From Leptospirales bacterium (GTDB lineage: Bacteria; Spirochaetota; Leptospiria; Leptospirales; Leptospiraceae): a DNA stretch of 64,000 nt. Of the stretch, positions 1 through 64,000 are shown one piece after another; the first letter of the stretch is position 1; every line of letters begins with the position of its first letter. Position numbers and translations under genes: made by a program. The notes under the pieces were generated by a model that was not told the origin of the DNA, did not search any database, and worked only from the letters and a program-made list of their open reading frames with translations. Where the stretch lies: assembly GCA_013297885.1 (NCBI GenBank), contig JAAFIR010000013.1, forward strand, positions 1 through 64,000, written 5' to 3'.

Positions 1-2
1 TT

Positions 3-332
3 CTTATTGCAGACAATGTTGGAAACTTATCCAAAGAAGAAAGTGTAACTTATTTTATTGATAAAAGTGCACCAGAGTTAGAGATTTCAACAAATAATGA
101 ACTTTCAGAAGAGAATGAAAGACTGTATTGTGAGAAAGGGTCTAAGATTTTTTTGAATGGAAAAGATTCAGGTATTGGATTAAGAAAAATCATGTATCGA
201 AAAAATGGAAAAGATTGGAAAGAATACAAAAACAAAGGCTTTAGAGTAAAAAAAGATTTGTTTTTAGAAATTCAAACTCAAGATGAACTTGGAAATTCAA
301 ACCTTGAAAATTTTTCTTGTACTGTAAAATGA
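3..332 (+). CDS. C-terminal part of an Ig-like (OmpL47-type) surface protein, cut by the window edge
   Basis: An open frame enters from the left edge and ends with TGA at 330-332, giving about 109 C-terminal residues. The protein reads as extracellular beta-sandwich repeats: a stretch with ADNVGN and YFIDKSAPELEIS is followed by SGIGLRKIMYRKNGKDW and QDELGNSN. This 'D..GN / IDKSAPE / SGI..I.Y..NG..W' pattern is typical of OmpL47-type and related Ig-like domains in leptospiral surface proteins. The stop overlaps the start of the next gene (ATGA), so the two are probably co-transcribed and translationally coupled. The N-terminus, and with it any signal peptide, lies outside the window. Family assignment is by pattern only. 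Confidence 0.6.
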   Translation, partial: LIADNVGNLSKEESVTYFIDKSAPELEISTNNELSEENERLYCEKGSKIFLNGKDSGIGLRKIMYRKNGKDWKEYKNKGFRVKKDLFLEIQTQDELGNSNLENFSCTVK

Positions 333-1654
333 AATATTTTATTTTTTTATTTTTTATAATCAAAATTTTTTCAAATGAATTTATTGTTTCACCTGTGTTT
401 CCAATTTTAATTGGTGAAAATAATATTTATGCTACTTTAGAAGGTGTTTTCAGTTTTTATCCTTCAAGAGAAAAAGAAAAAATTTTTAACCTTAGGAAAA
501 ATGAAACTTTAAAACCAAATTTATCTTCTTATGTGAGTTTAAAAATAGATAATGAAGTTATAAAGTTAAATCAATTTAAGTCAGCTCTTAGTGAATGGGA
601 CGAAGAAAGTAAAAAAGTAAAAATTAGTTATTTTCATGAAGAGAAAGAAATTTTAGTTTTATTTGAGTTAAATTCAATTCCAGAAAGAAAAAATTTTTTT
701 AAAGTTTCTTATGAAATAAAAAATTTATCAAAAAAAAATCACCAAATTGGTTTGAGAATTTTTCAAGATGTTTCAACTTATACTTCAGAAGAAGGTAAAC
801 TTGTTGTATATTCTAATTTTGATAGTGATAATCATAATGGTGAAGTAAAATTTACTCCATTTCAAAGCCCTTATTGGGAAACAGAATTTGATAAATATAG
901 GCATTGGAAATTGAGAAATCACATTTTGGGGGAAGGAATTACATTACCTGATAAAGTTGCATTTACTAGTTTCGAAAAAAGTTATTTTTCAGAATGGGAT
1001 TATTTTACAAAAAAATCAAATAATATTACAAATGATTCTGCAGTTATTTTATGGTGGGAACCAAAATTAGTTTTAGCTGAACAATCAATATTTATTCTTC
1101 AAGAATTTGAAATTTCGAGTTATTATGATGGATTTAAATTTGATTTGGTAAATCCAAATTCTGGTTTTGGAAGATTAAAATTAAGTTACAAAAATCCCTT
1201 TAAAGATAGAATTTCTGTAGATTATAAGTTTGAAAGTTTTCCAGAAAATTCTTATATTATTGAAAATTATAAAACTAACTTTTCCTTATCTGAAGGTGAA
1301 CATTTTGATAAATCTATTCCAATGACTATATTAGGTAAACGTAATATATTATTTATTATAAAAGAAACTAGAAATGGAGTTGAAAGAAAATATTCTATCC
1401 CAATAAATTTATCAAATTCAAATAGAGTTCAAACTTTACCTTTTCAATTTGGTTCAACTTATAGAGTTAAATATAGCACTGACAAATCTGATTTAAAATT
1501 AAAAGCAGTTTTAAAGAGCAAAAATGATAATCGTACTTTAGGTGAAGTAGATTTGTTACAAACAAAAAATAGTAAAAACGAATTTTTATATACTGCTGAA
1601 ATTGATTTGAAAAGTTTTTATGGTGAAGTTATAGAAGAAATTTATATTAAATAA
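329..1654 (+). CDS. exported protein of unknown function, 441 aa
   Basis: I chose ATG 329 because it overlaps the upstream stop (ATGA at 329-332) and gives a clean signal peptide (MKYFIFLFFIIKIFSNEF). A TTG four codons earlier would put the same frame inside the upstream gene. The mature part is rich in alternating hydrophobic and polar residues and aromatics (for example QSPYWETEFDKYRHWKLRN near residue 185 and ILWWEPKL near 240), suggesting beta-sandwich folds. I see no lipobox and no catalytic motif. It follows an Ig-like surface protein and precedes another unknown protein, so an envelope role for all three is likely. I do not recognise the family. Confidence 0.65.
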   Translation: MKYFIFLFFIIKIFSNEFIVSPVFPILIGENNIYATLEGVFSFYPSREKEKIFNLRKNETLKPNLSSYVSLKIDNEVIKLNQFKSALSEWDEESKKVKISYFHEEKEILVLFELNSIPERKNFFKVSYEIKNLSKKNHQIGLRIFQDVSTYTSEEGKLVVYSNFDSDNHNGEVKFTPFQSPYWETEFDKYRHWKLRNHILGEGITLPDKVAFTSFEKSYFSEWDYFTKKSNNITNDSAVILWWEPKLVLAEQSIFILQEFEISSYYDGFKFDLVNPNSGFGRLKLSYKNPFKDRISVDYKFESFPENSYIIENYKTNFSLSEGEHFDKSIPMTILGKRNILFIIKETRNGVERKYSIPINLSNSNRVQTLPFQFGSTYRVKYSTDKSDLKLKAVLKSKNDNRTLGEVDLLQTKNSKNEFLYTAEIDLKSFYGEVIEEIYIK

Positions 1655-1670
1655 ATTGGAATAAATTATT

Positions 1671-2531
1671 TTGATAAATGATTACCTTACTGAATTAAAA
1701 AAAAATCAAACAGATTTTAAAATCTATATTGATAATCTTCATTGTCCTTATATTTTATTAAATGAAGAATATACTATGCCTTCTCTCTCAAATCATATTA
1801 TGACTTTAGAAGAGAACATAAATTTAGTAAAATTATTCACAACATATCTTCCAAAAACTCTTAGTGGAATGAATTTTCTTACTAAAACAATTTCAAAAAA
1901 AGAAACCAGCCGATTAAATTTTGTAAAAGAATTTTCTAGTAGTGGAAATAAATTTATTCTTTTATTTACAATTGAAATAAAATACTTGGGAGGATCTTTA
2001 AGTTCTAAAATTTTTAAACCTTCAACTCAAACTCATTTTCCTTCATATTTAACTGATAGAATTTTTTTTCATTCAAGAATTATCCCTGTATCTGAAGTAA
2101 TTAAAAATAATAACTATATAATAGATTTCACACCAGTTAAAAACGATAATATATTTTTTAATTACCAAATTGAATTTACAAATAGAGAAAAACCAGAGTT
2201 TATTTCTGAAATGTTTGATGAATTAGATTTTAGAAATATATTAAAACCGATTTATGAAAATTTAAAAATCTCTGAATTCTGGACATTAGGAAAAATTTAT
2301 GAACCAATTGGTATTGAGTTTTTAAGTCCCATTTTAAAGCTAATTTCTATTTATCCAGATCAGGAAATTGAAGAATTTAAAAAATTTTCAGAATTACTTT
2401 CAAATAATTTTCAACTAAAAAAAATTCCACCAGAATCGATTTACTTTTTTTATGATTGGTTAAAAAAATTCTCCTTTGAAAAATCCATTTCTCCTTCTGG
2501 AAATTTTCGTTGGGAGATCAAAATATTATAA
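1671..2531 (+). CDS. hypothetical protein, 286 aa, TTG start
   Basis: The frame opens with TTG at 1671, 16 bases after the previous stop, and I see only a weak purine-rich stretch (TTGGAAT) as a possible ribosome site. The protein has no signal peptide or membrane segment. It is rich in Lys, Asn, Phe and Ile, with a somewhat glycine-containing patch (KYLGGSLSSK) near residue 105. Its 3' end overlaps by six bases the 3' end of the convergent gene on the other strand. Same-strand spacing suggests it is the last gene of the operon that begins left of the window. No family recognised; the start is the least certain part. Confidence 0.55.
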   Translation: MINDYLTELKKNQTDFKIYIDNLHCPYILLNEEYTMPSLSNHIMTLEENINLVKLFTTYLPKTLSGMNFLTKTISKKETSRLNFVKEFSSSGNKFILLFTIEIKYLGGSLSSKIFKPSTQTHFPSYLTDRIFFHSRIIPVSEVIKNNNYIIDFTPVKNDNIFFNYQIEFTNREKPEFISEMFDELDFRNILKPIYENLKISEFWTLGKIYEPIGIEFLSPILKLISIYPDQEIEEFKKFSELLSNNFQLKKIPPESIYFFYDWLKKFSFEKSISPSGNFRWEIKIL

Positions 2532-3638
2532 ATTAATTGTTTTATCTATTAAATTAAAATCTTGAAGTGATGTTGAATTATAAACTAATAAAATATAAAG
2601 CGAAGAAACAAAAATAATAATTGCTAAAATTGAAAAGAAAATTACCAAAGTATTTCTTAAAAATCTGAATTGTAAAAAAGATAAACTCACTAAAATATTA
2701 CCTGTTATTGAAATTTTAGATTCTTTTCCAATTTTATAATAATTTCGAATATAAAATAAACAAATTAAAATTAACATTCCTAAAAGCAAATAACCAAACT
2801 GCACTTGGTAATGTTTTTGAAGTGAAAATAAAGGAACATAAATTAAATTTCCAATTAAAACACCAGAAAAAATAATAATTAAAAAATGTTTTAAAATTTG
2901 TAATTGAGAAGCGATAGCTTTAAAAAATCCATTTTGTTTTTTTTGAGAAGAAAATTCAACACTTTGAACTTGAACTTTAGTATTGTTTTCTTCATCATTC
3001 ATTCCAGCAATATATAAAGATTGGTAATTTAAATCCATGTCTTGTTTCAATTTTAAACTTTTTCTAAATGCTAGAATACTTAAGATCAAAAAAGGTAAAT
3101 TTAGAAGCAATAATAAACTTAAAAACGGAAAACTAGCTTTCGCTGCTGAAATCGACTCTTCAGGTAAAGCTAAAGTATTACCAAATAAAAGCATTATATT
3201 CATAAATGCAGTTGGTAAAAAAATCAATGGGTAACGTATAAAAAATAAAATTGAAAAAAAAGAAAAAAATCTACTTAGTATTATTGAATACCAAGTTTCA
3301 AATTGAATTGAAACAAAAGTGGTAAAACAAAAAAATAAAAGAAAAAATACTAAAAAAATTCCAATTTTAATTTTAGATAATCTAGATTCAAGAATTTCTA
3401 CAGTTTTTTTCGATTTGGATTCTTCTGGAATATCTAAATCATTAATTTCATTCAAATTTAATTTTAAAATAGATAATTCAGAAAAAAGACCTGATTTAAG
3501 TTTTAGTTCATATTTTAGGCTTGATTTATCTTTAAGTTCTATGTCTTCAAAATCAATTTCATAATTTAAATCAACGAACAAAATTGAAATTAAATAAAAG
3601 AAAATAATAAATAGTATAGGGTAAAAAAATTTTTTCAT
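2526..3638 (-). CDS. multi-pass membrane protein of unknown function, 370 aa
   Basis: Hydrophobic segments near residues 2-22, 90-110, 120-165, 172-192, 250-270, 278-295 and 330-355 predict about seven membrane spans. A long hydrophilic loop lies between the first two and another (rich in Glu, Asn and Lys) between the fourth and fifth. I chose ATG 3638 because it overlaps the upstream stop as ATGA; an in-frame ATG eight codons earlier lies inside the upstream gene. It is probably coupled to the upstream protein, which has a single C-terminal membrane anchor. The overall layout loosely recalls Yip1-like membrane proteins, but I see no diagnostic motif and assign no function. Confidence 0.65.
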   Translation of the reverse strand: MKKFFYPILFIIFFYLISILFVDLNYEIDFEDIELKDKSSLKYELKLKSGLFSELSILKLNLNEINDLDIPEESKSKKTVEILESRLSKIKIGIFLVFFLLFFCFTTFVSIQFETWYSIILSRFFSFFSILFFIRYPLIFLPTAFMNIMLLFGNTLALPEESISAAKASFPFLSLLLLLNLPFLILSILAFRKSLKLKQDMDLNYQSLYIAGMNDEENNTKVQVQSVEFSSQKKQNGFFKAIASQLQILKHFLIIIFSGVLIGNLIYVPLFSLQKHYQVQFGYLLLGMLILICLFYIRNYYKIGKESKISITGNILVSLSFLQFRFLRNTLVIFFSILAIIIFVSSLYILLVYNSTSLQDFNLIDKTINL

Positions 3639-4600
3639 AAAAGAACTGAAACTAATATCCATGCAATCACAATAAATGAAATTGCTCCTCCCACTAATAT
3701 TGCTGTCATGTTTAAATTTAATCCAGTAAATGGAGATTTTTGTTTTGAGTTGTCGTAAATTTCAAATTCTTCAATTGATTTTGAATTTGAAGAGAGACTT
3801 TCATTTGTAGCAATTTTCACTCTAACAGCTATTTCTGTTTCAACATACTTAGCAAAAACACCATCTATGATTTTTACAATATAAAAAATTTCACCTTGAT
3901 TTCTTTTTATTTCTGCAATTGTTGCTGGAGCATGTCGAATAATTCCTGCATCGTCTTTTAAAGAAAGTAAATTAATAACATTATTTGAAACTTCATTTTC
4001 TGGAGAAATTTTAATCATTACCTTATCATTAACTTTTAGTTCATCAGCTCTGGTCCCATTTACTGGAGAAAGAACAAAACTAAAATTTGTGACAATTGCA
4101 CCAGCTGGAATTACTGATGCAGAATCATTTACTTGAGAAACCTCATTTGTTGCATCTTGAAATTTTGAGTCATGAATTTTGTCCATATCATCTTTTGAGA
4201 TTGGATAAAATTTTGAATTGATATAAACATCATTTTTCCCAAGAATTTTAACTAATTGCTGTTTTAAAAGTTCGTTTAATTTATCTCCATTTTCTGTTTG
4301 GATATAATAAATAAATTCCATCAAAAAACTTTCATTAGTGATTGAATTTTTAAATGTATTTGTAAAAGATAAAGTTGCATTTTGAACATAGTTTCCTTCA
4401 ATCATAAACTTTTGAATTTTGGAAACTACATCTTTATAAGTAAAATCAGTTTGTATATTAATTAACTCTGGAGAGTAGGAAACTAGTGCTTCGAACTTTT
4501 CGACAGTATTTTTTTGTTGGTTTGCTACTGCACAAAAAAGCACATGGGTTCTTTGTATGCTATCTTTAGCAACAAATTTCAAAAAAAATAATTCTGACAT
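3635..4600 (-). CDS. protein with one C-terminal membrane anchor, function unknown, 321 aa
   Basis: The N-terminal 290 residues are soluble and mixed alpha/beta. The C-terminus is one strong membrane segment (MTAILVGGAISFIVIAWILV) with only two residues after it, so the protein is a tail-anchored type. The middle (VIPAGAIVTNFSFVLSPVNGTRADELKVNDKVMIKI) looks like a small beta-rich domain. I chose ATG 4600; an in-frame GTG two codons upstream is the alternative. It is followed by the multi-pass membrane protein with a 4-base overlap, suggesting a two-gene membrane module. Its promoter must lie in the 213-base divergent spacer shared with the chemoreceptor gene. Not recognised. Confidence 0.6.
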   Translation of the reverse strand: MSELFFLKFVAKDSIQRTHVLFCAVANQQKNTVEKFEALVSYSPELINIQTDFTYKDVVSKIQKFMIEGNYVQNATLSFTNTFKNSITNESFLMEFIYYIQTENGDKLNELLKQQLVKILGKNDVYINSKFYPISKDDMDKIHDSKFQDATNEVSQVNDSASVIPAGAIVTNFSFVLSPVNGTRADELKVNDKVMIKISPENEVSNNVINLLSLKDDAGIIRHAPATIAEIKRNQGEIFYIVKIIDGVFAKYVETEIAVRVKIATNESLSSNSKSIEEFEIYDNSKQKSPFTGLNLNMTAILVGGAISFIVIAWILVSVLL

Positions 4601-4813
4601 ATACACTGATCAAATTAGATTTATCGTTTTTCCTTGCAAGTACAATTTCTAATTAAAGGTTTTAATTATGTATTGTAGATTTTGTGTGGAATTTTTCCTT
4701 ATAAGAACAAAATTTTTTTCTATCAATTTTCTTTAAAAACTCAACACTTTAACAATTTATTACCTAAAATTATTACTTTAAATTTTATCAGCTTAAAAGT
4801 TTATAGGTGTATA

Positions 4814-6541
4814 ATGTTTAGTTTTTTTAATCAATTAAAAATTTCATATCGTATTTATCTTTTTTTCTCAGTTAGTCTTATCTCTATTCTGATTATTATA
4901 TTTTCAAACGTCTTTAGATTGAACAAACTTGGAAAAAATCTCGAGATAGATTTAATTAATAGCCAGAAAAAAGCTGATTACATTTTAGAAATAAATGTAA
5001 TTGCTTTAAATAAAGTAAGAAAACTTTTAGAAATCATTTCAAGTAATGATATTGAATTCAAAAAAAAAGGTTTAGAGTATATTGACTCTGAAACTAAAAA
5101 AGTAACTGAAACTTTTAAAAATTTAGAAAAAATTTCTCAGGTTGGAAAAGAAAAAGATTTAGTAATAAGTGCTAACGAAAAAAGAAAATTATTCGTAGCC
5201 TCTAAAGAAAAAGTTTTAGCTCTTAGTTTGATTTATGGAAAAGAAAAAGAAATTATTGAAATCTTATCTTCAGAAACACTTCCTCGATTAAAAACATATT
5301 TAGAATTGGTAAATTCTATAAGTATCATTATTAATGAAAATACTTTGACTATTACAAAAAAAATGCAAAATGATACATCAGAAAATACTAATTTTCAAAT
5401 TCTATTTTTAGTTATTTTTATTCTAGTTAAACTAATTATGCTTATTTGGATTATTCGTTCAATACAAAATCCTTTAGATAAAACAATTGATATAATTTCA
5501 AAAATTGCTAATGGAGACTTCACTTCAAAAATAGAATTTGATAGAAAAAGTCGTGATGAGTTTAGCAGAATGTTATTTGATTTAGAAAAAATGAAGCTGA
5601 GTTTAACAGTTGCAATTCAAAAAGTAAAGGAAGTAACTTCATCAGTAATTGAAACAAACGGAAACTTAGTTCAAATTTCTGCTAATTTAAATTCATCAGC
5701 AATTCAACTAGCTTCTAGCTCAGAAGAAACTTCAGCAGCTACTGAAGAAGTTGCAGCTACAAATGAAAATGTATCAAACAAAATTTCAAAACAAACATCT
5801 GAAATTAATCAAATTAATTCCAATTTAATGAACTTAAATCATTCAATTAATGAAATCAAAAATCTTTCAGAAATTCTTTCCAAAAATTCAACAGACTCTT
5901 TATCTAAAGTTCAGAATTCAGAAAAAACAATTGAAGGAACTATTCTTTCTATGGATAAAATTAAATCTAGTTCTACAAAGATTAACGAGTTTGTAACTTT
6001 GATTTCTGAAATTTCTTCCCAAACAAATTTACTTGCTTTAAATGCTTCAATTGAAGCTGCTCGAGCTGGTGAATCAGGAAAAGGATTTGCTATTGTTGCA
6101 GATAGTATAAATAAGCTAGCTGATAGTACTTCAAGTTCTGTAAAACAAATTCAGATTTTAATTGGTGAGTCAGTTAGTTCAGTTAACGAAGGTTATGAAA
6201 AAGTAACAGATCTTTCAAAAAATTTAAAACAAATTACAAACGTTGTAAATAAAATTAATAGTTCAATTCTTGAAATTTCAAGTACAATTCAAGAACAATC
6301 TAAAAACTCTAATGAAATTACTTTAAACTCAAAAAAAATATCTGAATTTTCTAATGAAATTTCAATCGCTTCAAATGAACAAAAATTGGGTATGAAAGAA
6401 ATTAATCATTCAGTTATTTTTGTTTCTGACAATGCTCAAACTGTTTCTAGTGAAGCAATTATTATAAAAGAACTTTCTGATGAATTTAATTTACAAGCAA
6501 TGAAATTAAAAGAATCAATTGCAATTTTTAAATTTGAATAA
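4814..6541 (+). CDS. methyl-accepting chemotaxis protein
   Basis: A 575-residue transmembrane chemoreceptor. An N-terminal membrane span (residues about 12-34) is followed by a helical sensor region of about 160 residues, a second span (about 196-217) and a HAMP linker with [20 protein letters not shown] and GDF. The long coiled-coil signalling domain contains the conserved hairpin tip ([17 protein letters not shown], about residues 403-419), which contacts CheA and CheW. I chose ATG 4814, preceded by AGG at 4805, because the open frame upstream of it has no signal or domain character. The periplasmic part is helical (four-helix-bundle type) and gives no clue to the ligand. Downstream is a structured repeat and then gatB. 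The family assignment is certain. Confidence 0.93.
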
Positions 6542-6550
6542 AATTTATCC

Positions 6551-6678
6551 AATACTAGGGAAAGGGATTGAAGCATTTCTGAATTGCCTCTGACTTTTGT
6601 CAGAGGATTCAGAAGTAGCGGAAAGCCCGGTTTTTGCAAGCCCTGGTAAGGAAGGGCGTTAGCAAAAATTCCCCAAAC
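6551..6678 (+). repeat. modular double-hairpin intergenic element, copy 1
   Basis: In order: AATACTAGGGA and AGGGATTGAAGC (box 1, to 6574); hairpin 1 at 6577-6614, a long stem with arms TTCTGAAT and CCTCTGAC facing their complements; AGCGGAAAGCCCGG (box 2, to 6630); hairpin 2 at 6631-6668, with outer arms TTTTTGC/GCAAAAA and inner GCCCT/AGGGC; and TTCCCCAAAC (box 3, 6669-6678). The same box order recurs in other spacers of the window with different arm sequences. It lies between the chemoreceptor stop and gatB and may terminate transcription or be a non-autonomous repeat. Confidence 0.75.
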
Positions 6679-6744
6679 AATTGATAATACTCTAACTCCT
6701 TGACAAATTGGATTTTTCAGAAAATTTGAAATTAGAGGTGAGTT

Positions 6745-8205
6745 ATGACAGACTACGAAGTTATTATTGGACTTGAAGTTCATGCACAATTAAACACAAA
6801 TACAAAAGTTTTTTCTGTTAGTCCAACAGTTTTTGGAAGCTCACCAAATACACAAGTTTCAACTGTGTGCTACGGTCTACCTGGCGCATTACCAGTGTTA
6901 AACGGCGAGGCACTTGATAAAGCAATTATGGCTGGACTTGCACTTGGTTGTTCCATTACACTTTTTACAAAATTTGATCGCAAAAATTATTTTTATCCTG
7001 ATTTACCAAAAGGTTATCAAATTTCTCAATTTGATAAACCAATTTGCCAAGGTGGATTTATTAAATACCAAATGAAAGGTGAGGCTGAACCTAAAATTAT
7101 AAATCTTGAAAGAATTCATTTGGAAGAGGATGCAGGAAAATTAATTCACTCGGCTGATTCAAGTATTCCAAATTCTTATGTTGACTTAAATCGTGCAGGA
7201 ACTCCTCTTATTGAAATTGTTTCAAAACCTGAACTTAGAAGTTCTGATGAGGCTTATATGTATTTAACCACTCTCAAAACAATTTTAAGATACATTCAAG
7301 TTTCAGATTGTAATATGGAAGAAGGTTCACTTCGTTGTGATGCAAACGTTTCTATTCGTCCTCGCGGCACAACTGAACTCAGAACAAGAGTGGAAATTAA
7401 AAACTTAAATTCGTTTAAAGCAGTTAAGACTGCAATCGATTATGAAGTGGAATGGCAAAAAGATCAATATGCTAGAGGATTAAAATTTCACCAACAAACA
7501 AAACTTTGGGATGCAACAAAGCAACAAACACTTCCGATGCGTTCTAAAGAAATGGCACATGATTATCGTTTTTTTCCAGATCCAGATCTTCCAGTAATTG
7601 TTTTGAAACAAGAATATGTGGATCAAATCAAAACTAAATTGCCCGAACTTCCTGCTGCAAAAAAAATTAGATTTATCGAATCACTTGGGCTTCCAGAATA
7701 TGATGCTGGTGTGCTAACTGCTGAAAGAGAAATTGCAGAGTATTATGAACAAGCTCTAAAAATTTCTGGTGATGCAAAAAAAACTTCCAACTGGGTAAAA
7801 GATGAAGTGCTTGGAATTGTGAACAAAGAAAATATTTCTATAAATGAATTTCAAATTGAAGCTACTCGAATTGGTGGTTTAGTTAAATTAATTTCTGAAG
7901 GAAAAATTTCTGGTAAAATTGGAAAAGATGTTTTTGAAAAAATGCTGACCAACAAAAAATCTCCAGAAGATATTGTGAGTGAAGAAGGTCTTCTAGTCGT
8001 TACAGACAATAAAGAAATTGAAAAAATTGTTGATGAAGTTTTAGAAAAAAATCAAGCTGCTGTAGAAGATTATCGAAAAGGAAAAGACAGAGCTCTTGGT
8101 TCTCTTGTGGGTCAAGTGATGAAAGAAAGTAAAGGCAAAGCTGATCCCCCAACTGTGAACAAACTTTTGCTAGAAAAGCTGGGTCCACTTCCTCCGAAGA
8201 ATTAG
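6745..8205 (+). CDS. gatB: Asp-tRNA(Asn)/Glu-tRNA(Gln) amidotransferase subunit B
   Basis: GatB is the tRNA-binding and kinase subunit of GatCAB. It activates the mischarged Glu-tRNA(Gln) or Asp-tRNA(Asn) with ATP before amidation. The 486 residues match the usual length. The N-terminus reads [15 protein letters not shown], followed by the conserved [46 protein letters not shown] and [13 protein letters not shown] signatures. The C-terminal part is the helical YqeY-like tail, ending near [20 protein letters not shown] 6745 is preceded by a strong GAGGTGA. gatA and gatC are not adjacent. Structured repeats flank the gene on both sides. Confidence 0.97.
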
Positions 8206-8358
8206 TTGGGCGTTTCTTTTCATTTACACCTGTTGAGCAGTAGTATCATCAGGCGATAGTAAATGAAAAGTCGGGCTTGAAAAGGGTTTCGTCCTCACAA
8301 GTTCGGACTTGCGAAGCTCTTCGAGCTGCAACCTTTTCAATCCCTAACGCTAGTATTG
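8205..8358 (-). repeat. modular double-hairpin intergenic element, copy 2 (reverse)
   Basis: Read on the minus strand, box 1 is CAATACTAGCG plus TTAGGGATTGAA (8346-8358 and inward), nearly the same as in copy 1. Hairpin 1 has outer arms TTGAAAAGG/CCTTTTCAA, with smaller stems inside (CAAGT/ACTTG and AGCTC/GAGCT). Box 2 contains AAGCCCG. Hairpin 2 has 12-bp arms CTTTTCATTTAC/GTAAATGAAAAG. Box 3 is CGCCCAA at the gatB stop. It sits between convergent gatB and the DUF1564 gene, where it could serve as a bidirectional terminator. Confidence 0.72.
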
Positions 8359-8513
8359 AGAAACTTTTTGCAAAGGATTAAATTTTAAAATTCTTTATGT
8401 TGGTAAGGATTTATGTAAATTAAAATTTAAAAAATTTTTAGTATAGTAGTGTTGTGAGATTTTTTTGAGTTGAGAAATTTGTTTGTGAAGTGGGCTTTTT
8501 AGTCTAGGAAAAT

Positions 8514-9023
8514 CTATCCGAACTCGAAAATCCTTTCGTATTGGGGAATTTTATTGTCTTGAAAAAATCCCCCGTATTGAAAAACCTGCACCATCCCCGT
8601 TGCAACGGGTAAGTCTAATTTTGTGGTAGAATTTACAACTTCAGCAAAGTCCATCAAGTCAAGGCGGAGCAGCAACACGAAAAGTTTGTTGATCGAAAAA
8701 TTAAATGCTGCTCGATACAACTTCATCACAAACCAATCTTTTTTCCATGGCTCAAAATCTTTCCGAATTAAATTTTGTCCTTTTTCTTGATACTCAGTTT
8801 TAAGACGATAAGAATAAGGAACAATTCCACTCTTCAAATAAATTTCATACTTCTTCAGTAAATGAGCAAAATAAATTTTCAAACTTCCAAAATTTTCTAT
8901 TTTCAAATGAAGTTCTTTCCAATAGTCTTCAGGAATCAAAAGTGTACACGAAGTTTCCACAACTTCATCCATTTCTCTAAGTTCTGCAGATTGCTTTTTA
9001 GTAAAAATATATTTTGTTTTCAT
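8514..9023 (-). CDS. DUF1564 family protein
   Basis: I recognise the DUF1564 pattern: TLLIPEDYWKEL followed by about 20 residues, LLKKYEIYL, a mid-protein KDFEPWKKDWFVMKLYRAAFNFSINKLFVLLLRLD segment and a C-terminal stretch ending near YERIFEF. The family is multi-copy in Leptospira and of unknown function; the central helical part resembles a ribbon-helix-helix or helix-turn-helix type nucleic-acid binder, but this is unproven. I chose ATG 9023 (MKTKYIFTKKQ), giving 169 residues. The open frame extends 30 codons further upstream, but that extension lacks family character. No clear ribosome site is seen. It lies in an accessory region with broken genes and an IS remnant, consistent with a mobile or decaying family. 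Confidence 0.72.
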   Translation of the reverse strand: MKTKYIFTKKQSAELREMDEVVETSCTLLIPEDYWKELHLKIENFGSLKIYFAHLLKKYEIYLKSGIVPYSYRLKTEYQEKGQNLIRKDFEPWKKDWFVMKLYRAAFNFSINKLFVLLLRLDLMDFAEVVNSTTKLDLPVATGMVQVFQYGGFFQDNKIPQYERIFEFG

Positions 9024-9113
9024 ATATTTTAAACTGATTTTGCTTTGTAAAAGTTTGCACAGAAGCGAACTTAATAAAAAATTTTTATTTTTCAAATTTT
9101 TATCTTTCATCAC

Positions 9114-9362
9114 CCTTCAGTCTGTGTTCTGCAAAGCAATAACTCGGTCTGTCTTCTGAATTTTTGCAGGAAAACGAACTTCTGGGAAAAAAATAATTAA
9201 ACTTTGAAAATTCAATTTTATTTAAAACAAGTTTTACATAAATCTTGACTAAATTTTAAGATATTAAAAAAAAAATTGCAAAAAAAAATTATTGACAAAC
9301 CTAAAATGAGTATGCCTTATTAAAATTGTAATTTACTTTTTTTTAAAATCTAGGATTAAATT
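9114..9362. other. intergenic stretch with a possible promoter
   Basis: No gene is visible. Near the left end are two related short words, TCTGTGTTCTG and TCTGTCTTCTG, about 28 bases apart. TTGACA at 9293-9298 could be a -35 box for the small lipoprotein remnant that follows, but no good TATAAT lies at the right distance (CTTATT is the nearest). The rest is plain A+T-rich sequence. Confidence 0.3.
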
Positions 9363-9600
9363 ATGTTAAAAAAAACCTGCATTATTACTTTCATTTCAAT
9401 TATGTTGTCCTCAAATTGTTAACAATTAACCACCAAGCCCGATGATTCCAAATCACTTTTTCCAGCAGCCCTGCTTTTTTGCACTGGGGAAAAATGTTAT
9501 TAAACAAATTTATTTTGAAATTCCAATTATCATGCCAAGTTCTACACCAAGCTCAAACTATTTAGTCGCAAAAGTTTTACCACCTAAAAAGAAAAACCAA
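9363..9600 (+). pseudogene. broken lipoprotein gene with a stop right after the lipobox cysteine
   Basis: ATG 9363 opens a typical short lipoprotein signal peptide (MLKKTCIITFISIMLSSNC), and the codon after the Cys is TAA (9420-9422). Reading on in the same frame gives QLTTKPDDSKSLFPAALLFC, which is just what follows the lipidated Cys in Leptospira lipoproteins, before a second stop near 9501. A different frame then continues with FEIPIIMPSSTPSSNYLVAK up to about 9600. The simplest reading is a former lipoprotein gene carrying a nonsense change and a frameshift. The next intact start (9613) begins another lipoprotein. The right boundary is approximate. Confidence 0.5.
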
Positions 9601-9612
9601 TTCAGGAGTTAT

Positions 9613-10533
9613 ATGATTTTGAAGATTATTAATTTTTTGTCAATAATTTGCCTAATTAGTTGTCAAACTCAATTTATTAATAAAAACTTTGTTAGTTATA
9701 AATTATTTGATGAAGTTGAAAAGCACAAAAAAGAAAATAAAAATAAGAATTTCTCAAAAGCTGTTGGGTTAGGATTCAATAGCTTTTTTTTCGATTCATC
9801 ATCTCTAGGAGAAATTGAAAATCTAAAAAAACTCAGAAACTGCAAGATTTAAAAAGATTTTTACAAAAACTAAAAAGATTTAATAATAAATATTTTGATT
9901 ACAAAAAAAGATTTCGACTTCTCTGATTTATGTGACATGAAAGGACTCTCAAATTCATTTTCAAAATTTTATTTAACTCCATTGATTAAATCTAAAATAT
10001 TAAAATCTGAAACCATAAATTTTGCTAAACCTATCTCAGAAAAAAATTTATTAAAATTTCTAGAAATACTATTCAATAAAGAAAGGGGAAATTTAATTCT
10101 TCAAGAACTAAATCAATTACTGGAAGTTAAAAATAATCAATTTTATTTGGCTTTAGATGATACAAATTTTATTGTTATTGCGAATTTAAAACCCACTGAA
10201 AATAATTTAACAATTAAAGGTAGAATAATTTCGTATTTAACATTTATTCCTTATTTTATAAGTCTTGGCTTTATCCCGAAATTTGAAGAAAAAAAAATAA
10301 ATCCAAGTTTTTATATTTTTAATAGAGACTTAGAATTATTGAAAGAATTTCATTTTGAAAATAAATACTGGACTAGAAGAGTAAATCATTATTACTTTTC
10401 AAGTGGAAAGAAAAGTGAGGAATTAATCCCAGATTTTAGATTAGTAAAAAAACCAATTTTAGAATTCAAAGAAGAGTTAAAAAAATTCTGTAAAGAAAAT
10501 GACTGTGGTGAAATAGAAGATAATCAGGAATAA
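9613..10533 (+). pseudogene. lipoprotein gene with two compensating frameshifts, about 306 aa if repaired
   Basis: ATG 9613 follows CAGGAG and encodes a signal peptide with lipobox LISC. The frame hits a stop at 9850-9852, yet the same frame resumes before 9895 and runs to 10533. Between them, the other frame reads without a stop as TQKLQDLKRFLQKLKRFNNK. One extra A in the A7 run near 9825 and one fewer in the A7 run near 9903 would give a continuous protein reading ENLKKTQKLQDLKRF and later YFDYKKDFDFSDLCDMKG. So this is one former gene, not two. The protein has no recognised domain; its C-terminus is acidic. Either early decay or homopolymer sequencing error explains the defects. Confidence 0.6.
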
Positions 10534-10620
10534 CCCAAATGACTACTCTTGCTTCTCAATACTACTGTTACACGATAGCATTTTAGTATTTCCTATTGTA
10601 TAGATTTGTTCAATTTGTTT

Positions 10621-10669
10621 CAACGAAGGGGTTAACCCCTTCGTTGATGGAAGCAGAAAGTGAGCACTG
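10621..10669 (+). repeat. partial copy of the modular hairpin element (copy 3) with a 26-bp perfect palindrome
   Basis: A perfect inverted repeat at 10621-10646 (arm CAACGAAGGGGTT, no loop) runs straight into TGATGGAAGCAG and GAGCACTG, words shared with box 1 and box 2 of the copy at 20594. The second hairpin and box 3 are absent, and the end of an IS3-type element starts 26 bases later. This suggests that an insertion cut the element, or that it is a truncated copy. Confidence 0.5.
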
Positions 10670-10694
10670 TAAAGTTGCTGATGAGCAAGAAGAG

Positions 10695-10990
10695 TGAACC
10701 ACCCCTTAAAAAACGGACATGAAATTAAGCTACTTTTTTATAATATATCTTTCCAAATTCAACAGGATTTGTAAAGTCTAAATATGAATGTAGTCTTTTC
10801 ATGTTGTAAAAATATTTCTATGTATTCAAACAAATCACTTCTTACTTCTTCAATAGTTAAGTAGTTTCGATGATAAATCCTTTCTACTTTAATTTTTTTG
10901 AAAAAACTTTCAGCTGGTGCATTATCCAAACAGTTTCCTTTTCTACTCATACTTTGAATCATATTATGTTTTATTATCTTACAAAACTTG
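10695..10990 (-). mobile_element. IS3-family insertion sequence remnant (transposase C-terminus and one end)
   Basis: Read on the minus strand, the frame starting near 10962 gives MIQSMSRKGNCLDNAPAES and then FFKKIKVERIYHRNYL, the C-terminal end of the DDE integrase domain of IS3-type transposases; the Glu of APAESFF is the third catalytic residue. A one-base shift after EYIEIF is needed to continue with YNMKRLHSYLDFTNPVEFGK to the stop at 10725-10727. At 10695-10720, TGAACCACCCCTTAAAA plus CGGACAT looks like the terminal inverted repeat of this family. The N-terminal transposase parts and the opposite end are missing, so it is inert. Confidence 0.8.
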
Positions 10991-11365
10991 CAATTTTAAT
11001 TCCTCTTTTATTTTAATTTAATAAATTCAAGCTTTTTTTAATTTTTCAGGGATGACTATGTATTTTATTTACCTTTAATCTCATGAAGCAAAAAAACAAT
11101 TAAAAATTATGGATCCAGATAAGAACAAATCTAAAAAAGGTAAAAATTAGAATTTTAAAAAATGAATACCTAGAAATCATTAAGATTTTGTTAAAGAATC
11201 ACAAAATGGCTTTGTAAGTTAAATTCTTTGAAGCGAAGGAATTTGCTCTATAAAAATAAGAATAATACATATAGTAATACAATATTTTAAAAAAATATCT
11301 AAAAAAAAGTTGACTTATTGGATTTCACTAGTAATTAAATAATTTACTTCTTATAAGGGATATCT
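10991..11365. other. intergenic stretch, possibly with decayed coding sequence and a promoter
   Basis: No intact gene. A short frame at 11109-11150 (MDPDKNKSKKGKN) followed, one base out of frame, by RILKNEYLEIIKILLKNHKM looks helical and may be leftover coding sequence; I cannot name it. TTGACT near 11309 with an A+T-rich TAATTA about 17 bases downstream is a weak promoter candidate for the ketoacyl synthase gene. AAGGGA at 11356-11361 is its likely ribosome site. Confidence 0.3.
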
Positions 11366-12634
11366 ATGTCAAAAAATCAAAGAGTAGTTGTTACAGGAAT
11401 TGGAGTAATTTTACCAAATGCTTTTTCAGTTGATAAATTCTGGTCTCATTTAGTTAATGGTGAGTCGCAAATTGATTATCTAAAAAGATTTCCCACAGAA
11501 GACTTTCCAATAAAAGCAAGTGCTGAAATAAATAATTTTAACTTCAAAGATTTTTTACCTGGTTTAGATCCAAAACTTTCTAAAAATTATAATACAGAAA
11601 CTTTAGCATTAATGTCTGCAATGGAGCTTGCACGTAAAGATGCTGGGCTTGAAAAAAATACTGTTGAACCAAGTAAAGTTGGTTTTATTGACTCTTCTTC
11701 TCGCTCTGCTTTATCTTGGTGGGAACATGCTTGGAAAAAATACCATGAAGAAAAAGATGCAAGTCCATTTGATAGATATGCAGTTCTTACTTCCATGTCT
11801 TCCAATCCAACAAACCTCACTGCCATTAATAATAATATCCAAGGATTTGTTACAACAGTTTCTGCTGCTTGTGTTGGTGGGCATCATGCAGTTAGTTTAT
11901 GTTACCAAGCTATTAGAAAAGGTAGAGCTGAAATTATGTATGCTGGAGGACATGAATTTCCATTGGTCAAACCTTTGATGATGATGTATTCTGATCCACA
12001 AAGTAGAGTGATGTCTATTGAAAAGGACAATCCAAAAAAAGCAATGAAGCCATATGATAAAAATAGAGATGGTTTTATTTTGGGGGAAGGTGCAATTGTT
12101 CTTTGTATGGAAAGTTATGAACATGCAGTAAAACGTGGAGCAAGAATTTATTCAGAAATTTTGGGAACACTTTCTTATAACGAAGCAGACCATGCAATGA
12201 GAATGGATTTAACGGGAAAAAAAGCAGCAAATGGTTTAAATCAACTTTTAAAAATTAGCAAAAAAAATATTAATGAAATAGATTATATTTGTGGTCATGG
12301 AACTGCAACGCGTAACAACGATTATGCGGAAACTAAAGCTATGGAAGTTTTTTATGATACCATTCCAAAACGCAAATGGGCTCCAGTTGGTTCCATCAAA
12401 CCAATCTTTGGACATACTTTTGGTGCAGCAGGAATCATCAACATTGCTGCAACTTCTTTGATGATAAAAAATCAAATAATTTGTCCAACGATTAATTTAG
12501 AAAATGTAGATCCTGATTGTGACCACGACCATGTTGCAGAAGGTTCCCGAAAAACAGAAATTGATTTTGCAATTTCACTTGCATTTGCTATAGGAAGTCA
12601 ATCTTCATTTGTATCTTTAGGAAAAGTAGATTGA
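11366..12634 (+). CDS. beta-ketoacyl synthase, FabF-like
   Basis: A thiolase-fold condensing enzyme that would join an acyl unit to a malonyl thioester by decarboxylative Claisen condensation. The 422 residues match FabF length. The N-terminus reads RVVVTGIGVILPN. The nucleophile is the Cys in VSAACVGGHHA (about residue 169), and the two catalytic histidines are in CGHGTATRNND (about 313) and GHTFGAAG (about 352). GFILGEGA is also typical. The nucleophile context differs from the usual TACATG, so a specialised paralogue rather than the housekeeping FabF is likely. The stop overlaps the start of the CoA-transferase gene. I assign no symbol because the substrate is unknown. Confidence 0.88.
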   Translation: MSKNQRVVVTGIGVILPNAFSVDKFWSHLVNGESQIDYLKRFPTEDFPIKASAEINNFNFKDFLPGLDPKLSKNYNTETLALMSAMELARKDAGLEKNTVEPSKVGFIDSSSRSALSWWEHAWKKYHEEKDASPFDRYAVLTSMSSNPTNLTAINNNIQGFVTTVSAACVGGHHAVSLCYQAIRKGRAEIMYAGGHEFPLVKPLMMMYSDPQSRVMSIEKDNPKKAMKPYDKNRDGFILGEGAIVLCMESYEHAVKRGARIYSEILGTLSYNEADHAMRMDLTGKKAANGLNQLLKISKKNINEIDYICGHGTATRNNDYAETKAMEVFYDTIPKRKWAPVGSIKPIFGHTFGAAGIINIAATSLMIKNQIICPTINLENVDPDCDHDHVAEGSRKTEIDFAISLAFAIGSQSSFVSLGKVD

Positions 12635-14358
12635 AACCAATCATTTTTAATGATGGAGATTCAATGATTGAAAGATTTCTCAAAAGAGAAATGTACATTC
12701 ATATCTCAGCTTCAATGTCTAGACCAAATGCACTTATCTATTCTATCGCAAGAGTTTTTCATGAAGAAAATCCAGAGTTCACAATCAGCATGTCAGGGAT
12801 GCATTCATCTGCACATGCACTTACAATTTCTAAAGTCATAAAAAAGTTAATTACTGGTTTTGCTGGAGACAATTATCCCCGTCCAGTCCCTAATCGAATG
12901 TACCAAAATATTCTGAACAATGATCCTTATGAAGTAGAGTTATGGTCGCTATTATCTTTTGTTCAAAGGTTAATGGCTGGTGCTTTAAAACTTCCTGGTT
13001 TTTTTACAAATTCTTTAATCGGTTCAGACATGGCAAATGATAAACTGGGCAAAACTCTTTTTGAAATTGATGATCCATTAAATCCCGGAAAAAAATTAGC
13101 AATGGTAACAGCTTTAAATCCTGACATCAGCATTGTCCATGGAGTTTGTGCAGACAAACAAGGCAATATCATGTTAGCTTCACCAACTGGTGAAGGAATT
13201 TGGGGAGCATTAGCTGCAAAAAAAGGAATCATTGCTTCAGTTGAAAGAATTGTTCCAAATGGTGCAATTCCTCCTGAGCTAATACATATTCCAGGTGCTA
13301 GAGTTCTTGGCATTTGTGAAATTCCTTTTGGTGCACATCCTCAATCACTTAGAGTTCAAAAAACTATTTTATCTCAAGTGCGTGGTTTAAAAGATTTAAA
13401 AACTTATAGAGATGATTATGAATTTATTATGGAAGCCAATTCAGTTGGTGAATCTCAACTTCAAGCAGAAGTTTGGTTTTTATTCTGGGTAAATTTAAAT
13501 GGCGGTTATGAATCTTATATTGAACTTTTAGGTGAAGACAGATTAGAAATGTTATCCGAAGAACCTGATTTTACCCAAATCGCAAACAAACGGTCAGCAA
13601 TTTTAGAACAAGACCCAGTTGATTGCAACGACACAGAACAATTGATTATTCTCACTGCTCGCAGAATTGTAGATCTAGTCAAAAAAAATAAATACAAAAC
13701 AATTCTTGCTGGAATTGGTGCTGCTCATATGGCTGCTTGGACTGCTGCATTTTTTTTAGAAGAAGAAGACATATACATCAAAGTAGTTTCTGAGCTTGGA
13801 TTTTATGGAGTCACTCCTTATATTGGAGATGTGTTTTTATTTTCTCAACTTCATGCAAACACTACGGAACAACTTTCAGATGTAACTCAAATTTTGGGAA
13901 CACTTGTACCAAGAGAATGTCTCGGAGTGCTAGGCTCTGCCGAAGTGGATGAGTCTGCAAACTTAAATTCAACAATGCTTGGAAATAAAAAATTTATAGT
14001 TGGTTCTGGTGGGGCAAATGATATTGCTTCAACTGCAGATTGTATAGTTGTGGCAAAAGCATTAAAAAGTCGTTTTGTAAAAAATGTACAGTTCATTACT
14101 TCGCCCGGAAAAAATGTAAAAGAAATTGTTTGTCAATTTGGAACATTTGCTCGTGACAAAGAATCAAATAAATTTATTTTTTCAAGATGGAGACCACCTG
14201 TTTCAGATCCAGATATAAATTCCAAACAAGCAATTGAAAATTACACTTCATGGAAAGCTCCTGATATGGAACCAAAACTGGAAAAACCAATTACACCAGA
14301 AGAACTAGGTGTGTTAAGAAAATTAGATCCGCAAAAAATATTTATAAGTGGTAGGTAG
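12631..14358 (+). CDS. class I CoA-transferase, fused A and B halves
   Basis: A 575-residue protein whose N-terminal half reads like a glutaconate-type CoA-transferase alpha subunit (FTISMSGMHSSAHAL, PNPDISIVHG-like ALNPDISIVHGVCADKQGN) and whose C-terminal half reads like the beta subunit. The Glu in VVSELGFYGVTPYIGD (about residue 391) is the best candidate for the residue that carries CoA as a thioester. GSGGANDIAS and QFITSPGKNV follow as in this family. Start TTG 12631 overlaps the upstream stop as TTGA. Located between two condensing enzymes, it probably loads or unloads acyl-CoA for them. The exact acyl group cannot be read from sequence. Confidence 0.8.
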   Translation: MKPIIFNDGDSMIERFLKREMYIHISASMSRPNALIYSIARVFHEENPEFTISMSGMHSSAHALTISKVIKKLITGFAGDNYPRPVPNRMYQNILNNDPYEVELWSLLSFVQRLMAGALKLPGFFTNSLIGSDMANDKLGKTLFEIDDPLNPGKKLAMVTALNPDISIVHGVCADKQGNIMLASPTGEGIWGALAAKKGIIASVERIVPNGAIPPELIHIPGARVLGICEIPFGAHPQSLRVQKTILSQVRGLKDLKTYRDDYEFIMEANSVGESQLQAEVWFLFWVNLNGGYESYIELLGEDRLEMLSEEPDFTQIANKRSAILEQDPVDCNDTEQLIILTARRIVDLVKKNKYKTILAGIGAAHMAAWTAAFFLEEEDIYIKVVSELGFYGVTPYIGDVFLFSQLHANTTEQLSDVTQILGTLVPRECLGVLGSAEVDESANLNSTMLGNKKFIVGSGGANDIASTADCIVVAKALKSRFVKNVQFITSPGKNVKEIVCQFGTFARDKESNKFIFSRWRPPVSDPDINSKQAIENYTSWKAPDMEPKLEKPITPEELGVLRKLDPQKIFISGR

Positions 14359-15321
14359 ATGATGTTAAAGACAACAGGACATGTGATTACAGGATATGGA
14401 TACTATTATCCAGAAAAAGTTTTACAAGATGAAGAAATTCGTGCTAGATTAAAATATCCAGAAATGCACCCCGCTGAAAAAGCTGTGATTGGAGATATTG
14501 GAGTTACTGAAAGATTTAGAGCAAATGAAAGAGAGACATCAGTTTATATGGCTGCTGAAGCAACAAAGATGGCTTTAAAAGATGCAAATGTAAAAGCAGA
14601 AGAAATTGATTTGTATTTATTTTGCAACTGGACTGAAAGATATTTTTTACCAGACTTAGCTCCTCAAGCTTCTAAACTTGCAGGCACTTCTAACGCACTT
14701 GCATTTGATTTGGGAACAGCTTGTTCTGGTTTTGTGCTTGGAGTTCAAACTGCATCTTGTTATTTTGCAACAGGCAAATGGAAAAAAGCAGTTGTTGTGG
14801 GCTCTGAAAGATTTTCTATTCGCACAAAAATGGGTGGCTATGGAGAATTCACAGCTGGAGATGCAGCTGCTGCAGTAATTATCGAAAACACAGGGGACAC
14901 CACTCGTGGGATCATAGATTATTTTTTAAAAGATGAAGCTGACCTAAAAGACATCATAACTTGTGATGCACCAAAAGGAATTATCAAAAGTTATCCAGAC
15001 CTCATTCCAAATGCAGCAGGTCTCACCCTCAAAGCAATTGATCTAATGATGGAGCGGAATAATATTAAAAACGAAGACATTCATTGGGTTGTGCCTCACC
15101 CAGGAACGGTTCTTGTTGTGGATAAAGTTTTAAATGAAACTAAGCTTCCAAAAGAAAAATTTTTGATGAACTATCCAAAAATGGGAAATGCTTCTGCAGC
15201 TTCCATTCCAACCGTACTTGCTGATTTTTGGTTTAATGGAACGATCAAAAAAAACCAATTGATTCTTGCCCCTGCTGTTGGTGGTGGTTTTTATTGGGGA
15301 GCATTTTTGTACATTACTTAA
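14359..15321 (+). CDS. beta-ketoacyl-ACP synthase III-like protein (FabH fold)
   Basis: A condensing enzyme of 320 residues with the FabH triad: Cys in DLGTACSGFVLGV (about residue 119), His in VVPHPGT (about 248) and Asn in GNASAASIP (about 279). IGVTERFRANERETSVYMA is the usual N-terminal signature. The 3' end has the family's glycine-rich closing strand (LAPAVGGGFYWGAFL). ATG 14359 directly follows the upstream TAG, with AGGTAG serving as ribosome site. Housekeeping FabH usually sits with fabD, fabG or acpP; here the partners are a FabF-like synthase and a CoA-transferase, so it likely works in a special acyl-condensing route. Confidence 0.85.
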   Translation: MMLKTTGHVITGYGYYYPEKVLQDEEIRARLKYPEMHPAEKAVIGDIGVTERFRANERETSVYMAAEATKMALKDANVKAEEIDLYLFCNWTERYFLPDLAPQASKLAGTSNALAFDLGTACSGFVLGVQTASCYFATGKWKKAVVVGSERFSIRTKMGGYGEFTAGDAAAAVIIENTGDTTRGIIDYFLKDEADLKDIITCDAPKGIIKSYPDLIPNAAGLTLKAIDLMMERNNIKNEDIHWVVPHPGTVLVVDKVLNETKLPKEKFLMNYPKMGNASAASIPTVLADFWFNGTIKKNQLILAPAVGGGFYWGAFLYIT

Positions 15322-15323
15322 TT

Positions 15324-15475
15324 CTTGGGCGAATTTTTTTGTAGTAAAGTCGCATGAAGAAACGCATTTACTACAAAAAAACCACGCTCGCCTCTTTGGT
15401 CAAAAAATTTCCCCCTCCTTCTTTGAAGCACATAGCTAAGTTATAAAATTTTTTGACCTCGAGTTGATCGTTTTC
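15324..15475 (-). repeat. modular double-hairpin intergenic element, copy 4 (reverse)
   Basis: Left to right: TTGGGCGA (box 3, reverse); hairpin 2 with outer arms TTTTTTTGTAGTAAA/TTTACTACAAAAAAA around a short GC-containing loop; CACGCTCGCC (box 2 region); hairpin 1 with 13-bp arms GGTCAAAAAATTT/AAATTTTTTGACC around about 33 bases; and a diverged box 1 (minus-strand CGAAAACGAT). Hairpin 1 arms resemble those of the copy at 20594. It lies after the FabH-like gene and before ftsK; the run of seven T/A pairs at the stem base would make a good terminator. Confidence 0.72.
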
Positions 15476-15583
15476 GTCTGAATTGTATAATTTTTCATTA
15501 GAATTAAATTTTTCGTAAAAAAATTCAATTTTTATTTTCAAATTAGTCGATACATTTTAATTTAAAATTCCGAAAATTAAATT

Positions 15584-18193
15584 ATGTCAGGAATTAAACC
15601 AAATGTTAAGAATAAATATATGTCTGCAAAAACTCAGGCACTAAGTCCATATTTATTTTTGGCATTTGCAATATTTAGTTTCTTTTCTATTTTATCTTTT
15701 CAAGATGCTAGTCCAGATTTATATAGAAATTTATTTGGTCGTCTTGGACATATTTATGCTTATGTAAGTTATTATTTTTTTGGTCGAGCTTCTTATATCA
15801 TACCAATTCTTTGTTTAATATTTGGAGTGATTTCATTTAAGAAAAAAGATCCTAGCTTAAAAAATTTATTTATTTCACTTCCAGCTTTTTTAATTTCATC
15901 TTCTGTATTTTGTTCTATTTTTGAAACTGAAATCGTTTCTTTAAAAAGTGGAGGTGGTTGGGTTGGTTATAAATTTGCAGAAGGATTTGAATTTATTTTT
16001 GGTGCCCCAGGAAGATTTATGATCGCTCTTGGTGTGATGATTTATGGATTATTATTAGTTCTAAAAGAAACTCCAAATGAAATCAATAAAGAATTAATTC
16101 AAAAAAAATGGAAAGAATTTTTAGTAAAATATCCCATTCGCGAAAAAGTTGATTCCTATATACAAAATTTAAAATCAAATAGAGAAGAACCTATCGAAGT
16201 TGTGGAAGAAAAAATTCCTGATTTTGAAGAAGAAAGAAGAAAAACTGCCTTTGAAGAAACTTATTCTACTGTTGATAAAATAGATGAATCAGAATATATC
16301 ACTAAAACTCATGTTCCAACTTTTAAAGAAGAACTTCATTATTTAAAAAGAGAACCTCTACATAAAGAAATAATTAGCCAAGCAACAATTCCAAAATTTA
16401 AACCAGCTTCTGAAGATATTGTATCCAAAATTAATAAACAAAAATTTGCTCCTGAAATTACAGCAACTAATATTGAAACATTTATCACAACTACTCCAGA
16501 AAAAATTTCTGAAAAAGTTTTTTTAGAAAAAGAAGAACCTATTTTAGATGCAATCCCAATTAAAGAAGAAGAAAAACCAAGTTTACCTGGAATTTTAGAA
16601 GATGAATTTTTAGAAGATGAAGAAATTTTGGAATCTGAATCTATATTAGAAGATACTAATATAACAAAAAATGAAATTCCAGAAAACATTGATCTTTTTG
16701 GAAACGAACTTTCAGAAAAAGAAAAAAAACAAAAAGAAAACCTTTCCAAAACTTCAACTGTACCGGACATCATTCCCAAAAAAAATACTGAGTATTATAT
16801 TTCTCATCGAGTGCTTGCTCGTAAAACAGAAAAAAAATCTGATCCATTATTCAAACTAGAAGCAGAGCATACTGCAAAAAAAATTGAAGAGATTATAAAA
16901 GAGTATGGTTATGAATCTAGAATTTTTAGTTATCAAAAAGGTCCAATCATTACACGTTTTGAACTCACTCCACCAACTGGTGTAAAACTGGGTAGAATTA
17001 CTTCTCTTGTTGATGAATTAAAATTAAATCTTGCAGTAAAAAGTATTCGGATGGTTGCACCAATTCCCGGAAAGTCCACAATTGGTATTGAAGTTCCAAA
17101 TAAACAAAGAGATGATGTATTCCTTGCAGATATTTTAAAAGAACAATCAGCACTTGTGGATAATAAAGATTTAACGATTGTGATTGGAAAAGATTCTATC
17201 ACTGGTGAAACAATTTCAATTGATTTGAACAAACTTCCACATTTGCTTGTTGCTGGAACAACTGGTTCAGGTAAATCAGTTTCGATGAACTCAATGATTT
17301 CGTCTCTTATATTTACAAAATCTCCTGAAGATGTAAGATTTGTAATGATAGATCCAAAAATGGTGGAGATGGCTTTGTATGAAGATATTCCACATTTACT
17401 TTTTCCAGTAATCACTGATCCACGTAAAGCTGCAAAAGCACTTGCTTGGGCAGTTGCTGAAATGGAGATTCGATACAATTCAGTTTCAGAGCTTAAATGT
17501 AGAGATTTAAAATCTTATAATGAAAAAGTAGCACATGGATTTAAGTTCTCCAAAAAAAGATACAGGCATATGCCATACATTGTAATTTTTATTGATGAGT
17601 TATCTGATTTGATGATGGTATCTGGTAAAGAGCTAGAAGATTATATTACTAGAATTTCTCAAAAGTCTAGAGCAGTTGGAATTCATTTGGTGATGGCAAC
17701 TCAAAGACCTTCAGTAGATGTAATCACAGGTTTAATCAAAGCAAACTGTCCTGCTAGAATTGCATTTCATGTTGCTCAAAAAACTGATTCCAAAATTATT
17801 TTGGATTATATGGGAGCAGATGCTCTTTTAGGAAAAGGTGATTTTTTATACAAGTCACCAACTTCACCTGATTTGCAAAGAATACAAGCTCCTTATATTT
17901 CAGAAGATGAAATAGAAGAAATTGTAAACTATGCTAGAAAATTTTCAGATCCAGAATATGTGGATATTAGTTTAGATGAAGATGTTGAACAAGCTGAAGT
18001 TGATCCCGAAGATGAAGAATATTTTGAAGAAGCATGGAATATTGTTCGCTCAGAAAGAAAAGCTAGTGCAAGTTATTTGCAAAGAAGAATGAGAATTGGT
18101 TATAACAAAGCTGCTAGATTAATGGAGTTAATGGAAGAAAGAGGATATGTTGGTCCTCAAATTGGAGCAAAGCCAAGAGAAATTTTGAGATGA
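15584..18193 (+). CDS. ftsK: DNA translocase FtsK/SpoIIIE
   Basis: A septum-located ATPase that pumps chromosomal DNA during division. The 869 residues comprise four predicted membrane spans (to about residue 160), a long acidic, low-complexity linker (about 200-410), then alpha and beta motor domains with Walker A GTTGSGKSV (about 557-565) and Walker B VIFIDELSDLMM (about 667-678). RPSVDVITGLIKANCPARIAF is diagnostic. The C-terminal winged-helix gamma domain (SASYLQRRMRIGYNKAARLM) is the part that reads KOPS-type DNA signals. ATG 15584 was chosen; ATG at residue 13 is an alternative. The stop overlaps the next gene by four bases. Confidence 0.96.
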   Translation: MSGIKPNVKNKYMSAKTQALSPYLFLAFAIFSFFSILSFQDASPDLYRNLFGRLGHIYAYVSYYFFGRASYIIPILCLIFGVISFKKKDPSLKNLFISLPAFLISSSVFCSIFETEIVSLKSGGGWVGYKFAEGFEFIFGAPGRFMIALGVMIYGLLLVLKETPNEINKELIQKKWKEFLVKYPIREKVDSYIQNLKSNREEPIEVVEEKIPDFEEERRKTAFEETYSTVDKIDESEYITKTHVPTFKEELHYLKREPLHKEIISQATIPKFKPASEDIVSKINKQKFAPEITATNIETFITTTPEKISEKVFLEKEEPILDAIPIKEEEKPSLPGILEDEFLEDEEILESESILEDTNITKNEIPENIDLFGNELSEKEKKQKENLSKTSTVPDIIPKKNTEYYISHRVLARKTEKKSDPLFKLEAEHTAKKIEEIIKEYGYESRIFSYQKGPIITRFELTPPTGVKLGRITSLVDELKLNLAVKSIRMVAPIPGKSTIGIEVPNKQRDDVFLADILKEQSALVDNKDLTIVIGKDSITGETISIDLNKLPHLLVAGTTGSGKSVSMNSMISSLIFTKSPEDVRFVMIDPKMVEMALYEDIPHLLFPVITDPRKAAKALAWAVAEMEIRYNSVSELKCRDLKSYNEKVAHGFKFSKKRYRHMPYIVIFIDELSDLMMVSGKELEDYITRISQKSRAVGIHLVMATQRPSVDVITGLIKANCPARIAFHVAQKTDSKIILDYMGADALLGKGDFLYKSPTSPDLQRIQAPYISEDEIEEIVNYARKFSDPEYVDISLDEDVEQAEVDPEDEEYFEEAWNIVRSERKASASYLQRRMRIGYNKAARLMELMEERGYVGPQIGAKPREILR

Positions 18194-20106
18194 GTTCTTC
18201 TTTTAAAATTTTTAGTAGATATTTTTTTTCTTTTTTAATTTTACTTTTTTTTTATAGAATTTTATTTCATTATTCTATTTCTGAAAAAATTTTAACTAAA
18301 GAATTTTATTTTTATTTAAGAGCTTATTTAACTGGGCTTAGATTTGATATTTCTGTTAGTTTTGGATTATTGCTAATTCCATTTGTTTTATCAAAAATAA
18401 ATTATTTAAATCAATTTAAACTCTATAAAATTTTTTGGAATGTATTAGCTATTTTAGGATTTGCAATTTTACTTCAACTTTCAGTTGGAGATATAATTTA
18501 TTTTGAAAATGCAAATAAACATATTGGTTATGAAGGATTTGCTTTTTTAGGAAAAGATTTATTTGTATTGTATTTTTCAGCAATTACTGAAAAACCAATT
18601 TTAGTAATTTTGGGATTTTTTTTATTTGGGTTTTATATAAAAAAAGTTTTTTCTTATGTTCAAAAAAATTTTCAGAATGATTCTTGGAACAAAAAAAACA
18701 CAATTGAATTTATAATTATCATTTTTGTAATGTTAATTGGAATTCGTGGTGGAATTCAAACATCTGCAATTAGACCAAGTTTTGCTATTATTTCTGATGA
18801 TGCAATGTTAAATGCTATTGCAATAAATCCTGTATTTACAACTATTTTTGAACTTCAAAAAGAAAATTTAGATAAGTCCAAAATTTTAAGGATTGAAGAA
18901 TCTGTTTTTCTTCTAAAAGAAAGTATTGATTACAAAGAAGCTGAATTTATAAATCCTGCTTTTCCAATTCTTAGAAAATCAATTTCCAGAAAAGAAATCT
19001 TTAATGAAAAACCAAATATTGTAATTGTATTACTTGAAAGTTGGTCAGCAAAATTTATTAATTCCAAAATCGAAAACAAAACTATCACTCCAAATTTTAA
19101 TATACTTATAACTGAGGGAATTTATTTTAATAAATTTTTTGCTACAGGTGGAAGAACCTCAAATGGACTTCTTTCATCTCTCACTGGTATACCCGACAGA
19201 AACGGACAATCTGTTTTGCATTTCCAAGAATCAAATTCCAAACTCGGAAGTATTGCAAAAATTTTATATCCACATTCTTATTCATCCATTTTTATGACTG
19301 GTTCTGATTTGAATTTTGAAAACATAAAACCACATATTGAAAAATGGGGATTTCAAAAAATCATAGACGAAAAAATAATTGCTAAAGAAAACAAATACCA
19401 AAAAGGTATTTGGGGTTATGATGATTCAGTTGGACTGCCAATTTTTTTGGATGAGCTAGACAAAATCAATTCTCCATTTGTTGCAACTTATTTAACCATT
19501 TCCACACACCATCCTTATAAAGTTCCAGAAAAAAAATTTGAAATTTTTGATAACAAAACAAAAGATTATGAATATCTAAACACTCTTTATTATGCTGATT
19601 TTGCAATTGGGGAATTTATTAATGAAGCCAAAAAGAAAAAGTTTTTTGAGAATACAATTTTCTTTTTTTTATCTGATCACACCCATCATCGTTTTTTAAA
19701 TCCATATGAAGATAGAAATATTCCTTTTTTAATCTATTCTCCAAAAAAAATTAAACCAATTATCAATTCAAAAATTGGAACACAGCTTGATTTAATTCCA
19801 ACCATTTTACATTTTATTGGTAAAGATGTAGAATTTTCGGCAATGGGAAAAAATTTATTTTCTGAAGGTAAAAACTTTTCTTATTTTTGTTTTGGTAATA
19901 TTGCTGGTTTTATTGAAGATGAAAATTTTCATTTTGTAAATTTGTATTCAAATGATCCACCGATTAGTTTTGGATTTACTGAGCCATTTGAAGATAAAAA
20001 AATTTGTGTTGCTGATCTTGAATGTAAGAAAAAAGAAAGAAAGATGCTTTCATACTTAAACGCTTCAAAAATCCTGATGGAAAAAAATTTAATTTATCCG
20101 TATTGA
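18190..20106 (+). CDS. LtaS-type membrane sulfatase/phosphoethanolamine- or phosphoglycerol-transferase
   Basis: A 638-residue protein with five N-terminal membrane spans (to about residue 195) and an extracytoplasmic alkaline-phosphatase-fold domain. The core reads PNIVIVLLESWSAKF (metal-binding Glu), then GGRTSNGLLSSLTGIP with the candidate nucleophile Thr (about residue 323), GYDDSVGLP, ISTHHPYKVP and a C-terminal metal-binding SDHTHH. This is the LtaS/OpgB group, which transfers headgroups from phospholipids to glycans or lipids; a diderm spirochaete lacks lipoteichoic acid, so the acceptor is open. ATG 18190 overlaps the ftsK stop (ATGA), so the two are translationally coupled. The family is sure; the substrate is not. 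Confidence 0.85.
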   Translation: MSSSFKIFSRYFFSFLILLFFYRILFHYSISEKILTKEFYFYLRAYLTGLRFDISVSFGLLLIPFVLSKINYLNQFKLYKIFWNVLAILGFAILLQLSVGDIIYFENANKHIGYEGFAFLGKDLFVLYFSAITEKPILVILGFFLFGFYIKKVFSYVQKNFQNDSWNKKNTIEFIIIIFVMLIGIRGGIQTSAIRPSFAIISDDAMLNAIAINPVFTTIFELQKENLDKSKILRIEESVFLLKESIDYKEAEFINPAFPILRKSISRKEIFNEKPNIVIVLLESWSAKFINSKIENKTITPNFNILITEGIYFNKFFATGGRTSNGLLSSLTGIPDRNGQSVLHFQESNSKLGSIAKILYPHSYSSIFMTGSDLNFENIKPHIEKWGFQKIIDEKIIAKENKYQKGIWGYDDSVGLPIFLDELDKINSPFVATYLTISTHHPYKVPEKKFEIFDNKTKDYEYLNTLYYADFAIGEFINEAKKKKFFENTIFFFLSDHTHHRFLNPYEDRNIPFLIYSPKKIKPIINSKIGTQLDLIPTILHFIGKDVEFSAMGKNLFSEGKNFSYFCFGNIAGFIEDENFHFVNLYSNDPPISFGFTEPFEDKKICVADLECKKKERKMLSYLNASKILMEKNLIYPY

Positions 20107-20234
20107 TTTTTAAAAATACTTTTTTGTGAATAAAGAATTTTGAATTAGTTCAAAAAATAAATTTCTCAATTCTTCAATTCAAAATTTCATAAATAAAAAG
20201 AAATGTGTTGATTTAATTTTATAAATTGGATAAT

Positions 20235-20378
20235 ATGAAACTAGAAATGATTCGAGTGTATTTAGATAATTGTTGTTTTTATTACTACAGATAAAGGCAT
20301 TCTAAAAAATAGTAAATTTATTTAAAACAATTTCAATTAAAAATCATAAGCCCAGCAGAATTTATTTTAAATGAATAG
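20235..20378 (+). pseudogene. PIN-domain toxin gene reduced to its two ends
   Basis: ATG 20235 or 20247 begins MIRVYLDNCCF, the usual opening of a group of PIN-domain ribonuclease toxins, but it runs into YYYR and a stop. In the next frame the sequence continues ITTDKGILKNSKFI (20281-20322), the motif near the PIN C-terminus, and after another shift ISPAEFILNE with TAG at 20376-20378, the usual end. The whole middle, roughly 100 codons, is gone. Known PIN toxins need Asp residues spread through this middle, so no activity can remain. The intact small gene that follows starts 9 bases later. Recognition is by pattern memory, not by a search. Confidence 0.6.
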
Positions 20379-20387
20379 GAGATTAAA

Positions 20388-20579
20388 GTGAGATCAGGTA
20401 CAATTATTAAACAACTGGATATTGTAGAAGCTGAAAGATTTATAACTTTGATTAAAAGAGAGAAATTTGATTACACTAATTGGAGAAAAAATAATCTTCC
20501 AAAATTTTCTAATATTGATGAATTAAGTAAGAAAGCAATGGAAAATTGGAACAAAAAAAAACTTTCCCAAAAAAAATAA
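20388..20579 (+). CDS. small protein, likely partner of a PIN-domain toxin, 63 aa
   Basis: GTG 20388 follows a good AGGAG (20378-20382). The protein reads VEAERFITLIKREKFDYTNW and then IDELSKKAMENWNKK; I recall closely similar 60-80-residue proteins lying beside PIN-domain genes, where they probably act as antitoxin or accessory partner. The helical, Lys-rich C-terminus would suit binding to nucleic acid or a toxin. Here the toxin gene is reduced to remnants, so this gene would be an orphan. A structured repeat follows immediately. The role is inferred; the reading frame is convincing because of start context and family resemblance. Confidence 0.6.
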   Translation: MRSGTIIKQLDIVEAERFITLIKREKFDYTNWRKNNLPKFSNIDELSKKAMENWNKKKLSQKK

Positions 20580-20593
20580 ATTTTTTCAATTCT

Positions 20594-20716
20594 ATTCGAA
20601 AGTGATGGAAGCAGAGGTCATAAAATTTTGAATAAAATTTTATGACCGAACTGACAGCACGGTTTTTTTAGTAAGGGCTTAATGAATTAAGTCCTTACTA
20701 AAAAAATTCGCCCAAG
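20594..20716 (+). repeat. modular double-hairpin intergenic element, copy 5
   Basis: The clearest copy. Box 1 is TTCGAAAGTGATGGAAGCAG. Hairpin 1 has perfect 14-bp arms (20616-20629 and 20634-20647, GGTCATAAAATTTT and complement) with loop GAAT. Box 2 is ACAGCACGG. Hairpin 2 spans 20663-20706, arms TTTTTTTAGTAAGGGCTTAAT and complement, with one G-T or mismatch position. Box 3 is TTCGCCCAAG (20707-20716). It lies between convergent genes. Confidence 0.8.
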
Positions 20717-20795
20717 AAATTATTTTTTAGGTGAAGTTGTTATGCCAGTAACAGAATTTTTTTGTTTTGGATCTGCAACTTGAAAAGGAGACCAG

Positions 20796-22811
20796 TTAAT
20801 GTTTCAGCTTTACTCCAATAAATGTAATGTCATCTGCAACTGGTTGATTTTGCATAAAAGAAAAAATTTTATTTAAAATATTTTCCATTTTAACATGAAG
20901 ACTTCCATCATGAATTGATAATTCTTGTTCCAAGTTTTCAACTCCAAATTCTTCCATTTTATCATTCCATTCTTCAAAAATTCCATCGGTAAAAATAAAT
21001 AATTCAAAATCATCTTTAAAATCTGTTTCAATTAGTCCAAATTTAAAATTCTCAATCGCTCCAACCAAAGTTCCTCTTGTTTTTAAATTTAAACTTGTTT
21101 TATCATTTTTAATTAAAATTGGGTAGGGATGTCCTCCACCTGAGTAAGAAATTTTTTTTGATTCCAAATTCAAATCCAATATCCCACCAGTGAAATAAGT
21201 TTTTAATGTTTGAAATGAATTTATAAATTGATTATTTAATATTTCTAAAACTTCATTTGGAGGTATTTCTAGATTTTTTAAGGAATCGTAAATTGTTTTA
21301 ATTGCCATTGTAATCAAAGAAGCTTGTATTCCATGACCAGTTGCATCAGCTATAAAAAAACGAATTATTTTTTTGTTTATAAAATGAATATCAAATATAT
21401 CTCCCCCTACTTCTGACATTGGTAAATAAATTGTATGAAGTTCTAATTCATCTTTAAATTTTTCCAATTTTGGTAAAATAGAAGTTTGAATTTTTTTTGC
21501 AGTGTTTATATCTCTATAAATTTTATTAAGAGTATTTGTCAAAGCTGTTGTTCTTTCTTCAACTTTGATTTCGAGAATATGTTCAGACTCTTTTAAATTT
21601 TTAACTAGTTCTTCTTGAACTTTTAATTTTTCCTGTTTTAAAATATTATATCTATCAGCAAGTGCAAAAGCTAAAAGCATCATTTCCAAAACAGACCCAA
21701 TTTGAAATCCATTTATTGTAAAAATATTGGTTGGTAAAATTCCAAGTCCCCAAAGTCCAGTAGCTAAACTTCCAGCAAATAAAAATAAATAAGCAATAAG
21801 TAAAAAATATGCTGATCTTTCTTTTTTTAAAACTGCATAGATTATAATTAATAAAAATAGGATAACTGAAATAGTTCTAGCAGAAACAGTAAATAGACGA
21901 GGTAAGAATTGAAAACTTATTAAAGTTATAAAAAAATAAATCACCAAAACATTTAGCAAATAATTAATTTTGGGGAACTTTATTTTTGTATTTAAAATAT
22001 TTTTTAATAAGAATATAAAAGAAATTAAACTGATTGTAAATAGAAAACTAACAGAATTTTTCCAAAATACTTCAGAATTAAGAGGGATAAACTCTTTTAC
22101 AAAACCATTATTATTTGCTAGAGATAATCCTGTAAAAAAAGTTAATACAACATAGTACAAATAAATTTTATCTTTGGTTGAAATATAGATTAATAAATTA
22201 AATACAATCATTGCAATTGTTATCCCGAAATACAAAGCTTGAAAAGTATAATCATTTTTTTCATAATTATGATATGAATCAATTTTCCAAAGTTTGGCAG
22301 GAATTAGCATATGTATGGAATCAATTTTGAAATAGTAAACTTCAGTTGTATTTTCTTTTAAAGTAATTGGAAAAATAAAATAACGATTTTTGTAGGGTCT
22401 AGTTTCATATCCTAAAGTATTTCCTGTTATAATTTGTTCAAAAACTCCTTCTTCTTTTTGTTTGTAAAATTCAATCTTGCTTAAATTTGCATAACTTACT
22501 TCTAAAAATCTTTTTAATTTCTCGTTGCCATCATTTTTTAATTTTAATCTCAGCCAGTAGGAAGAATTTGTGATGCCAAAGTTTAAGGAATTTCCAGAAG
22601 ACTTTGATTCTAGAAATTTTTCAGAATAACTTTCTGAAACTATATCATTAAAATTCAATTTGTTAGTTTTATCTTCTAAAACTGAAAAATACTTTGTCAA
22701 AATAATTGAATCATTTTGATCTTCATTTACTTTTAGTATTAGATCTTCAGAGGAAAGATTTAACATGAATACATAAATAGTGAAGGTAATGAGAAATTTA
22801 AATAGTTTCAT
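20796..22811 (-). CDS. 7TM-DISM receptor with SpoIIE-type PP2C phosphatase domain
   Basis: A 671-residue membrane signalling protein. A signal peptide is followed by a 7TMR-DISMED2-type extracellular domain (NFGITNSSYWLRLKLKND, about residues 75-95, and YFIFPITLKENTT), seven membrane spans (about 190-385), a coiled-coil linker (about 388-435) and a SpoIIE phosphatase domain. Metal-binding motifs are visible: MSEVGGDIFDI (about 465), IADATGHGIQASL (about 490) and FIFTDGIFEEW near 625. It probably dephosphorylates an anti-anti-sigma partner or another Ser/Thr-phosphorylated regulator in response to an outside signal. This domain combination is common in Leptospira. ATG 22811 is preceded by a GGAAA stretch. 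Confidence 0.9.
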   Translation of the reverse strand: MKLFKFLITFTIYVFMLNLSSEDLILKVNEDQNDSIILTKYFSVLEDKTNKLNFNDIVSESYSEKFLESKSSGNSLNFGITNSSYWLRLKLKNDGNEKLKRFLEVSYANLSKIEFYKQKEEGVFEQIITGNTLGYETRPYKNRYFIFPITLKENTTEVYYFKIDSIHMLIPAKLWKIDSYHNYEKNDYTFQALYFGITIAMIVFNLLIYISTKDKIYLYYVVLTFFTGLSLANNNGFVKEFIPLNSEVFWKNSVSFLFTISLISFIFLLKNILNTKIKFPKINYLLNVLVIYFFITLISFQFLPRLFTVSARTISVILFLLIIIYAVLKKERSAYFLLIAYLFLFAGSLATGLWGLGILPTNIFTINGFQIGSVLEMMLLAFALADRYNILKQEKLKVQEELVKNLKESEHILEIKVEERTTALTNTLNKIYRDINTAKKIQTSILPKLEKFKDELELHTIYLPMSEVGGDIFDIHFINKKIIRFFIADATGHGIQASLITMAIKTIYDSLKNLEIPPNEVLEILNNQFINSFQTLKTYFTGGILDLNLESKKISYSGGGHPYPILIKNDKTSLNLKTRGTLVGAIENFKFGLIETDFKDDFELFIFTDGIFEEWNDKMEEFGVENLEQELSIHDGSLHVKMENILNKIFSFMQNQPVADDITFIGVKLKH

Positions 22812-22916
22812 CTAATTTCCATTTAAAAACTTATTCATTCAAAATCAATTTCTTAAATCCAATTATCTGATAGTTAAAAATTCAATTCTGTTTTTGTTTT
22901 TTTTAAAAGTAAAAAA

Positions 22917-23822
22917 TCACAAGCTCATGGAAAAAGCAAATTGGTAACTGGATTCATAAGGTCTAAATTCTCTTCCTCGATTGAGTGGATTTCTGTATGA
23001 AATAGAAAATAAATATTTTTCTTGGAATATATAATTTACTCCAATAGATGCTTCTCTAAAAATTAATGGAACTTTGTCGCCTGTTGCAGTTTCTTTTTCA
23101 ATTCCATAAAAGGGAGTTTTATATAAAAATCCAATAAAGCCTGATAAATTATCAATAATTCCAATGTTGATAATTGAAGAAATGTTGTAGGATTTTTTTA
23201 ATTCAATTTTTTCTGTTGGAAATAGAACTTGATTTAGATTTGTTGTTGTGGGAGTTTTTAGAAAATAAGGAATTCCTTCTTCGTTGTCGTATGTAGATAA
23301 ATTTCTAGAAAGTGGGATTTCACCACCTGCTCTGAATAAAAATGCAAATCTGGAATACAAATAACCAACTGCAATATTTCCCACACCAGAATTATAATTG
23401 CTTTCAATAAATTTTCCAGTTTGAGATTTTGTTGCTAGCCCAATTCGTCCTTCGATATAAAAGAAAAATTTTTTTTCTTGGTGAAGTTCTGCAAATGGAA
23501 AATACTTCATTCCCAAAAATGGTTTTCCAAAACGTGCAGCATCATCTCTATTTTTTTGGTCATAATAAATATAACTAAAAGTTCCATTTAAGGATAATTT
23601 GCCTTTTAAAAAAAAACTTTCAAGAAAAATTGTATTATGAATTACATTTCTATTTTCAAGAGAGCCTTTATTGTAATCTGAACTTAAGATAAAATAAGTT
23701 GGGGGATATTTTGAATTTTGATCCAAAAATCGAAAATTAAATATTGTGCTATCTAGTCCAGCTCCAGTATGATGTGAAAATAGTTTTGAAATAAAAAATA
23801 AAAATACAATTAAAAATTTCAT
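22917..23822 (-). CDS. outer-membrane beta-barrel protein of the copper-associated cluster
   Basis: ATG 23822 (MKFLIVFLFFISKLFS, signal peptide) overlaps the upstream lipoprotein stop as ATGA; an ATG three codons earlier is also in frame. The 301 residues alternate in strands rich in aromatics (IEGRIGLATKS, FLFRAGGEIPLS, YLFSISYRNPLNRG). The C-terminus ends SYQFAFSMSL, close to the usual aromatic end of a barrel. After the signal peptide comes HHTGAG, a possible metal-binding start. It is the last gene of the operon with MbnH-like peroxidase and a lipoprotein, so it could pass metal or a small ligand across the outer membrane. Substrate unknown. Confidence 0.65.
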   Translation of the reverse strand: MKFLIVFLFFISKLFSHHTGAGLDSTIFNFRFLDQNSKYPPTYFILSSDYNKGSLENRNVIHNTIFLESFFLKGKLSLNGTFSYIYYDQKNRDDAARFGKPFLGMKYFPFAELHQEKKFFFYIEGRIGLATKSQTGKFIESNYNSGVGNIAVGYLYSRFAFLFRAGGEIPLSRNLSTYDNEEGIPYFLKTPTTTNLNQVLFPTEKIELKKSYNISSIINIGIIDNLSGFIGFLYKTPFYGIEKETATGDKVPLIFREASIGVNYIFQEKYLFSISYRNPLNRGREFRPYESSYQFAFSMSL

Positions 23823-24637
23823 TTTATACACCTGTATTCTTTTAAAGTATCAGCAAGATTTAAGTTTTTAATGATTTCATTATAAATATTTCTGTTTGAA
23901 GTTTCTGAAATTAAAACATTTGTTTCTTGTAAATCATGAATGGATTTTACAACTCGAAAACTACTTGAATCTCGAAACAAATTGATATATCTAAACTGTA
24001 AAATCAAATTGTAATTGGAAGTAAAACTAACTTCATTGGAACAAATTGTGTTTGAAGAAATATCTGTTTTGGAAATTCGAATTGTAAAATTTTTTGTGTT
24101 CACTCCAACAGAATTTCCTGTGAGAAGAATTTCATTAAAATGAAAAATCACTGAAGAAATTCTGCCTTGGGGAAAATTTCCTAAACTAAAATTTCCACTA
24201 AAACTCAAATCTCCTCTTTCATCATTAGAATTTGCTTTTATAAAATCTTTGGTTCTAAAACCATTTGCAATTTGAAAAACTTTTAGTCCACCTCCACCAC
24301 TAGCTGTTGGTGTGGAAGCAGAACTTACTTCATTATGTTTTGTTTCTTGTTCTGATGGTGCAATTGTTTGATTTAGTAAGTCCACTCGATCCAATTGAAT
24401 TTCTGAATCAGCACCAAGAGTGATATTGTAATTTTGTCCAGAAGAATTAATCTGAAAATTTTCAAGTCTTGAGTCACCTTGGTCATCAAAATAAACAAAT
24501 TTTAAATTTGCAATAGTCTTAATTGAATTTCTGGCTAAAATCAAATTTGTTAAAATGATTTTATCTTCTGTTAATTTGTTTCCTCTAGAACCAAATGTAC
24601 AATTCAAAAAAAATAAAGTGAACAAGAAATATTTCAT
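23819..24637 (-). CDS. lipoprotein of the copper-associated cluster, 272 aa
   Basis: The signal peptide ends in the lipobox FFLNC (Cys 13), so this is a lipoprotein. The mature part has a glycine run (TASGGGGLKV) near residue 115 and beta-rich character. It contains Cys in SNTICSNE and YRCIK near the end, which could form a disulfide. ATG 24637 overlaps the upstream MbnH-like gene as ATGA, and its own stop overlaps the barrel gene, so all three are translated as a unit. I do not recognise the family; a role as adaptor between the peroxidase and the outer-membrane barrel is a guess from position. Confidence 0.65.
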   Translation of the reverse strand: MKYFLFTLFFLNCTFGSRGNKLTEDKIILTNLILARNSIKTIANLKFVYFDDQGDSRLENFQINSSGQNYNITLGADSEIQLDRVDLLNQTIAPSEQETKHNEVSSASTPTASGGGGLKVFQIANGFRTKDFIKANSNDERGDLSFSGNFSLGNFPQGRISSVIFHFNEILLTGNSVGVNTKNFTIRISKTDISSNTICSNEVSFTSNYNLILQFRYINLFRDSSSFRVVKSIHDLQETNVLISETSNRNIYNEIIKNLNLADTLKEYRCIK

Positions 24638-25821
24638 CTAAATGGATCCGAGTGTTTTGGATTGTTGATAAACTCAGTATCAGTTAATGCTTTTAAAAAA
24701 TTAATCAAATCAGTTCTTTCCTGTGAAGTGATACTAAACGGTCTGATAAAAGATGTATCTTTATTTGGATGAGTTTTTCCACCCATCGCATAATTATCAA
24801 TTACCTTTCCAAGTGCTTCAGTTGCACAAGCATCTATATTTGTGGGACTAGAAACATTACATTTAAAACTTCCATTGTGCATGTACGGAAAAGTGAGTGC
24901 AATATTTCTTAGAGATGGAGCTTTAAATTTTCCTTCATCAGTTGATTTTCCTGTTACTTCCATCAAACCTTTTTTGTTTAATGGTAAAACTGAATATTCA
25001 ACAGCAGACAAACTTCCATTATTTGTGTACACCACTTCTGCTTGGGTCACATTTTGGTGGTTGATGGAATCTGTAAAATTAAATCCACCATGGCAATGAA
25101 AACATTCTGCAACCTCAGAGTTGAACAAATCTAGTCCACGAATTTCTGATGAGTTTAATGCGGAACGATTTGTGCGATTGGTGTACTGATCCACTCTTGA
25201 ATTTCCAGAAAGTAAAGAACGCTGAAAACTAGATAAAGCAAATCGAATATTTTGTTCTGTGATGTTTTCACTTCCACCACCAAATGCTTTGGAAAAAAAA
25301 TCTCTGTATCTTGAATCTGAACTAAGTTTCGCCAAATAGTTGTTATTCGATAAACCAAGCTCAATTGGATTTTCACCAAATAGTGGAATTCTAGATTGTT
25401 GTTCTAAAGTTAAAAGTCCATTATTCGCCCAAGTGAGTCTTGAATTATAAACCACATTTGCCAAGTTCTGAGAATTTCTGGGATGAACTTCACCTGTGAT
25501 TCCACTTGGAAAATCTTTTCCATCTGTAAACGCAAGTCTCTGTAAATGACAAGAAGCACAACTCTGTGTTTCGTTTCCTGAAAGTCTTTTATCATAAAAT
25601 AAAAATCTTCCGAGTTCCACTTTCGCTTCTGACATTGGATTTTCTGAGGGAACTCTTGGAGTTGGAAATCCCTGCGGCAAATTCCAGTTATACGATGAAC
25701 TAGAACTGCTTCGATTATTCAACAAAGCAAACAAAACTAAATTTCTATTTGTATCCTTGTTCTGTTTTTTTTCAAACACTTCACAATTGAATAAAATTAG
25801 TAATACTAAAATAAATTTCAT
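24634..25821 (-). CDS. MbnH-like di-haem cytochrome c peroxidase (MauG superfamily), lipoprotein
   Basis: A 395-residue lipoprotein (lipobox LILFNC) with two c-haem sites: CASCH near residue 87 and CFHCH near 240. The stretches LGRFLFYDKRLSGNETQSCA, HPRNSQNLANVVYNSRLTW and PLFGENPIELGL match the MbnH group. MbnH acts on its partner MbnP by oxidising a Trp to kynurenine, which completes a copper site. The MbnP-like gene lies just upstream, fitting that pair. ATG 25821 has AAAGGATAG before it; the spacer between the two genes is filled by a large structured repeat. Acting as lipid-anchored periplasmic enzyme is inferred from the lipobox. Confidence 0.88.
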   Translation of the reverse strand: MKFILVLLILFNCEVFEKKQNKDTNRNLVLFALLNNRSSSSSSYNWNLPQGFPTPRVPSENPMSEAKVELGRFLFYDKRLSGNETQSCASCHLQRLAFTDGKDFPSGITGEVHPRNSQNLANVVYNSRLTWANNGLLTLEQQSRIPLFGENPIELGLSNNNYLAKLSSDSRYRDFFSKAFGGGSENITEQNIRFALSSFQRSLLSGNSRVDQYTNRTNRSALNSSEIRGLDLFNSEVAECFHCHGGFNFTDSINHQNVTQAEVVYTNNGSLSAVEYSVLPLNKKGLMEVTGKSTDEGKFKAPSLRNIALTFPYMHNGSFKCNVSSPTNIDACATEALGKVIDNYAMGGKTHPNKDTSFIRPFSITSQERTDLINFLKALTDTEFINNPKHSDPFR

Positions 25822-25830
25822 GTTCTATCC

Positions 25831-26099
25831 TTTGGGCGATTTAACACGCTCCAAAATGGTTCCGTTTGCTTCGCAAACCCGCGAGCGGCATTTTGGATCG
25901 TTATCGCAAACTTTATACTATACCCAAATTTAGAATTTCGTTTCACACAATTCTAAATTTGGGATTTTGTAATAGCTATTCGTAAAATTTCTTTCAACGA
26001 AAAAACGATACAGTTAGCGTGTTAAAAAAAATTTCATCGAAAAAAAGCATGATGAAGTTGATGCATGCTAATTTTTTCTCAAATTTTTTTTAACACGCC
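25831..26099 (-). repeat. composite hairpin-rich element between the mbnH-like and mbnP-like genes (copy 6)
   Basis: Left part: TTTGGGCGA (box 3), AACACGCT, a hairpin with arms CCAAAATG/CATTTTGG enclosing GTTTGCTTCGCAAAC, then ATCGTTATCGC (box 1, reverse). Middle: perfect 15-bp arms at 25923-25937 and 25949-25963. Right: perfect 18-bp arms at 26017-26034 and 26081-26098 (GCGTGTTAAAAAAAATTT and complement) enclosing AGCATG/CATGCT. The word TTTAACACGC thus occurs at both ends of the element. It separates two genes thought to act together and may reduce or stabilise parts of their message. Confidence 0.7.
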
Positions 26100-26132
26100 A
26101 TAAATTCAACATTCAACACTCATAATTAAAAA

Positions 26133-27101
26133 TTAACGAATGCTAAAACTTGTTTGTGCTGTTTTACTTTGTCCATCAGATACATTTACACCAATGTTGG
26201 AAATGATTGGTTGGCAATTTGCATTTGTATTTCCAGCCATACAAGTTCGAATTGCAGTGTCTGATCCAGTAGTTAAAGTTTTTCCATCTGCACCATTAAA
26301 CATAGTTCCCAAATCCAAAACAATTTTATCTGTACTTGGATTAAAATTTCCACTGGTTTTTGTGATGCTTATTGTTGGAAGATTTGGTTGTCCACAAGCA
26401 TTTACCGGACCAGCAGAATTTCCTGAACATGTTCCACTGCCAAGATGAAATCTATTTGCAGAAGAATTTGTGTCGTTTGAAGAATATTCTACTTTTGCAA
26501 ATTTATAGCCAGAGTTCCAAGCCCAATACATTGCAGTTACATTGAGCGGAGCTGTTGCTGTTGTGGCTTGTAAATGGTTTAAGAAAAATGGTACACCAAC
26601 TTTAAATTCAATTCCTGTAAATGTTCCTGACAAAGTATTTCCACGAATAGATTTGTTCATTTCTGTTGTTCCACCAGCACAATCAGCTGTTGCATTTTCA
26701 AAATCAAGAAGAGCCAAACTTGGATATGCACCAAAATTATTGGAGCCTTTTGCGAGCTGCCATTGGTTGTCTGTTGAAAGATCAAAGTCAACTTTTGTTC
26801 CAGAACTTGTGAAAAGTTTAACATCATGAACGTAAAAACGTAAATCCACTAATTTGGAACTAGCAGAATTTCCAATCATTCCCGACATATTTGTTCCACA
26901 TGCAACTTCTTGGTTACCAGAAATTGCTGAAAAATTAATTGTAGAAACAGAAGTAGATACACTAGTTGTTCTGTTTAAACTTTGCAAGATTCCTGCACCT
27001 AAAATTAAATTTTGTGTGCTTTTATCTTCTTTGGTTGTTCCAGGAATTACTCCACAATTGGAAGTAATGGTAATGAATAAAAATAATAATTTGTAAAACA
27101 T
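26133..27101 (-). CDS. MbnP-like copper-binding lipoprotein
   Basis: A 322-residue lipoprotein (TITSNC lipobox). The MbnP-type core is clear: LVDLRFYVHDVKLFTSSG, DNQWQ, LALLDFENATADCAGGT, TEMNKSIRGN, FKVGVPFFLNHLQATTAT, APLNVTAMYWAWNSGYKF. MbnP binds copper through a site made after its partner MbnH oxidises a Trp to kynurenine; the Trp pair in MYWAWNSGYKF (about residue 195) is the natural candidate here. Several Cys at the C-terminus (GTCSGN, NACGQP, RTCMAGNTNANCQP) suggest disulfides. It is upstream of the MbnH-like gene on the same strand. No methanobactin precursor is seen nearby, so this is probably a copper protein pair outside a methanobactin operon. Confidence 0.87.
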   Translation of the reverse strand: MFYKLLFLFITITSNCGVIPGTTKEDKSTQNLILGAGILQSLNRTTSVSTSVSTINFSAISGNQEVACGTNMSGMIGNSASSKLVDLRFYVHDVKLFTSSGTKVDFDLSTDNQWQLAKGSNNFGAYPSLALLDFENATADCAGGTTEMNKSIRGNTLSGTFTGIEFKVGVPFFLNHLQATTATAPLNVTAMYWAWNSGYKFAKVEYSSNDTNSSANRFHLGSGTCSGNSAGPVNACGQPNLPTISITKTSGNFNPSTDKIVLDLGTMFNGADGKTLTTGSDTAIRTCMAGNTNANCQPIISNIGVNVSDGQSKTAQTSFSIR

Positions 27102-27129
27102 ATTTTGTCCTTTTAAAAAATTTGTTTAG

Positions 27130-27293
27130 TTGTAAGGCTTTGATGAATCAAAGCCTTACGAAAGCTAAAAAGTAAAAGGGTTAGAGATACAAAAAACTTT
27201 GAAGCTTGCTTCAAAGGTCACTTCTGTTAAGAAGGGACGGAACTTTTTTGTAGCTCGGTAGGGACGAAGTCCCTAAACCCCCAGAAAAAACTT
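27130..27293 (+). repeat. modular double-hairpin intergenic element, copy 7, with an extra hairpin in front
   Basis: An extra stem at about 27132-27159 (GTAAGGCTTTGA and complement) comes first. Then AAAAGGGTTAGAGATAC (box 1), hairpin 1 with outer arms ACAAAAAA/TTTTTTGT enclosing TTTGAAGC/GCTTCAAA, box 2 AGCTCGG (27252-27258), hairpin 2 TAGGGAC/GTCCCTA, and AACCCCC as box 3. It overlaps the last codons of the minus-strand Cys/His gene. Confidence 0.7.
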
Positions 27294-27650
27294 TGGAGGT
27301 TTGATTAATTTTATCGTATAACCTTGGTTATGCGAGGTTTGGTTTTGAAGAATGGATTTGGAATAAATGAGTTCAATCAATAAAAAATTTTGGCTAATAA
27401 ATAAAAATTTAATTTGTTTGTAATTGGATAAAGTATCATCTGATGATTTATTTTTTTTGCATTTACAGACGTGACGACCCTCTGTTGTTTTGTGGCAATC
27501 TGTGTCTTTGAATTTGAGATGTTTTTCTTTTTTGGAATTATGATTACATTTACAAACTGTTTTGTGATTTGGACAAGAATAAATAGAATCCAAAAAAATT
27601 CCCATTAACACAAACAGGATTAAAATTTTTGAAAACCAAGATTTCCTCAT
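27273..27650 (-). CDS. small exported Cys/His-rich protein, probable metal binder
   Basis: A 125-residue protein with a signal peptide (SKILILFVLMGIFLDSIYS) followed at once by CPNHKTVCKCNHNSKKEKH, then DTDCHKTTEGRHVCKCKKNK. Eight of the first 60 mature residues are Cys and several are His, spaced as C-x(n)-H/C-x-C pairs, a typical soft-metal (Cu, Zn) ligand set. The second half is a plain hydrophobic-polar stretch. The last residues (PPKFFLGV) are encoded inside the structured repeat that follows. It is upstream of the MbnP-like gene on the same strand, supporting a copper role. TTGACA at about 27680 on the minus strand may be its -35 box. Confidence 0.65.
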   Translation of the reverse strand: MRKSWFSKILILFVLMGIFLDSIYSCPNHKTVCKCNHNSKKEKHLKFKDTDCHKTTEGRHVCKCKKNKSSDDTLSNYKQIKFLFISQNFLLIELIYSKSILQNQTSHNQGYTIKLIKPPKFFLGV

Positions 27651-27702
27651 ACTTCTAAAAAAAATTGCTTTTTTGTACTGTCAAGGATAAAACACTGGTT
27701 TC

Positions 27703-28314
27703 ATGAATTTAAAAGATATTTTGCTTTTACCAAATATTGTAACGATTTCAAGAATCATTTCTATTCCATTTATCATTTATTTATTTAGCACAAATAAATT
27801 TCACTTTGCAATTGGTGTACTCGTTTTTGCTTTGTTAAGTGATTTTTTTGACGGATTTTTAGCAAGAAAATTAAACCAAAGCTCTTTGCTTGGTTCGATC
27901 CTTGATCCTGTTGCGGATAAATTGATTTTGCTCTCACTATTCGGTTTTTTAATTTCGCTTAGTATATCTCCTCTGATTTATTTTATTCCACTTGCAAGTA
28001 GAAATATTTCTCAACTTCTTTCTATTCCAATTTTACTTTTTAATAAAATTCAATTTAAAGTTAAACCAAAACTATTACCAAAAATCGCTACAACAATGAG
28101 TTTTATTTTATTGTTTTTTTATTTGGCAAGTCTTGCAGTAAGTAGAGAGCCTGCATTTGAAAGATTTTTTTGGTTATTTGATGTAGAGTCTCCATTAAAT
28201 TTTGTAGTGATACCAATGATTTTAATTTCCATCGTTTTAGAAATTTATATATTCATCACATTTCTGATTCGATTTGTAAAAATTTATAAAGGTACAGAAG
28301 ATACATTCGAATAA
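27703..28314 (+). CDS. pgsA: CDP-alcohol phosphatidyltransferase, probably phosphatidylglycerophosphate synthase
   Basis: An integral membrane enzyme that joins CDP-diacylglycerol and an alcohol, most likely glycerol 3-phosphate, in phospholipid synthesis. The diagnostic motif D-x2-D-G-x2-A-R-x8-G-x3-D-x3-D is complete: DFFDGFLARKLNQSSLLGSILDPVADKL (residues about 47-74, written here in two parts as DFFDGFLARKL and LGSILDPVADKL). The 203 residues and N-terminal LLPNIVTISRIISIPFIIYL agree with PgsA. Other members (PssA, cardiolipin synthase type) share the motif, so the alcohol is inferred. The next gene starts three bases after the stop. Confidence 0.85.
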   Translation: MNLKDILLLPNIVTISRIISIPFIIYLFSTNKFHFAIGVLVFALLSDFFDGFLARKLNQSSLLGSILDPVADKLILLSLFGFLISLSISPLIYFIPLASRNISQLLSIPILLFNKIQFKVKPKLLPKIATTMSFILLFFYLASLAVSREPAFERFFWLFDVESPLNFVVIPMILISIVLEIYIFITFLIRFVKIYKGTEDTFE

Positions 28315-28316
28315 TT

Positions 28317-29711
28317 ATGGCTGAAATTTTATTTTTTATTTTACTTGGAGCATTTCTTTTTTTAGGTTATTACTCTTCCAAAAAAGTGAACACGGAAAGT
28401 TCTTATTTACTCGCAGATAGAAAAACTTCGTTGTTCCCTTTGGTTGCAACATTGGTGATGACAGAATTTAACACTTCTACACTAATTGCATTTTCTGGTT
28501 TTGGTTATGTAGTTGGTGTCTGGGGATTAACTTTGCCGTTAGTGTTTTTAATTGGACTTGGTTTTTATACTTTTACAGTTTCTCGAAAATGGAAAAAGCT
28601 AAATGGTTATTCTGTTTCAGAAGTTTTTAAAGAAAGATATGGTGATGGTTTTGGAAAATTAGTTTCGATTCTATTAATTTTTGCTATGATGGGTTTTAGT
28701 GCAACTTATGTAAAATCTTTGACAATTTTATTTACTGGAATTGTTCCTTTACTTGGTCAATTCTGGCTTAGTTTAATTTTGGTTTCACTTGTTGTGCTGA
28801 TTGTAATTCGTGGTGGACTAGTTTCAATTATCCAAACAGATATTTATTCTTTTCTTCTTGCACTAATAATTATTCCAAGTATATTTTATTTTTCGTTTAG
28901 TCAAACTGATCGAGGTTGGATTGCACTTGTGGAAGATTTTCCTGTTGAAACTGCAGAAAATTTACCTTTAAAGTTTGTAGTTTCTTTAATCATCATTACT
29001 ATGTTCACTTATATTTCAGCTCCCTGGTATGGACAAAAAATATTTTCTGCTAAAGACGACAAAACTGCTTTTTATGGAGTTGGGATTTCTTCGATTTTAG
29101 TTTTTTTGTTGTACTCATTTCCAATTTTAGCTGTTGCTTATATGAAAGTAAACCAACTAAAAGGTTATCCAATTGAACAAATGATTCCATACATCATTCA
29201 GAATTATTTTCCAGAATGGTTAAAAGCATTTGGATTGGTATTTTTATTTTTAACTTCTGCAACAACTCTTGCTGGTGTTTGGTCTGCAATGACTACGATG
29301 TTAATTGGAGATTTTGCAAGAGACGTAAAATCAACTGATAAAAAATCAAGCATCCAATTTACTTTATTTTTTGCATTTTTGTCTTGGTTGTTTTCTATTT
29401 TATTTGTAGATTCTATTTTAAATAAATTGATTTTAGCAAATATTCCTATCTTTGGAATTTCATTTGCATTACTTGCTGGATTTTATTGGAAAAAAGCATC
29501 TCGTAATGCAGCATATATTAGCACTGGAGTTGGATTTTTTTGGGGAGTAGCTTGTTATTTTAACTATGGAGATGAGGGTCAATACACTTGGTATTGGTCA
29601 ATTTATGGAGTACCACTAATTTTTATTTCTGGAATTTTGTTTTCTTATCTATATCCAAATTCAAAATCTGAGCAAGAAAAAGTGGATTTATTTTTGGAGA
29701 AATTAAATTGA
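28317..29711 (+). CDS. sodium:solute symporter family (SSS) transporter
   Basis: A 464-residue polytopic membrane protein with about 12-13 hydrophobic segments and the SSS layout: YLLADRKTSLFPLVATLVMT near the N-terminus, FSGFGYVVGVWGL, a mid-protein GGLVSIIQTDIYSFLLAL and SAPWYGQKIFSAKDDKTAF. Members use the Na+ gradient to import sugars, amino acids, organic acids or vitamins; the substrate cannot be told here. ATG 28317 begins three bases after pgsA. The last four bases overlap the next gene's start. Membership in SSS is well supported. Confidence 0.82.
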   Translation: MAEILFFILLGAFLFLGYYSSKKVNTESSYLLADRKTSLFPLVATLVMTEFNTSTLIAFSGFGYVVGVWGLTLPLVFLIGLGFYTFTVSRKWKKLNGYSVSEVFKERYGDGFGKLVSILLIFAMMGFSATYVKSLTILFTGIVPLLGQFWLSLILVSLVVLIVIRGGLVSIIQTDIYSFLLALIIIPSIFYFSFSQTDRGWIALVEDFPVETAENLPLKFVVSLIIITMFTYISAPWYGQKIFSAKDDKTAFYGVGISSILVFLLYSFPILAVAYMKVNQLKGYPIEQMIPYIIQNYFPEWLKAFGLVFLFLTSATTLAGVWSAMTTMLIGDFARDVKSTDKKSSIQFTLFFAFLSWLFSILFVDSILNKLILANIPIFGISFALLAGFYWKKASRNAAYISTGVGFFWGVACYFNYGDEGQYTWYWSIYGVPLIFISGILFSYLYPNSKSEQEKVDLFLEKLN

Positions 29712-30463
29712 AAAAAAATATTTTTGCGTTTTTGATTTGTATCATGTTTGTTGTACTTGGAATTTTTATCATAAACAAATCCTCCGACATTAAAGGATTT
29801 GAAATTGGTTTTGCAAATATAATTATTTTTGGACTTGCTTGTTTTGTATTTCCATTTATTTTTGCTGATGAGTATAGATTAAAAAAAGAACTAGCTCTTC
29901 AAATAAATCAAATTTCAATCAAACCTCATAAAAAATTTTATATAGATAAATTAAGACCAGTTTCATTTCTTTCTGTATTATTTTTAGCATCTGTATTTTT
30001 TTTAGCATTTAGCAAACGAATTGATACATTTCAATATATTTTTATTGGACTTGGGATTTTAAGTTTTTTATTTTTGATGCTTGTGTTGTTTAAAAAAATT
30101 TTACAAGAAACAATTTCTATTTCAGAAGAAGGAATCCATATTGGTAAATCAGATTATTATTTTATCATTCGATTTGATAATATAAAATCGATTAACTTGA
30201 TGGAATGGAATTCAGTTGCTTATATTTCTTTTGAATTGATTAATCCAGAAGACTGCACAAGATATTTATTTACAAAAAATCAAAATCGTGAAAAGATAGT
30301 TAAAGAGATTTATAAAACTTTTGAAAACGGAATTAAATATTTTGAATATCCTTATTTTTTTGCCCCAAGTAGATTTAAACTTTCACCAGCATTTTTATTT
30401 AGACTAATTGAATCTTATTTAAAAAATCCAGAAAAAAGATCTGAGCTAAAATTACTTGACTAG
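29708..30463 (+). CDS. membrane protein of unknown function, 251 aa
   Basis: Start TTG 29708 overlaps the symporter stop (TTGA), and the gene is probably coupled to it. There are two pairs of hydrophobic segments (about residues 5-55 and 92-128), followed by a soluble C-terminal half of about 120 residues that begins with ETISISEEGIHIGKSDYYFIIRFDNIKSINL. That 'I.EEGI..G...Y.I.FD.I..I' pattern is like bacterial PH-like (YdbS/YcxB-type) membrane-linked domains, which suggests but does not prove this fold. Function unknown. Confidence 0.6.
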   Translation: MKKNIFAFLICIMFVVLGIFIINKSSDIKGFEIGFANIIIFGLACFVFPFIFADEYRLKKELALQINQISIKPHKKFYIDKLRPVSFLSVLFLASVFFLAFSKRIDTFQYIFIGLGILSFLFLMLVLFKKILQETISISEEGIHIGKSDYYFIIRFDNIKSINLMEWNSVAYISFELINPEDCTRYLFTKNQNREKIVKEIYKTFENGIKYFEYPYFFAPSRFKLSPAFLFRLIESYLKNPEKRSELKLLD

Positions 30464-30505
30464 ATAAGTTGGGACTATACTGTCCTATTATTCTAAGGAG
30501 ACAAA

Positions 30506-31081
30506 ATGAAAAAATTTTCATTTCTATTAATATTAAGTTTAACAATTTATGCTCAAGCAAATAAAGATGTTCTACATTATTTAAAATTAGCAACAGCAAA
30601 AAAAGGAGCTGAGTTAAAAGCTAAGTATTCAATTCCAGGAGATGTTATTGATTTTAATAAAAAGGATTTGAAAAACGGTTATTTGAGTTATTCTTTAAAA
30701 GGTCTTGATGGACTAAACGAATTTGCAATTTGGAACAAAAAAGATGGTAAAGTTATAACTGGCGAAACCCATTTTGATTGTGGTCCCGCTTGTGGGCTTT
30801 CTGAAATTACTTTTTTAGAATTTACTGGTGATAAATTCACTGACATCACCTCCAAAGTATACCCAAAAGATAAACTTGAAAAACTTTATAAAGCAAAACT
30901 TGCAAAAATTCAAGCTAAAGGTGCAAGTGGCTCTGAAACTTACTGGGTCAAAATACCACAAAAAGGAACTACAATTGAAATCGGAATTAATGCTGAACCG
31001 GAAAATTCTGATAGTAAACTCATTCCAGTCGCTGAACTTAAATGGAATGGAAACAGTTTTGATTTGAGTGAGAAAAAATAA
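30506..31081 (+). CDS. periplasmic protein of unknown function, 191 aa
   Basis: ATG 30506 has a strong AAGGAG seven bases upstream. The signal peptide is MKKFSFLLILSLTIYAQA. The mature protein is Lys-rich and includes FDCGPACGLSEITFLEFTGDK (Cys pair about residues 92 and 96), which could form a disulfide or bind metal. LKNGYLSYSLKGLDGLNEFAIW and VAELKWNGNSFDL have the look of a small beta-rich fold. It stands alone between the symporter pair and the regulator gene. I do not recognise the family. Confidence 0.6.
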   Translation: MKKFSFLLILSLTIYAQANKDVLHYLKLATAKKGAELKAKYSIPGDVIDFNKKDLKNGYLSYSLKGLDGLNEFAIWNKKDGKVITGETHFDCGPACGLSEITFLEFTGDKFTDITSKVYPKDKLEKLYKAKLAKIQAKGASGSETYWVKIPQKGTTIEIGINAEPENSDSKLIPVAELKWNGNSFDLSEKK

Positions 31082-31119
31082 ATTCTAATGATTTAACTCT
31101 TAGTGGAGAATTGATTTTT

Positions 31120-32189
31120 ATGGAAGAACAATTTTTACAATATATAAAAATTTCTAATTTTACTCTACTAAGTTTTATGATTCTATTTTTATATATAAAA
31201 TATAATGCTGAACCAAGAATTAAATTTATTTTAATTTACCTTTTATGTCCTATCTGTTTCATTTTTGGTTATGGAGTAATTCAATCAAATACAAATCTTT
31301 TTTTTAAATGGATAATTTATATTGGTGTTACAATTAGTACTTATACATTTTATTTAGTTACTAATTTATTTTTTGTTTTTGATTTTAAACTTTCAAGAAG
31401 AGAGTTTTATTTATTTTTTTACAAACTTTTAACTACTTTTGTGAGCTTTATCCCAGGGAAATTTTTTTATTTGATAAATCTTCCATTGAGCTAATTGAAT
31501 ATATGTTTTTTATTCCTGATTTTTTATTAGCTAGTTATTTTGTTTTTTATTCTATGTACAAATCTTTTAAATCAATGGATGATGATTTATTAGTTAAAAG
31601 AATCCAAATCCGCGAAATACAAGCTTATATACTTGGAACATTTATGTATTGTGGAATGTTAGCTTTGATTTTAGCAAGGATTATTCAAAATCATTTGTAT
31701 ATAGAACTTCTTTCAAATATAATTTTATTTTTAATATGTTTTTTCTATTTATTTTATTCACTAGAGCTTACTTCAGGTTTTTTATCTTTGAAATTAAAAA
31801 AAATTAAAGAAGAGGAAGAAAAAAAAGAATTAGAATTTAATCCTGCCTTACATGAAAAATTAATTCATTTAATTGAAGTTGAAAAAATTTATAAACAAGA
31901 AGAAATTTCCATTCGTGAAATAGCAAATATGTTAGGTGAGCAAGAATACAAAATTAGAAAATTAATCAATTACCAACTTGGGTATAAAAATTTTAATGAA
32001 TTCATTAATTTCTACCGTATCACTGAAATTTGTAAAGTTTTAACTGATGAAAAACAAAATAATGAGAAATTATCCATAACTAGACTTGCGATGGATTATG
32101 GTTATGGTTCACTTGTATCTTTTAATAGAGCCTTTAAATCTCAAACTGGTATTACACCATCAGAGTATAGAAAAAAAAACCACACTTAG
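31120..32189 (+). pseudogene. AraC-family regulator with membrane N-terminus, split by one frameshift
   Basis: ATG 31120 (MEEQFLQ, after TGGAGA) opens a frame with four membrane segments that stops at 31492-31494. The other frame carries LFDKSSIELIEYMFFIPDFL onward. One more T in the T7 run near 31464 would join them as FIPGKFFLFDKSSIELIEY, giving a continuous 356-residue protein. The whole is an array of about six to seven membrane spans followed by an AraC DNA-binding domain: ISIREIANMLGEQEYKIRKL and then LSITRLAMDYGYGSLVSFNRAF and TGITPSEYRK. Such regulators are usual in Leptospira. It sits just upstream of the large lipoprotein operon and may have controlled it. True decay or a homopolymer error are both possible. 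Confidence 0.75.
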
Positions 32190-32209
32190 AAAAATAAAAT
32201 TTTTACTAA

Positions 32210-32264
32210 AAAATTAATCAAAAAATGAAAATTTTTTTTTATTCATTTTCAAAATTGATTACTT
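32210..32264 (+). terminator. A+T-only hairpin, possible terminator of the regulator gene
   Basis: TAATCAA and, further in, ATGAAAAT face ATTCATTTTC and TTGATTA across a T run, and a stretch of T follows. The stem has almost no G or C, so it is weak. It lies 20 bases after the AraC stop and 75 bases before the lipoprotein operon. Confidence 0.35.
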
Positions 32265-32338
32265 TTTTTTAAATCTGAATAGTATACAAAATCAAAATCT
32301 GTTATGGTTAGTCTTGTTAATGATTTTGAGAGATGCCC

Positions 32339-35300
32339 ATGAAGACAATTGTTTATATGAATTTAATTTGTTTGTTTTTCATATCCTGTAGTAAAGATAA
32401 TAAATTTGAATTTCCACTTGCAGTATTTGGATTTCAAAAAGATTATTTTAATGAAACTCAACCTAATAATAACACTCCAAACACCAATCCAACTGAAAAT
32501 ACTGATACAATTGCTCCTGCATCAATTGTGGGCGAGGCTTATGCATTTATGTTTACTGCTACAATGGGTTTAAGCAGATTTGATGATTTGTTAGTTGAAT
32601 TTGACCAATCTATTAATACTTCCACTGTGACTTCCTCAAACAGTTTAAGTTCGGATAGCTTTGTTCTGAAAGAGGTTGCCACAAACCAAATTGTCGAAGG
32701 AAGAATTTTTTGGTTTGGAACTAGAAAGTTATATTTTGATCCATATAAAGAATTAAAATCAAACACTGTTTACAATGTTGAACTTAAAACTATAGTTACT
32801 GCCACAACTGGAAAACACTTAGATACTTTACAAAAAATTTTGTAACAACTCCAGCATATAATATTGGATTAACACTTAACACCTTAAACCCTTCAAATTT
32901 TATGATTGATTCTGCTATAACAGGATTAGATACAAATGGTGTAGTATTTGATAATATCGGCAAACCAGGACTTGAATTACAAATTTCCCTTTCAGTTAAA
33001 GATAATAACGATATAACAAGAATTAAATCAGTTAGATTATGTAAACTTTCTGAGCCAGATTTAAATCTACCAATTGCTGAAAAAATTTGTAGCTTGGATA
33101 AAAAAAAGTCTGATTCAGATTTATCAGATTCTGGGATTGTAGTTTGTCAATCTCCATCCAATTCATGTAATACAAATTATTCAATTCGACTTGATAGTTT
33201 GAGCAATGGGAGTAAAGTTATAAAAGGTTTAAATAATTACTTTTTAGAGGTCACAGATATTTATGATAATCTTACTCAGAAAAATTTTTCTTTTATATGG
33301 TCTCCAACTAACCTGACAAATAATTATTTAACTTCATCTGCAAAAGTTTCCTTAGATAAAACACATAATACAAATAGTTCTTTAGATAATTTTACTGTTC
33401 TGCCCCAAGTTGAATTAATGGTCAAAAAACTTTCCCGTGAAGTATTTACTTTAAACTCTCAAACTTTAAACCAAAAAATTAATGGACAACTTCCACTTCA
33501 ATTACCAATTCCAATGTTTGATTCAAATGTTAAAAGTTTTGGCTTAAGTTCAACACCTCCTAGTGGTTGTTTACCATGGATTAGAAAAAATAAAATTAAT
33601 ACGGACTATCTTGCTGAGAATTTTAAATTTAATTATTTAAAAAATATTGGTCCATTTTGTGGAATTAAAGCAAGTGGTAAAGCATTACCTTTAGCTCCAA
33701 CTTATACTAAACAAAACACTTCTATTGTAATTGGGACTAATATCATCCCTTTAAATAATATTACTAATTTAGATATAAATATGATTGTGAGACATCCTCA
33801 AATTCCAGAGCATACAATCATCACCAGTATTTCTAATTCACCACCTAGGATTACAGTTTCAAATACAATTTCGGATACAATTTTTTCTAATAGCAATATT
33901 GAATTTGATTATTCTTCTTTTACTGCGACAGCAGACGTGTATGTTCAAAGTTTGTACATTGATCCTGTTCATTACAATGGATCAAATTTTGAATTTAATG
34001 TAGATCTAGATGTTAGACCAAGATCTGTTTCAGGACTAGAATATTTAGAAATAAACTTTTATACTAAAAGATTAAGTGGGAGACTAGCTGCTTTTGCAAG
34101 AGTAGAAACACTTCAACCGACAATCATTCATGAACTAGCTAGACCAGTAAGTCATTTTGGGGTCAATGGGGCTGCAACTTTTGGATTTTTTGATAATGAA
34201 ACTCATCCAATAATTGACCCCACACCAACTTTATATGAAAGGGAAGGTCTTGCTATTGGTTTGAATTTAAATGATTCAAATGCATATTATTCACCCCCCC
34301 TTCCTACAACATCAGATGAATATTTTAGAAAAAGAAAAGCTTTTGCTGTAATTAAACCGAGCATTCAAGCCTATAAATTAAAATTAGATATTCCAAGTCA
34401 AATCACACCTTCCAATCCTTTTGATTTTAAACCCTTTACTTCTGTTTCAGGAATCAACTACAATAGTGATTGTTTTACTTATTCAGGATTTAATAATGCT
34501 TGTGTTGGATGTACAAAAAATTTAACTACAATCTCAAGTTGTGGGATTCCTACTAGTACAACTGATGGCTCAAATAATTTTTTAATTCAACCAGTCAACC
34601 CTTATACATTAGATTTTGGAGATGCAATTACAGTATTTAATATGAATATTATTAGTGGTGATGATGTTGTTACATCTGTTCTAAACAGCATTGCTCAAGT
34701 TCAAATTCCTAAATTAAAACCACTTCTTTTACAAAGGGCAATTAAAGATGTGATGGAAAGAGTAATCCCAGAATTTGTAAATGTAATTTTTGATAATTTA
34801 GATGTTAATGGAATTAGTTTTCAGTTATGGAATCAATTGCCCGATCCATTTAAAAATTTAAAGTTAAATTTAAATGCAAGACTTTCTGGAATTGGAACAA
34901 ATGAAATACTTAACACTCAAAATTCTTTAAATACAAGTATTGATTTAAAATTAAATTTTAGTAGAAATCCTCTTCCGCTTCCAATAGAAACACAAGCAAA
35001 TAACACTTCGCCATTAAGTTTTTCAAATAGTTCTGCTTTATTAAAAGATAACCCAATTGGAAATTCAACCAATCTTCATAAATATAAGACTTCTTATTTA
35101 AATAATGGATTATTACTTGCTCTTCATCCTGATATTATTAACCAAGCACTTCAGTCTCTTTGGAAAATCGGAGCTTTAAATTTAAACATTGATTCAATTT
35201 TAAGAAACCAACTAACAAATTATGTTTCAAGAAATAATACTAGTTTGATTCAAATGTTAAGCTATGTTAGTAAAGGCTCAGCTATCAGAACAATCCTTTC

Positions 35301-35964
35301 TCCAACTAAAACTCAAATTGAAGGTAGAGATAGTCTTGGAAATCCAGTCTCAGTTTTAGACACAGATGATATTTCTTATAAACTAGATTGGTTGCTTCCT
35401 CCAGTAGTAAAAGCAAGTTTTTTTGGCACTTCTCCAAATCCAATTGATATTCCTAGAATGAAATTTTGGACAGGTGATTTGAGAATTACAATTAAAGGTA
35501 AAAGAGGAATTATAAACTATGATATCGCAAGTTTTAAAATTGCAATTAATTCAATTTTAGATTTAAAGATATACGCAAAACTTCCTGATCCACCTTACTG
35601 GGCAGTAAATCCAGCTGTTGGAGATGCAAACACAACTTATCGAAATGCAATTCGTTTAATTATTTCAAAAGATCCTGCTGATTTTAGATACACGATTGAA
35701 CCGGGGGAGGGCTTAGTGAATAACCCAATTGGGCAAGATCCAAAGTTATTAAAAAATCTTTTAGATCCTTTAATAGATTCATTTATACTTCCAATGTTAA
35801 ATGATATTTTGTATGACATTCCTCTACAAAGTTCGCTAGAAAAATGTGGTTTAGGGATTTATAATTTAGAATTAGTTCCAATTGAAAAAACTGAGCCAGA
35901 GCCATTCTTATTATTCAAGTCTTTAATATACGATTATAACTTTTCAGGAGATTGTAAAATATGA
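32339..35964 (+). CDS. giant lipoprotein A of the outer-membrane operon, frameshifted (1208 aa if repaired)
   Basis: ATG 32339 (after GAGAG) encodes a signal peptide with lipobox FISC. The frame ends at 32843-32845; the other frame is open from before 32821 to 35964. One more T at 32827-32829 joins them as HLDTFTKNFVTTPAYNIG, and the same segment in gene B reads DFIFQTEPAFVV, supporting a single gene. Domains: a Big_5-like Ig domain (FDDLLVEFDQSINTS, then KLYFDPYKELKSNTVYNVEL, about residues 80-165); a long beta-rich middle with Cys pairs; and a C-terminal half paralogous to gene B. That half holds LLLALHPDIINQALQSLW and KIGALNLNI (about 920-950), like the BPI/TULIP motif. The stop overlaps gene B as ATGA. 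Confidence 0.7.
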
Positions 35965-38900
35965 AACACTCAAATTTAATTCTTACACTAATCTTAATTT
36001 TTAATTTCATTCAATGTGGATCAAACAAAAAAAATGGCATATTCAATTTTCTACCACTTTTGTTGATGAATAAATCTGGAGGAAGTTCCTCACCTGAACC
36101 TCAAAGCCCCTCCAATGTTACTCCTGCAAATCCTGAAGATACTACTTTTTCTAACTCAGGAAACCAAAACCCATTTGACTCAACAAATTTTGGTGGGGGA
36201 GGGACTCCTTCGATTACTCCACCATTACCACCATCAACTACAAACCCTACCATTCCTGGTGGTTCAACTTTTATAGATACAACTGCGTTAGTAAAAGCAT
36301 TTGTGGTAAAACCAAATAAAGTAGTAGATCGATTTCAAGACATAGTTGTTGAATTTACAGAGAACATGGAAAGATCAACAATTTGTAATGGAGAAATTGC
36401 TACAGGACTGACCTTTAGAAATATTACTGATTCAGTTACAATTCCTTCAAATATGATGACTTGTAAATGGGCAACAGATAGGCAATTAATTATTAATCCA
36501 TACCAAGCACTCCTAGCTTTAAAAACATATCGAATTAGTATCAATCCTTCCATTGGAAAACCTTTACTTCAAGCAACACCTACTAGATTTTTTGACTCAT
36601 TTACAAATTCTTTTGATGGAACTTTTGGCGGTTCTGGAAATGATTTTATTTTTCAAACTGAACCAGCTTTTGTGGTTACATACTCAATTAGTCATCAGTC
36701 AAATACTTACACTTTAAATGAAAATATTAGAGGATTAAATTTAGATACAATTCTTGGTGGTGCTCAAAATGTTTTTTTATCAGTCTCTAATTCTGATTTT
36801 ACACTAGCAAAAAATATTTATTTAAAAAAAGTTGGTGGTGGTTCTTACACAGTTTGTACAGGGACTTGTCCAGCATCATTATTTTCTTCTTATAATTTAA
36901 ATTCAAATCCCGCAATTACTCCAAGCATAGGTATGAATTCTTATTATTTAGAAATCCAAATTGAAGTAGAATCTAATCCACAACAATTCAAAACTTATTA
37001 TAAAACTTTTAATTTTAATTTGGGAAATCACCAACAAGTTGCTAGTGGGTTTTCTCCTGATGGTTTAATTGAGAAGGCTGGAATGTTGGTTTTAGATAAA
37101 AATCCAAATCCTGCAAATCAAAGTACATTAGATGTGTTAGGATTTTTTTTAGAACATTATGCAGAAAAGTCATTTGATTTAAGAAGAAATATTTTTGGTT
37201 TTCCAACACAAGAAACATTAAATGATTTATTGAAACGAGGCTCATCAAACCAAATGCCTTATACAGGTACAGCTAATTGTATGAATTGGAATCCAGATCC
37301 AACTGATATGCCACCTAATTCACCTTCAGACCTTAGAGCTCAAATAAAAATTACTACACAAGACTTGGGTTATTTTCCTAATTCTGAAAGTGGTAAATTG
37401 TTTCAGCCAAATTTTTCTTATATCACAAAAGTTGGTCCTTTTTGTAATAATGTTGCTCCTGAAGCAACTTGGAATCTCGGACCTCTTATTAGATTAAAAT
37501 TTTCTTATATTGCTGATGTATTTATAAACAAAGCAGTTGTTGGAAAAAATAATTTATCTTCACAGTTTCTTGAGCCTGATACAACGACAGCTCCAGATTC
37601 AACTTTGATACAAGCAAATATTGATGTGGATAATTTAGATGGTCCACCTAAATTAAAAATCAATATGAACGCGAGAGAAATGTATGGTGATTTGTATGCT
37701 GCAATAAAAGTAAATTCACTGGCACTTGAAATTAATTTTTTAATTTTTGGTTGGAAAGGTGTTGATATGAGTTGGTTAGGTTTGACTCGTCACTTTATAT
37801 ATATTGTAAAAGGATTATTAAATCCTAGCCCTCAACCATTAGCAATTTCTACTATTAGAGCTAGATCATTTATGTTAGATGATGTGAATCATTTAACTGT
37901 TGGTTTACCTCAAAAAGCATTAAAGTTAAACACTGATTATCCAAACATAAATTCACCTCCTATAAATTCTAATATCAAATTGGACGCTGCAAATTGGATT
38001 GCAAAGTTTAGTACTCAAAGTCCAATTGTAATGGCTTCTAATTCTGGTTGGGCACATGCCAGTTTTGATCCAGGTAATCAAAACTCTTGTACAGCTGTTC
38101 CAGTAAATGCTTATTGTGCAACTGGTACAGGAGGTTGCACAATTGGTAAATATTATTTTGATCCTGGTACTTGGGCTCAACCAGTTGAAGATACTACAAA
38201 TGGACCTTTATTGGCTCCTCCTAAAGACCTAGATCCAGCAAATGGAACTTATCCAACTGGATTTAATATTAATAATACTAGTTTACTTAGCTCATCTTCT
38301 TCATTAAAACCTGCACATGTAATTAGTAGAGAATACAATCCACCATCAGTAAAAAAAGGTTATAAATTTACAACCAGGAGTTTTGTTGCTAATCCAGTTT
38401 CTCAAGTTGTCCCTTTAAGTATTGGAACAGAATGGTATCCTTATGAATATTGTTATTATTTAGACGAGGATGTTGGAACAGAAATTGGAGAACTATTTGG
38501 AACTCCACTAACTTGGATTGCTAATGTTGTTATAAATGCAATTTTAAAAGATGCTGTTGACCAACAAGTCGCAATTCTAAAACCAAAATTGATTATTGGG
38601 CTTCTTAGAGATTTTGTAGAAACTGTAGCTTCAGATTTATTTAATGCACTACTTGATCCTTTGAGACAGGGGGTAAGTTTATCATTTCCAAAATTTGTTC
38701 CTGAGCCTATTAAAAGTATGAATTTGAATTTAGCAATTGGCCCAACAGTCGAAATAGGAAATCCAAATTTAGTTGAAATTGATACAAATGGTTCTAAAGG
38801 ATTAGTAGCTCCTGTTGACATAAAATTAACAACAACAAATAGTTTATTAACTGGTGCCGGTAATAATTGTAATCAAGTAACTGATGTAGCGAATGGAAAA

Positions 38901-40094
38901 TGTCCGCCATCACCCACTGGAACCATAACAGCAAGAGATTCATTTATAAGAACAAGAGCTAATATAAATGTTAGAACACCAAATCCATTAAAATTTAGTT
39001 CTGCTAATCCTGGTGCATTACTAGGAATTCATTCAGATTCTGTTGGACAGTTTTTTTATACATTTTGGAAAAATGGTGGTTTGAATATGAGATTGGATAA
39101 ACCTTTTTTAGATCAACTTAAAACTTATAGACCATCAGAAAATAATGAACCAATAAGACTTCTTGAAACATTACTCAAGGCAAAAAATTTTATGGCTATA
39201 TTATCTCCTGAAAATGTAGATGATCCAGCTTTAAATGAAATTTCAGGAGAAATGTTAAAATTTCATAATGGTTCTTCCTATATTACTGTGATGAAAGAAG
39301 ATGATATTTATTTATTATTAAGACCACTTCAAACTCCTTTTGTCACAACTGACCAAACTTCAATTCCCGGTTCAGGAACTTATATTCCAAAATTAAAACT
39401 TGCTTTAGCAGATGTTGAAGTTCAAGTTTGGGGCAAACCAGTGTTAGGTGGTTCTGATTATAGAATTTTATCTTTTAGGTTAAGCCTTCACACCAAAGCA
39501 AATTTTAACATTGGAAAATTTGATGGTGCAGATATAATTAATTCTAATTCAACATTGGTTAGTTTGTATGGGCAAGAAAGTAATAATCGTCTTGCTATTA
39601 AACTTGATATTTGTGATGATCAAATCAATTCAAATGTAAATGCAAATGATTGTGATGGAATAAGTGGAATTCCTACAAATGTATTTTATTCTCTTGCAGT
39701 TGTGAACCGAGACTGGAATAATCAAATTGCAAATCCTTCTGGATTTAGTCCCACAGGAATTTCAAAAGTATTGGATACTATAATCAAACCAGTTTTTATT
39801 CCAGTATTTAATTATGTATTAGGAGAAATTCCTTTACCACTTCTTGGACATTGCGGAATAGAAGTAAATCAAAGGTATAGAAAAAATCCTTTGAATCCAG
39901 TGAATGCAAAAATACTTCCAATTGATTTTAATTCTATTGAACCCTATTTTTTAATTAATGCAAGAACTGAAATTTTTGATAATACTTTACCAATTGGATC
40001 TGATTCTAAAACTATGGGTTCATTAACACAAGGTACTCCACCATTATATAGAGGTGAAGGTGCATACCCTACTTCTTGTAATTTAATTCCATAA
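35961..40094 (+). CDS. giant lipoprotein B of the outer-membrane operon, 1377 aa, paralogue of A
   Basis: Signal peptide with lipobox FIQC, then a Ser/Pro/Asn-rich tether (about residues 30-105). An Ig-like Big_5-type domain follows: RFQDIVVEFTENMERST, QLIINPYQALLALKTYRISI (about 115-200). The C-terminal half aligns by eye with gene A: LKPKLIIGLLRDFVETVASD with A's LKPLLLQRAIKDVMERVIPE; ALLGIHSDSVGQFFYTFW then KNGGLNMRL with A's LLLALHPDIINQALQSLW and KIGALNLNI; and IPLPLLGHCGIEV with A's IPLQSSLEKCGLGI. These amphipathic patterns recall TULIP lipid-binding tubes. Many Cys suggest oxidising export conditions. Coupled to A (ATGA) and to C (TAATG). Confidence 0.75.
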   Translation: MKHSNLILTLILIFNFIQCGSNKKNGIFNFLPLLLMNKSGGSSSPEPQSPSNVTPANPEDTTFSNSGNQNPFDSTNFGGGGTPSITPPLPPSTTNPTIPGGSTFIDTTALVKAFVVKPNKVVDRFQDIVVEFTENMERSTICNGEIATGLTFRNITDSVTIPSNMMTCKWATDRQLIINPYQALLALKTYRISINPSIGKPLLQATPTRFFDSFTNSFDGTFGGSGNDFIFQTEPAFVVTYSISHQSNTYTLNENIRGLNLDTILGGAQNVFLSVSNSDFTLAKNIYLKKVGGGSYTVCTGTCPASLFSSYNLNSNPAITPSIGMNSYYLEIQIEVESNPQQFKTYYKTFNFNLGNHQQVASGFSPDGLIEKAGMLVLDKNPNPANQSTLDVLGFFLEHYAEKSFDLRRNIFGFPTQETLNDLLKRGSSNQMPYTGTANCMNWNPDPTDMPPNSPSDLRAQIKITTQDLGYFPNSESGKLFQPNFSYITKVGPFCNNVAPEATWNLGPLIRLKFSYIADVFINKAVVGKNNLSSQFLEPDTTTAPDSTLIQANIDVDNLDGPPKLKINMNAREMYGDLYAAIKVNSLALEINFLIFGWKGVDMSWLGLTRHFIYIVKGLLNPSPQPLAISTIRARSFMLDDVNHLTVGLPQKALKLNTDYPNINSPPINSNIKLDAANWIAKFSTQSPIVMASNSGWAHASFDPGNQNSCTAVPVNAYCATGTGGCTIGKYYFDPGTWAQPVEDTTNGPLLAPPKDLDPANGTYPTGFNINNTSLLSSSSSLKPAHVISREYNPPSVKKGYKFTTRSFVANPVSQVVPLSIGTEWYPYEYCYYLDEDVGTEIGELFGTPLTWIANVVINAILKDAVDQQVAILKPKLIIGLLRDFVETVASDLFNALLDPLRQGVSLSFPKFVPEPIKSMNLNLAIGPTVEIGNPNLVEIDTNGSKGLVAPVDIKLTTTNSLLTGAGNNCNQVTDVANGKCPPSPTGTITARDSFIRTRANINVRTPNPLKFSSANPGALLGIHSDSVGQFFYTFWKNGGLNMRLDKPFLDQLKTYRPSENNEPIRLLETLLKAKNFMAILSPENVDDPALNEISGEMLKFHNGSSYITVMKEDDIYLLLRPLQTPFVTTDQTSIPGSGTYIPKLKLALADVEVQVWGKPVLGGSDYRILSFRLSLHTKANFNIGKFDGADIINSNSTLVSLYGQESNNRLAIKLDICDDQINSNVNANDCDGISGIPTNVFYSLAVVNRDWNNQIANPSGFSPTGISKVLDTIIKPVFIPVFNYVLGEIPLPLLGHCGIEVNQRYRKNPLNPVNAKILPIDFNSIEPYFLINARTEIFDNTLPIGSDSKTMGSLTQGTPPLYRGEGAYPTSCNLIP

Positions 40095-43000
40095 TGAGTG
40101 TTATGATGAAAAAAATTTTAATTTTAATTTTTTTAATTTTGTTTTTGTTAATTGGAATTGGATGTAAAAGTGGAAGAAAAGCATCTGATTTAAAAACAAT
40201 TTTTGATCAAACAAAAATTTTTCCAGTTACTTTTTTTAATTTACTAGATCCATATCCTTCTATTAAACAAGGTTTTGAACTAATTTCAGCAACTGAATTT
40301 AACGAAGCCTTAGATTATTCTTTAAGAGAAGAAACTGGAACAATAACACCAACTCTTAGAATTATACAAGAATTATTTTTAAATCAAAGCTCTGAATTAA
40401 GAGAAACAATGTCAGAAACTTCTGAACTTCTTAGAAGAATGAGAGAAAGAAGTAATGATGATTATGAAAAAATAATGAATTATGTTGAAAGAATTCGTTC
40501 CGAGCCATTAAGAATTTTATTCATGACTATTCCTATCTCTCATTCAAAAATGAATTTAATTTACAATACAAGATCTAGTGTCCAAATGACCTCAAAAGTA
40601 AATGAAATTTCTGCTTCCTTATATGGTGAGAATATTCGAATTTTAGTAAACAAAATTGAAAATATTTCATATAAATCTTTAATTCTTAATACCAAATTTA
40701 GAGATTCATTAATTCAATTTTTTCAAGGAATGTGGAATTCGAGTTTTATAGATGATCGTAAAATTAGAGATCGAATTGTAAAAATAATTTCTAATACAGG
40801 TGAAATTACTTCTAGTATTATTGGACCAACTAAAACAAAATCTTCAGATATCGTTCTAAAAAGACTTATCTTAAATTTAAGAGAATATTTTACTCCAATT
40901 GGAATAACATTTTTAAATACAAGTGTAATCACAACTCATGGAGTTTCTTCTTATAATAGTATCAATTTTCCTTCAGAGTTAAAATTTCAATTAGCAGAAC
41001 TATTCACTTTTGTAAAAGAAATTATCAATCCACCTTTAGAGATTGTAAAAGATTCAAAATTAAGTTTAGCAGAAATTTTACTTAATAATTTTGCTTTGTT
41101 TGAATTTACAAAAAATTCCACAGAGATTGACGAATCTATTCGTAATTTAGCAAGAGTTGATTTAAAAGGTTTAGATAGATTTTACATGGTTGGAAGTGAT
41201 TCTGTTTCTTCATTGGATACATTATTATTTCTACTTGGAGTTGTGGATATATTTGGATATGAATGGAGCTTAACGGATTTTTCAGTTCCCAAACTAACAG
41301 GAATGGCTTCTGCTACTAGAACAAATGGTCCAATGGGTGGAAGATTAAGTTTATTAGATGCTGCTTATAGTATGGCTTCAAAATTAGATACAACTACACT
41401 AGGTTTGATAAAAATTTTATCTGATACAAATGCAGATCAATTGACCCCTGCAACTGTGAAAACATACAGAGACAATTTACCATATGTTATAAATGGAAAT
41501 ACGCCAGCATTGAGTTTTTTAGAAGGTGAATCGAAGGGAGAAGTTCAATCTGCAACAGATTCAATTTATACTAAAACAATTCCTTGGGTATTAAGTTGGA
41601 TTTCAAAAGTTAGCTTTTCAGGTGGTGCACCTTTTTATAATAAAAATAGAAAAGATGCTAGTGGAAGATTTCTAACTCCAGATGGAAAAATTTATAAACT
41701 AGCAAATGGAACTGATTTAATTTATAAAAAAAATTGGAGAACATCACAATACAGAATCTTAACAAGAAATTTAACTTGGGCTGGTCTTGGTGGTGCAGGT
41801 GTACAATACCAAACAATTCCTACTGACGGAATTAGACTTAGTACACCAGATCCTGATACAGGAAATCTTCCTTGGGTTGGAAAAAGTTATTTAATCGAGG
41901 AAATTAATTATAATGAATCAGAAAGATCAGTTAATTCTGATGAAGAAGCATTGTACAGAAATTTCCAATGGTTGATATATGAAAAAAGATTTGTATTAAC
42001 AATACCAGTGAGAATTAAACTTGCAGCTACTAGTCTTGGTGGAAGTGGTATTGACCCAAATATTGAAGATGCTGTTTTTATAACAGTAATTGGAAACGGT
42101 TTAAAAGGTTTGATGAACGCAAAACCATTTTGTGGATTTAGTTCTTGTGATAGGAATGATAATGGTAAATGGTTAATTTCATCTCAGCCAATAAAGGATT
42201 ATTTTGGAGTGAGACCTGGATTTACAACTCAAAATCCTCTTAATAATTTTTCTAGTGAACCAGCAGATTCTGTTATGTTAGTTGAAATATGGGGTTATGG
42301 AATCACAAATAATACATATAATTTTTTATCTGATGGATTATTTAATATTATTTATTCAAGCATCTTATTTAGTAAAGCAAATCAACCTTCACAATTTTAT
42401 GGACCAATTCCACCAGCAATTTCCCAATTATTTTCTTCTGTTGAATTGCTCGGTTTTATTAAAGAAAATAATGATATTACCAAATTGGTTACTCCAAGAA
42501 AAGTTGGTGCAAATTGGTCTCAAAGAAATAGACTATTACCATTTGTGGTTTCATTTGCAAAAACATTATTTGATCAAACTGATCGTGCAACTAATAAAAA
42601 TGCGTTTGAGTATATTACTAAACTTACAGAAATTTTACTAAGACCATATTTATTTATTGGCAAAGAACCAATCTCCTGTAGTGCGAATAATAGTGTTCCA
42701 GAATTTAAACTTTTAAAAATTAGATCAGCCAATTCAATTGGTGGTTCACCTTGTCCACCTGAAGCAGGAATGAGAAATGCTAACCTTGATCAAAATGATT
42801 ATTTTCCTTTTACAACTGATTTACCGAATCAAAATACAAGAACAATTTTATCTTTACTCATTGAAGATAATAAAAGAGATAATGATGGATTTTTAATTTT
42901 GTTAGCTAGTAAAAATTTATTTTCAGAAATTTTTTCTTTGCTTTCAGAAATTGGAACAACATCTAGAGATTCTTCTAAAAAAGAACTAATTTTAGCAATT

Positions 43001-43771
43001 AAGAGTTTGATTGAGGAAATTGAAGTCTCAACATTTACGAGAACTATAAATCCAAGTTTAGTCTCAACAACAAATCCATCTAATTTAATTAGATTTGCTT
43101 TACAAACTTCTATAAATGAGCTGCAAGATGATATAATAAAATTCCCAAATAGTAGAAGTTCAAATTTATCTCATTCCTCATGGAGTGAAATTAATGATGT
43201 AATTAATTTTATCAATATTTTTTTTTCACCAAACTCTGAATATAATTGTTTAAAAAATATAGAATCATTTTTTGAAATAGCAATACGTGTTAAACCTAGT
43301 TCAGATGAAATTCGTTCATTAATTTTAGTAACTTCAAGTTTTTTTGTAAATAAAAATAATGAACAAGATTATTTAATTTCAAGATTAGTCACAAGACGAC
43401 TTCCGAAAATTTTAAACATTGCTTCAAATAATTCAAAAGCACTAGTAAGTGTTTTTAAAGGAATGTTGAGAGATAAAGGTTTTTTTATTTATATAGAAAA
43501 CAAAATGAAAATAACAAATAGTATTAAATCACTTATTTTAGATTTTGAAAACTTACTAGTTTCAAAAATGATAAAAGAAAGAAACTCCTTCCATGAATCG
43601 TTGTTAATAGCTTCCGGAACACTAATTAAATTTTTAGCTGATGTAACTGAAAGTGGACAGTTTAGACCTGATGTTGATCCGTACTACGATTTTTTTGATC
43701 AGAAAAATAAAGAAGATAAATTAAGTTCTTATTATAAAAGGCTTAATTGGATTTTTTCTAAGAAAAATTGA
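40094..43771 (+). CDS. giant lipoprotein C of the outer-membrane operon, 1225 aa
   Basis: The start overlaps the stop of B by one base (TAATG); ATG 40103 or 40106 (MKKILIL) are alternatives. The signal peptide ends in lipobox IGIGC. Unlike A and B, the first 300 residues and the last 350 are mostly helical with coiled-coil character (RRMRERSNDDYEKIMNYVER; FENLLVSKMIKERNSFHESL), while the middle (about 490-800) is richer in beta and aromatic residues, with CGFSSCDRNDNGKW near 685. It shows no clear similarity to A or B. The stop overlaps the FadL-like gene. I do not recognise the family; a scaffold or partner role for A, B and the barrel is inferred from coupling. Confidence 0.72.
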   Translation: MSVMMKKILILIFLILFLLIGIGCKSGRKASDLKTIFDQTKIFPVTFFNLLDPYPSIKQGFELISATEFNEALDYSLREETGTITPTLRIIQELFLNQSSELRETMSETSELLRRMRERSNDDYEKIMNYVERIRSEPLRILFMTIPISHSKMNLIYNTRSSVQMTSKVNEISASLYGENIRILVNKIENISYKSLILNTKFRDSLIQFFQGMWNSSFIDDRKIRDRIVKIISNTGEITSSIIGPTKTKSSDIVLKRLILNLREYFTPIGITFLNTSVITTHGVSSYNSINFPSELKFQLAELFTFVKEIINPPLEIVKDSKLSLAEILLNNFALFEFTKNSTEIDESIRNLARVDLKGLDRFYMVGSDSVSSLDTLLFLLGVVDIFGYEWSLTDFSVPKLTGMASATRTNGPMGGRLSLLDAAYSMASKLDTTTLGLIKILSDTNADQLTPATVKTYRDNLPYVINGNTPALSFLEGESKGEVQSATDSIYTKTIPWVLSWISKVSFSGGAPFYNKNRKDASGRFLTPDGKIYKLANGTDLIYKKNWRTSQYRILTRNLTWAGLGGAGVQYQTIPTDGIRLSTPDPDTGNLPWVGKSYLIEEINYNESERSVNSDEEALYRNFQWLIYEKRFVLTIPVRIKLAATSLGGSGIDPNIEDAVFITVIGNGLKGLMNAKPFCGFSSCDRNDNGKWLISSQPIKDYFGVRPGFTTQNPLNNFSSEPADSVMLVEIWGYGITNNTYNFLSDGLFNIIYSSILFSKANQPSQFYGPIPPAISQLFSSVELLGFIKENNDITKLVTPRKVGANWSQRNRLLPFVVSFAKTLFDQTDRATNKNAFEYITKLTEILLRPYLFIGKEPISCSANNSVPEFKLLKIRSANSIGGSPCPPEAGMRNANLDQNDYFPFTTDLPNQNTRTILSLLIEDNKRDNDGFLILLASKNLFSEIFSLLSEIGTTSRDSSKKELILAIKSLIEEIEVSTFTRTINPSLVSTTNPSNLIRFALQTSINELQDDIIKFPNSRSSNLSHSSWSEINDVINFINIFFSPNSEYNCLKNIESFFEIAIRVKPSSDEIRSLILVTSSFFVNKNNEQDYLISRLVTRRLPKILNIASNNSKALVSVFKGMLRDKGFFIYIENKMKITNSIKSLILDFENLLVSKMIKERNSFHESLLIASGTLIKFLADVTESGQFRPDVDPYYDFFDQKNKEDKLSSYYKRLNWIFSKKN

Positions 43772-45231
43772 ACATGAATAAAAAAAAAATTGAAAGATAT
43801 ATGATTAAAAATTATTTTATTAAGTTTATTTATTTGATTATATTTTCAAATGAATTATTTTCCAATTCTTATGGAGATATTTATGGTGCTCATGCCCGAG
43901 CAAATGGAATGGGAAATGCTGTTACAGCTATAGTAAATGATTCTTCAGCTGTATTTTATAACCCTGCAGGACTTGGTAGAGATAATTTAGTTCAGGAATA
44001 TGAAAAAAAAATAAACTCTGAAAAAGTAAGTATGTTTCCATTTATAACTAAAGATGATAAGTTAAAGAATAATAAAGTTCCTGTAAAAAATACAAATGAA
44101 AAAGTTATTATTCCTGAAAAAAAAGAAGTAATAAATACTATTTCCAAAAAAGGTTTTCATAATGAACTTGCTATTCATGGAAATTTGACCCAACCACTTT
44201 TAAAATCTACTGGGGGCCAGAGTGAAGATATAAAAAATATAAAAGACTCATACACTGGACTAGGTTTAAGTATAGATTTAAATAATTTTATTAAACTAAA
44301 AAGAAATGCCAGGTTTGGTTTAAATATTATACTTCCCGCAACTGGTAATTTATTAGCATTAAATGATGTAAATGCTGTCTCTCCACGATACTTTCAAAAT
44401 GGGAGATCTTTAGAAAGACCAACAATTATGGGAGCAGTTGGAATTGAAATTTGGAAGGATAAACTTTTTGCAGGGGTAGGTTTTACTGCTCTTGTTCAAG
44501 GACAAGGTTCAGCTTTGTTAAAAAACTTAGAACTTTCTCCAAAACAAACAACCCCAAATCAACAAGTTATTTTAGATGTGAAACCACTAATCAACCCAAC
44601 ATTCGGGTTAATGTTCAAATGGAAAAATTTTTCATTAGGTGGCAATTATAAAAGAGAAATATATGCTATTATTGATCCTATTAATGCAAGAGCACAAACA
44701 GCCATTTTAGGAATTCAGCTAGATTTAAAACTTGCACTCCAAGATCATTTCACACCAAAGATGATTAATTATGGTGTTGCTTATTTGTTTAAAGAAAAAT
44801 ATTTATTTTCAGTTGATGTAAACAGAGAGCTTTGGAGCGAGTTTAATTTTTCATCTGCAAAAAAAATCTATTCAGAACCAGTATTTTTAAAAGATGTATC
44901 CAATCCAAGAGCAGGGTTTGAATATAGTTTTAGGAATTCGATTAAATTTAGGATGGGTTATGGAAGAAGAATTAATCCATTAAAGTTAATGCCTGGTGAA
45001 AATAATTTAATAGATTTTGATAGAAGAATAACATCAGTTGGATTTTCTTATTATTTTTTTCCAAAATCTGAGTCAATAATCAATACACCAATCGTTTTAG
45101 ATTTAATTGCTGAGCAACAATCATTAAATTCAATTGTAAATTATAAATATTTTCCAACAAGAGAAAATCCAAGTTTTGTTGCAAGTGGAAAAATTTATCA
45201 TTTTGGTTTTTCATTAACAGTATTTTTTTGA
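43768..45231 (+). CDS. FadL/OMPP1-type outer-membrane transporter
   Basis: A beta-barrel of 485-487 residues. After the signal peptide comes YGAHARANGMGNAVTAIVND and SSAVFYNPAGLG, the FadL N-terminal hatch with the conserved NPAG motif. FGLNIILPATGNLLALND and RFSVDVNRELWSEFNF-like strands follow (LFSVDVNRELWSEFNF near residue 345), and it ends in FGFSLTVFF with a C-terminal Phe, as needed for barrel insertion. FadL proteins move long-chain fatty acids or other hydrophobic molecules sideways through the barrel wall. Start is TTG 43768 (overlapping the upstream stop) or ATG 43774. Genomic coupling to three giant lipoproteins is unusual for this family. Confidence 0.85.
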   Translation: MNMNKKKIERYMIKNYFIKFIYLIIFSNELFSNSYGDIYGAHARANGMGNAVTAIVNDSSAVFYNPAGLGRDNLVQEYEKKINSEKVSMFPFITKDDKLKNNKVPVKNTNEKVIIPEKKEVINTISKKGFHNELAIHGNLTQPLLKSTGGQSEDIKNIKDSYTGLGLSIDLNNFIKLKRNARFGLNIILPATGNLLALNDVNAVSPRYFQNGRSLERPTIMGAVGIEIWKDKLFAGVGFTALVQGQGSALLKNLELSPKQTTPNQQVILDVKPLINPTFGLMFKWKNFSLGGNYKREIYAIIDPINARAQTAILGIQLDLKLALQDHFTPKMINYGVAYLFKEKYLFSVDVNRELWSEFNFSSAKKIYSEPVFLKDVSNPRAGFEYSFRNSIKFRMGYGRRINPLKLMPGENNLIDFDRRITSVGFSYYFFPKSESIINTPIVLDLIAEQQSLNSIVNYKYFPTRENPSFVASGKIYHFGFSLTVFF

Positions 45232-45238
45232 GGTGAAT

Positions 45239-46399
45239 ATGAACTTAATTCAAATAATTTTTATTTTTATAATTTTAATTTTTCCTAATTGTAAAAAGCA
45301 AACAAATAAATTAGACCGGCTAGGAAATAATGAAAAAGAATTACATATTGGAAGTTATCCAGGTTATATTGAAAAAGGTTCTCATGAAGAAGAATTTGAC
45401 TGGGTAAATAGTTTTGAAAAAGAAACTGGTTGTAATATAGTTAACCATGTTTATGAAAATGAATCTGAAATAAAAAAAGAATTAGAATTCGGAACTTCTG
45501 ATTTAGTTATAACTACTGGTGAAACTGTTTTAGATTTTTATAAAAATGATTTAATAGAAGAAATTAATTTAGAATTAATTCCAAACTGGCAAGAAGTAGA
45601 TTCTAGAATTAAATTTAACAAATGGAATTTTTTTGAAGATAAAAATTATGGAGTTCCAATTGGTTGGGCTCCAAATATTTTATTGTACAATTCTTATTTT
45701 TTTAATGATAAACCAAGCTCTTGGAAAGTTATATTTGAGAAAAATTCCTTAAAAGACAATACTGGTCTAGTTCAAGCATATGATTCTCATATGTATTTTG
45801 CAGATGCAATACTTTATTTAAAACATTCAAGACCAGATTTAGAGATTCAAGATACTTATAAAGTGAATAAAAAAGTTTTTGCGGAAGCAATAAAATTACT
45901 CACAAATCAACAGAAAATTTTACATAGCTATTGGAATGATGGTTTTGAACAAAGTAAAAATTTTGACAAAGGAGAAGTGATGGCTTCAATGGCTTGGCCT
46001 TATCAGTACCATCATTTAAAAAGTATTGGTAATATTCAGTTTGCTCATTTAATTCCTGAAGAAGGTTCTGTAGGTTGGTTTGATTCGCTTCTATTATCCA
46101 AAAAAGCAAAAAATAAAAATTGTGCTTACAATTGGATGAATCATATATTGAAAAAAAACATTCAATCTGATTTTGCAGCTTGGTTAGGAATAGTTCCTGT
46201 AAATCCAAGAGCTTGTTTTGAAAACTCTTTATTGGAAAAAGATTCTTGTGATACAAATGGTTTTGTGGATTTTGATAGAATTCATTTTTGGAAGGGTTGG
46301 TCTTGTGAATCTGGATCTGATTGTGTTTCAAGGGAAGAATGGAAATCTAGTTTTAAAGAAATAAAAAATAATTTTTTAGTTCAAATCAAAAGGGATTAA
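45239..46399 (+). CDS. periplasmic solute-binding lipoprotein, PotD/PotF-like, without ABC partners
   Basis: ATG 45239 follows GAGGTG; the lipobox is FPNC. The mature protein begins LHIGSYPGYIEKG, then VNSFEKETGCNIVNHVYENE, TSDLVITTGETVLDFYKNDLI and YGVPIGWAPNILLYNSYFFND, the layout of type II extracellular solute-binding proteins of the spermidine/putrescine group. VMASMAWPYQYHHLKSIG holds the aromatic residues usual around the ligand. The C-terminus has several Cys (ACFENSLLEKDSCDTNGF, GWSCESGSDCVSRE). No permease or ATPase gene lies nearby. It ends the operon of giant lipoproteins and FadL-like barrel, so it may serve as their periplasmic acceptor. Confidence 0.75.
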   Translation: MNLIQIIFIFIILIFPNCKKQTNKLDRLGNNEKELHIGSYPGYIEKGSHEEEFDWVNSFEKETGCNIVNHVYENESEIKKELEFGTSDLVITTGETVLDFYKNDLIEEINLELIPNWQEVDSRIKFNKWNFFEDKNYGVPIGWAPNILLYNSYFFNDKPSSWKVIFEKNSLKDNTGLVQAYDSHMYFADAILYLKHSRPDLEIQDTYKVNKKVFAEAIKLLTNQQKILHSYWNDGFEQSKNFDKGEVMASMAWPYQYHHLKSIGNIQFAHLIPEEGSVGWFDSLLLSKKAKNKNCAYNWMNHILKKNIQSDFAAWLGIVPVNPRACFENSLLEKDSCDTNGFVDFDRIHFWKGWSCESGSDCVSREEWKSSFKEIKNNFLVQIKRD

Positions 46400-46460
46400 T
46401 TTTTTTCTAAGCTAAAAGAGTGATATTCCAAAATGATTTAATATAGTTTTTCTAGAAAAA

Positions 46461-47159
46461 TTATTCCCCATAAGTATAAACAATTCTCACAACATAACTT
46501 TTGCCTTCTGGATTATTTATATTTGAAATTCCATCATACTGTAAAATTCTTTTAGAAGACTTTTCATAATGAATTAAAATAGGTTTTACTAATGCTGCTA
46601 GTATAAAATTATTCAGTTCTACTCTAATCAGGACTGCGTCTTTTCCATTTATAATTTCTTCTTTAGTTTTAAAGGCTACAAATTTAAAACAATCCATTTG
46701 AGAAGGTGCACAAATATGAAATTGTTTTTTTTTGCCTTCAAGAATTTCGTCCCAATTTTTGCGAATAAATATATCAAAACCACCGTCTAACACTGCGTTA
46801 ACCGGAGAATCGATGATTTCTTCTTTTTTTTCTTCAGATTTATTTTTTTGGTAAATTAATTTAATTTTACCGTTTACCAATTCAGACCCTTCAAGATAAC
46901 CATCTCGATAATCATTTAAAAGGAATTCAGCTTTTGGACCGGCTTTTTGAAAATTGATATTTTTTTTTGCAAAAACTTTTCCGTTATTGTCTTTGTATTC
47001 AACGATGGAATAAAGATGTTTTCCATTTTCGTAAAATTCTTGGTGATGATCTTGGTATATTTTTTTACCAGTTTTTAATTCGAATGCTTGTCCATTGTAT
47101 TTATTAATTTCTACTGAAAAAAGTTGAATTGAAATAATTAGAAATAAAATTGTCTTCAT
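46461..47159 (-). CDS. exported protein of unknown function, 232 aa
   Basis: Signal peptide MKTILFLIISIQLFSVEI, then a beta-rich mature protein with YNGQAFELKTGKKIYQDHHQEF at the start. The body (YQKNKSEEKKEEIIDSPVNAVLDGGFDIFIRKNWDEIL, near residues 105-140) and DAVLIRVELNNFILAALVKPI followed by IHYEKSSKRILQYDGISN are reminiscent of DUF3108-like periplasmic proteins, in which a conserved outer-membrane lipid-binding-type beta fold occurs, but this is a weak resemblance. It is convergent with the lipoprotein operon. Role unknown. Confidence 0.6.
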   Translation of the reverse strand: MKTILFLIISIQLFSVEINKYNGQAFELKTGKKIYQDHHQEFYENGKHLYSIVEYKDNNGKVFAKKNINFQKAGPKAEFLLNDYRDGYLEGSELVNGKIKLIYQKNKSEEKKEEIIDSPVNAVLDGGFDIFIRKNWDEILEGKKKQFHICAPSQMDCFKFVAFKTKEEIINGKDAVLIRVELNNFILAALVKPILIHYEKSSKRILQYDGISNINNPEGKSYVVRIVYTYGE

Positions 47160-47227
47160 AATATTTAGACAGATTTTTTAATGATAAAAAGTTTGATAAA
47201 ATTTTTAAACTTTAATTTTTTCAAAAC

Positions 47228-47349
47228 AAGCGATAGAGATACAAAAAGTCTAAAAGAGTCGCGAAGCGACCGCGCTTTTTGTAGCTCGGTTTTTTAAAAG
47301 TAAGGACTCAATTAATTAAGTTCTTACTTTTAAAAAAATTGCCCACCTC
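47228..47349 (+). repeat. modular double-hairpin intergenic element, copy 8
   Basis: Box 1 AAGCGATAGAGAT; hairpin 1 with outer arms ACAAAAAG/CTTTTTGT (47241-47281) enclosing GTCGCGAAGCGAC; box 2 AGCTCGG (47283-47289); hairpin 2 with arms AAAAGTAAGGACT/AGTTCTTACTTTT inside T6/A6-7 runs; box 3 TTGCCCACC. A G-C to G-T change inside hairpin 2 keeps the pairing. It lies upstream of the minus-strand exported protein and downstream of the acyl-CoA dehydrogenase. Confidence 0.78.
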
Positions 47350-47430
47350 AGCTATATTCTAGAAATTTTAAATTAAAAAAGTAAAATGAAGAATTATAAA
47401 AATTTTAAAAATTCATAATTTAACATTTGC

Positions 47431-49104
47431 TTAAGTAAGTTTTGCTTCTAAAAGTCCTTTTGCAATTACTCTTAATGCCATCACTTCTTCTGCACCTTCA
47501 AAAATGGAGAACACTCTAGAATCCACAAAATAACGAGACACAGCATATTCTTCAGCATAACCCATTCCACCGTGAATTTGCATTGCTTCTCTACAAACCC
47601 ATTCAGAAATTTTGGATGCATAAAATTTGATGAGAGTTGCTTCCATTTGACCTTTGTGTTCGTCTAGAAGTTTACCTACAGCATTTGTGTATTGACGTGA
47701 TGCTTGGATAATCATTGCCATACGAGCCAGTTTGTATTGAGTGAGGTTGTATTCATAAATTGGTTTTTTAAATACATGTCTTTCATTTGCATAACGAAGA
47801 GCTGCTTCAAATGCTGCCTGCATTACACCATTTGCTCTTGCTGCAGTTTGGATTCTTCCACCAGCAAAACCTTCCATTTGAAGATAAAAACCTTTTCCAC
47901 GAGCTGCTTCACCACCAACAAGATTTTCATCGGGAACAAAATAGTCTTGGAAAGATACTTCAAAAGAATGCATACCGCGATAACCAATTGTGCCAATTGC
48001 TTTTCCTTCGATGCGACCGCCCCCTTCTTGGGTGTGGTCAAATGAATGTCCCAAAAATCTTGGCTTTTCTGCAAGTAAAATTGAAAGTCCTTTGTGTTTT
48101 AATTCTGGGTCAGATTCAGTTCTGCATAATACTAATAAAACATTTGCATAACCTGCAAAAGTACACCAAGTTTTTACACCATTGATTTTCCAACCACCTG
48201 GAACCTTTACTGCTGGAACAGAAATTCCTGCAACGTCTGATCCATAATTTGGTTCAGTTACTGCAACTGCAGCCATCACTTCACCAGATGCTAATGCACC
48301 GAGCCATTTTTCTTTTTGAGCTTCAGTTCCACCTTTGAGGATTGCTTTGGAAACAATTTCTGGTCTAGTGATTAAACTTCCTGCAATTCCAAGTCCACCA
48401 CGAGATAATTCTTCAGTAACAACTAACATAGAAATATTGTCTGGTTTGTCTGAGGGTTGAATTCCACCATATGTTTCTGGAATACAAAGTCCAAAACAAC
48501 CCATATCGTTTAGACCTTTGATGATTTCTTCTGGGATGATGTCATCTGTTCTGTGAACATGTTCTGCATGAGGTTTTACAACATCTTCAGCAAATTTTCG
48601 GAAAGTTTCTCTAAACGAATCATGATCTTCAGAAAGTCCATAATTTCCAGCATGTCCTAGTTTTTGAATCATGTCGATCACTTTGGAGTAGTTTTCCATT
48701 TTAGAAGAGTCTTCAATAAAGTCTGAAATTTCTTTGTTGAATAGAAGTTCTTGAACTCTTTCTAAAGATGTTTCATATTCTTTTGGTCTAGAAATAACTT
48801 CGTTTCTTATATGAGATATAGTTTCAGCTGCAAATAAAACTGCCATTTCTTTTTCTAATTCTCCAACACTGAGGTTAGCATCCCAAGCGTATTCAAGAAA
48901 ATTTTCAGCGATTCTTTGTTCTGAAGTGAGCCAAGATAATTGGTAAGCAACATATTGGTTCTCGTCCATTTTGGAAACTGAGATTTGACCTTTTACTGTA
49001 CATTTTACAGCGAGGTTTTTAGTAATTTCTTCAATTAATGTATTAGTTGATGAAAGATATTTTAAAGCGACATCTTTATCCAATCCTAGAGTTGCAGTTG
49101 ACAT
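47431..49104 (-). CDS. acyl-CoA dehydrogenase with N-terminal extension, resembling methylsuccinyl-CoA dehydrogenase
   Basis: A FAD enzyme of 557 residues, longer than the usual 380-400 because of about 160 extra N-terminal residues, as in (2S)-methylsuccinyl-CoA dehydrogenase (Mcd) of the ethylmalonyl-CoA pathway. The core has MAAVAVTEPNYGSDVAG, GWKINGVKTWCTFAGYA, GGRIQTAARANGVMQAAFEA and MQIHGGMGYAEEYAVSR. The C-terminal IFEGAEEVMAL supplies the catalytic Glu region. Leptospira can use lipid-derived acyl-CoA, so either Mcd-like or general acyl-CoA oxidation is plausible; no ccr or ecm gene lies nearby to decide. The start ATG 49104 follows AAGGATGAGG on the minus strand. Confidence 0.82.
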   Translation of the reverse strand: MSTATLGLDKDVALKYLSSTNTLIEEITKNLAVKCTVKGQISVSKMDENQYVAYQLSWLTSEQRIAENFLEYAWDANLSVGELEKEMAVLFAAETISHIRNEVISRPKEYETSLERVQELLFNKEISDFIEDSSKMENYSKVIDMIQKLGHAGNYGLSEDHDSFRETFRKFAEDVVKPHAEHVHRTDDIIPEEIIKGLNDMGCFGLCIPETYGGIQPSDKPDNISMLVVTEELSRGGLGIAGSLITRPEIVSKAILKGGTEAQKEKWLGALASGEVMAAVAVTEPNYGSDVAGISVPAVKVPGGWKINGVKTWCTFAGYANVLLVLCRTESDPELKHKGLSILLAEKPRFLGHSFDHTQEGGGRIEGKAIGTIGYRGMHSFEVSFQDYFVPDENLVGGEAARGKGFYLQMEGFAGGRIQTAARANGVMQAAFEAALRYANERHVFKKPIYEYNLTQYKLARMAMIIQASRQYTNAVGKLLDEHKGQMEATLIKFYASKISEWVCREAMQIHGGMGYAEEYAVSRYFVDSRVFSIFEGAEEVMALRVIAKGLLEAKLT

Positions 49105-49194
49105 TTGTTTTCCTCATCCTTAAAATTTAGACTACAATACTATATTCTCTGAAATTATTTTCTTGTCATTTATGTTTTTTTTGTAGTTTAAAAG

Positions 49195-51108
49195 TTATAT
49201 GGCTTTAATTTTTGGTAAAGAATTACTTTCAATTAAATTGAGTAATTTTTGAGCTTTTTCAGATTTTGATTTATCTGAGGAGGTTTGTTTACCATTTGCA
49301 AGATGTGGATTTTTTTCTGAAACAATATTTTCTAAAGTTTTACTTAATTGAGATTTTTTTTGTTTCCAATCTTCATTGTCAGGATATAATATAGCATCTT
49401 CCTCAATATTTTTTACTTGTATGGGAATAATTCTAAACTTTCTTTGTGTTAATATATTATTAAATAAATCATAATCTTCAAAATATAATTTCACATCATT
49501 TAAAGAAGGAATTTTTTTTAATCCAAAATAGTAATTATCCAAAGTTTGGACAATCGAATCATAAATAAAATCTTCTTTTAAACTTAAAGCTTTATTGCTA
49601 AATAAACTTTGTTTTTCAGAAATTAATGATTGATAAGTTGTTTCATTCTTTCTGGCAAAAGATTCTTGTTCAGATATAATTTGTTTTTTTGCATTTTCTA
49701 AAACAGCATCTAAAAAAATAAAAAATGGGAAATAAAGAAAAATTTTGAAATACCAAGGAAGATATGAAAGATAAATTCTTTTTTCTAAATTTTGAAAAAC
49801 TACTGCAAAACTACTATCAGCGAGTAATCCTCTTAATTGCTTTTGATTTTTTTCCATATGATTTTTTATAGCAGAAGCTTTCCACATGTCGGATAAACCT
49901 AGGGTTGTTAAACCAGGAATGATTACTTTAAAATATCCTGGCTCTTTACCAGTAAAAATATGTATTGTTCCTTTTTGTAATTGCCACTGTGTATAAAGCA
50001 AGTCTTTATCTATAATTAATTCTTTCCACAATTCTGGATGGTATTCTAAAGCTTCTGCCTGTGGTATGAATTGTACAAGCTTACTCCATTTATTTGTTGC
50101 TGTCATTAAAGGTTTTTTAAAATCTTGTTTTGCTTTATTAATTTCATCTCTTGAAATTGCTTGGTATCTTTCTTCAACAACATTTTCTAATTTAATAATT
50201 GTTTCTATACAAAGCGACCCAGGATATGTTGAAGAATTAACTGATTTATATTGCTTAATTTCTTTTGCTTTCATCGCAGAGTATTTTGCAGTTTTTGTTG
50301 GGTATTTTTCTAAAGAGAAATATATTTTTTCTTCTAAATTTACTTTGTCTAACCTGCTTTTTTGAACAGGTTCAGCATTAACTGAAGGTATAATTTTTTC
50401 ATCTAAAAATTCTGCACAAGCTTCATAATGTTCTAATAATTCTATTGGCTTTAAAAAAAGTAAACCTTGACCAGGAATTTCTTTACCTAAATTCATTTCT
50501 AAAATTCGTTTTGTTAACTCTTTTGAAATATACTCTAGCATCTCGTCTGCCATTGGAATACCATTTTTATATTCTTGAAATCTTTTTAATGGATTTAGCA
50601 AAACTCCAATTGCTTTATCTGCATTTCCTTTTTGTTGAAATTCAAGTTGTAATTCTTTTTTAAAATTTTCGACAGCTGTTTGTTCTTTTGTATCAAACCA
50701 AGATTTAATTGAGTTGTAGGAAAAACCAATTAACTCTTCAAAAATATTATAAATTGTGTAAGTTTTTTCTTCACTAGGATGTGAAATAAAATAAGATTTA
50801 ACATTTAAACTTCTATTATGTGCATCATAATCAAAAGCTAAAACTTGCATCATAAATAAATTATTCACTAGAGAAGAAAAATTAGTAACAATGGATTTCA
50901 TATCTAATTGTAATACTTCCATTGTAGAATTATTTATATTGTATTGCATCCCTTTCATAGCGTTTTGAACTGAATTATGATTTTTTACTAATTTAATCAT
51001 TTCATGTTGGTGTTTGTTTGTTGGGTTAATTCCCATTAATATAGAGTCTTTGTCTTTACGAACTTTTATAAAAGGGTATTTTAATTCTTGTTCAGTGGGA
51101 GCAGACAT
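49195..51108 (-). CDS. conserved-looking hypothetical protein, 637 aa
   Basis: A large protein with no signal peptide. Most of it is helical and soluble. One hydrophobic stretch (YLSYLPWYFKIFLYFPFFIFLDAVLE, about residues 445-470) could be a membrane hairpin or anchor. Near the N-terminus, NKHQHEMIKLVKNHNSVQNA and LDMKSIVTNFSSLVNNLFMM are amphipathic. The C-terminal 50 residues are charged and Lys/Ser-rich. It lies between the acyl-CoA dehydrogenase and a giant lipoprotein, separated from the latter by a hairpin terminator, so it is its own unit. Not recognised. Confidence 0.6.
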   Translation of the reverse strand: MSAPTEQELKYPFIKVRKDKDSILMGINPTNKHQHEMIKLVKNHNSVQNAMKGMQYNINNSTMEVLQLDMKSIVTNFSSLVNNLFMMQVLAFDYDAHNRSLNVKSYFISHPSEEKTYTIYNIFEELIGFSYNSIKSWFDTKEQTAVENFKKELQLEFQQKGNADKAIGVLLNPLKRFQEYKNGIPMADEMLEYISKELTKRILEMNLGKEIPGQGLLFLKPIELLEHYEACAEFLDEKIIPSVNAEPVQKSRLDKVNLEEKIYFSLEKYPTKTAKYSAMKAKEIKQYKSVNSSTYPGSLCIETIIKLENVVEERYQAISRDEINKAKQDFKKPLMTATNKWSKLVQFIPQAEALEYHPELWKELIIDKDLLYTQWQLQKGTIHIFTGKEPGYFKVIIPGLTTLGLSDMWKASAIKNHMEKNQKQLRGLLADSSFAVVFQNLEKRIYLSYLPWYFKIFLYFPFFIFLDAVLENAKKQIISEQESFARKNETTYQSLISEKQSLFSNKALSLKEDFIYDSIVQTLDNYYFGLKKIPSLNDVKLYFEDYDLFNNILTQRKFRIIPIQVKNIEEDAILYPDNEDWKQKKSQLSKTLENIVSEKNPHLANGKQTSSDKSKSEKAQKLLNLIESNSLPKIKAI

Positions 51109-51156
51109 ATATCAATACTATTATCGGATTCGAATTATTTCAATCTAAATTTGTAC

Positions 51157-51187
51157 AAAAAAAAAGCTCTCCGTAGAGAGCTTTTTT
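51157..51187 (-). terminator. Rho-independent, bidirectional-looking terminator
   Basis: A perfect 10-bp stem at 51162-51171 and 51176-51185 (AAAAGCTCTC/GAGAGCTTTT) with loop CGTA, flanked by an A run on the left and a T run on the right. On the minus strand it lies 18 bases beyond the stop of the giant repeat-domain lipoprotein and before the next gene's start. Confidence 0.85.
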
Positions 51188-51204
51188 ATTTGAAAAAAAA
51201 TTAA

Positions 51205-54200
51205 CTAGTTTTGAGGAGCATTAAAGAAATCATTTGCTGAACAACCTGCTTGACCAACATCAATAATATTTCTGCTAGAATCTAAGCAAAATAATTGCCA
51301 CCATCTACTTACTTGTCCAGAACCAACGGAATAAGTTCTAACTAATCCAGTTGACTTAAATACTCTAACATTTGCACCAGAAACAGACATTGTCGCATCA
51401 TTACTCCAATTGAATATACTATATCCTCTTCTTGTAATATTTGGATTTGACCAGAAAGTATTTTTTGCAGTTACTGTTTCAGGACCAAAACCTGTTGTGA
51501 TATCAAAATCCAAAGTTAAATCACCACCAAGTCTTGTCCTATGTGGTTGATTCCATACAACTTGACATTTGCTAGAATCACCTCCACTAACAGTGTTTGC
51601 TTGGCAAGTTCCTGAACCATATTCAAGATGAGAATCCAAATCTCTAGGCATAGCATCCCATGATAATACAATTCTTACTTCAGATGCACCTAGAACAGGT
51701 GAAACTAAAATGTTTTGGTTTGAAGGTGTAGTAGTTCCTGCAGAGATTACAGTTTCATAAGTTGTAGAAACCCCTGACCCTGTTACTTCTACTGTGTAAT
51801 TTCCAGGAGGAACATTTGGTATAGCATATGATCCGTCAGAATTACTTACAACAGCAGGAATTTCAGTGACACCATCAACACCTGTTGCATAAGCCCCAGT
51901 TTGTACATTTACTCCGGGTCTAAGTCTCACAGTTAATCCACCCAAACCTTGGTTTGTTAATGCAGATAAAGTTCTACCTGAAATTGCAGCTGGAGGATTT
52001 GAGTTTGGAATCATTGTAATGATGTCAAAATTTGTAATCGCATTATTTTGAATTACAACTAAACCAGTTACAGGAACCATTCCAGGAGCAGTAAAATTAA
52101 TTCTCCAAGAACCAGCATTCACTTTGAAGATTGTGTAGTTTGGTTGGTTAGAAAATGAAGTTCCACCAGTAGTTAAAGATGCTGGTTGAATTGGAGCTGT
52201 TGGTCTAGTTCCAACTGAAGGGTTTCTCAATTCTAAGCTATATGCTCCAGTATAATTAAATCCACCTGGTATTCTTACAAAACCTGTAAGTGTTCCATTT
52301 CCAGATTGGGTTACAATTGGCATATTTAGAATTGTTGCAGGTCCACTTGAAGGAACTGAAACTGAAAAATAAGAATCAATTCCATTATTGGAAACTCTGA
52401 TAGTGTAATTTCCTGGATTAATGTTGTTAATAGAATAATTACCAGTTCCATTTGTAGTTACATTACCTACTATTGTATCTGTTCCAACAACTAATCTTGA
52501 GCCAGAACCAATTGTGCAAGTAGGAGAATCAGGAGCTCCACTAGCAACGTTACAATCTCTTCTAACATCTGCTACAAAATTTCCATTAGCATCAATTCTT
52601 CCTAATGTAACCACTGCACCAGAAACTGCTCCAGTTGATATTGCATCAGTAACTATACCAGATATAGATCTTCTTGGGTTATGAAGAACATTATTTATAA
52701 CATTTAAAGTTACAGGTGAAGTTGGATAAGTGTTAGTTGCAAAGTTTGAAGTATCAGCTTGTGTAGAACCAGCAGCTATATGTCCAAGTGGATCAACAGT
52801 AAAGATTGCATAAGAGCTGTTTCTAAAATTGTATTGAGAGCCATTTCTTAAGTCAACTGAACTAGTTGAAGAATTTGCAGTTGTTACATTATTAGTTGTG
52901 TCACTTAATAATTTTGCACCAGCAAATTGACTAATAGCATAAGCTAATCTTGATTGATCATCGGTTAAGTTTGCAGGTAAAGGAACAACTCTAGAAGTTC
53001 CGTTAAAAGCGTATTGACCTAATGCACTTGTAGTTGTAATATGAGCAACTGGGTTACCAGAATTATCAGTGTTACCAAGCATAATTGCAAACATACCATT
53101 AATTCCATAACCTACACTATTAAAACCACCTTGAGCCAAATTTCCAGCATAAGCATTTCTTGTAGTTCCATTTGACAAAGTATCCATTACAATAGTTTCA
53201 CCAGTAATTTGAGCTCTTTGAGAACTTGGAAATAATGTTAGTGGAGGGTTGCTGTAATCGGTTCCATTTAGAGATATAGTATAAGTTGTTGAATTCAAAT
53301 AACCAGGAGCAGAAATATAATAGTCCCAAACTCCAGCAGTTGCAGTAAATCTAACTACATTATTAGTAACTTCATAGATTTTGTTTCCATATGTAGAGTA
53401 GGTCCATGGGCCAGTTCCTGGATTTGCAATAACACAAGATGGTTGGAATCCACCAGAAGCACAAAAAGAAGAACAAGTCGGTTTATTTGCACAAGCTTCT
53501 CTCATCCAAAGTCCAGCTGAGTTTCTGTAAGTGTCAATAACAGATTGTGGAAGACCTGGAAAATTAGCAGCATTTAATAAATAAGCTAAATTGCTTGGAG
53601 CTTGTAGAGTAGAAGGTCTGAAATTAATTACCGAACCAGGAATGTATGGTAAAGATCCATCTGTAACTGTACCAGTAATATTTGCAATTCTAGGTGCTGA
53701 ACTAATTGGAGTAGAAGTTAAATTAACTGTTCTATTTCCACCAGCAGAATGTGCAGTAAATAGAAAAGAATTAGAAGCAGTGATAAAATTGTTTCTAGAA
53801 GTTTCAATTGTGTACACTCCAGTTGATAAACTTGCAATGTTAAAATTAAAATTTCCGCCTGTATCTGCAGCAACAGTTGCAATCACATTTCCTTGAGCAT
53901 CCTTCAAAATTCCAGTAAAGTTTGTTAAATCATTTGCAGGAACTGGGTTTGTGCCTCCACTCGCTGAACCTGGGGTTACAGCAGCATTAATCACTCTAGC
54001 AGAAATTGTTGCTTGAGAAGAAGTAGCTGCTTGCCAAGTTAAATTTGCAGTATTGGCATTTAAAGTAGTTGGTGTAAGGTTATTATTTCCAGTGAAATTG
54101 AATTGAACATTATTTGTTAAATTTTCAAATGGTCTTCCATTGGAAGAAATTGAACTTCCAAGAATTTGAACAGTATAATTTCCATTTGCTAAATTAGCTA

Positions 54201-55017
54201 AATCTGGATCCATTCCTTGGTTAAAAGAATAATTCCCATTTGCATCAGTTACGGTTGTAGCGATTATGTTTCCATTATTATCTCTTAAATTAACTGTAAC
54301 ACCGCTTAAATTTCCAGCAGGAATGTTTACATCGCCAGTAAAACCAGGCGTTTTAACATTACCGTTAATAACTGCAGGACCTGAACTAAAGTAAAGTCTA
54401 TTTGCATTTATTTCATTTACAGTGACTTGGTTTGCACCGGAAATAGTTGGATCAAATGTAAAATTAAAGTCTTGGTAAGCTGCACTTAATCCATTTCCAG
54501 TATTAATTAATACTCTATAATTGCCATTACCCATTGTTGGAACATTAAAAGAATAATTTCCATTTGGGTCTAGATTTGTTGTTGCAACAACATTTCCATT
54601 TGCATCTACAAGTTGAACTTGAATTAAAGTCAAATCAAGTTTTGTTCCGTTTTCAGCAGCACAGCCAACCGGTATGTTATTTGCAGGTGGATTTGTGCAA
54701 AGCTGGACTCCATCTATTACTGGAACAATTGAACCTGTAATTTGAGCCGGACCACTTGTAGCAACTTCCTGAGTTGGTGTTCCTGAAATAATTGTATTTT
54801 GTGGAAGTGGAATGCCATTTGAATCTGGTTGTGTGCTAATAGTGTTATTTGCACCAGTTACACCGTCTGTACCACTTTGACTACCACCATTAACAGAACC
54901 TCTACCCTGACCCGTAAGTGCCATCATCCAAATTGCACCACGTTTTTTCTTTTTGCTGCAATCTGCAGTAAAAAAGAATGCTGAAATTAAAAGTATGTAG
55001 AAAGGTATTCTTCTCAT
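51205..55017 (-). CDS. giant lipoprotein with carboxypeptidase-regulatory-like repeats and a YfaP-like C-terminal domain
   Basis: I chose ATG 55017 (MRRIPFYILL) because GGAGAAG lies just before it; two ATGs further upstream are in frame. The lipobox is FTADC followed by SKKKKRG. The 1270-residue protein is made of repeated Cna-B/CarboxypepD_reg-like modules: D.NG.YSFN..M...NY.V.I occurs many times (for example DANGNYSFNQG, GTGNYSINNINPGNYTIRV, SDGSYAIPNVPPGNYTVEV). The last 160 residues open with VRIVLSWDAMPRDLDSHLEY, typical of YfaP-like domains. It is probably a surface-exposed or periplasmic structural or binding protein. A strong promoter lies upstream and a terminator downstream, so it is monocistronic. 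Confidence 0.8.
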   Translation of the reverse strand: MRRIPFYILLISAFFFTADCSKKKKRGAIWMMALTGQGRGSVNGGSQSGTDGVTGANNTISTQPDSNGIPLPQNTIISGTPTQEVATSGPAQITGSIVPVIDGVQLCTNPPANNIPVGCAAENGTKLDLTLIQVQLVDANGNVVATTNLDPNGNYSFNVPTMGNGNYRVLINTGNGLSAAYQDFNFTFDPTISGANQVTVNEINANRLYFSSGPAVINGNVKTPGFTGDVNIPAGNLSGVTVNLRDNNGNIIATTVTDANGNYSFNQGMDPDLANLANGNYTVQILGSSISSNGRPFENLTNNVQFNFTGNNNLTPTTLNANTANLTWQAATSSQATISARVINAAVTPGSASGGTNPVPANDLTNFTGILKDAQGNVIATVAADTGGNFNFNIASLSTGVYTIETSRNNFITASNSFLFTAHSAGGNRTVNLTSTPISSAPRIANITGTVTDGSLPYIPGSVINFRPSTLQAPSNLAYLLNAANFPGLPQSVIDTYRNSAGLWMREACANKPTCSSFCASGGFQPSCVIANPGTGPWTYSTYGNKIYEVTNNVVRFTATAGVWDYYISAPGYLNSTTYTISLNGTDYSNPPLTLFPSSQRAQITGETIVMDTLSNGTTRNAYAGNLAQGGFNSVGYGINGMFAIMLGNTDNSGNPVAHITTTSALGQYAFNGTSRVVPLPANLTDDQSRLAYAISQFAGAKLLSDTTNNVTTANSSTSSVDLRNGSQYNFRNSSYAIFTVDPLGHIAAGSTQADTSNFATNTYPTSPVTLNVINNVLHNPRRSISGIVTDAISTGAVSGAVVTLGRIDANGNFVADVRRDCNVASGAPDSPTCTIGSGSRLVVGTDTIVGNVTTNGTGNYSINNINPGNYTIRVSNNGIDSYFSVSVPSSGPATILNMPIVTQSGNGTLTGFVRIPGGFNYTGAYSLELRNPSVGTRPTAPIQPASLTTGGTSFSNQPNYTIFKVNAGSWRINFTAPGMVPVTGLVVIQNNAITNFDIITMIPNSNPPAAISGRTLSALTNQGLGGLTVRLRPGVNVQTGAYATGVDGVTEIPAVVSNSDGSYAIPNVPPGNYTVEVTGSGVSTTYETVISAGTTTPSNQNILVSPVLGASEVRIVLSWDAMPRDLDSHLEYGSGTCQANTVSGGDSSKCQVVWNQPHRTRLGGDLTLDFDITTGFGPETVTAKNTFWSNPNITRRGYSIFNWSNDATMSVSGANVRVFKSTGLVRTYSVGSGQVSRWWQLFCLDSSRNIIDVGQAGCSANDFFNAPQN

Positions 55018-55081
55018 TTTCTTCTCCATTTTCATTTATTATAATTTAATTTTACTAATCTTTAATCAGAAAAGTGTAGTA

Positions 55082-55109
55082 ATTATAAACTATAACGAAA
55101 AGATGTCAA
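55082..55109 (-). promoter_or_regulatory. consensus sigma-70 promoter of the giant repeat-domain lipoprotein
   Basis: On the minus strand, TTGACA (55109-55104) and TATAAT (55087-55082) are perfect consensus hexamers separated by 16 bases. Transcription would begin near 55075, leaving a leader of about 58 bases before ATG 55017. It is the best promoter in the window and suggests high expression. Confidence 0.8.
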
Positions 55110-55183
55110 GAAAAAAAACACAGAATTGTAATTTTTTTTTAATATTCTATAAATTAACTCAAGCTTTTGGTAATTTTAATAAA

Positions 55184-55978
55184 TCAATCATCATTTTTAG
55201 ATGTGATTCTATCTAAATCCAATTTACGAACTCTTTCATCCATTAAATAAATGATTTTTAAATTTAATTCTTTTATCATATTTCCAAGTAATGGATTTTT
55301 TGAATTTTCAATAATTGTTTCAGAAATTTCCGTACTTAATTGTTTTGTGATACCATTCAAAAAAGGAATATCGTTCAGTCTCTTAAAGCCTTCTTTTGAT
55401 TCTAAAGAATTTTGCACCATCAATATTATTTCATGTTTATGTGAGTTCATCACTTCAGAATTTAATTTATTAAAATCCATTCCTTCTACTACTTCTTTCA
55501 CTCTTTCAAGTGATCGAATAAAAATTGCATCTGAAATAGTATCTACAAAAAAATCTATAAATGTAAAATTTAATTCTCTGTCTTTGAACTTGCTTATGTC
55601 TTTTTCTTCTCTTTTAATAAATTTATATGTAATAATAATTAATTTTACAGTTGATAATAGTAAAAAAAATCTTAATGAAGGAAATGGTAAAAGTCCTGGG
55701 ATATAATACCAAGAATTTTGAATGTACTTTAATTTGTCATCTTTGGATTTAATTCGAAAAATAAAACGAAATCCCCAAAGTATTACAACCAAAAAGTCAA
55801 TTCCAATAATTCCTCCTGTAGCAATTTTTGGAATAATTGCTTCATAAGAATTTTTAAACAAAATTAATGAAATATCAAATATCAAAATCAAATGTAAAAG
55901 ATAAGAAATTCCTGTTGTTGGAATGAATGGTCGCCAAGGTTGGATAAAACGGATAAAAGTTAAAACTATATTTTTCAT
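55184..55978 (-). CDS. membrane protein of unknown function, 264 aa
   Basis: Three or four hydrophobic segments in the first half (about residues 20-45, 52-75, 90-125) are followed by a soluble, charged helical half. The layout (IATGGIIGIDFLVVILWGFRFIFRIKSK, then a span with LPFPSLRFFLLLSTVKLII) recalls the voltage-sensor part of ion-channel proteins (an Arg on a span near 75), but no pore motif is present. The start overlaps proC by four bases (ATGA), so it is the third gene of the yggS-proC operon. The family is unknown to me; it may be a Leptospira-type conserved membrane protein. Confidence 0.6.
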   Translation of the reverse strand: MKNIVLTFIRFIQPWRPFIPTTGISYLLHLILIFDISLILFKNSYEAIIPKIATGGIIGIDFLVVILWGFRFIFRIKSKDDKLKYIQNSWYYIPGLLPFPSLRFFLLLSTVKLIIITYKFIKREEKDISKFKDRELNFTFIDFFVDTISDAIFIRSLERVKEVVEGMDFNKLNSEVMNSHKHEIILMVQNSLESKEGFKRLNDIPFLNGITKQLSTEISETIIENSKNPLLGNMIKELNLKIIYLMDERVRKLDLDRITSKNDD

Positions 55979-56745
55979 TTAGATATTTTTTTTAATTCAT
56001 CTGATCTAAGTTTGGCTTGGTACACGGATTCAGAAATTCCAAAACTAGTTCCGTTTTTTTCCCATTCAGATAAACCAAAAATTGTTGTACCTCCAGCTGA
56101 AGTAACTTTATTTCTTAAATCCATTGGATGGGATTTTTTTTCTTCGTATTCTTTTTGCAAAAATTCTGTTGAACCAAGAATAGTTTGAATTGAAATTTTT
56201 AAAGCATCATTATAACTAAGTCCAGATTTTACTCCACCTTCTGCTAAACTTTGTACAAAACTAAACACAAATGCAGGACCAGAACCAGCTAGAGCAGTAA
56301 ATGAGTCGATTAAATTTTCATTTTGTAATTCGATGAGTAACCCTAAGTCAGTAAAAATTTCAATTACATCTGAATAAATTTCTTTATCACCATAATAACC
56401 CATACAACCTTTTGAAATTTGTAGAGGAAGGTTTGGCATTAACCTAACAAGTTTTGAACCATAGTAATTTTTTTTTTCAATAGTTGATAAACTAATTCCA
56501 GCAGCTATAGAGATAATTTTTCTTTCTACTGTAAATTTTTCAATTACTTCTAAAATTTTATCTGGTTTAACTGCAAGAATAATTATTTCAGCATTTGATG
56601 TTGCTTTTTTCAAATCTGTTTCTAAATCTGGAATATTTTTTTGAAAAGGGTCAAATCCTTTAACTTCAAAATTTACGTTTTTTTTGAGACTAGTATAAAT
56701 TGGAAGTCCCATATTTCCTAGTCCTACTACTAAAATTTTTTTCAT
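55975..56745 (-). CDS. proC: pyrroline-5-carboxylate reductase
   Basis: Reduces pyrroline-5-carboxylate to proline with NAD(P)H, the last step of proline synthesis. The 256 residues match the family (about 265). The Rossmann motif VVGLGNMGLPI begins the protein. AEIIILAVKPDKI, SIAAGISLSTIE, RLMPNLPLQISKG, ALAGSGPAFVF and the signature VTSAGGTTIFGL (usual VTSPGGTT) are all present. The start overlaps the yggS gene by four bases, a very common gene pair. A membrane protein follows in the same operon. Confidence 0.93.
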   Translation of the reverse strand: MKKILVVGLGNMGLPIYTSLKKNVNFEVKGFDPFQKNIPDLETDLKKATSNAEIIILAVKPDKILEVIEKFTVERKIISIAAGISLSTIEKKNYYGSKLVRLMPNLPLQISKGCMGYYGDKEIYSDVIEIFTDLGLLIELQNENLIDSFTALAGSGPAFVFSFVQSLAEGGVKSGLSYNDALKISIQTILGSTEFLQKEYEEKKSHPMDLRNKVTSAGGTTIFGLSEWEKNGTSFGISESVYQAKLRSDELKKISK

Positions 56746-57380
56746 AAAGAATTCCTTGTTCCAAAAATTGCAGAACCAACTCGAATATAATCGGATCCAT
56801 TTTCAGCAGCAATTTTGAAGTCACCGCTCATTCCCATAGATAAAAAATGATTTGGACAATATTTAATTCTGATCTCATTTAGTTCAGAAAAAACTTTTTT
56901 AGTTTCTTCTAAATTTCCATCTGAGGGACCCATTGTCATTAAACCATAAAATTTACAATATTCATTTTCTTGTTCTAATTCTTTTTTGATTTGCTCAATG
57001 AGTTCTGTTTTTTCATAACCTGATTTTGTATTTTCATTTGTAAGATTTGTTTGTAAAAAAAAATTTATCAAAGTTTTTTTTTGTTCTGATTGTTTTTTTA
57101 ATTCAATTAAAGAGGAATTACTTCCAACTCCATGAGTAAATTCAAAATTACCAAAAAGTTTTTTTATAGTTCCTGTTTGAACAGGACCAATATGATGAAG
57201 TTCAATTTGATTTTCTTTTTTTAAAATTTCAAATTTTTCGATGCCCTCTTTGATTTTATTTTCACCAAAAATTTTGATTCCTTCTCTATGAGCTAATGAA
57301 ATTATTTCAATTGGATAAGTTTTGGAAACAGCAATTAATTTAGGAGGATTTTTTGGACGGATAAATTCTATCTCATCCAA
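56742..57380 (-). CDS. YggS-type pyridoxal-phosphate homeostasis protein
   Basis: A PLP-binding TIM-barrel protein that buffers free PLP. KLIAVSKTYP (about residues 14-23) contains the PLP-linked Lys. ELHHIGPVQTGTIKKLFG, GLMTMGPSDGNLEETKKVF, LSMGMSGDFKIAAENGSDYI and RVGSAIFGTR complete the pattern. The only usable start is TTG 57380, giving 212 residues and an N-terminus shorter than the usual 220-235; upstream codons in the same frame (NYRHI) look like family sequence, so a non-standard start or loss of the first helix is possible. It is first in the yggS-proC operon. Confidence 0.88.
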   Translation of the reverse strand: MDEIEFIRPKNPPKLIAVSKTYPIEIISLAHREGIKIFGENKIKEGIEKFEILKKENQIELHHIGPVQTGTIKKLFGNFEFTHGVGSNSSLIELKKQSEQKKTLINFFLQTNLTNENTKSGYEKTELIEQIKKELEQENEYCKFYGLMTMGPSDGNLEETKKVFSELNEIRIKYCPNHFLSMGMSGDFKIAAENGSDYIRVGSAIFGTRNSL

Positions 57381-57407
57381 AATATGTCTGTAGTTTTGGT
57401 AATACAG

Positions 57408-58181
57408 TTACTTCTTCTTATTTAAAATTTTTTCTAAACGAGTCACTCTTTTTTCAAGATTTGGCTTTTTTGGTTTTTTCACGCCAAGTTTAGATTCTAA
57501 TTTTGCGATTCGTTTGTCTAGATTCTTAAATTTTTTATTCAAGTTTGATGTTTTATATTTCTTAACAACTTTTAGGGGTTTTGTTTTTTTTGTATTTTTA
57601 ACTGAGGCAGTTTTTTCTACTTCATCTTTTTCATTTTCAGGATAAGCAAAATATTCAGGTGCTTCTTTTTTTTGTACTTTTTCTTTTTTTAATTCTTTGT
57701 CTTTTGAAAGTAAAGGAATATCAGAATCTAAAAGTTTAGATTTTGAAATTTCGTTTTTATATACAGGTTTCGGATCTTCTTTTTTAATTATTTTTTTTGA
57801 TTCAATGTCATTTTTTTCATCTAACTCATCGAATTTTTTAAGTTGGTTTTTTTTATCTTGTGTATCTTTTTCAACTTCTTCAGATTTATTTTTCATCTCC
57901 TCAAACGAATTGGAAGAAATTTTTGTAAGTTTTTTTGCTTCTTCAATTTTATTAGTTTCAGTTTTGGAAACTTCTAAATCTTTATTTTCTATTTTATTAT
58001 TGGAAACTTGACTTGGAACTGTGTTTCTTTCAAATCGTTCCATATTTTCAGTTTTGTCTTTTGCAGCTAAGTATTTGTTATAAATTAAGTCTTTATTTAC
58101 ATATGTAAAAATTCCAACAAGAATTAGAATTAAAAAAATGATTGTAGTAAAAATAATCTTAAGGCTGTTTTGTTTGCTCAT
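57408..58181 (-). CDS. single-span, Lys/Glu-rich coiled-coil protein, 257 aa
   Basis: One N-terminal membrane segment (IIFTTIIFLILILVGIFTYV, residues about 10-29), then about 180 residues of highly charged, low-complexity sequence, and a repeated C-terminal motif: KFKNLDKRIAKLESKLGVKK followed by PNLEKRVTRLEKILNKK, i.e. two copies of 'LxKRhxxLExhL', a short coiled coil. The layout suits a membrane-tethered linker or spacer. It is followed by yggS after 27 bases and probably heads that operon. I do not recognise it; coding is supported by length and typical start. Confidence 0.55.
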   Translation of the reverse strand: MSKQNSLKIIFTTIIFLILILVGIFTYVNKDLIYNKYLAAKDKTENMERFERNTVPSQVSNNKIENKDLEVSKTETNKIEEAKKLTKISSNSFEEMKNKSEEVEKDTQDKKNQLKKFDELDEKNDIESKKIIKKEDPKPVYKNEISKSKLLDSDIPLLSKDKELKKEKVQKKEAPEYFAYPENEKDEVEKTASVKNTKKTKPLKVVKKYKTSNLNKKFKNLDKRIAKLESKLGVKKPKKPNLEKRVTRLEKILNKKK

Positions 58182-58268
58182 ACTTTCAGTATCTTATGAT
58201 TTATATTTAAAAAATAGTATTTTTTATTTTAATTTTATTTTTTTTTGGTTTGTTTACAAGATTAAATT

Positions 58269-58352
58269 TTGGGCGATTCAGCTTTTCAAGCTGACCGTGC
58301 TACAAATGGCTTTGGTGCTTCGCACTCTAACGACAATTTGTATCACTATCGC
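58269..58352 (-). repeat. modular double-hairpin intergenic element, copy 9 (reverse, short)
   Basis: Left to right: TTTGGGCGA (box 3); hairpin 2 TTCAGCTT/AAGCTGA; CCGTGCT (box 2, reverse of AGCACGG); hairpin 1 with arms ACAAAT/ATTTGT and inner GTGC/GCAC; ATCACTATCGC (box 1, reverse of GCGATAGTGAT). It lies in the spacer between divergent genes, so it is not only a terminator site. Confidence 0.78.
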
Positions 58353-58746
58353 TTTAAAAAACAAAAAAAATACTCCTCAAAAGGAATTGAATTTAAGTCA
58401 AAAAATTTATTTATATTACCAGATTTAGAATTTCACTAACCCTTCTATGCTCGATTCTCTATTAGGGATTCTGTTTAATAGCTTTTGTTTATGAGAAAAT
58501 CACATAAGGTGAAGAGGTTGTTAAAATTTTTTCTTCAAAAAAAGCAAATTAATCAACAAGTTTGTTATAAATAAATTTTTAACTATATTCTAATTCTAGA
58601 TTTGAGTATTGATAACAATTTGTTCATATTTAATGAATAAAATCAAGCTTATATTAATATTCTAGAATCAGTTCCTTCGTTTATAAAAAATAAATTTGTT
58701 TACAAAATATGCAGTAATAAGTTTATTGAGACTGAGGCTCAATATC
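58353..58746. other. intergenic stretch without a recognisable gene
   Basis: Plain A+T-rich sequence between the coiled-coil gene and the EAL gene. I see no convincing promoter hexamer pair. GAGG at 58732-58735, eleven bases before ATG 58747, may be the ribosome site of the EAL gene. Confidence 0.4.
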
Positions 58747-59442
58747 ATGATTAAACAAATTAATTACTTCAATAAGAATATTTTTCAAAATACTTGTATT
58801 AAAACTGAATACCAACCTTTTGTAGACCTAGAGAGCAATGAAATTTATGGATTTGAGGCATTGGCAAGGTTTAACATTCCATTTACAAATGAAATAATTT
58901 TTAAAAAGCTATACCAAAATCCTGAACTTTTTTTTGAGATCGAGCATAAACTCAAATTAAATCAAATTCAAAATCGTCCCAAAAATAGCCTATTGTCTCT
59001 CAACTTTAACACTCAATTGATGGACAAAATAAATTCACAATTTTGGGTAAATTTTTTTTCAGAACAAGAAAATATTTTGTTAGAGATAATTGAAAACTCA
59101 AATACAACAGACTTAGAAAACTATTATAAATCGTTTTACTTATTTAAAAATAAAAACATCAATATTTCTTTGGATGATATTGGTTCTTCAAAAAACTTTA
59201 TTTCTTTCGAGCTAATTGCTGATTCTAATTTTTTAAAATTCGATAAATCTTGGATTCAAAAGATAAGATCAGAATCAGAATATTCTACTTTGAATCAAGG
59301 CATAATAAATTTTGCAAAAGAAAGAAATATAAAAACGATTATTGAAGGAATCGAAACAAGAAGTGATTTTGATTTAGCAGTTGAGTCTGGTTTTGATTAT
59401 GCACAAGGTTATTTATTTAGAAATTTATTTATATTAAGGTAA
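58747..59442 (+). CDS. EAL-domain protein, probable cyclic-di-GMP phosphodiesterase
   Basis: A stand-alone EAL domain of 231 residues. YQPFVDLESNEIYGFEALARF has the EAL Glu. Later motifs keep the metal and catalytic residues: LLEIIENS, ISLDDIGSS (the DDFG position), FLKFDKSWIQ (catalytic Lys and Asp), IIEGIETRSDF and FDYAQGYLF. An active enzyme that linearises cyclic-di-GMP is therefore plausible. I chose ATG 58747 because the 17 residues before it look non-coding. No GGDEF or sensor domain is attached. The SpoIIE phosphatase gene starts six bases after the stop, so the two form a signalling pair. Confidence 0.85.
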   Translation: MIKQINYFNKNIFQNTCIKTEYQPFVDLESNEIYGFEALARFNIPFTNEIIFKKLYQNPELFFEIEHKLKLNQIQNRPKNSLLSLNFNTQLMDKINSQFWVNFFSEQENILLEIIENSNTTDLENYYKSFYLFKNKNINISLDDIGSSKNFISFELIADSNFLKFDKSWIQKIRSESEYSTLNQGIINFAKERNIKTIIEGIETRSDFDLAVESGFDYAQGYLFRNLFILR

Positions 59443-59448
59443 ACAAAA

Positions 59449-60951
59449 ATGTTAAAATTTAGAGAGAAAATTCAAAGTATAACTTACATCAGGTATTTAT
59501 TAATTATCACAACATTAATCAGTTTTATTTTACCGGCTTTTATTTTATTTTATTTGCAGCCCAAGTTTAAAGAAAGTGTTGAAAAAAGAATTACAATTGA
59601 TGCTGAAAGAGTTTCAAGTTATTTATTTTTAGAAATGATTAAAGAGGGATATAATCCATCTTTTCCAAAGTTGATTCCAACTAATGTTAGTGAAAAATTA
59701 AATGAAGCAATTAAAACTTTTAAACTATTAGAAGTGAAATTTTATACACCTGATGGGTTAATCGTATATTGTAATGAAGAAGATGAAATTGGGAAATACA
59801 ATAAAGAAAGTTATTTTTATGATAAATTAGCAAAAGGTGAAAACTTTGCTGAACTGGTTAAAAAAGATGAACTATCTTTAGAAGGTAAATCTTTTCAAAC
59901 AAATCTTGTTGAAGCTTACACTTCTATCATGAATGAAAAAAGTTTTTATGGAGCATTTGAAATTTATTATAATGTTTCTGAAGAAATTAATGAACTTGAG
60001 TCTTTATTTCTATCTACAAGTATTTTAATTACTTTAGTAACAATTATTTTTTTAGGATTTATAATTTACCTTTATTTTAAATCTAAAAAATATTATGAAA
60101 GTAGGGAACGAGCTTCAATTGAAATTAGAAGATTAAAAGAGCAACAAGATGCTGATTATTACCTAACTTCAATTTTAACAAACCCTTTAAGTTTTAACAG
60201 GAATGATTCTTTAACAATTAAAGCAGATTATCATATGAAACAGAAGAAAAATTTTTCATTTATGGATAAAACATATGATATAGGTGGAGACTATTGTGCT
60301 ATTGACAAAATTCAACTTGGTGAAGCGGACCAATTAAAGAATTATATTTTTGCAATTAATGCAGATGCTATGGGCAAATCTTTACAAGGGACAAGTGGAG
60401 TTCTTGTAATGGGAGTATTGATTGAAAGTTTATTGGCTAGAGAAAAAAGAAGAAAATCAAAAAATATCACTCCAAAAGAATGGTTATCCCAACTACATAA
60501 AGACGCTTCCGACTTATTTGATTCATTTAATAATGCTATGTTAATCTCCTGTATTGCTGCATTAATCGAAGAAGATACTGGAAAATTCTTTTGGTTTAAT
60601 GCTGAACATCCCTTAATTGCAGTAGTTCGTAACGGCAAGGCTTTTTATATTGAAAAAGAATGTTTAATGAGTAAAATCGGACTGACAATGGATGAAGATT
60701 TAGTTATTCAAGAATTTGATCTTCAAGTTGGGGACAAAGTTTATTTTGGTTCTGATGGAAGAGATGATTTAATCATTTTAAATGAGCAAGGGAAATTTGA
60801 ACCAATTTTAGAAAAAAATACATTTCTAAATTTGATAGAAAATATTCAATCTGATTCAAAAAAAACTTTAAACCAATTATCAAATAACTCAGTGTTTAGA
60901 GACGATATTTCTTTAATTCATATTGAATATGATACTTTTTCAAAAAGATGA
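59449..60951 (+). CDS. membrane sensor with SpoIIE-type PP2C phosphatase domain
   Basis: A 500-residue protein. Two membrane spans (about residues 18-38 and 185-208) enclose an extracytoplasmic sensor of about 145 residues of the double Cache/PAS-like kind (LNEAIKTFKLLEVKFYTPDGLIVYCNEEDEIGKYN). A helical linker leads into a SpoIIE phosphatase domain: FMDKTYDIGGDYCAID, FAINADAMGKSLQGTSGVLV, WFNAEHPLIAVVRNG and KVYFGSDGRDDLIIL. The last uses SDGRDD instead of the usual TDGI.E, with the acidic residues kept. It probably dephosphorylates an anti-sigma-factor antagonist. The EAL gene lies just upstream. Confidence 0.88.
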   Translation: MLKFREKIQSITYIRYLLIITTLISFILPAFILFYLQPKFKESVEKRITIDAERVSSYLFLEMIKEGYNPSFPKLIPTNVSEKLNEAIKTFKLLEVKFYTPDGLIVYCNEEDEIGKYNKESYFYDKLAKGENFAELVKKDELSLEGKSFQTNLVEAYTSIMNEKSFYGAFEIYYNVSEEINELESLFLSTSILITLVTIIFLGFIIYLYFKSKKYYESRERASIEIRRLKEQQDADYYLTSILTNPLSFNRNDSLTIKADYHMKQKKNFSFMDKTYDIGGDYCAIDKIQLGEADQLKNYIFAINADAMGKSLQGTSGVLVMGVLIESLLAREKRRKSKNITPKEWLSQLHKDASDLFDSFNNAMLISCIAALIEEDTGKFFWFNAEHPLIAVVRNGKAFYIEKECLMSKIGLTMDEDLVIQEFDLQVGDKVYFGSDGRDDLIILNEQGKFEPILEKNTFLNLIENIQSDSKKTLNQLSNNSVFRDDISLIHIEYDTFSKR

Positions 60952-61013
60952 AGTGATTTATTTATTTTAAAAATCTTTCGTTTAACTTTGATTATATGAT
61001 TGACTTAACATAA

Positions 61014-61124
61014 ATAATTTTAAAAGATTTTAATTTTCCAATTCAAGTTCATATTGATGGAAAACAAATTGATTTTCAAAATACTAATCTTTCAAAAGAG
61101 AAGGATAAAATCATTTTTAAATAG
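61014..61124 (+). pseudogene. C-terminal coding remnant without a start
   Basis: A frame with no start codon reads LKDFNFPIQVHIDGKQIDFQ and NTNLSKEKDKIIFK before a TAG at 61122-61124. It looks like the beta-rich C-terminal end of a larger protein whose front has been lost. The stretch upstream (60952-61013) has stops in every frame. Origin unknown. Confidence 0.35.
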
Positions 61125-61176
61125 TAAATTTTGCAAATAGAATACAATGCAAAACAGTTTTAAAGATAAGATAATT

Positions 61177-61389
61177 TTATCTATGCTGGTCAACTAAAAT
61201 TATATTTCCATCAGGATCAGTGATTACAAAACTTGCACGACCTGAACTTGTTTCATCAACTTCATTTTGAACAGGAATATTTTTTGATTTTAATTCATTT
61301 TGAAGTTTGAGGATATCCTCAAATGGTTCAATATACTTACCAAACTCATTCCTGCAAGGATTAAATGTCAAAAGATTACCATGAAACAT
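61177..61389 (-). pseudogene. C-terminal fragment of a VOC (glyoxalase-fold) protein
   Basis: The 70-residue frame reads FHGNLLTFNPCRNEFGK, then DILKLQNELKSKNIPVQNEV and ASFVITDPDGNIILVDQHR. This is the second half of a VOC-superfamily protein, where the ASF...DPDGN...DQH segment forms the last strands and carries a metal-site Glu/His. An intact member would have about 120-150 residues; the N-terminal module is missing and no continuation is found upstream. It could be a short variant, but truncation is likelier, given the remnant on the other strand next to it. Confidence 0.55.
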
Positions 61390-61522
61390 TCCCTGAAAAA
61401 GACCAATTAATTAATTCTCATTTTATCAATTGATTAAGAGAATTTGAAATACTTTGACTCCAAAAATCATCTTTTGTTCATTTTTTTTTAGTTGACAGAA
61501 AAGTTCATTCTAAAAAAATGAC

Positions 61523-61541
61523 ATTGAGAATTATTCTCAAT
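61523..61541 (+). promoter_or_regulatory. 7-1-7 palindrome of Fur/PerR type before the lruB-like gene
   Basis: ATTGAGAATTATTCTCAAT is an inverted repeat with a single central base; its core TGAGAAT-T-ATTCTCA has the 7-1-7 form of Fur-family operators (classical TGATAAT-N-ATTATCA). It lies 18 bases before ATG 61559, and TTGACA at 61492-61497 is a candidate -35 box, so a repressor bound here would cover the promoter. Metal- or peroxide-responsive control of the imelysin and di-haem genes fits. Confidence 0.7.
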
Positions 61542-61558
61542 AACAAAAAGGAATCAAA

Positions 61559-62896
61559 ATGAAACATTTTTTTAGAAACATTTTAACTTTAATGCTCATG
61601 TTGGCTGTTTTTGAATGCAAACAACTTGGTTTAGAAAAAGAAAAAACGGATAACACTCCGCTATTTGCGGGACTTGCAATCTTAGCAAACCAAAGAAGAG
61701 CAACTCCTATTACCCAAGCTGAAATTGTTAGCAGATATGCAGATTTAGCTTTTGCTTCTTATTCAGATTCTGTAACTGCTGCCACTTCTCTCAAAACAGC
61801 AATTGATAGTTTAGTGGGTGCTTCAATCGCTGCTGATGTCGCAACTCCGACTCAGGCAAATTTTGAAGCCGCAAGAAAAGCTTGGCTAGATGCAAGACCT
61901 TGGTACTTACAAACTGAAACTTTCCGTTTTTCAAATGGTCCAATTAACGAAAAATTAGAAACTAGACTTCCTGATGCTGAAGTTGAAACTTTAATCAATG
62001 CATGGCCAATGGATGAAACTTTTATCGATTGTGTAATCACTAACACAGCAACAACAGCAGGACTTGATGAAGCAAGACTTTTAAACACAAATGGATTAAC
62101 TACTGTTGCAAATTGTACAACATTTACAGATTCAGCAAAAAATATTTCACTTGGCTGGCATGCTGTCGAATATTTACTTTGGGGAATTGACACTGCAGGA
62201 AACACAACTTCAGGAAATAGAGTTGTTACAGATTTTCAAGGTGCAACTGCAAATTCAGTACAACAAAAAAGAAGACAATATTTAAGAGTTGTAACAAAAC
62301 TCTTAGTTGACCATTTAACATTGATTAAAGACAGATGGGATTCTACAAAATCAAATAATTATATTTCTGGATTTAAAGCTAACACAACAAAATCAATGTC
62401 AGATGTTTTTACAGGACTTTCTAAATTTGCAAAATCAGAATGGGGTGGTGAGCGTTTAAAAATTAACACTTCAAATGACCAAGAAGATGAACATTCTTGT
62501 TTTGCTGATAACACAAAAGCTGATTTTCATTGGGATGCTCAAGGTGTAATAAATATTTTTTCTGGAACCTATAAAAATTTAGCTGGCACAACTTCTAATG
62601 GTGCTGGTTTAAAAGATATTTCTGGAAGTTTACAATCAAAGCTCACAACTAATCTTACAGAAACAAGAGATGCATTTTGTTTAAATGTAAGTGGTGTTAA
62701 CATGACACTCGATACAACAACTTGTCCAACTGCAACAAATTCTATCACAACTAAATATGATAATATGAGTGCTGGCGACAAAACAAAATTACAAACTCTT
62801 CAAACTTTAATTGGAGTAACCATTTCAAATGATATCCAAGCTGTTGGTAGATCAAATGGAATTAGTTTTACTGCTCCAACTTCAGTTAAAGAGTAA
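61559..62896 (+). CDS. lruB: imelysin-family lipoprotein, LruB-like
   Basis: A 445-residue lipoprotein (lipobox VFEC) of the imelysin/EfeO-like fold. The GxHxxE motif is present as GWHAVEYLLWG (about residue 200), the proposed metal or haem-linked site. EAARKAWLDARPWYLQTETFRFSNG and KLETRLPDAEVETLINAWPMDETFID are family hallmarks. In Leptospira the LruB protein has this fold and is encoded near a di-haem oxidoreductase and outer-membrane receptor genes for iron or metal uptake. The same arrangement begins here. Expression is probably repressed by a Fur-type regulator through the palindrome upstream. AAGGAATC precedes the start. Confidence 0.85.
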   Translation: MKHFFRNILTLMLMLAVFECKQLGLEKEKTDNTPLFAGLAILANQRRATPITQAEIVSRYADLAFASYSDSVTAATSLKTAIDSLVGASIAADVATPTQANFEAARKAWLDARPWYLQTETFRFSNGPINEKLETRLPDAEVETLINAWPMDETFIDCVITNTATTAGLDEARLLNTNGLTTVANCTTFTDSAKNISLGWHAVEYLLWGIDTAGNTTSGNRVVTDFQGATANSVQQKRRQYLRVVTKLLVDHLTLIKDRWDSTKSNNYISGFKANTTKSMSDVFTGLSKFAKSEWGGERLKINTSNDQEDEHSCFADNTKADFHWDAQGVINIFSGTYKNLAGTTSNGAGLKDISGSLQSKLTTNLTETRDAFCLNVSGVNMTLDTTTCPTATNSITTKYDNMSAGDKTKLQTLQTLIGVTISNDIQAVGRSNGISFTAPTSVKE

Positions 62897-62912
62897 TTAG
62901 TTCTTAGTTGAG

Positions 62913-63080
62913 TTTGAGCGATTCGAGACTTTAGACAGTGGGTTTCAACCCACTGGACAGCGGGTAGCTACCCGCTGTCTTTAGTTACCCACTGCCTTAA
63001 GTCTCGACCGTGCTACAAAATGGTTCCGTCTGCCTCACGGCAGACTTGCTACGCAACATTTTGTATCACTATCGCAATAG
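62913..63080 (-). repeat. modular hairpin element, copy 10 (reverse), with nested hairpins
   Basis: Box 3 TTTGAGCGA at the left; a long cruciform made of outer arms TCGAGACTT/AAGTCTCGA, two inner hairpins (CAGTGGGTT/AACCCACTG at 62936-62955 and GACAGCGGGTA/TACCCGCTGTC at 62956-62979) and an extra half-arm ACCCACTG; then CCGTGCT (box 2); hairpin 1 with outer arms ACAAAATG/CATTTTGT and inner GTCTGCC/GGCAGAC; and ATCACTATCGC (box 1). It separates lruB from the di-haem gene. Confidence 0.78.
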
Positions 63081-63137
63081 AATTGAAAAATCGTTTACGT
63101 GTTGTTAAACGATAAAAAATTGAATTAAGGAAAAAAA

Positions 63138-64000
63138 ATGAAACTGATTTTAATACTAATAATTTTAAACTGCACAATTCTCAAAGAAAAAAAAGAAAAT
63201 AATCAAATTGCTATTCTTGGTTTATTTGCTTTAAACCAAAGACCAGTTTCAGTTTCTGCAGATAGAGAAGCATATTCTGGTGGAGATGCTACTTCATTTG
63301 ACACAACTTCATTTGCGTTTCAACAACAAGCACCCAATATGACAGATGAAGCAAAACAATTAGCATTTATTCAAGGTCATGCTATTTTTACAACTTCTTG
63401 GGTGAGTCCTGGAAATGCTGGGAATCCGGGACTTGGTCCAACTTTTAACAATGTGTCCTGTAATGGTTGCCATGCTTTTGATGGAAGAGGCAGACCAAAT
63501 GTTGGCACAAATCAATCTGCATTATTATTTCGTTTATCAAATGCAACAAATTACGGTGAACAATTTAGTCCAAATTCAATTGCTGGAGTTCAAAACGAAG
63601 GAACATTTACAGTTAGTTATACTGAACAAGCAGGAACTTATGCTGATGGTGAAGCTTATTCACTAAGAGTTCCAACTTACACACAAAGTTTAAACAATCA
63701 TGGCTCACCTTCGGGTGTTTTGGTTTCAGCAAGAATTGCCGGGCAAAATCCGGGACTTGGTTTACTGGAAGCAATTGCAGAAGAAACTATTTTACAAAAC
63801 CAAGATATTTTGGATTCCAACAAAGATGGAATTTCTGGAAAAGCAAATTATGTAACTGATGCAAAAGACAACAAAACCAAAATCGGAAGATTTGGTTGGA
63901 AAGCAAATCAACCAAATTTAAACCAACAAAACCAGGGAGCGTTTCTTGGTGACATCGGAATTACATCTCCACTATTTCCAAATGAAAATTGTCCCGGCAC
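63138..64000 (+). CDS. di-haem oxidoreductase (DUF1111-type, peroxidase-like) lipoprotein, cut by window end
   Basis: ATG 63138 after AAGG opens a frame that stays open to the window end (about 287 residues seen). The lipobox is IILNC. FNNVSCNGCHAFDGRGRP (about residues 103-120) has the first c-haem site, CNGCH. LLFRLSNATNYGEQFSPNSI, SARIAGQNPGLGLLEAIAEE, DSNKDGISGKANYV and IGRFGWKANQPNLNQQNQGA match the 'thiol oxidoreductase'/DUF1111 group related to MauG. It follows the LruB-like imelysin, the usual pair in Leptospira, and is probably under the same metal-responsive control. The second haem site would lie beyond the edge. Confidence 0.85.
   Translation, partial: MKLILILIILNCTILKEKKENNQIAILGLFALNQRPVSVSADREAYSGGDATSFDTTSFAFQQQAPNMTDEAKQLAFIQGHAIFTTSWVSPGNAGNPGLGPTFNNVSCNGCHAFDGRGRPNVGTNQSALLFRLSNATNYGEQFSPNSIAGVQNEGTFTVSYTEQAGTYADGEAYSLRVPTYTQSLNNHGSPSGVLVSARIAGQNPGLGLLEAIAEETILQNQDILDSNKDGISGKANYVTDAKDNKTKIGRFGWKANQPNLNQQNQGAFLGDIGITSPLFPNENCPG

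Follow-up and report, generated by a model that had tools for sequence, protein, structure and literature searches.

Condensing enzymes of the FabF and FabH types generally require acyl carrier protein (ACP), and enzymes with their Cys-His-His and Cys-His-Asn active sites normally act in synthesis. Among class I CoA-transferases, the closest described system to the one discussed here is the two-subunit glutaconate CoA-transferase GctAB (structure 1poi). A search of the open-licence literature on ketosynthases combined with a CoA-transferase yielded no title naming a triad of this kind. According to an excerpt of PMC11442865, the best-known member of Leptospira relies chiefly on long-chain fatty acids that it imports, and fabF (LIMLP_11535, upregulated in biofilm), fabG, acpP, acpS and fas1 are named among the genes of Leptospira interrogans. 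Given those named genes, we make no claim about fatty-acid synthesis in the genus Leptospira.

The window analysed here, a stretch of 64,000 nucleotides from a member of the Leptospiraceae, carries a FabF-like synthase (KAS), a fused class I CoA-transferase and a FabH-like synthase (KASIII) that form one coupled operon on the plus strand (11366-15321; Table 1). Translational coupling had been proposed in a preliminary description of this DNA, and the layout bears it out: the KAS and CoA-transferase genes overlap by 4 bases, and the first base of KASIII is the one right after the CoA-transferase stop codon. The CoA-transferase open reading frame starts with TTG. All the expected Pfam domains, namely the N- and C-terminal ketoacyl-synt domains, two CoA_trans stretches, ACP_syn_III and ACP_syn_III_C, scored above their gathering thresholds. 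The triad lies between a lipoprotein-like gene on one side and ftsK on the other. Its GC content (33.7-37.3%) is near that of gatB (34.3%), and its base composition gives no sign of recent transfer. No FabD, FabG or ACP gene adjoins the triad in the list of open reading frames or by Pfam, and no ACP gene was detected in the 64-kb window with an AcpP profile, whose leptospiral origin might make it overlook a divergent carrier. The description of the module as lacking fabD, fabG and acpP thus stands for the adjoining genes but has to be qualified for fabG, as three relatives have a partner SDR within the module or next to it, and this genome has one elsewhere.

Table 1. Positions of the triad genes and of their active-site features in the window, with the matching Streptomyces genes
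Feature	Position or locus tag	Strand	Basis or record
FabF-like ketosynthase (KAS), 422 aa	11366..12634	+	Pfam PF00109 + PF02801; TIGR03150 299.7 bits, cut-off 493.75
KAS nucleophile Cys169, in SAACVGGHH	11870..11872	+	motif alignment
KAS His311	12296..12298	+	motif alignment
KAS His350	12413..12415	+	motif alignment
KAS loop FAIGSQ in place of FabF gate loop GFGGxN	12584..12601	+	motif alignment
Fused class I (glutaconate-type) CoA-transferase, 575 aa	12631..14358	+	PF01144, two stretches; profile match 1poi_A, E 1.5e-32
CoA-transferase Glu388, in SELGFYG	13792..13794	+	invariant in 8/8 aligned sequences
FabH-like synthase (KASIII), 320 aa	14359..15321	+	Pfam PF08541 + PF08545; PRK09352 187.4 bits, cut-off 249
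KASIII nucleophile Cys122	14722..14724	+	motif alignment
KASIII PHPGT (His247) where FabH has PHQAN; Arg three residues later absent	15094..15108	+	motif alignment
KASIII Asn277	15187..15189	+	motif alignment
Streptomyces KAS, CoA-transferase, KASIII	OG917_RS30390, RS30385, RS30380		plasmid NZ_CP107949.1

The full catalytic triads ascribed to both synthases were recovered. KAS shares with FabF (beta-ketoacyl-ACP synthase II) the fold family and the Cys-His-His site with its Lys (C169, H311, K345 and H350 are all intact), but it scored below the curated cut-off of TIGR03150, and the GFGG gate loop, found in all 14 canonical FabF rows, was replaced in each of the five triad KAS rows. Its nucleophile context, described earlier as unusual, indeed sets it apart, with CVGGH present in 5/5 triad KAS sequences and 0/14 canonical ones. 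KASIII likewise shares the fold family and the Cys-His-Asn site of FabH (beta-ketoacyl-ACP synthase III), with C122, H247 and N277 intact, but it fell short of both FabH profiles (TIGR00747, 170.8 against a cut-off of 292.1 bits; PRK09352, Table 1) and lacks HQANxR, a motif present in 14/14 canonical FabH rows and 0/5 triad rows. The Arg of this motif, which we take to be the ACP-docking residue, is also gone from most non-canonical KASIII rows compared, and its loss is thus not unique to the triad. Other KASIII-type enzymes gave weaker matches: the match to 3row, presumably OleA, spans only residues 17-152 with 39 bits, and the BioZ (3-oxopimeloyl-ACP synthase) structures 9j6e and 9w96 gave 73.6 and 68.5 bits, compared with 140.4 bits for FabH 2ebd. 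We therefore rejected OleA as an identity for KASIII. Structures predicted from two-row alignments were unusable (mean pLDDT of 55.0 for KASIII and 31.1 for KAS).

The CoA-transferase proved to be fused, as described, with PF01144 matching both halves (134.6 bits in two stretches) and both 1poi subunits found by profile (1poi_A, 1.5e-32; 1poi_B, 1.3e-16). It differs from GctAB in having both halves in one chain and in its linkage to condensing enzymes. In a profile alignment, Glu388 matches the Glu present in SENG of SCOT-type beta subunits and in QESG of GctB-type ones, which we assume to be the catalytic residue. With this Glu in place, a repurposed CoA-transferase devoid of it was ruled out, and the protein is predicted from its sequence to be a class I enzyme with CoA-transfer activity.

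The best match of each of the three proteins in a plasmid collection pointed to a single operon of the same order, on a plasmid of Streptomyces sp. NBC_00388 (Table 1), the only Streptomyces record found. The proteins are 46.8, 39.0 and 39.0% identical to those of the window, and the two operons share gene order, strand, the 4-base KAS/CoA-transferase overlap and the CVGGH, GSQ and HPG motifs. Unlike the window copy, which stands alone, the Streptomyces operon is part of a large natural-product cluster with an anthranilate synthase, an acyl-CoA carboxylase, MaoC, SDRs, an acyl-CoA dehydrogenase and a nitrosuccinate lyase indicative of diazo-type chemistry (762.6 bits, cut-off 650). The conserved neighborhood proposed earlier as a check was thus found in Streptomyces for the triad itself. 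No ACP was detected in the 41-kb Streptomyces stretch or in the other module loci tested, again with the leptospiral AcpP profile, which could miss a divergent carrier.

Phylogenetic analyses, also proposed as a check, placed the five triad sequences in a single group in both the KAS (100/100) and KASIII (100/99) trees, with the Streptomyces copy as sister to the four Leptospiraceae copies in each. A Bacteroides FabH row falls with the triad in the KASIII tree, as do two long-branch rows (88/86 and 98/97), and on these sequences triad KASIII may descend from within FabH. The KAS profile matched 4 of 392 genomes across the phylum and 4 of 8 in the family. Three further genomes of this family carry both KAS and KASIII, and this recurrence, together with the Streptomyces plasmid, indicates that their grouping is more than chance. 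In two of these genomes (G001 and G003) the CoA-transferase is on a separate contig, and another genome, G002, has kept the CoA-transferase, an SDR and a hotdog enzyme, with no triad KAS or KASIII found. From this patchy distribution over two phyla we infer spread by horizontal transfer. A contig scan with exact short peptides returned one close relative, L010 (Leptospiraceae MAG RE-18aug17-155), whose coordinates are those of G005:C114, and a 28% partial match in Enterococcus (L011); as it missed G001 to G003, it sets no bound on distribution. Scans of viral contigs with the KAS and CoA-transferase profiles found no relatives.

These data indicate that the triad is probably a portable unit for a small acyl compound. 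We consider the case evenly balanced that it forms the core of an accessory acyl-assembly unit, held by a few Leptospiraceae and one Streptomyces natural-product cluster, rather than serving general fatty-acid synthesis; such a unit would have a short acyl product, possibly assembled on CoA and possibly used as a signal. The Streptomyces operon and the patchy distribution thus support the preliminary idea that the compact module makes a special acyl product, while neither of the two options given there, a polyketide-like product or a CoA-level starter unit, is favored. In the proposed pathway, KASIII would load an acyl-CoA starter and condense it with a malonyl unit, an SDR would reduce the product, a hotdog enzyme would dehydrate or hydrolyse it, and KAS would carry out a further condensation. 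The glutaconate-type CoA-transferase would exchange CoA between a donor thioester and a free acid; its role would be the activation of an unusual starter acid or else the release of the product with the thioester saved.

The main alternatives differ in what carries the chain and what it is for. The intermediates would be held on CoA somewhat more probably than on a carrier protein, given the lack of a FabD match, the lack of an ACP gene near either operon and a KASIII without HQANxR, and we put forward a CoA-level route only tentatively. The window genome also encodes a stand-alone AcpP, which makes an ACP route possible, in which KASIII and KAS would use this resident carrier to make a special acyl chain, for example of an envelope lipid, and the CoA-transferase would only supply an unusual starter CoA. 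The nearest sequence relatives of both synthases are ACP-dependent enzymes, but there is no FabD match in the window genome, no ACP gene was found close to the operon in either of the two phyla, and the HQANxR and GFGG motifs are missing in 5/5 triads, which makes this route rather unlikely. It had also been suggested that the two synthases would be housekeeping enzymes if they were the only FabF and FabH of the genome. This turned out to be so for KAS, the only strong FabF-type match in the window genome, but not for KASIII, next to which three further KASIII C-terminal domain matches were found. A replacement role, in which the pair would supply basic fatty acids, would agree with the occurrence of canonical FabF in 12 of 13 spirochaetes outside the class. 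Nevertheless, 0 of 48 class members searched have a FabF over the curated cut-off, the KAS profile is rare in the phylum, FabD (PF00698) had no match in 7 of 8 family genomes, the window genome included, and the high-quality genomes G004 and G006 of the same family have neither KAS nor a FabF over cut-off, which argues that KAS is not a housekeeping enzyme. With the Streptomyces plasmid copy in addition, we rejected housekeeping as the main reading and regard it as very improbable. Equally so is a catabolic use, in which the enzymes would work in the degradative direction and the CoA-transferase would activate an imported acid: plasmids of Rhodococcus jostii and Azoarcus do carry fused CoA-transferases of the same family in clusters of degradation type, but the closest operon sits in a biosynthetic cluster, and both active sites are of the kind that is normally synthetic.

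A special case of the accessory-unit reading takes the product to be a small diffusible acyl signal, read by giant STAND Ser/Thr kinases that neighbor module genes in the same Leptospiraceae genomes. A matching SDR and a hotdog enzyme fused to an S23 domain were found in five genomes (G000, G001, G002, G003 and G005); both adjoin the module in G001 and G003, the SDR is inside it in G005, and in the window genome both are far from the triad. A kinase-AAA-GAF protein directly follows KASIII in G001, G003 and G005, the hotdog gene of G005 lies head to head with a gene whose protein matches the middle part of the kinase, and a kinase relative with a cyclase domain adjoins the SDR of the window genome. 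Only 2 full-length kinases of this type were found in 1.25 Mb of that genome, a non-random choice of sequence. However, the G001 kinase resembles the one beside the SDR (37%) no more than it does the second, at C15 (38%), the annotated Streptomyces neighbors include no such kinase, and the kinases could regulate the synthases instead. We thus hold a signal to be unlikely. It would be more speculative still to propose a carrier-protein-free, CoA-level line of two ketosynthases, with a dedicated CoA-transferase loading or releasing the chain, that is common to the actinomycete diazo-type pathway and to leptospires, where it would make an acyl signal for their own giant STAND kinase.

This operon, kept across two phyla, joins both kinds of synthase to a CoA-transferase; no carrier gene was found next to it, and canonical motifs are replaced in its synthases. 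Such an operon could represent a compact CoA-based route to acyl chains. It would help to interpret the Streptomyces diazo-type cluster that holds the triad, and it would suggest that relatives of Leptospira make a dedicated small molecule.

The three genes of the operon (the triad) encode a FabF-like ketosynthase (KAS), a fused class I CoA-transferase and a FabH-like synthase (KASIII). The KAS and CoA-transferase reading frames overlap by 4 bases, and that of KASIII begins directly past the CoA-transferase stop. Active-site residues are in place in the triad proteins, and none of the NCBIfam matches listed for them reached its curated cut-off, the best being fabF for KAS (299.7 bits versus 493.75), pcaI_scoA_fam for the CoA-transferase (41 versus 128.5) and PRK09352 for KASIII (187.4 versus 249). 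The CoA-transferase shows the class I features tested: its nearest profile is glutaconate CoA-transferase (1poi_A, E 1.5e-32), and its Glu388 shares an alignment column with the Glu in SENG of SCOT-type and in QESG of GctB-type beta subunits. Judging by sequence, each protein probably works like its known class. The GC content of 33.7-37.3% does not indicate recent transfer.

Coordinates of the triad, partner genes and other features in the window and in loci examined around matches (L numbers)
Feature	Sequence	Position	Strand	Remarks
KAS, FabF-type ketosynthase	window	11366-12634	+	422 aa; Pfam, NCBIfam
Fused class I CoA-transferase, both halves in one chain	window	12631-14358	+	575 aa, TTG start; Pfam, NCBIfam
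KASIII, FabH-type synthase	window	14359-15321	+	320 aa; Pfam, NCBIfam
Upstream gene	window	9895-10533		resembles leptospiral Lp29 lipoprotein, below cut-off
Upstream gene	window	8514-9113		resembles leptospiral DUF1564 family
Giant Ser/Thr kinase-AAA-GAF protein	L073	323-5650	-	
Giant Ser/Thr kinase-AAA-GAF protein	L074	10218-14999	+	
Giant Ser/Thr kinase-AAA-GAF protein	L068	6368-11026	+	
Giant Ser/Thr kinase-AAA-GAF protein	L182	3001-8382	-	
Hotdog (4HBT_2)-S23 fusion	L073	8278-9090		
Hotdog (4HBT_2)-S23 fusion	L074	6724-7557		
Hotdog (4HBT_2)-S23 fusion	L184	5478-6374		
Hotdog (4HBT_2)-S23 fusion	L183	7747-8529		
SDR	own genome, contig C4	58537-59307		
Hotdog-S23 fusion	own genome, contig C33	123743-124510		
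494-aa protein	L185 (G005)	5196-6680	-	no Pfam match
KASIII-type pair with SDR and AMP-binding ligase genes	L075 (own genome, C4)	6078-11435		KASIII-type genes adjoin
Type III PKS-like protein	L076 (own genome, C32)	6818-7867		

Both synthases were compared with canonical enzymes (14 FabF and 14 FabH, each 11 from spirochaetes and 3 from plasmids). GFGG, present in all canonical FabF sequences, was found in none of the five triad KAS, which have A[IF]GSQ; likewise HQANxR (14/14 canonical FabH) is replaced by HPG[TN] in all five triad KASIII. The Arg of HQANxR docks ACP. It is also missing in most other non-canonical KASIII, the pair on C4 of the own genome included, so that its loss marks departure from FabH and not the triad alone. 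Neither synthase can be assigned to FabF or FabH by the curated models or motifs tested. In trees of 36 KAS and 37 KASIII sequences, the five triad members formed one group (supports 100/100 and 100/99), in which a Streptomyces copy was each time the sister of the four from Leptospiraceae. In the KASIII tree, two long-branch sequences and one FabH from Bacteroides attach to the triad (98/97 and 88/86), and the origin of KASIII may thus lie within or beside FabH.

The triad is not housekeeping fatty-acid synthesis. The preliminary description had raised the possibility that its two synthases are the only FabF and FabH of the genome (4,615,609 bases, estimated 99.99% complete). This held for KAS, the sole strong fabF match (299.4 bits; all others at most 18.7, the broader PF00109 adding three that score only 23 to 28.4 bits), but not for KASIII, whose C-terminal domain model also matches three further proteins, the C4 pair and one that is type III PKS-like. 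The gene of the latter has an AcrB-type transporter gene on one side and a glycosyltransferase gene, then DNA polymerase I, on the other. FabD (PF00698) had no match in seven of the eight genomes of the family, the own genome among them; the own genome has two carrier-protein domains, AcpP on C33 and one within an 868-aa frame. Among 61 genomes searched, the 48 of the class (G000-G047, some incomplete) had no FabF above the TIGR03150 cut-off, against 12 with one among the 13 from the phylum outside it. Many class members outside the family have other ketosynthases below cut-off, about 30% identical to the triad KAS, and many have FabD-like proteins; the class as a whole is therefore not without acyl-chain synthesis. 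Eleven class ketosynthases (L052, L054, L057, L058, L059, L060, L062-L065, L067) form one well-supported group with the motifs NSSACNTGTE and GHLT[AG]T, and several adjoin short genes whose sizes would fit an ACP, a dehydratase and an SDR. A triad KAS profile found matches at E 1e-90 or better in 4 of 392 phylum genomes, all of one family: the own genome (G000), G001, G003 and G005.

KAS adjoins KASIII in G001 and G003, with the CoA-transferase on a separate contig, and the order in G005 is KAS, CoA-transferase, SDR (opposite strand), KASIII. Next to KAS, G001 and G003 encode an SDR and an unusual fusion of a hotdog protein with a 23S rRNA IVP (S23) domain. With the G001 proteins as queries against nine genomes (G006 and G007 outside the set), G000, G002, G003 and G005 yielded an SDR of 47-57% identity and a fusion protein of 46-70%. 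G004, G008, G009 and G010 had SDRs at 36-41% at best and no full-length fusion, the G008 match being limited to the S23 part. These partners are dispersed in the own genome, where the fusion gene follows a second hotdog gene. The relative G002 keeps the CoA-transferase and has SDR and hotdog genes together, the latter followed by an unrelated short gene; a search for the triad KAS and KASIII there found neither.

In G001, G003 and G005, the gene directly after KASIII encodes a protein of 1553-1775 aa that combines a Ser/Thr kinase domain with AAA and GAF domains; its frame runs off the stretch in G003 and off the contig in G005. The SDR of the own genome adjoins a 1793-aa relative that has a cyclase domain. 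Giant proteins of this kind, whose output domains are SpoIIE or cyclase, adjoin triad or partner genes in four genomes. The own genome has two full-length ones in the 1.25 Mb searched (27% of its length, in contigs not chosen at random), and the SDR-adjoining kinase (37%) and the second, on C15 (38%), are similarly identical to that of G001. The G005 hotdog gene stands head to head with the gene of a 494-aa protein matching residues 886-1319, the middle part, of the G005 kinase. The link between kinase and module is suggestive.

By tblastn against 72,556 plasmid records, plasmid NZ_CP107949.1 of Streptomyces sp. NBC_00388 ranked first for all three triad proteins, with the same gene order and four-base KAS/CoA-transferase overlap. 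Identities were 46.8% (KAS), 39.0% (CoA-transferase) and 39.0% (KASIII), the next records among the matches listed reaching at most 33.3%, 33.4% and at most 30.0%. Around this operon are genes for SDRs, acyl-CoA dehydrogenase, AMP ligases, a fused anthranilate synthase, acyl-CoA carboxylase and MaoC (the last two and one SDR on the opposite strand), an FAD/NAD(P)-binding protein and a nitrosuccinate lyase above its curated cut-off (762.6 versus 650). PMC11429834 describes CreD (nitrosuccinate lyase) and CreE (flavin enzyme) as yielding nitrous acid for the diazo groups of cremeomycin and others. The FAD protein may be CreE-like by position and annotation only, because NCBIfam names no family for it. 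A 13-sequence AcpP profile, which recovers the known own-genome AcpP but could miss a very divergent carrier, found no carrier protein in the window, in the tested module loci or in 41 kb around the Streptomyces operon. Rhodococcus and Azoarcus plasmids also carry fused CoA-transferases of this family (L123, L124, L125), two of the three near enoyl-CoA hydratase, SDR and acyl-CoA dehydrogenase genes.

Title listings of the literature searched gave no description of KAS, CoA-transferase and KASIII in combination. An ACP-free, CoA-level line of two ketosynthases with a dedicated CoA-transferase, its acyl signal read by its own kinase, is improbable, the more so since the Arg loss is not triad-specific. 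CoA-bound intermediates are somewhat preferred over ACP-bound ones. Substrates, reaction direction, carrier and product of the pathway can be proposed by inference, and the triad may have spread horizontally and may serve in signalling. The gene order, active-site residues, conservation and context of the triad are established, and it is best read, at about even probability, as an accessory acyl-assembly unit.
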